Part shown: positions 1-17,451 of the stretch, one piece after another
Position numbering within the stretch: the stretch's first letter is position 1
Layout: the number at the start of each line of letters is the position of its first letter
Origin: Planctomycetaceae bacterium
GTDB taxonomy: Bacteria > Planctomycetota > Planctomycetia > Isosphaerales > Isosphaeraceae
DNA length: 17,451 nt
Direction: 5' to 3'
Assembly: GCA_019232645.1 (NCBI GenBank)
Contig: JAFANO010000196.1
Coordinates: 1-17,451, forward strand
Position numbers and translations under genes: made by a program
The notes under the pieces: model-generated
What the model saw: only the letters and a program-made list of their open reading frames with translations
The model's database searches: none
What the model was told of the DNA's origin: nothing

Positions 1-423
1 GCGTCCCTGACCCTCAACCCGGGGATCTACTACATCAACGGCGGCGGGATCAACATGAGCGGTTCGAGCAGCATCAGCGGCAGCAATGTCTTCATTTACA
101 ACACCGGAGGCGGCGTGATCAATCTCAGCGGAACAGGGACGATCTCCCTCTCGCCCATGACCAGCGGCACTTACACCGGGATCACCATCTTCCAGGACCG
201 GGCCAACAGCGCGGCGGTAACGATGTCAGGAGGGAGCAACATCAATTGCACTGGCACCTTTTACTTCCCCGACGCCGCGATCACCCTGAGCGGCTCCGGC
301 GGCGTCGCTGCGATGGGCGCGCAGATCATCACCAAGGACCTCACTTTCTCCGGATCGTCGAACATCAAAGTCACCTACGATAGCTCCGTCGCGAGCAAGT
401 CCAGTATCGCGATCGTCGAATAG
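1..423 (+). CDS. TadG-like pilus/surface protein, C-terminal part
   Basis: The reading frame is open from base 1 to a TAG stop at 421-423, so the 5' end lies outside the window. The visible 140 residues are rich in Gly, Ser, Thr and Asn. They contain short beta-strand repeats such as 'LNPGIYYINGGG', 'SGSNVFIYNTGGG', 'GITIFQDRA' and 'GTFYFPDAAITLSG', and end in '...IAIVE'. This pattern resembles the C-terminal region of planctomycete TadG-related pilus assembly proteins, where a short N-terminal membrane helix is followed by a large extracytoplasmic domain. The resemblance is recalled from the family, not computed. An extracytoplasmic beta-solenoid fold is inferred from the repeats. The N-terminal TadE/TadG domain cannot be seen here, so another repeat-rich secreted protein remains possible. 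Confidence 0.65.
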   Translation, partial: ASLTLNPGIYYINGGGINMSGSSSISGSNVFIYNTGGGVINLSGTGTISLSPMTSGTYTGITIFQDRANSAAVTMSGGSNINCTGTFYFPDAAITLSGSGGVAAMGAQIITKDLTFSGSSNIKVTYDSSVASKSSIAIVE

Positions 424-544
424 GGTTGTTCTGCATGAGAAAGGGGGCGGAACGCTAAAGGTTCTGGACACTTTACGAGTGACGCGGTAATTCTTTGGGC
501 TCACCGGGGACTTCTCCTTCCCTGATCTCCGGAGAATCCGCAGG

Positions 545-685
545 ATGGACCGCACCACGCGCCCGCCGGATCCGTCCGACCTGACCGACGCCAAGGGGAC
601 ACTTTTGGAATCCCTGTTGCCGCCGTCTCCGGGCGGTGGGCGACACCGCACGACGGACCTCCGCGAGGTCCTCAATGCCAACTGA
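545..685 (+). pseudogene. IS5-type transposase N-terminal remnant
   Basis: An ATG at 545 opens a 46-codon frame ending in TGA at 683. Its product contains 'PSDLTDAKGTLLESLLPP' followed by a Gly-rich stretch and 'RTTDLREVLNAN'. This is the characteristic start of IS5-group transposases, in which a 'LTDxxWxxLxPLLP' helix is followed by 'GRPRxxDLRxVLNAIxYxLRTG'. The frame stops exactly where 'NAI(F/L)YLLRTGC' should continue, and no DDE catalytic domain follows. The Trp of the first helix is replaced (AKG), consistent with decay. Terminal inverted repeats could not be identified. It is a dead fragment, not a functional gene. Confidence 0.6.
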
Positions 686-751
686 CAAAGGAGTACTCAC
701 GAAACGCTCCATCCGGGAGTTTCCCGCTATCATCAAGGAGAACGCAAGGTC

Positions 752-945
752 TAGAGCGTGGTGACCGTACCCGGCGTCGCCGAAGAGGACCGGCGGCAGT
801 TGCACCGCAACCTCAAGGACCTGAAGCGGCACAGGACCGAGTGCGGTAACCGGACCTTGGGCTTGCTGACCTCGCAGGGCATCGCGACCGTGGTGGACGC
901 GACCATCCGTGAGCGGCTGCCGATCTCCTCGAGATTCCGGGACAA
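752..945 (+). pseudogene. IS110-type transposase internal remnant
   Basis: The frame starting just after a TAG at 752-754 encodes 'SVVTVPGVAEEDRRQLHRN', then 'LKDLKRHRTECGNRTLGLLTSQGI' split over the next positions, then 'VDATIRERLP'. This matches the middle of IS110-family transposases, the linker between the N-terminal DEDD domain and the C-terminal IS116/IS110/IS902 domain, typically 'EEDARRLHRELxxLxxERxxHxNRIKGLLAxQGI'. Similarity fades after about 935 into low-complexity Arg/Pro/Gly sequence. Neither the DEDD nor the serine-containing C-terminal domain is present. The two transposase fragments (545-685 and here) come from different IS families, so this gap has received more than one insertion. 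The right boundary is approximate. Confidence 0.55.
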
Positions 946-1032
946 CCGTCGTCGGCCGGCGCGGCGCAGCCCTCGGGCGCACCGGCTCCCCGCCGCCGGG
1001 GGCGGTGGCGCGGGCGCAGCTCGCGGTCGCGC

Positions 1033-1665
1033 TCAGCGGAGCTCGACCGACCAGTAGGCGTTGTCGAGGAAGGTCTTCCAGCTCTGATACTTGCGATGCA
1101 GCAACTTGACGCTGAGCGCCGGGCTGGTGCGGGGCTGGACCGGCTCGCGGATCAGGCGGATGCCGGCCTCCCAGGGGGTGCGCCCCCCCTTGCGGACGTT
1201 GCACTTGAGGCAGGCGCAGACGATGTTCTCCCAGGTGGCCTGCCCGCCCCGGCTCCTGGGCAGGACGTGATCCAGGCTCAATTCGTTGGTGGGGAACCGC
1301 TTGCCGCAGTACTGGCAGCGGTTGGCGTCGCGCGCGAAGATGTTGCGGCGATTGAACTTGACCTTCTGTCGGGGGAGGCGGTCGTAGCCCAGCAGGCGGA
1401 TGACCCGGGGGACCTGGATCTCGAAGTGGACGGTGCGGATGAAGTCGTCGTCGGGGTCCTTGAACCGAGAGCGGGCCTCCGAGACCTCGCGCCAGCTCTG
1501 GAAGTCGTGGGAGAGATAGCGGCCGTCATCGAGGGTGATCACCTCCGCCAGGTCCTTGAAGAGCAGGCAGAAGGCGCGGCGGACCGAGACCACGTGGACG
1601 GCCATGAAGAACTTATTGAGCACGAGGACGCTGGCATCGAGGGCGTGACTGGCGCCGAGGCTCAT
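1033..1665 (-). CDS. HNH endonuclease family protein
   Basis: A 210-residue cytoplasmic protein. The N-terminal half holds the conserved segment 'SVLVLNKFFMAVHVVSVRRAF' (about residues 12-32), typical of an HNH family common in planctomycetes and cyanobacteria. The C-terminal half carries the nuclease: a first CxxC (C117, C120), the core 'LDHVLPRSRGG' (131-141) with its Asp-His pair, 'TWENIVCACLKCN' (144-156) with the second Cys pair (C152, C155), and 'RKGGRTP'. All zinc-knuckle and HNH residues appear intact, so a divalent-metal nuclease is expected. The cellular substrate is not known and no restriction or toxin partner is adjacent. The ATG at 1665 was chosen over the much longer upstream frame because GGAGGAGA (1675-1682) precedes it at good spacing and conservation begins here. 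It lies 134 bp downstream of the isopropylmalate dehydrogenase gene on the same strand and may share its transcript. Confidence 0.88.
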   Translation of the reverse strand: MSLGASHALDASVLVLNKFFMAVHVVSVRRAFCLLFKDLAEVITLDDGRYLSHDFQSWREVSEARSRFKDPDDDFIRTVHFEIQVPRVIRLLGYDRLPRQKVKFNRRNIFARDANRCQYCGKRFPTNELSLDHVLPRSRGGQATWENIVCACLKCNVRKGGRTPWEAGIRLIREPVQPRTSPALSVKLLHRKYQSWKTFLDNAYWSVELR

Positions 1666-1799
1666 GGGCGAGCGTCTCCTCCGGACAGGCGGATGTGGGA
1701 AAGGCCCAGGCGAAACGGGTCGGATCGAACGGGAAAAACGTCGGACGGCTCTGATCGAGTCGAGCGGTTTCCCCGGCCCGTGTCGCCCGGCCCCCACGC

Positions 1800-2906
1800 C
1801 TATTCGAGGGCCTCGCGGACGGCCCGGCCGACGTCGGCCGTGGCCGCGGTTCCTCCCAGGTCGGGGGTCTTCGGGGCCGGGGCCCCCAGCACCCGGGCGA
1901 CGGCGCGACGGATCCGCTCGGCCGGGCCCGGGGCGCCCAGGTGGTCGAGCATCAACGCCAGCGCGAGGATCGCGGCGACCGGATTGGCGATCCCCTTGCC
2001 GGCGATGTCGGGCGCGGAGCCGTGGACCGGCTCGAACATGCTGGGCGCGGTCCGGGCGGGGTTCAGGTTGGCCGAGGCGGCCAGGCCCATCCCCCCCTGG
2101 AGCACCGCCCCCAGGTCGGTGATGATGTCGCCGAACATGTTCGTGGTGGCGATCACGTCGAACCGCTCCGGGCTCACGACCATCCGCATGCAGCAAGCGT
2201 CCACATGCTGATAATCACTCTTGATCTCGGGATAGTCACGCGAAATTTCGGTGAAGGCGCGCATCCAGAGGTCATGCGCGAACGTCAGGACGTTGGTCTT
2301 GGCGACCATCGTGACCTGCCCGACCAGGCCGCGGCGGCGGTCGTCGTCGCTCAGGCCGCGGAACGGCCGGCGCCGGCCCCGGTCCCGCGCCCGTTCGAAG
2401 GCGAACCGCAGGCAGCGCTCGACCCCCGCCCGGGTGTTGATCGACGTCTGGATGGCGACCTCCTCGGGCGTCCCCTTGCGGGTGAAGCCGCCGGCGCCGA
2501 CGTACAGGTCCTCGTTGTTCTCGCGGACGACGACCATGTCGATGTCGTCGGGCCCCTTGCCCTTGATCGGGGTCTCGACCCCGGGGTAGAGGTGGATCGG
2601 GCGAAGGTTGATGTACTGGTGGAACGCGAACCGGAGGCGGAGCAAGATCCCCTGCTCCAGGATCCCTGGCGGCACCCCGGGATGCCCCACGGCCCCCAGC
2701 AGGATGGCGTCGCAGCGGCGGAGTTCCTCGAGCACCGCGTCGGGCAAGACCTCGCCGGTCTTCAGGTAGCGCTCGCCGCCCAGGTCGAAGGGGACCAGCT
2801 CATGGCGGAAGTCCTCGCGCCGGCTCGCGTCCTCGAGGACCGCCAGGGCCTCCCGGACCACCTCCGGACCGACACCATCTCCCGCGATCACTCCAATCGT
2901 GGCCAA
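1800..2906 (-). CDS. leuB: 3-isopropylmalate dehydrogenase (isocitrate/isopropylmalate dehydrogenase family)
   Basis: A 368-residue NAD-dependent beta-decarboxylating dehydrogenase. LeuB oxidises 3-isopropylmalate to 2-ketoisocaproate in leucine synthesis. Visible motifs are 'GDGVGPEVV' (9-17), 'DLGGERYLKTGEVLPD' (41-56), the substrate arginines in 'LLRLRF' (R90), 'NLRPI' (R102) and 'VVREN' (R128), the catalytic Tyr in 'EDLYVGAGG' (Y135), Lys in 'VAKTN' (K203), metal-binding Asp residues D236 ('HVDACCM') and D260/D264 ('FGDIITD'), and the NAD loop 'HGSAPDIAGKGIANP' (295-309). The sequence looks closer to the actinobacterial-type LeuB than to the E. coli type, and a tartrate/malate-type relative cannot be excluded. 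An Arg/Asp-rich insert lies at about 173-194. The start is TTG at 2904-2906, supported by a double GGAGG (2912-2921). No other leu genes are in the window. Confidence 0.85.
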   Translation of the reverse strand: MATIGVIAGDGVGPEVVREALAVLEDASRREDFRHELVPFDLGGERYLKTGEVLPDAVLEELRRCDAILLGAVGHPGVPPGILEQGILLRLRFAFHQYINLRPIHLYPGVETPIKGKGPDDIDMVVVRENNEDLYVGAGGFTRKGTPEEVAIQTSINTRAGVERCLRFAFERARDRGRRRPFRGLSDDDRRRGLVGQVTMVAKTNVLTFAHDLWMRAFTEISRDYPEIKSDYQHVDACCMRMVVSPERFDVIATTNMFGDIITDLGAVLQGGMGLAASANLNPARTAPSMFEPVHGSAPDIAGKGIANPVAAILALALMLDHLGAPGPAERIRRAVARVLGAPAPKTPDLGGTAATADVGRAVREALE

Positions 2907-3319
2907 TACCGCCTCCCCTCCGCCGCCGAGGGCCCGCGATCCGTCGCGCGTCGAAAAATTCGTCGCCGCGAGTCACCAATGCTTGCCCGCCGCGTACTAT
3001 GCTCATCAGGATGCGCGGGGTGCCGTGAGAATCCTACTCTATCCGCCCCCGGACCGTCGTACAAGCTTCTCAGGACCCGCCCGGGAGAAGATCGATCGAT
3101 CCGGACATCATCGGCGGGCGGCACGCCCCGCCCCGCCAGAGGCCCGTTGACAAGGGCGTGGCCGGTCCCATAATTGATCGACAAGCATCTATTTGCGGCG
3201 TTCGGGGTTGCCTCTCCCGCTGGTCGCGGCCGAGACCGCCTTCATCATCCGAAAATCCTTTTGCTTCGCCAACTTTCATCGTTACACCCGCGCCCGGCAC
3301 GACACTGGGAGTCGGCCTC
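2907..3319. other. Divergent intergenic region between leuB and kinase
   Basis: This 413-bp gap separates two divergently transcribed genes. It contains the plus-strand promoter at 3147-3174 and otherwise no supported coding sequence. The kinase frame remains open upstream to 3158, but that extension is Ser/Pro-rich, contains the promoter's downstream edge, and has no ribosome binding site. No promoter for the leuB side could be assigned with confidence. Confidence 0.5.
3147..3174 (+). promoter_or_regulatory. Sigma-70-like promoter for the Ser/Thr kinase gene
   Basis: A consensus -35 box TTGACA (3147-3152) is followed after 16 bp by CATAAT (3169-3174). This places transcription start near 3181 and gives a 5' leader of about 140 nt before the kinase ATG at 3320. 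It stands out as an AT-rich patch in GC-rich sequence. It is predicted from sequence only. Confidence 0.55.
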
Positions 3320-4624
3320 ATGGCCCCATCGACGGAGAGCAACCCCCCCGCGAAGGAGAAGGAGAAGGACTCGAAGGGCTTATCCAGCTTCAACGAGTTC
3401 AACCTCGAGAGATCAATCATCAAGCGCGGCCTCGCCACGCCGGAAGAGATCGAGCGTTGCAAGGCCTACAAGGCCAAGCTCGCGTCCAAGGAGGATTCCA
3501 GGGGCCTGCTCGAGATCATGGTCGAGGCCAACGTCCTGACCAGGAACCAGGCGATCCGGATCCTCAAGGCCCTGGGCGAGTCGGCCAAGAAGCTCGAGAT
3601 CCCCGGCTACCAGATCCTCGAGAAGCTCGGCAAGGGATCGATGGGGGTCGTCTACAAGGCGCGTCAGATCGCCGTCGATCGCATCGTTGCCGTCAAGATC
3701 CTGCTCAGCGCCCTGGCGCAGAACAAGGAGTTCATCACGCGCTTCGGCCGCGAGGCCAAGATCGCCGCCAAGCTCTCGCACAACAACATCGTCAACGCCA
3801 TCGACGCCGGCGAGGTCAACGGCTATCACTACTTCGTGATGGAATACGTCGAGGGGTCCACGATCAAGGACACGCTCGACAAGGGCCAGGTCTTCGAGGA
3901 GAAGGAGGCACTGGAGATCGTCTTGGCGGTGGCCGAGGCGCTGAAGCACGCGCACGACCGCGGCTTGATCCACCGCGACATCAAGCCCGAGAACGTGATC
4001 CTGACGAAGCACGGCGGCGTCAAGCTCGCCGACCTCGGGCTGGCCCGGCTGACGGCCGACGAGAAGTGGGCCATGTCGGAGGCGGGCATGGCGATCGGGA
4101 CGCCGTACTACATCAGCCCCGAGCAAGTCCGGGGGCAGGTCGACGTGGACATCCGCGCCGACATCTACAGCCTCGGCGCCACGCTCTATCACATGGTCAC
4201 CGGCCGCGTCCCGTACGAGGGCGAGACGTCGTCGGACGTGATGCGCAAGCACGTCGACAAGGACGTCCCGCTCGTCCCCCCCGACCACGTCAACACCGAC
4301 CTCTCCAGCGGCCTGGGCGTGGTGGTCGAGACGATGATGGCCAAGAACCGCGAGAACCGCTACCGCAACCCCGACGACCTGATCTTCGACCTGAGATGCC
4401 TCCTCCAGGGCGAGAGCCCGATGATCGCCGGCCAGAAGACCGAGTCGCTCGCCGTGCTGGCCGAGGGAGACATCGACGAGGTCATCCGCCACGCCACCGA
4501 GGCGCGGATGGTCGAGTGGGCCGCTTACGTCAACAGCCGCTACCACGTGATCGTCGCGCTGGCCGCGATGCTCGGGTTCTCGATCATCACCAACATCGTG
4601 TTCTTGACGACGCGCCGGCCGTAG
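3320..4624 (+). CDS. Ser/Thr protein kinase with C-terminal membrane anchor
   Basis: A 434-residue Hanks-type kinase. The ATG at 3320 follows GGGAG (3308-3312), and the Lys/Glu-rich N-terminus starts here. Residues 27-85 form a helical module with two similar segments, 'RGLATPEEIERC' and 'ANVLTRNQAIRI', resembling the short helical domains found at the N-terminus of type II secretion ATPases (inference). The kinase domain spans about 97-370: glycine loop 'LGKGSMGVVY' (103-112), ATP lysine K126 ('VAVKIL'), alpha-C glutamate E145, catalytic loop 'HRDIKPEN' (218-225), 'DLG' in place of DFG (238-240), and activation segment 'GTPYYISPEQVRG'. A single hydrophobic helix at about 409-430 ends five residues before the C-terminus ('TTRRP'), so there is no extracellular sensor domain. 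An active kinase facing the cytoplasm is expected; the substrates are unknown. Confidence 0.92.
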   Translation: MAPSTESNPPAKEKEKDSKGLSSFNEFNLERSIIKRGLATPEEIERCKAYKAKLASKEDSRGLLEIMVEANVLTRNQAIRILKALGESAKKLEIPGYQILEKLGKGSMGVVYKARQIAVDRIVAVKILLSALAQNKEFITRFGREAKIAAKLSHNNIVNAIDAGEVNGYHYFVMEYVEGSTIKDTLDKGQVFEEKEALEIVLAVAEALKHAHDRGLIHRDIKPENVILTKHGGVKLADLGLARLTADEKWAMSEAGMAIGTPYYISPEQVRGQVDVDIRADIYSLGATLYHMVTGRVPYEGETSSDVMRKHVDKDVPLVPPDHVNTDLSSGLGVVVETMMAKNRENRYRNPDDLIFDLRCLLQGESPMIAGQKTESLAVLAEGDIDEVIRHATEARMVEWAAYVNSRYHVIVALAAMLGFSIITNIVFLTTRRP

Positions 4625-5036
4625 ACGAGGCCACCCCCCTCGAGACACCCGAGGATCGAGCGGCGACGGGTCGTGTCCCCGGATGTCCCGGACCTCCGTG
4701 GCACGAGGGACTCCCGCGGGCGTCGGTGGGGCCCGCCGCCAGAATCCTGTCGGGGAGATCTGCCGTGGAGCCGGAACCCCGCCGAAAGCCGGGAGCGGGG
4801 CCTACCTCCGGACGGGAGGATCGGGGGCGGGACGGCGCCGGAGGACTCGAGGCCCCGACACGGAAGCGGCCCCTTCGACAGTCGAGCGGGGCCTCCGCGG
4901 GCACCTCGGACGATCTCCGGGAATCATGTCGGCCGATCCTCCGTGATCGGAAGCCTCAAAGGCGAGACGGGCGGAGCGAGATGCGACGGATGTGATGGCG
5001 CCGTTGACTTCCTGAATGCATCTCCGCGGGCTCAAT
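4625..5036. other. Convergent intergenic region with weak hairpins
   Basis: This 412-bp gap lies between convergent genes, the kinase on the plus strand and the zinc-ribbon gene on the minus strand. No gene is supported: the frames crossing it lack ribosome binding sites and conserved motifs. Two small inverted repeats are visible. CCCCGC (4777-4782) pairs with GCGGGG (4795-4800), and CCGATC (4933-4938) pairs with GATCGG (4945-4950). Neither has a T-run, so a terminator role is only a possibility. Confidence 0.45.
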
Positions 5037-5345
5037 TCAGTTCTTGCTGAAATCGAACAGACGAAGGGACTCCTTGCCCAGCGGGTCCTTCAAGAACTTA
5101 ACATGGCAGGCCGGGCAGAGGTCGAACCGAAAGCCTTTGCGAAGGGGGGCGGCGAGGTCTTCAGGGGAACCGCCCTCGTCGCGCTGAAGGATCTGCGAAA
5201 CCGCTTCCATGTGGTCATCGTCGAGGTCGTCCTCCGTGATCTCGGTGGGGTCGAAGCCGGGGTAAGCCTCGATCTTGACCACATAGCGGGGGTCACCGCA
5301 CGCGGTCAGGTCTTTGCCGCAGAGATCACACGTGAAGTGGACCAT
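5037..5345 (-). CDS. Small zinc-ribbon protein, conserved in planctomycetes
   Basis: A 102-residue protein with two CxxC pairs, 'CDLCGKDL' (C6, C9) and 'LCPACH' (C77, C80). They flank an acidic middle ('EITEDDLDDDHMEAVSQIL', about 35-53), an arrangement expected to bind one zinc ion. It resembles a short family seen in planctomycete genomes, with 'YVVKIE' after the first knuckle and 'CPxCHxxFLxDPLG' at the second. The function is unknown. The ATG at 5345 is preferred because the CxxC knuckle follows immediately, as is typical of the family; an in-frame ATG at 5384 would add 13 residues and overlap the preceding gene by 25 bp. GAGGGA lies about 12 nt upstream. It sits 14 bp downstream of the YfhO-type gene, so the two are almost certainly cotranscribed. 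Confidence 0.75.
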   Translation of the reverse strand: MVHFTCDLCGKDLTACGDPRYVVKIEAYPGFDPTEITEDDLDDDHMEAVSQILQRDEGGSPEDLAAPLRKGFRFDLCPACHVKFLKDPLGKESLRLFDFSKN

Positions 5346-5359
5346 CAGCGTCTCATCCC

Positions 5360-7738
5360 TCAGTGATTGGCCGGTGAAGTGCACAAGACCGATTCTAACT
5401 CGGCGGGCTGGGTCCGTCCAAGCCCTGGAACGATAATTCGAGTAGATCGGAACCGGCGAAATCCCGTCAAGCTAAAAACCAGGAAGGCCAGCGCGAGGGC
5501 CGTGATGGCCACCGCGGCGCGGACTTCGGGCGGCTCATAGCGCAAGTTTATGACATGTGTCCCCGCGGTGACGGGCACGGACAGGAAGACGCCGTGCGCC
5601 GGCTCGACCGGGACGGCGCGGCCGTCGACCTCGGCCCGCCAGCCGGGATCGAATGTCTCACGGATGATGATCCGATCATCGCCGGGACAGAGCACCGCGA
5701 TCCGGGCCCGGTCGTGGTCGCGCCGGACGTCGAGCCGCGCGGGGCGCGACGCGGCCGAGGCCCAGGGCGCGGCGTCGAGCCGGGCGACCCAGACCGCCCC
5801 CACGCGATCGACCCGGGCAAAGGCCCCCGGCGGCGGGGCCGAGGCGACGACCGCCCGCACCGCGGCCTCGCGGAGGCGGTCGCGGGCGCGGAGCACGCCG
5901 GCCCAGGTGATCGCGCGGCGGCTCGATCGCGGCGCGCCGTCGGGCTCGTACAACGGCGCGAACCAGTCCAGGTTCCGCGACAGCTCGACCGAGTCGTAAT
6001 TGCGGACGTCGCCCAGCCCGAACCGCATCAGGGTGTTGGGCGGCAGCTCCTCGCCGACGCCCAGCACGCGGCCGTCCGGCCCGACCTCCCGCCGCAGGTA
6101 GGCGACGACCGCGCCCTCGGGGTGATCGTCGCCGGGGTCGATCGCCGGGTTGAGGCCGAGGCCGAAGCCGAACAGGTCGACCAGCGTCAGGCCCATCAGC
6201 ATCGGCCGGATCGCTCGGCCGGAGATCCGGCCGCGCCACCAGGACTCGGCCAGCACCGCCAGGAGGGCGAAGTGACCGGCCGCCACCGCGAGGTAGCGAG
6301 GCACGAACTCCAGCGCACTCCGGACCTGGCGCTCGGCGCGGCCGCGGGAGACGGCCGGATCGGCGCCGGGGACCTCCGCGGCGATCCGCGCGTAATGTTC
6401 CTGCGCCCGGGCGCGGAGCCGGGGCTCGGCCCGGCCGACGCCGGCCGACACCGCCAGGGCGCCGGCGGCGGCGACGACCCAGAGCCGAGCCCCGACCCGC
6501 CTCGGCCGCGCGGCGGCCAGCCGGTCGATCCCCAGGCCGCCGAGCAGGACCAGGCCGAAGGCCACCCAGAGGGTCAGGCGCCGGTTGTCGGTGACGTCCA
6601 GCACCGGCACGGCCCGGAGCACGTTCGCGACCGGCGGGAGGCCGAACGCCCCGAGCGCCCCGACCACGACCAGCCCGGCGAGGAACCGCGCCCAAGGCCG
6701 CCGAGACCGCTCGCACCAGCCCAGCGGGGCCAGCCAGATCAGCGTCGCCAGGCCGGCGAATCCCCCCGCCGACTCGTTCAGGTTCTCCACGCCCAGGGCG
6801 CGCGCCAGGTTGGGATGCCCCCGGCGCTGGCTGCCGAAGGCATACGGCAGCGCCGTGCAGACGGACTCGAGGGCGCGAGGACGGGTCAGCGCCCAAGGGG
6901 ACGGACGCGCTTGGGCGCGATCGGCCCAGACCGGGCTCCGGCCTAGGTAGCACCAAAGCGGGACGACCTCGACAGCCGCCAGGGCCACGCCCAGCGCGAC
7001 GCCCCCGGCCCAGGCCGCCAGGCCACCTCGGGCCAGACCCCGGCCGCTCGCCCGCCAGGCCGCGTGGAGCCCCGCCGCCAACAGCACGTGGGCGCTGGTC
7101 TGGGCATGGCCGCCGAGCAGGACCAGCCCCACGACCAGGGCCAGCAGCCCGACCGTCCGCGGCCCGGGACCTGCCAGGGCCCGATCCGTCGCCAGGAAGA
7201 GCCAGGGCATCCAGACGGCCACGCTCGTGACCGGATAGAGCAGCCAGACGATCAGGAAGCCACAGAACGGGAAGGCCAGGCCGGCGAACCAGCGGCCCCA
7301 GGGCCCGAGCCCCCAGGACCGTGCCAGGAGGAACATCCCCATCCCCGCCACCCAGAGCCGCGCGGCGGCCATCCAGACGTACGCCTCGGGGAGCGTGCCG
7401 AGATAGGCGATCGCGTGGAACGGGTCGAAGACCGCGCTCTGGCCGTTGGCCAAGTGCGGCGCCCCGCATCCCGCCAGGCCGTTCCAGAGCGGCAGCCGCC
7501 CGCGCCGGAGCATCGCCCGGTTGAAGTCGAGCCAGGGCTGGAACTGAAGGACCGGGTCCATCAGCAGCCGGTTGGCCGGCTCGAACGACGGTCCCCGCTC
7601 GTCGCGGAAGCTCGCCGACACCCGGAGCACGTCGGCCGGGCTGAGCACCCTGCCGGCGAACAGCGACTCGCCCAGGAACCCCGCCACCAGCGCGGCCAAG
7701 ACGGCGGCGAAGGCCCACCGTTCGCGGCGCCACGTCAT
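5360..7738 (-). CDS. YfhO-family multi-spanning membrane protein
   Basis: A 792-residue integral membrane protein. It begins with a signal-anchor helix (about residues 8-27), followed by the soluble N-terminal signature of the YfhO family: 'DPVLQFQPW' (61-69), 'RLPLWNGLAGCGAP' (81-94), 'ANGQSAVFDP' (97-106). Many hydrophobic segments follow to about residue 540. A C-terminal periplasmic beta-rich domain contains 'RETFDPGWRAEVDGR' and 'GVFLSVPVTAGTHVINLRYEPP', then a final helix ('VAITALALAFLVFSL'). Family members are linked to surface glycan or teichoic-acid decoration and resemble GT-C glycosyltransferases; the exact substrate is unknown. The ATG at 7738 is chosen over an in-frame GTG at 7759 because GGGAGG (7749-7754) lies 10 nt upstream. 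It is followed after 14 bp by the zinc-ribbon gene. Confidence 0.82.
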   Translation of the reverse strand: MTWRRERWAFAAVLAALVAGFLGESLFAGRVLSPADVLRVSASFRDERGPSFEPANRLLMDPVLQFQPWLDFNRAMLRRGRLPLWNGLAGCGAPHLANGQSAVFDPFHAIAYLGTLPEAYVWMAAARLWVAGMGMFLLARSWGLGPWGRWFAGLAFPFCGFLIVWLLYPVTSVAVWMPWLFLATDRALAGPGPRTVGLLALVVGLVLLGGHAQTSAHVLLAAGLHAAWRASGRGLARGGLAAWAGGVALGVALAAVEVVPLWCYLGRSPVWADRAQARPSPWALTRPRALESVCTALPYAFGSQRRGHPNLARALGVENLNESAGGFAGLATLIWLAPLGWCERSRRPWARFLAGLVVVGALGAFGLPPVANVLRAVPVLDVTDNRRLTLWVAFGLVLLGGLGIDRLAAARPRRVGARLWVVAAAGALAVSAGVGRAEPRLRARAQEHYARIAAEVPGADPAVSRGRAERQVRSALEFVPRYLAVAAGHFALLAVLAESWWRGRISGRAIRPMLMGLTLVDLFGFGLGLNPAIDPGDDHPEGAVVAYLRREVGPDGRVLGVGEELPPNTLMRFGLGDVRNYDSVELSRNLDWFAPLYEPDGAPRSSRRAITWAGVLRARDRLREAAVRAVVASAPPPGAFARVDRVGAVWVARLDAAPWASAASRPARLDVRRDHDRARIAVLCPGDDRIIIRETFDPGWRAEVDGRAVPVEPAHGVFLSVPVTAGTHVINLRYEPPEVRAAVAITALALAFLVFSLTGFRRFRSTRIIVPGLGRTQPAELESVLCTSPANH

Positions 7739-7799
7739 GGGTGCAATGCCTCCCTGCACCGCGATCGAGCCCAGCCACTCCCTCGATGTCGGCCCCCAG

Positions 7800-7827
7800 G
7801 AATAACGGATTCCCCGATCTTGCTCAA
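7800..7827 (-). promoter_or_regulatory. Possible weak promoter upstream of the YfhO-type gene
   Basis: On the minus strand TTGAGC (7822-7827) is followed after 16 bp by TTATTC (7800-7805), inside the 157-bp gap between the rRNA methyltransferase stop and the YfhO start. The match to sigma-70 boxes is modest, so read-through from the upstream genes is equally likely. Confidence 0.25.
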
Positions 7828-7895
7828 GCCGAAGCCGGCGCGCCCCGCGCCTCGGGCCTCGTCTCCTCCCCGGATCGGTTCCCCGCGCGGCCGGC

Positions 7896-9098
7896 TCAAC
7901 CGACGCGGCAGACGAAGCACTTCAGGTATTCCGTCTCCAGGCACGAGGCCGAGATGGGATGGTCGGGCGCCTGGCCGCGCTGCTCGAGGATCTGGATCGG
8001 CCGGCCCGAGAGCTCGGCCACCTGCCCGAGCACGTCGGCGAACAGGCCGCGATCGACCAGCCCCGAGCACGAGCACGTAACCAGCACGCCGTCGGGCTCC
8101 AGGACGTCGAGCGCGGCGCGGTTGAGCCTCAGGTAGCCCTTCAGCGCCTCCTCGACGCCACGCGGATGCCTCGCGAACTTGGGCGGGTCGCAGATCACGA
8201 CCCCGAACCGCTCGCCCCGGGTGCGGAGCGCCTCCAGGACCTCGAAGGCGTCGGCGGCCTCGAACCGCGCCGCGCCCAGGTGGTTGATCACGGCGTGGTG
8301 TCGCGCAACCTCGATGATCGTCGCGGAGCTGTCGATGCCCAGGACCGAGGTCGCGCCGCCGTGCCTCAGCGCGTTCAGCGCGAACCCCCCCGTGTAGCAG
8401 AAGAGGTCGAGGACGCGCCTCCCCCGACAGTAGCTGGCGACGGCCCGGCGGTTGTCGCGCTGATCGAGGTAGAAGCCGGTCTTCTGGCCCCCCTTGAGGT
8501 CCACCCCGTAGGTCAGGCCGTGCTCGATGACCTCCACCGGCTCCATGGGCAGCGTGCCGAGGAGGACCTCCTCGGGGGCATGCAGACCCTCCGGCTCGGC
8601 CGTCCCGCGCTCGGGCCGCGACAGGAGGCCTTCGGCCCCCGTCTGCTCGAGCAGGAGCCGGGCCAGGAGCGCGCGACGCTCGAACAGCGCCAGGCTCGTG
8701 AACTGCGCGACCAGCCAGCGGTCGAAGCGATCGACCGTCAATCCCGAGAGCCCGTCCCCCTCGCTGAAGACGACGCGGAAGCCCGCGCCGGGGCCGCCGA
8801 GGCCGAGCACGTCGCGGCGCAACCGGACGGCGGCGGCCAGCCGCTCGGACCAGAACGCCTCGTCGAGCGGCCCGCCGTCCCAGCGATAGAGCCGGACCCG
8901 GATCGCGCCTCGGGGGTTGAACAGCCCCCGGGCGATGAACCGCCCCTCGTGGCTGAACACCGCCACCTCGGAGCCCGGCCCCGGCTCCCCTTCCACGCGG
9001 CCGATCGAGGTCACGAACAACCAGGGGTGCCGGGCGAAGAACGGCCGCGCCCGTCGCGGCTTCACGACCACGCGGGGGAGGCTGGGTTCCGTCGTCAT
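7896..9098 (-). CDS. rlmI: Class I SAM-dependent rRNA methyltransferase, RlmI-like (23S rRNA m5C)
   Basis: A 400-residue cytoplasmic enzyme. The N-terminus 'VVVKPRRARPFFARHPWLF' (10-28) is the PUA-like RNA-binding domain typical of RlmI/YccW, followed by the linking motif 'GDGLSGLTVDRF' (114-125). The Rossmann methyltransferase domain shows 'GQKTGFYLDQRDNR' (204-217), SAM motif I 'DLFCYTGGFAL' (231-241), 'GIDSS' (254-258), the catalytic 'DPPKFAR' (304-310), and 'TCSCSG' (341-346) bearing the cysteine expected for 5-methylcytosine transfer. Length matches the E. coli enzyme (about 396 residues), which modifies C1962 of 23S rRNA; the site here is inferred. The ATG at 9098 overlaps the stop of the upstream response regulator by 4 bp (ATGA), so translation is probably coupled. 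A long upstream extension of this frame is only the regulator gene read in another frame. Confidence 0.88.
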   Translation of the reverse strand: MTTEPSLPRVVVKPRRARPFFARHPWLFVTSIGRVEGEPGPGSEVAVFSHEGRFIARGLFNPRGAIRVRLYRWDGGPLDEAFWSERLAAAVRLRRDVLGLGGPGAGFRVVFSEGDGLSGLTVDRFDRWLVAQFTSLALFERRALLARLLLEQTGAEGLLSRPERGTAEPEGLHAPEEVLLGTLPMEPVEVIEHGLTYGVDLKGGQKTGFYLDQRDNRRAVASYCRGRRVLDLFCYTGGFALNALRHGGATSVLGIDSSATIIEVARHHAVINHLGAARFEAADAFEVLEALRTRGERFGVVICDPPKFARHPRGVEEALKGYLRLNRAALDVLEPDGVLVTCSCSGLVDRGLFADVLGQVAELSGRPIQILEQRGQAPDHPISASCLETEYLKCFVCRVG

Positions 9099-9550
9099 GG
9101 GGCGCGGCTGGCCGCCTCGAACTCGGCGAGATAGGCCAGGGTCCGGTCGAGCTGGCTCTTGAGGTGCCGGACCCGCAGCAAGCTCCTGACCCGGCAGACC
9201 AGCTCGACCTTGTTGACCGGCTTGGTCAGGAAGTCGTCGGTCCCGGCCTGCACGCCGCGCTCGAAGTCGGCCGCCTCGTTCAGCGCCGTCACCATCAGGA
9301 TCAACAGGTCCTTGGTGGTGGGGTTGGCCCGGAGCTTGCGGCAGACCTCGAACCCCGACAGCCTCGGCATCATCACGTCGAGCAGCAGCAGGTCGGGGGC
9401 GAACTCGTGCACGACCCGGAGGGTCTCCTCGCCGTCGAACGCGGTCCGGAGCTCGCAGTCGAAGTCGCTCAGGTACGCCTCCAGCAGCTCGACGTTCTGG
9501 AGGTTGTCGTCGGCGATCACGATCTTCGGGGGACCTTTCGGAAGATCCAA
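9095..9550 (-). CDS. Single-domain response regulator (CheY-like receiver)
   Basis: A 151-residue receiver protein with no DNA-binding or enzymatic output domain. All phosphotransfer residues are present: acidic pair D14/D15 ('IADDN'), phosphoacceptor D58 ('LLLLDVMMPRLSG'), T88 ('MVTAL') and K110 ('FLTKPV'). The sequence 'KVELVCRVRSLLRVRHLKSQLDRTL' after the receiver is a helical tail of the type that leads into PAS/GGDEF/kinase modules in longer relatives, but here the protein simply ends about 25 residues later. The start is TTG (9548-9550), supported by AGGAGA (9558-9563) seven nt upstream. No histidine kinase is nearby. The stop overlaps the start of the rlmI-like gene. Output is presumably by protein-protein interaction. 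Confidence 0.88.
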   Translation of the reverse strand: MDLPKGPPKIVIADDNLQNVELLEAYLSDFDCELRTAFDGEETLRVVHEFAPDLLLLDVMMPRLSGFEVCRKLRANPTTKDLLILMVTALNEAADFERGVQAGTDDFLTKPVNKVELVCRVRSLLRVRHLKSQLDRTLAYLAEFEAASRAP

Positions 9551-9901
9551 GGCAGGGTCTCCTGAGAAACCGACCGGCTGCGCCCGAAATCCTCAAAAGG
9601 CGTCGCTGTCGCGCTAGGCTCGAAGGACGGACGGGACGGGGTCGGAAGCGCGGCGTTCATGAGGAAGATTCTACCCGCGCGGACGTCCCGCCGGAACCGG
9701 AATTGTCGCCGATCCCGATGCCTCGCCCCACGGATCGGCCTCGACAGCATCCACGGATGATTGTTTGTCTTGCTGGGACGATCGTCGCTTGCCCTGCCCC
9801 GGTGGAATGTTAATATTCCTAAAGACCGCGTCTCCCCCTCTGAGAGATCGGCTCTCGTTGGACGTGACTCGTGCCCTCTTCCTCGGCGAGGAGGTCCGTC
9901 C
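9551..9901. other. Divergent intergenic region between response regulator and sigma factor
   Basis: This 351-bp gap separates the minus-strand response regulator from the plus-strand sigma gene. The sigma frame stays open upstream to 9761, but that stretch has no conserved region and the ribosome binding site supports a start at 9902. An AT-rich patch around 9804-9820 contains an inverted repeat (described separately). No clear -35/-10 pair was identified on either strand. Confidence 0.45.
9804..9819. promoter_or_regulatory. AT-rich inverted repeat upstream of the sigma factor gene
   Basis: GGAAT (9804-9808) and ATTCC (9815-9819) form a perfect 5-bp inverted repeat around a 6-bp AT-rich centre, about 85 bp upstream of the sigma factor start codon. 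It is the only AT-rich island in this GC-rich gap. It could be an operator or overlap the promoter; there is no direct evidence of binding. Confidence 0.25.
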
Positions 9902-10540
9902 GTGCCCCTGCGTGACATCGACCGGCAGTTGATCGACCGTTGTCTGCGGAAGGACCCGGGCGCGTGGAATGATTTCGTCGACCGCTACATGGGCCTCATC
10001 TACCATGTCATCCACCATCTGGCGCACGCCCGCAGCATCGTCCTGAATGCCGCCGACACCGAGGACCTGGCCGCCGAGATCTTCCTCCAGATCGTCGATG
10101 ACGACTACGCCACGCTCCGGCGGTTCAAGGGGGCCAGCTCGCTTCCGACGTACTTGACGGTGGTGGCGCGGCGGATCTGCGTCAAGGAGCTGATCCGCCG
10201 CCATCGCGAGGCCGAGCTGGGCCACGCGCATGCCCACCGCGCGGTCCTGAACCAAGACCGAGGCGAGCAGGCCGAGGCCATCGCCTCGGCCGAGGAGGTC
10301 GAGCGGATGCTCGAGGACCTGCCCGAGCGCGAGGCCGAGGTTGTCCGCCTTTATCATTTGCAATACCAGAACTACCGCCAGATCGCCAGGCAGCTCGGCA
10401 TCCCCGAGAACTCGGTCGGCCCCGTGCTGGCGAAGGCCCGGCAACACCTCCGCCGAACCGCCGAGCAGCGTGGCGCACCGGCCGTTCCCGAGTCCCAGAA
10501 CGCCCCGTCCACGTCGGGATCCTGGCGCTCAGCTCGTTGA
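9902..10540 (+). CDS. ECF-type sigma-70 family RNA polymerase sigma factor
   Basis: A 212-residue sigma factor with regions 2 and 4 only. Region 2 covers about 22-100: 'WNDFVDRYMGLIYHVI', the core-binding and -10 recognition part 'DTEDLAAEIFLQIV' (52-65), then 'FKGASSLPTYLTVVARRICVKELIRR'. Region 4 covers about 134-187: 'MLEDLPEREAEVVRLYHLQ' and the helix-turn-helix 'NYRQIARQLGIPENSVGPVLAKARQHLRR', which reads the -35 element. The GTG at 9902 has AGGAGG (9889-9894) seven nt upstream and sits where conservation begins; the longer frame from 9761 is not preferred. A Pro/Ser-rich tail of about 25 residues follows region 4. No zinc-binding or membrane anti-sigma gene is adjacent, so control of activity is unknown. 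A kinase-based or partner-free mode as in other planctomycete ECF groups is possible. Confidence 0.87.
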   Translation: MPLRDIDRQLIDRCLRKDPGAWNDFVDRYMGLIYHVIHHLAHARSIVLNAADTEDLAAEIFLQIVDDDYATLRRFKGASSLPTYLTVVARRICVKELIRRHREAELGHAHAHRAVLNQDRGEQAEAIASAEEVERMLEDLPEREAEVVRLYHLQYQNYRQIARQLGIPENSVGPVLAKARQHLRRTAEQRGAPAVPESQNAPSTSGSWRSAR

Positions 10541-10553
10541 CCGCCCCGCTGCG

Positions 10554-10571
10554 CTGATACGCATTCCAGAG
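10554..10571 (-). repeat. Solo/degenerate end of the hairpin repeat family (copy C)
   Basis: Thirteen bases after the sigma factor stop, the segment 10554-10570 reads 'CTGATACGCATTCCAGA'. It matches the reverse complement of the right end of the element at 16407-16514 at 16 of 17 positions, and that of the element at 13313-13422 at about 13 of 17. The internal palindrome of the family is not recognisable beyond about 10571, so this is a truncated or heavily diverged copy in the opposite orientation. Confidence 0.5.
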
Positions 10572-10798
10572 GATGTTCCCCCCACACGTCCGGGCGGCGA
10601 TGGAGGGAATCCATCCCCCGAGGCGGGCGCGGGTGGACCCCGCGGCATTGCCGCCATGCTGCCCGCTCGCGTCGCGTCGCTGCTTCTTCCCCGATTTCCT
10701 GGACGCGGAGCATCGTCGCCCCGATGGTATTCTCGAGCATTTCGCGCCTTCGCGCCATCGACAAGGTCTCACCCTGGCGACCCACCGGAGCGACCTGA

Positions 10799-12802
10799 GT
10801 GACAAGCTTCGCCACCCCCCTCAATGACGCCTCAGCCTCCGTCGGCCCCGGAGGTTATGCCGCCGGTTCCGGCGTGCTCACCCTCGCCGCCGGGGGAGGG
10901 GCGATGTTCCCTTCGCTCTCGGCGGGCCAGTGGTATCGGATCACCGTCATCCAGCGGCAATGGGCCTACTCACCCTCGGCTACCCTTGTGAATTACACGA
11001 TTTACAAGGCCACCGCGGTTTCCGGGGACACCTTGACGATCGCGGGCCCGATCGAGGGCACGACCGACCGCAACTATGCCCCGGGCGACGTCGTCGAGGT
11101 CCGCGTCACGGCGGGTACGATCGGCGACCTCCAAGGCGCCGTCGGCGCGCTGGAGGCCGCCGCGGTCACAACGGCCGGTCGCTACGACGACCCGAGTTGG
11201 ATTACCGCCCTCGACGGCGGCAAGATCACGGGCGACATCGCCGGCAATGCGGCGTCGATCACGGGCACCATCGCCGAGGGTCAGGTCACCGGACTGACCT
11301 CCGACCTGGCGGCCAAGGCGGCGGATGCCGCGGTCGTCCACCTGGCCGGCTCCGAGACCATCACGGGCGCCAAGACCTTCTCGTCCACGATCGCGGCCCC
11401 GGCGGGGATCAGCGGCACGTTTACCGTCGACGGGACCACCTATGACCAGGGCGTGTGGCAGTGCACCAACACCGGCAAGGGTGCGATGCGGGTCGTGACC
11501 GCGGGGAGCACGGTCGGCGACTTCCCCGATCCCTGCCTCTTCATCGGCTACAATTGCGATGGCTTCGGCGGGCGTCCCCTCGGCACGGAGCCTTACTGGG
11601 CGACCGGATGGGAAGGGGATTACTACGAGTCGAGCAGCGGGAAGCGATTCTGCGAGCATTACATCCAATACGTTTCCCCGGATGGCACCGTCTCGCTGCG
11701 GCCGTTCTTCATCCGGATGAACCGTGCTGCGACCGACGCCGCGACGGCGATGGACACCGCCCTCTACCTCGGCAACCCGTTCCAGGTCGCGACCCCTGAC
11801 GGGACGGTGCAGGCCATGATCGGGTCCTTCGGGTCGCAGTTCACCGGGAACCTCGGGGTCGGCATCACGCCTCAATACCCCTTCCACCTGAAGAACGACG
11901 CCACCGCCGACGTCCAGGCGGCATTCGTCGGGGCGACCTCGACCCTGTACCTGGGCGGCAACTGGATCGGCGGCCAGCCGGGCCTCGGCACGAACGACGC
12001 CACGCCGCTGAATCTCATCACCGACAATGCGGCGGCGATCCATATTGGCGCCGCCGGAGGCATCACGCTCGGGAACTTGCTGACGCCGCCCGCCAACGGG
12101 GCGATCATCCCGGGACCGGTCGAGATCGGCAACGCCAGTACTCCGGAGGCTTACTTCCAGGTCTTCAACAAGCCTGCGGATTCCGGATCGTACAGCCTCT
12201 CGAACTGGAACGGCACCGGTCATCAGATCAGCGGATTTATCAAGTGTCCTACCAACAATGGTGGAAGCACTCCTGCGGCGGGCGAGCCGGTCCTCGTGCT
12301 CTCCCGGGAAGGCGTCGGCGGCCAGGCGTACGGCAATTTCGCCGAATTCCTGGTCCGGCGGTGGCAGAGCTCCGACGTGGCGGCCCGCACGGCGCTGGAC
12401 ATCGCGCTGACCCATGGTCCCGGCGACGCGGCCGGCACGGTCGTGTTCACCCTCCAAAGCGATGGGGCGGCCCTCCTGCCGGGGAAACTGGGACTTTCGC
12501 CCGGGTTCGGTTCAGGGAATACCTCGACCTTGCCTGCGACCCTGAGCGTCGGCACGGGCGGGGCGGGCAACACGGCGGCGGTGTTCCAGGCGGCGGGAAA
12601 CCAGACGGCCGATGTGTCGCAGTGGCAGGACTCCAACGGCAACACGCTCTCGGCGGTGGACGCCAACGGCTACCACCGGATGGTCACCGGCAGCGGGGAG
12701 CCGACATCGACCCCCGCCGACGGGGCAGTTTATATCGATGTGACCAACTCGAGAATTTACGTTCGCATCGGCGGCGTGTGGAAATCCGCGACCTTGAGTT
12801 GA
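10799..12802 (+). CDS. Orphan phage tail-fibre-like protein
   Basis: A 667-residue protein rich in Gly, Ala, Thr and Asp, with no signal peptide or membrane helix. Residues 1-120 form a beta-rich N-terminal region ('GVLTLAAGGGAMFPSLSAGQWYRITV'-like, here 26-50). Next comes 'DPSWITALDGGKITGDI' (131-147) and 'VVHLAGSETITGAKTFSSTI' (179-198), phrases typical of caudovirus tail fibre and collar proteins. The C-terminus 'GSGEPTSTPADGAVYID' plus 'NSRIYVRIGGVWKSATL' is also a common end of phage structural proteins. Start is GTG at 10799 with GGAG (10787-10790). No capsid, terminase, tail-tube, lysis or integrase genes accompany it, and it is followed at 10 bp by two small ORFs. It may be a domesticated surface/adhesion protein or a prophage relic. 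The function is inferred from composition and phrases only. Confidence 0.65.
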   Translation: MTSFATPLNDASASVGPGGYAAGSGVLTLAAGGGAMFPSLSAGQWYRITVIQRQWAYSPSATLVNYTIYKATAVSGDTLTIAGPIEGTTDRNYAPGDVVEVRVTAGTIGDLQGAVGALEAAAVTTAGRYDDPSWITALDGGKITGDIAGNAASITGTIAEGQVTGLTSDLAAKAADAAVVHLAGSETITGAKTFSSTIAAPAGISGTFTVDGTTYDQGVWQCTNTGKGAMRVVTAGSTVGDFPDPCLFIGYNCDGFGGRPLGTEPYWATGWEGDYYESSSGKRFCEHYIQYVSPDGTVSLRPFFIRMNRAATDAATAMDTALYLGNPFQVATPDGTVQAMIGSFGSQFTGNLGVGITPQYPFHLKNDATADVQAAFVGATSTLYLGGNWIGGQPGLGTNDATPLNLITDNAAAIHIGAAGGITLGNLLTPPANGAIIPGPVEIGNASTPEAYFQVFNKPADSGSYSLSNWNGTGHQISGFIKCPTNNGGSTPAAGEPVLVLSREGVGGQAYGNFAEFLVRRWQSSDVAARTALDIALTHGPGDAAGTVVFTLQSDGAALLPGKLGLSPGFGSGNTSTLPATLSVGTGGAGNTAAVFQAAGNQTADVSQWQDSNGNTLSAVDANGYHRMVTGSGEPTSTPADGAVYIDVTNSRIYVRIGGVWKSATLS

Positions 12803-12812
12803 GGGGCGAGCC

Positions 12813-13073
12813 ATGTTCCTCCAGGTCTCCGGCGATCTCCATCCGAATCGGGCCCGGACGATCACAGGCGATCGAACCCGGGTCTCTCCGCTGGCGCCGG
12901 GGTCCTCACCGGGCGCCGGCCGGATCACCATCCCTGTCCACAGCAGCGCGGCCGGCCCCTCGGGGCCGCACCCCTTCGAGCGGAGCGACCTTCCCTGCCG
13001 GGCCGTCGTCGGCGCGCACGGGGAGGCGAGCCGCGCCATCCCGAAGGTCGGGCCGGTGGAGGAGGTCTCGTGA
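12813..13073 (+). CDS. Hypothetical 86-residue protein downstream of the tail-fibre-like gene
   Basis: An ATG at 12813 begins 10 bp after the tail-fibre-like stop. GAGGGG (12801-12806) overlaps that stop and sits six nt upstream. Third codon positions are almost all G or C, as in the real genes of the window, which favours true coding. The product starts 'MFLQVSGDLHPNRARTITGD' and is Pro/Gly/Arg-rich with a single Cys and no recognised domain, signal peptide or membrane helix. Its stop overlaps the start of the next small ORF by 4 bp (GTGA). The arrangement suggests a translationally coupled cluster with the tail-fibre-like gene. The function is not recognised. Confidence 0.5.
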   Translation: MFLQVSGDLHPNRARTITGDRTRVSPLAPGSSPGAGRITIPVHSSAAGPSGPHPFERSDLPCRAVVGAHGEASRAIPKVGPVEEVS

Positions 13074-13288
13074 ACCGATCGACCTTCAACGGTGTCCCGA
13101 TGGGCACGAGCTCAATCGTCATCGCGACGACCCCGCGGCAGCGGCCGGACCCGTACCGCACGACCTCGGCGCGGGTCGGCCCCGACCCGCTCGCCGCCAC
13201 CTCGGCACGGGTCGGCCCCGACCCGCTCCGCGCCACCTCGGCGCGGGAGGGCCCCGACCCTTACCGGGCCACGTCGCGACGGGCCTGA
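13070..13288 (+). CDS. Hypothetical 72-residue protein with 12-residue tandem repeats
   Basis: A GTG at 13070 overlaps the stop of the previous ORF (GTGA) and is preceded by a strong GGAGGAGGT (13058-13066). The N-terminal 19 residues ('MNRSTFNGVPMGTSSIVIA') are followed by four tandem 12-residue units of the type 'TSARVGPDPLRA' (residues 20-67) and a partial fifth. The repeated part is Arg/Pro-rich and predicted to be disordered. Third codon positions are strongly G/C-biased. No family is recognised. Because the repeat is also open in other frames, the DNA repeat rather than the peptide could be the conserved entity, but start signal and coupling favour a translated ORF. Confidence 0.45.
   Translation: MNRSTFNGVPMGTSSIVIATTPRQRPDPYRTTSARVGPDPLAATSARVGPDPLRATSAREGPDPYRATSRRA
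13127..13285 (+). repeat. 36-bp tandem repeat, about 4.4 copies
   Basis: Four contiguous 36-bp units occupy 13127-13270, with a 15-bp partial fifth to 13285. Units 2 and 3 are nearly identical ('ACCTCGGCRCGGGTCGGCC' core); units 1 and 4 are diverged. The period is a multiple of three and keeps the 12-residue peptide unit in frame. There are no spacers between units. Confidence 0.8.
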
Positions 13289-13312
13289 CGCCGCGCCGGA
13301 GAGGGCGCCCGG

Positions 13313-13422
13313 CTCAGACGGGTCCCAGGAATTTTGTGCACCGATCTGCTGCGGATTTGAAATTGGAAATCTCAAATGTGAGACCCGGACAAAGGGCACA
13401 AACGATCCGGAATGCGTCTCAG
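13313..13422. repeat. Hairpin/MITE-like intergenic element, copy A
   Basis: A 110-bp element nearly alignable end to end with the one at 16407-16514. Ends are imperfect inverted repeats: 'CTCAGACGGGTCCC' (13313-13326) and 'GGAATGCGTCTCAG' (13409-13422), 10 of 14 pairing. The centre holds 'ATTTGAAATT' followed by 'AAATCTCAAAT', and flanking 'TTTTGTGC' (13332-13339) pairs with 'GCACAAAC' further right, so the whole element can fold as one long imperfect stem. Its right end contains the stop codon of the M1-barrel gene (13419-13421). No transposase is encoded. Confidence 0.7.
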
Positions 13423-16349
13423 AAGACCTGGTTCAGGCCGAACCAGAGGACCGGGCCGAATTTCGTGCCGATGCCGACGGGCTGGGCCAGGTCGATCCGG
13501 ATCACGGCGCGTTCCAGGAAGGCGAACAGCGCCGTGTCGATGCGCAGGCCGACCCCGACGCCGTGCACCACCGGATTCCACTGGCCTCGGATGTACGACT
13601 GGCCGACATCGTAGAAGACGGCGCCGACCAGGTTGCGGAGGCTGACGACGTGGTCGAGGAAATCCCCCTCGACCTCGCGCCAGAGGGGATACCGCCACTC
13701 GAAGGTCATCAGCCAGACCGAGCTGCCGAGGTCCTGGCTCAGGTCGAGGGCGCGGAGCCGGCGGCCGCCGCCGAGCCGGAACAAGGGGGCGGTGTCGGGG
13801 GCGCCGTAGCCGCCGTACGCCCGGAAGGCCAGCCGGCTCCTCGAGGGCTCGCCCGACCACGTCGGCAGCGGGCGGACGATGCCGTACTCGCCGGTCACGC
13901 GGACGTAGTCGATGCTCGACCCGAAGGCCCGATTGCCGTACTCGGCGCTGGCCTCGACCTCGAATCCCTGGACCGGGTCCCAGTAGGGGAACAGCGTGCT
14001 CAGGCGGTAGCGGCCGCCGATGGCGTCGAGCGCGCCGGTGCTGACCGGCCGGCCGTCGTCGCCCGCCCAGAACTCGTAGCCGGTCCCGAAGTAGAGCTCG
14101 GCGAACCCTTGGTCGTCGATCAGGAAGCTCGACGTCTCCAGGAACCGGTAACGGAGGAACGCGCGGCCGCCCGAGTGCCGCTTGTCGTTGTAGAAGTTGT
14201 AGAGCCCTTCCTCGTAGAAGACCCCCGCCGACCAGCTCGGCCAGGGGAAGTGCAGCAGCGCGAACTGCCCGCCGAAGATCGCCTCGCGCAGCGCCGGCTC
14301 GGTGCCGGCCCAGAGCGTGAGCTGCCAGCGGTCGAGCCGCTGGGCGCCGAGCTTGACGCCGCCGCGCGCGTACTGGTCGACGAACAGGCCGGAGACGACC
14401 GAGACCCGGTCGTGGGCCTGGAACTGCGACGCCTCGTCCAGGGGCGTCATCAGCGGGGTGAAGCGCCAGGCGACCTCGGGTTTCCAGCGGTTGTTGTCGG
14501 GGACCGCGTCGAGCAAGGCGTGGTCGGGGTCCACCACCACCTGCGACGGGGCCTGGGGGGCCTGGACCGTCACGATCCAGCGGTCCCCGGGCGTGGGATG
14601 CGTCACGCGAGCGCCGGGGACGTCGTAATCGCCGCGCTCGGGCCAGATCGGCACGCGGAGGTCGGCGTCACCGCACTGGCAGAGGACCACCGTCGGCTCG
14701 ACCATGGCGCCGCCCTGCTTCAGCTCGACGGTCACCTCGCGGCCGCCGCCGTCGGCGGGCGGGGGGCCGACCGCGACCCGTTCGAGCGACCAGTCGGTGT
14801 CCTTGTGCTCGATCAGCCAGCCGTCGAGGAACGTCGCCCAGTCGGTGCCCGGGTCGAAGGCGGCCAGCTCGCGCTTCAGGTCGGCGTAGTGGAACGTCTC
14901 GAAGGCGTAGTCGCGGTAGACCTTCTGGAAGAAGGCGAAGAACCGGTCGGGGCCGAGCCGGTTCTGGATCATGCCGATGACCTTTCCCCCGCGGTCGTAG
15001 GCCAGGCTGAAGAGCGTGCCCAGGTTGCCCATCTCCCTGAGCGGCCGGAGCGCCGAGCCCCCATTGCCGCGCGCCCGCCAGCCGTAGTAGCCCGCCAGCC
15101 GGAGGTCCTCGCGGCCGATCGTCGGCAGCCAGCCCAGGCTCTGCGGCCAGACGATCAGCGGGGCGTTCCGGCCGTACTTGGCGTCGAGCCGGAGGGCGGT
15201 GATGCCATTGACGACCCCCTCGTCCATGAACGTCTCGGCGTAGCCGTCGGTCCCCACGACGTTCCAGAACCACTGGTGGCACGTCTCGTGCGTGACCAGG
15301 TGGTCGAGGTAGCGCGCCCCCGCCGTCGGCAGCCTCATCACCCGGTCGTCGAGCAGCACCAGCCCCGAGCACTCGTTGCCGTTCCAGCCGAAGAACGAGG
15401 TCGAGATCTCGAACTCGTCATCGTAGTAGGGGCCGAACCAGCGCTCGTAGAGCGGCAGGACCTCCGCGGCGAAGCCCAGGACCCGCTCGGCGTTGGCCCG
15501 GTGCTCGGGGAACGCGACCACCCGGACCAGCGTCGCACCGACGCGGCGCTCGAGGACCTCGAACCGGTCGGAGCAGACCAGCGCGAAGTCGCGCGACGGG
15601 CTCGCCTCGATCGTCACGAGCTGCCGGCCCGGCCCCGAGGCCAGGCGCCCGGTGATCCGCCCCGACGAGGCCACCACCTGGCCCTCGGGCAGGTCGAACC
15701 GGACCACATAATGCCCCGCCTCCTGATACCAGGGCTGATGCCAGGGGACGAACGGGGTCCGCTCCCAACCGCGCTCGTCGTGATGCGCCAGGACCGGATA
15801 CCAGTTCAGCAGATACGTGATCCCGCGATGGTGCCCCCACCGCCCCCAGTAATCGGGAAGCTCGAGCGTGAAGTCGATCTCGACGACGACCGACTGCCCC
15901 GGCGCCACGGCGCGACCGAGCGGGACGATCATCACGGTGTCGATGGCGGGGTCGAACGCGAAGCTGGCCGCCCGACCCCCGACCCGGACCTCGGAGACGA
16001 CCATCCGGCGCCCCTGCGTGTCCATCGCCTCCTCGGGGCTGAGCCGGAGCACCTCCAGCGTCTTCGACAGGGTCACCCGGTCCTGGTCGCGCACCTGGTA
16101 ACGCGGATAGACGTGGAAGACGAGCTCGGTGGCCGCGACGCCCGACCGGTTCGTGAACCGGACCCGCTCGCGCGCCGAGACCCGCCGCTGATCCAGGTCG
16201 AGCCGGGCGTCGATGTCATACCGCGGCAACCCGGCCGGGACCGCCGGCCTCGGCCGCTGATCCGAGGCGTGGACCGGCCCCTGATCCGAGGCATGGACCG
16301 ACCCCGCTCCGGCCCGGGCGGTCCCCTGACTCGGCAGCCCAAGCCCCAC
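13419..16349 (-). CDS. Secreted M1-type metallopeptidase fused to an outer-membrane beta-barrel domain
   Basis: 976 residues from the first canonical start, GTG at 16349; a longer 989-residue form starting at ATT (16388) is more likely because it supplies a signal peptide. The M1-like beta-saddle and gluzincin domains fill about 43-560: 'NGNECSGLVLL' (323-333, equivalent of the GxMEN substrate loop), zinc motif 'HETCH' (354-358) with third ligand E377 after exactly 18 residues, as in M1 aminopeptidases. From about 650 on, alternating aromatic/polar strands appear ('SWSAGVFYEEGLYNFYND', 'GGRRLRALDLSQDLG', 'WLMTFEWRYPL', 'GAVFYDVGQSY') ending in '...GPVLWFGLNQVF'. This resembles the Omp85/surface-antigen barrel with its terminal aromatic. 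An outer-membrane-anchored peptidase is inferred. The stop lies in the repeat at 13313-13422. Substrate and topology are unknown. Confidence 0.85.
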   Translation of the reverse strand: MGLGLPSQGTARAGAGSVHASDQGPVHASDQRPRPAVPAGLPRYDIDARLDLDQRRVSARERVRFTNRSGVAATELVFHVYPRYQVRDQDRVTLSKTLEVLRLSPEEAMDTQGRRMVVSEVRVGGRAASFAFDPAIDTVMIVPLGRAVAPGQSVVVEIDFTLELPDYWGRWGHHRGITYLLNWYPVLAHHDERGWERTPFVPWHQPWYQEAGHYVVRFDLPEGQVVASSGRITGRLASGPGRQLVTIEASPSRDFALVCSDRFEVLERRVGATLVRVVAFPEHRANAERVLGFAAEVLPLYERWFGPYYDDEFEISTSFFGWNGNECSGLVLLDDRVMRLPTAGARYLDHLVTHETCHQWFWNVVGTDGYAETFMDEGVVNGITALRLDAKYGRNAPLIVWPQSLGWLPTIGREDLRLAGYYGWRARGNGGSALRPLREMGNLGTLFSLAYDRGGKVIGMIQNRLGPDRFFAFFQKVYRDYAFETFHYADLKRELAAFDPGTDWATFLDGWLIEHKDTDWSLERVAVGPPPADGGGREVTVELKQGGAMVEPTVVLCQCGDADLRVPIWPERGDYDVPGARVTHPTPGDRWIVTVQAPQAPSQVVVDPDHALLDAVPDNNRWKPEVAWRFTPLMTPLDEASQFQAHDRVSVVSGLFVDQYARGGVKLGAQRLDRWQLTLWAGTEPALREAIFGGQFALLHFPWPSWSAGVFYEEGLYNFYNDKRHSGGRAFLRYRFLETSSFLIDDQGFAELYFGTGYEFWAGDDGRPVSTGALDAIGGRYRLSTLFPYWDPVQGFEVEASAEYGNRAFGSSIDYVRVTGEYGIVRPLPTWSGEPSRSRLAFRAYGGYGAPDTAPLFRLGGGRRLRALDLSQDLGSSVWLMTFEWRYPLWREVEGDFLDHVVSLRNLVGAVFYDVGQSYIRGQWNPVVHGVGVGLRIDTALFAFLERAVIRIDLAQPVGIGTKFGPVLWFGLNQVF
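16257..16304. repeat. 24-bp tandem duplication in the N-terminal linker of the M1-barrel gene
   Basis: Two contiguous 24-bp units (16257-16280 and 16281-16304) differ at two bases. In the protein they give two copies of an 'HASDQ'-containing 8-residue unit, residues 19-34 just after the predicted signal-peptide cleavage site, in a flexible Pro/Ser/Ala linker. Confidence 0.75.
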
Positions 16350-16396
16350 GATCAGCCAGACGATCCATCGTCGCCGATGCGTCGGAATGATGGGTA

Positions 16397-16402
16397 CTCC
16401 CC
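16397..16402 (-). promoter_or_regulatory. Ribosome binding site pointing to an ATT start of the M1-barrel gene
   Basis: On the minus strand GGGGAG (16397-16402) lies eight nt before an in-frame ATT (16386-16388) and five nt before ATC (16389-16391). No ribosome binding site precedes the GTG at 16349. Starting at ATT adds 13 residues ending in 'THRRRWIVWLIV', creating a classical Sec signal peptide with cleavage after 'GTARA'. Confidence 0.5.
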
Positions 16403-16406
16403 ACGG

Positions 16407-16514
16407 CTTATACGGATTCCGGGGATTTCATGCGCTCGGTCTGCTGATTTGAAATCTGAAATCTCAAATTTGAGATCCGAACCGGGCGCACAAAAGATCT
16501 GGAATGCGTATGAG
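16407..16514. repeat. Hairpin/MITE-like intergenic element, copy B
   Basis: A 108-bp element in the same orientation as the copy at 13313-13422. Its ends are 'CTTATACGGATTCC' (16407-16420) and 'GGAATGCGTATGAG' (16501-16514), inverted repeats matching at 12 of 14 positions. The shared core is 'TCTGCTG' then 'ATTTGAAATCTGAAATCTCA' (16446-16465) and 'TTTGAGATCCG'. Internal arms also pair ('ATTTGAAAT' with 'ATCTCAAAT'). It lies 5 bp upstream of the ribosome binding site of the M1-barrel gene, so the gene's promoter is either inside it or upstream of it. Confidence 0.7.
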
Positions 16515-16600
16515 GCCCCTCCGCCGGATCCGTCGCGCATCCTAGACGATCCCGGGGAAAAGGTCATCCCGACCCTCGTGGGGAGGGAGGTCGGGGGCAG

Positions 16601-16645
16601 ACCTCATGTCACGCGACGTGAGGTTGTGCCGCGGAATGGCACAAC
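16601..16645. other. Two tandem, slightly overlapping hairpins
   Basis: The first stem pairs ACCTCATGTC (16601-16610) with GACGTGAGGT (16615-16624), ten pairs including one G-T wobble around a 4-nt loop. The second pairs GTTGTGCC (16623-16630) with GGCACAAC (16638-16645), eight perfect pairs around a 7-nt loop. They share two bases, so they could be alternative or stacked structures. Neither has a T-run. The role is unknown; a structured RNA, a protein-binding site or an element end are options. Confidence 0.5.
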
Positions 16646-16875
16646 GAAGTTGGCTCATCCACGGCCGCGCACATCCGCAGACCCTCGACGGGTCGCCTGC
16701 CGCCCCCGTCCGAGCCCGTCGCGGACCGGGTGCCCCACGCCATGATCGGCCCGAACCGACGCCCATCCCGCCGCCCGAAGCCCTGCTACCCGGCTCTCCC
16801 TCCCGATCGCCGCGTCCCGTCGCGAGGAAAGGTGACTCGCCGCGCGCCGCGGCCTGGTCGCGGGCCGGTAGTCCC

Positions 16876-16902
16876 TTGACGACCGCACGGGGGTGCGATA
16901 AT
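16876..16902 (+). promoter_or_regulatory. Sigma-70-like promoter for ppdK
   Basis: TTGACG (16876-16881) is followed by an extended -10 'TGCGATAAT' (16894-16902). The spacer is 15 bp to GATAAT, or 17 bp if TAATTT (16899-16904) is the -10 box. Transcription would start near 16910, giving a leader of about 100 nt before the ppdK ATG. Confidence 0.5.
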
Positions 16903-17011
16903 TTTTGTCATTTCATGAGGTTACACCATCTCACGTCCGTCTCGCCTGCCGAGGCGTCGGCGACGGCCGCCGGGGACTCGAGCGACGCGACCGAGGGAGT
17001 TTGCACCACCG

Positions 17012-17451
17012 ATGGCCACAACCGCTACAACTAAGTACGTCTATTCGTTCGGCGGTGGGAAGGCCGATGGCAAGGCCGACATGAAGGCCTTGCTCGGCGG
17101 CAAGGGGGCCAACCTGGCCGAGATGAGCGTCATTGGCATTCCCGTCCCGCCCGGCTTCACGATCACCACCGAGGTCTGCGCGGCCTACTACGAGAACGGC
17201 CGGAAGCTCCCCGAGGACGTCAAGCCGCAGGTCGAGGACGCCCTCAAGGAGATGGAGGAGAAGTTCGGCGCCAAGTTCGGCGACCCCAAGGAGCCCCTGC
17301 TGGTCAGCGTCCGCTCCGGCGCGGCGCTGTCGATGCCGGGGATGATGAACACGATCCTCAACCTCGGCCTCAACGACGTCGCGGTCGAGGGCCTGGCCAA
17401 GAAGACAGGCAACCCCCGCTTCGCCTACGACGGCTACCGCCGCCTCATCGA
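17012..17451 (+). CDS. ppdK: Pyruvate, phosphate dikinase, N-terminal part
   Basis: The ATG at 17012 opens a frame that runs off the window (146 complete codons). PpdK interconverts pyruvate, ATP and phosphate with phosphoenolpyruvate, AMP and pyrophosphate in the cytoplasm. The visible part is the start of the ATP-grasp domain. It shows '[13 protein letters not shown]' (8-20), '[12 protein letters not shown]' (27-38), '[14 protein letters not shown]' (43-56), '[20 protein letters not shown]' (97-116) and 'LNLGLND' (117-123), all hallmark strings of the family; R102 and the 'SMPGMM' loop lie in the nucleotide-binding region. GAGGGAG (16993-16999) is 12 nt upstream and the promoter at 16876-16902 lies above it. 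The phosphohistidine and PEP-binding domains are outside the window. PEP synthase is excluded by the dikinase-specific N-terminus. Confidence 0.93.

Follow-up and report, generated by a model that had tools for sequence, protein, structure and literature searches.

In Streptococcus pneumoniae, the RUP element is 107 bp long, carries terminal inverted repeats and is present in 108 copies at intergenic positions (PMC2229807), and the non-autonomous MITEAba12 of Acinetobacter measures 111-114 bp and is flanked by target duplications (PMC6382973). Among the insertion sequences (IS), the IS1031 group of IS5 shows a preference for TNA with an exclusive 3-bp repeat (PMC12016507). In this work, we analyzed a window of 17,451 nucleotides from the draft genome of a Planctomycetaceae bacterium and the repeat family to which two copies of a short element within it, A and B, belong. 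This MITE family resembles RUP in length, terminal inverted repeats, copy number and intergenic position, but the insertion site of RUP is TA and IS630-Spn1 is regarded as its partner, whereas the family described here uses TNA within CTNAG and in part lies on stop codons (PMC2229807). It is like MITEAba12 in size, non-autonomy and target duplications, although the latter produces 9-bp duplications, has ISAba12 as its proposed parent and is far less abundant per genome, 90 copies being spread over some 30 genomes (PMC6382973). The TNA target and the 3-bp direct repeat are shared with the IS1031 group, but its member ISLrh ends in GAACCTGTCTAGTATCT, unlike the TACGSATTCC of the MITE family (PMC12016507); since one published end differs and no IS with the ends of the family was found, we did not file it under this group. 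REP elements are likewise high-copy palindromic extragenic repeats, but one description gives them as 20-40 bp, whereas the MITE family is about 100 bp long and has a target duplication. Within the literature searched, a subset of PMC that does not prove absence, no title or opening of an abstract described a bacterial MITE targeting stop codons and no title dealt with MITEs in planctomycetes.

The features of the window relevant to the analysis are the following:

10555-10571, minus strand: probably what remains of a third copy, comprising the right end alone, the TGA occupying 10555-10557
13314-13316, no strand: TCA, duplicated target on the left of copy A
13317-13418, plus strand: copy A, MITE of the A-type subfamily, element proper with the target duplication left out
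13419-13421, no strand: TCA, duplicated target on the right of copy A, whose minus strand reads TGA, the M1-barrel stop codon
13419-16349, minus strand: M1 peptidase/beta-barrel gene (976 aa) between copies A and B, a conserved host gene
16408-16410, no strand: left TNA of copy B, TTA
16411-16510, plus strand: copy B, MITE of the B-type subfamily, element proper
16511-16513, no strand: right TNA of copy B, TGA, with a middle base unlike that of the left TTA
17012-17449, plus strand: start of the pyruvate phosphate dikinase (PPDK) gene, divergent from the M1 gene, with copy B in the gap between them

A preliminary description of this DNA had reported two repeats in the same orientation at 13313-13422 and 16407-16514 that enclose one gene, the stop codon of which lies inside the terminal repeat of copy A. 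All of this was borne out: the repeats are 79% identical over the element and belong to different subfamilies, the M1-barrel gene is the only one between them, and its stop falls on the end of copy A. An isolated end in the opposite orientation, placed near 10554, was also recovered as an exact match at 10554-10567, and a partner end was looked for nearby and none was found. Inverted ends do exist in both copies, but the 14 bp attributed to them are made up of a 10-12-bp element end plus the TNA and the preferred C/G. A ribosome binding site 5 bp from copy B, in contrast, did not hold, since the first ATG, GTG or TTG in the M1 frame is found at 16349, about 60 bp away, and the G-rich stretch beside copy B is therefore too far from any such start.

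The element is about 100 bp long and its inverted ends follow the consensus TACGSATTCC, with termini TACGGATTCC...GGAATGCGTA in the B-type and more imperfect ends in the A-type, these being the two subfamilies at least that could be told apart. The search of the host's own genome suggested in the preliminary description returned many more copies rather than none: at least 148 model matches (150 of 1206 candidates scored), at least 53 BLAST pieces with copy B as query (40 of 159 candidates scored) and at least 42 with the A-type consensus (40 of 147 candidates scored). The end motif, allowing up to one mismatch, occurs 156 times in the genome versus 8 times with a reversed-pattern control. Among the 75 full-length copies that were read, 63 measure 92-111 bp and the remaining 12 measure 113-131 bp; further end pairs with equal TNA reach up to about 170 bp, and 255 bp at locus L107, and in the longer variants it is the AT-rich palindromic core that is expanded. 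Copy A is 92-95% identical to its five nearest copies. The family has no coding capacity, and the sole gene lying between ends near enough for one element (L131) is that of a nested IS.

A TNA is present on both flanks in 60 of the 76 rows of the target-duplication table, a clean pair being missing in the other 16. The middle base is equal in 45 of these 60 pairs, as against 22 expected and a maximum of 35 in 10,000 shuffles, and complementary in only 4. The target duplications looked for are thus present, as 3-bp TNA, and the preferred target is TNA inside CTNAG. The pair of copy A matches (TCA/TCA) and that of copy B does not (TTA/TGA). A length below about 300 bp, terminal inverted repeats, target duplication and high copy number were all found, and copies A and B belong to a non-autonomous MITE family, a label that does not depend on an autonomous partner. 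The transposable half of the earlier reading therefore stands, given non-coding elements with terminal repeats that are dispersed in many copies and flanked by a duplicated 3-bp TNA. A planctomycete lineage is thereby shown to harbor an abundant family of MITEs.

In our judgement it is very probable that A and B inserted independently of each other as members of a single high-copy, non-autonomous family of DNA transposons and that the bracketing of the M1-barrel gene is a coincidence. The preliminary description had also considered that both copies could be the ends of a larger composite transposon bearing that gene. Exactly one gene does lie between two copies in the same orientation, and the M1 neighbourhood is not conserved: in 5 relatives the M1 and PPDK genes share a contig, separated by 1.9 Mb or more, and in the remaining relatives they occupy different contigs. 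However, as A is flanked by TCA/TCA and B by TTA/TGA, the outer pair of such a unit would be TCA/TGA, which is mismatched, and A has a matching pair of its own; the two copies also come from different subfamilies. The gene itself is present in 21 of the 45 genomes making up the family set, with the host counted, and none of the seven named orthologous loci holds an element match. No empty site was seen at nucleotide level among the more distant relatives compared. Bracketed genes are no commoner than chance: 7 of 241 were observed, one of them belonging to a nested IS, where the density in the contigs examined predicts 10.9. Duplications, subfamilies, gene conservation and chance-level bracketing thus make the composite reading highly improbable, and the evidence speaks against the M1-barrel gene as mobile cargo. 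Its product matches Pfam Peptidase_M1, plus Omp85 below the curated cut-off, and in all seven named orthologues the protein terminates at the same ...NQVF residue followed by the stop. It looks like an ordinary conserved gene flanked by chance. We regard as extremely unlikely that the copies are REP elements moved by a REP-associated tyrosine transposase, a reading with which the shortness, abundance and palindromic extragenic character of the repeats would agree, but neither a target duplication nor a length of about 100 bp with terminal inverted repeats is expected from that type of movement, and the family has a TNA duplication and both other traits.

A dispersed regulatory or terminator repeat, acting as an RNA hairpin at gene ends, was the other explanation offered, and the bias of the copies towards 3' ends, described below, together with the strong fold of copy B, argue in its favor. 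The RNA folding z-scores are -8.2 (plus strand) and -4.6 (minus strand) for copy B and -1.6 and -3.5, respectively, for copy A, and hence the single long stem ascribed to each copy is clear for B and weaker for A. Over 45 copies, the copy-B stem shows 83.7% of cells paired and a covariation of 0.068, both reached by none of 500 shuffles, but the margin over the shuffle means (82.9% and 0.059) is small, and the 10 double-change pairs, against 7.7 in shuffles, are matched by 48 of the 500. When slid by 1-3 columns only 18-52% of cells pair; the stem was taken from copy B and is for this reason favored over its slid versions. Besides, several of its pairs are disrupted in roughly half of the family members, and RNAalifold yielded no long common stem across copies. 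The covariance test proposed earlier thus gives a small excess over shuffles for a stem derived from copy B, and RNA-stem conservation is weak. No Rfam match was obtained within the window, no terminator-like or sigma-70-like site was found in 13200-16700, and the copies show no preferred direction with respect to the upstream gene, 23 pointing the same way and 21 the opposite way. Taken together, these results leave a regulatory or terminator role improbable.

The gene context of the copies was evaluated with gene positions obtained mostly from a home-made gene caller unable to draw genes across a stop-containing element, and on this basis 0 of 75 copies lie inside a predicted gene compared with 364 of 683 CTNAG sites, and no predicted gene was found to end within a copy beyond its TNA. 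Copies located off stops have a 3' gene end nearest in 40 cases and a 5' end in 18, versus 93 and 175 for background CTNAG sites (p 3e-6). A stop codon is the exact position of 17 of the 75 copies, copy A included, the M1 stop being the only one compared with orthologues. It could be argued that the transposition machinery, or else selection for double stops, favors insertion at these codons, making this a targeted 3'-end element, and the full set does exceed bare TNA sites (6.6% on stops, p 8e-6) and YTNAR sites (8.6%, p 4e-4). It is not enriched, however, relative to non-coding CTNAG sites (51 of 319, p 0.18) or to CT[CG]AG sites (18.5%, p 0.41), and the stop-codon share is mostly as the target CTNAG predicts. 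Copies with intact outer C-TNA and TNA-G do show enrichment (9 of 21 versus the same 51 of 319, p 0.005), a subset biased by the fact that stop codons are themselves kept by selection, and an unrelated hairpin of a relative, G024, also lies on a stop in one of its two loci. Overall, we consider targeting of stops unlikely. The tendency to settle at gene ends noted in the preliminary description is real as a 3'-end pattern, but selection and target sequence fit it better than a terminator or RNA role.

Independent insertion could be brought about by a trans-supplied DDE transposase resembling those of IS5/IS1031, which would cut the element ends, these being then joined to a staggered TNA target. 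Since TNA includes TGA and TAA, insertion on a stop codon copies the stop to both sides and leaves the protein unaltered, and stop codons act as harmless landing sites in gene-dense DNA. On this reading, copy A landed on the stop codon native to the M1-barrel gene, and copy B represents a separate landing upstream of it. The family also serves as a countable example of how a stop-containing target motif lets a mobile element spread in gene-dense DNA with little harm; beyond that, this is ordinary mobile-element biology.

The autonomous transposase sharing these ends that the preliminary description proposed to look for was not found in the approximately 545 kb examined directly or in 12 transposase contigs of this assembly, which is 81% complete, and its gene may be lost or unassembled. 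The genome contains IS5-like transposases at 21 PF01609 and 6 PF13586 places, partly overlapping, and no end pair with up to one mismatch spans a transposase in the 12 contigs scanned. End pairs with two mismatches do so in L095, L100 and L102, with equal TNA only in L102, and were taken as chance because the scan returned 42 pairs over 350 bp in all. Out of four IS5-like contigs inspected for inverted repeats, L095 and L098 have clear ends of their own, unlike those of the MITE. At L131 (contig C206, 445-1941), both MITE ends are exact around a 427-aa protein with no Pfam match and an NCBIfam IS256 score far below cut-off. This transposase-like gene was rejected as a parent, as it has its own ends (CTGACTCTACC...) and is a nested insertion; the same IS recurs in G030, G066 and G024 without MITE ends.

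Outside the host genome, a single full copy was detected in one relative, and plasmid and viral collections gave no match to the element. Matches to the ends were obtained at five loci in four genomes of relatives; those in G028, G064 and G005 lack a partner end at under three mismatches and are unexplained or due to chance. Core-only matches in G024 and G239 were discarded as copies, being AT-rich palindromic stretches without ends. The remaining two loci, L181 and L182 of G024, which belongs to another genus of the family, form a real repeat, a hairpin that differs from the MITE but shares its right end, with 69 bp common to both loci at 91%. No left end was identified in L181. Across 388 kb of G024, these loci included, no third copy of the hairpin was found: a profile of the two loci gave weak matches (best E 0.02-0.04), and outside these loci the end motif, allowing up to one mismatch, occurs 0 times. 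It is tempting to speculate, although we consider it rather doubtful, that one transposition system with ends TACGSATTCC and target CTNAG has spread differing hairpins through at least two genera of a single planctomycete family, with stops as a safe harbour favored by transposition or selection; if so, genes would acquire a second copy of the stop along with a new 3' end, the protein being undamaged. At L182, two TCA triplets enclose a candidate element of 121 bp, and an open reading frame has its stop at the right-hand one.

Both hairpin repeats that the preliminary description had reported around the M1-barrel gene (a Peptidase_M1/beta-barrel gene) were recovered by a repeat search of the window, and its suggestion of further copies in the host was borne out. 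In the window's own genome, a 3.86-Mb draft of 777 contigs that is 81% complete, copy B as query gave 53 matching pieces (40 of 159 candidates scored), the A-type consensus 42 (40 of 147 candidates scored) and a 45-copy model 148 matches (best 150 of 1206 first-look candidates scored), figures that include pieces, or both strands, of a single place and so do not all stand for distinct copies. Allowing up to one mismatch, we counted 156 occurrences of the end motif GGAATNCGTNTNAG in the genome and 8 of a reversed-pattern control. From 545 kb of the genome, the greater part in contigs picked for carrying copies, we obtained 76 full-length rows representing 75 distinct copies, the row at locus L169 being a repeat of a copy already read in L159. 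Alignment of the copies with their flanks defined an element TACGGATTCC...GGAATGCGTA of about 100 bp, its limits set by where similarity ends. TNA stood on both sides in 60 of the 76 rows; its middle base was equal on the two sides in 45 of these 60 (shuffle mean 22, maximum 35 in 10,000 shuffles) and complementary in only 4. Since the base is equal and not complementary, this is a direct 3-bp target duplication, for which the preliminary description had proposed to look, rather than a continuation of the inverted repeat. The preferred outer bases, C before (42/76) and G after (52/76), make the target CTNAG. The repeats are a MITE family; the family is new, its kind already known. Among 63 copies of 92-111 bp, A-type copies were about 89% identical among themselves, B-type about 83%, and the two types 81% to each other, by a rough label that misclassed some copies. 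The AT-rich palindromic core is expanded in longer copies. Two head-to-tail copies, with target sites common or abutting, were seen at L132 2276-2480 (G000:C311) and L033 3140-3360 (G000:C201) of the same genome.

The elements flanking the M1-barrel gene (13419-16349, minus strand) are:
13317-13418, copy A element, with TCA on each side
16411-16510, copy B element, with TTA on one side and TGA on the other

Identity between copies A and B is 79%. The five nearest relatives of copy A match it at 92-95% and those of copy B at 90-93%; A and B are most plausibly independent insertions. Read on the minus strand, the TCA to the right of copy A gives TGA, which is the stop codon of the M1-barrel gene. 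Seven orthologous M1-barrel proteins, two from named Singulisphaera genomes and the rest from metagenome assemblies (65-76% identical), all share the last residue of ...NQVF with a stop directly after it, and a search with the element model found no element at these seven loci. Copy A therefore landed on a native stop codon and, TGA being a TNA, the target duplication restores the stop. The stop earlier placed in copy A's terminal repeat is thus the TGA of the right-hand duplicated target, and the coincidence of stop codon and repeat is tidily explained by the MITE family. At 10554, the solo end noted earlier matches the right end exactly; no partner end was found for it, and it is probably the remnant of a copy. 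Nearby, a 67-nt repeat with three copies at 36-nt spacing (13145-13283) lies shortly before copy A, and 10799-12802 encodes a 667-aa protein that by eye resembles a tail-fibre or surface-repeat protein, with no Pfam/NCBIfam match.

With gene positions from a purpose-written gene caller, 17 of the 75 copies lay exactly on a stop codon. None lay inside a predicted gene, versus 364 of 683 background CTNAG sites, in a comparison where the caller is unable to draw a gene across a stop-containing element; no predicted gene was seen to end inside a copy beyond its TNA. Copies not on stops were nearer to 3' than to 5' gene ends (40:18 versus a background of 93:175, p 3e-6). Divergent gaps contained few of them (4/45 versus 57/180). 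This pattern is what the loss of insertions close to promoters would produce.

When 397 genomes of the class, drawn evenly, were surveyed with the best two candidates scored per genome, only the window's own genome and G006, of the same family, gave full copies; G239 gave a core-only match. The single full copy of G006, flanked by TCA/TGA, may be a transfer or a mis-binned contig. In G024, from another genus of the family, two loci (L181 1448-1516 and L182 1387-1513) have in common a 69-bp stretch, 91% identical, that ends GATCCGGAATGCGTA; the next three bases are TGA at one locus and TCA at the other. L182 has a candidate 121-bp hairpin between TCA and TCA (RNA z -2.8), and the right-hand TCA doubles as the stop codon of an open reading frame that resembles a transporter. 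The interior of this hairpin is unlike the window's family. From two copies, the repeat points to a possible second MITE family, mobilised by a transposase of the same type. This finding slightly raised the still low probability that one transposition system spread hairpins with different interiors through at least two genera of the family, with stop codons as a favoured safe harbour. Short AT-rich palindromic stretches like the MITE core, lacking MITE ends, occur at L116-L127 (G024) and L235 6260 (G239).

The G024 hairpin, with the same right end on a stop in L182, also raised the probability that insertion at stop codons is favoured, by the transposition machinery or by selection, beyond mere tolerance; we nevertheless judge this unlikely. 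The excess of copies on stops depends on the background chosen: the share of stops is 6.6% among non-coding TNA sites (17/75 enriched, p 8e-6) and 8.6% among YTNAR sites (p 4e-4), but 16.0% among CTNAG sites (p 0.18) and 18.5% among CT[CG]AG sites (p 0.41), against which the excess is not significant. Where both outer bases are intact, 9 of 21 copies are on stops (p 0.005 versus CTNAG), although this subset is biased, as selection keeps stops. We conclude that the target motif accounts for most of the stop-codon share.

That the family is instead a dispersed regulatory or terminator repeat acting as an RNA hairpin at gene ends is very improbable, even after fuller covariation controls raised its standing. 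The long stem described for each copy holds for copy B (RNA fold z -8.2 on the plus and -4.6 on the minus strand) and less well for copy A (-1.6 and -3.5). In the 45-copy alignment, 83.7% of cells are paired by the copy-B stem, compared with 82.9% in shuffles, and the covariation score is 0.068, compared with 0.059. The margins are small; none of 500 shuffles reached either value, but 48/500 reached its 10 pairs with double changes. When the stem is slid, pairing falls to 18-52%, a drop to be anticipated because the stem derives from a single copy, and RNAalifold predicted no long common stem. RNA-stem conservation is weak, and the fold is explained by the inverted symmetry that a transposon has. 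A scan of 13200-16700 revealed neither terminator-like nor sigma-70-like sites, and copies are evenly divided in their orientation to the gene upstream (23 same, 21 opposite). The terminator reading is weakly supported, the bias of copies towards 3' ends being real but better explained by selection together with the target sequence.

A composite unit carrying the M1-barrel gene, the other earlier proposal, is not supported: the outer duplications of A and B are unlike each other, and of the 45 genomes in the family set 21, counting the window's own, carry the gene, while G006 was the only relative seen with a full copy of the repeat. Reading whole contigs, we found the repeat in 68 of 320 intergenic gaps and 7 repeat-bracketed genes of 241 (one being the nested IS gene of locus L131) versus 10.9 expected, which makes the bracketing in the window ordinary. 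The neighbourhood of the M1-barrel and pyruvate phosphate dikinase (PPDK) genes is not conserved among relatives and, in the searched part, a second PPDK-like place in the genome (G000:C521:10612-11043) is 94% identical to window 17012-17449, indicating that a rearrangement occurred here; nothing links it to the repeats. Most relatives have one PPDK-like place, this genome two. A metagenome-assembled contig (L202, JAJYDB010000185.1) shares with the window a methyltransferase, its neighbour and part of a sigma factor next to the M1-barrel gene, this block being inverted relative to that gene.

An excerpt of PMC12016507 describes a TNA target with a 3-bp repeat for the IS1031 group of IS5, which the window's MITE resembles in both respects, and IS5-like genes are present in its genome. 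The anticipated autonomous transposase with the same ends did not emerge: no pair of MITE ends with at most one mismatch was found in 12 transposase-bearing contigs, and two-mismatch end pairs around transposases look like chance. The partner transposase is missing, lost or unassembled. A transposase-like gene lying between exact MITE ends in L131 (G000:C206, 445-1941) was rejected as parent; it belongs to a nested 1.4-kb IS that interrupts a MITE copy, has its own ends, CTGACTCTACC, and occurs elsewhere without the MITE. Its 427-aa protein has no Pfam match, a weak similarity to IS256 and at least 2272 relatives in the protein database (best 8000 candidates scored).
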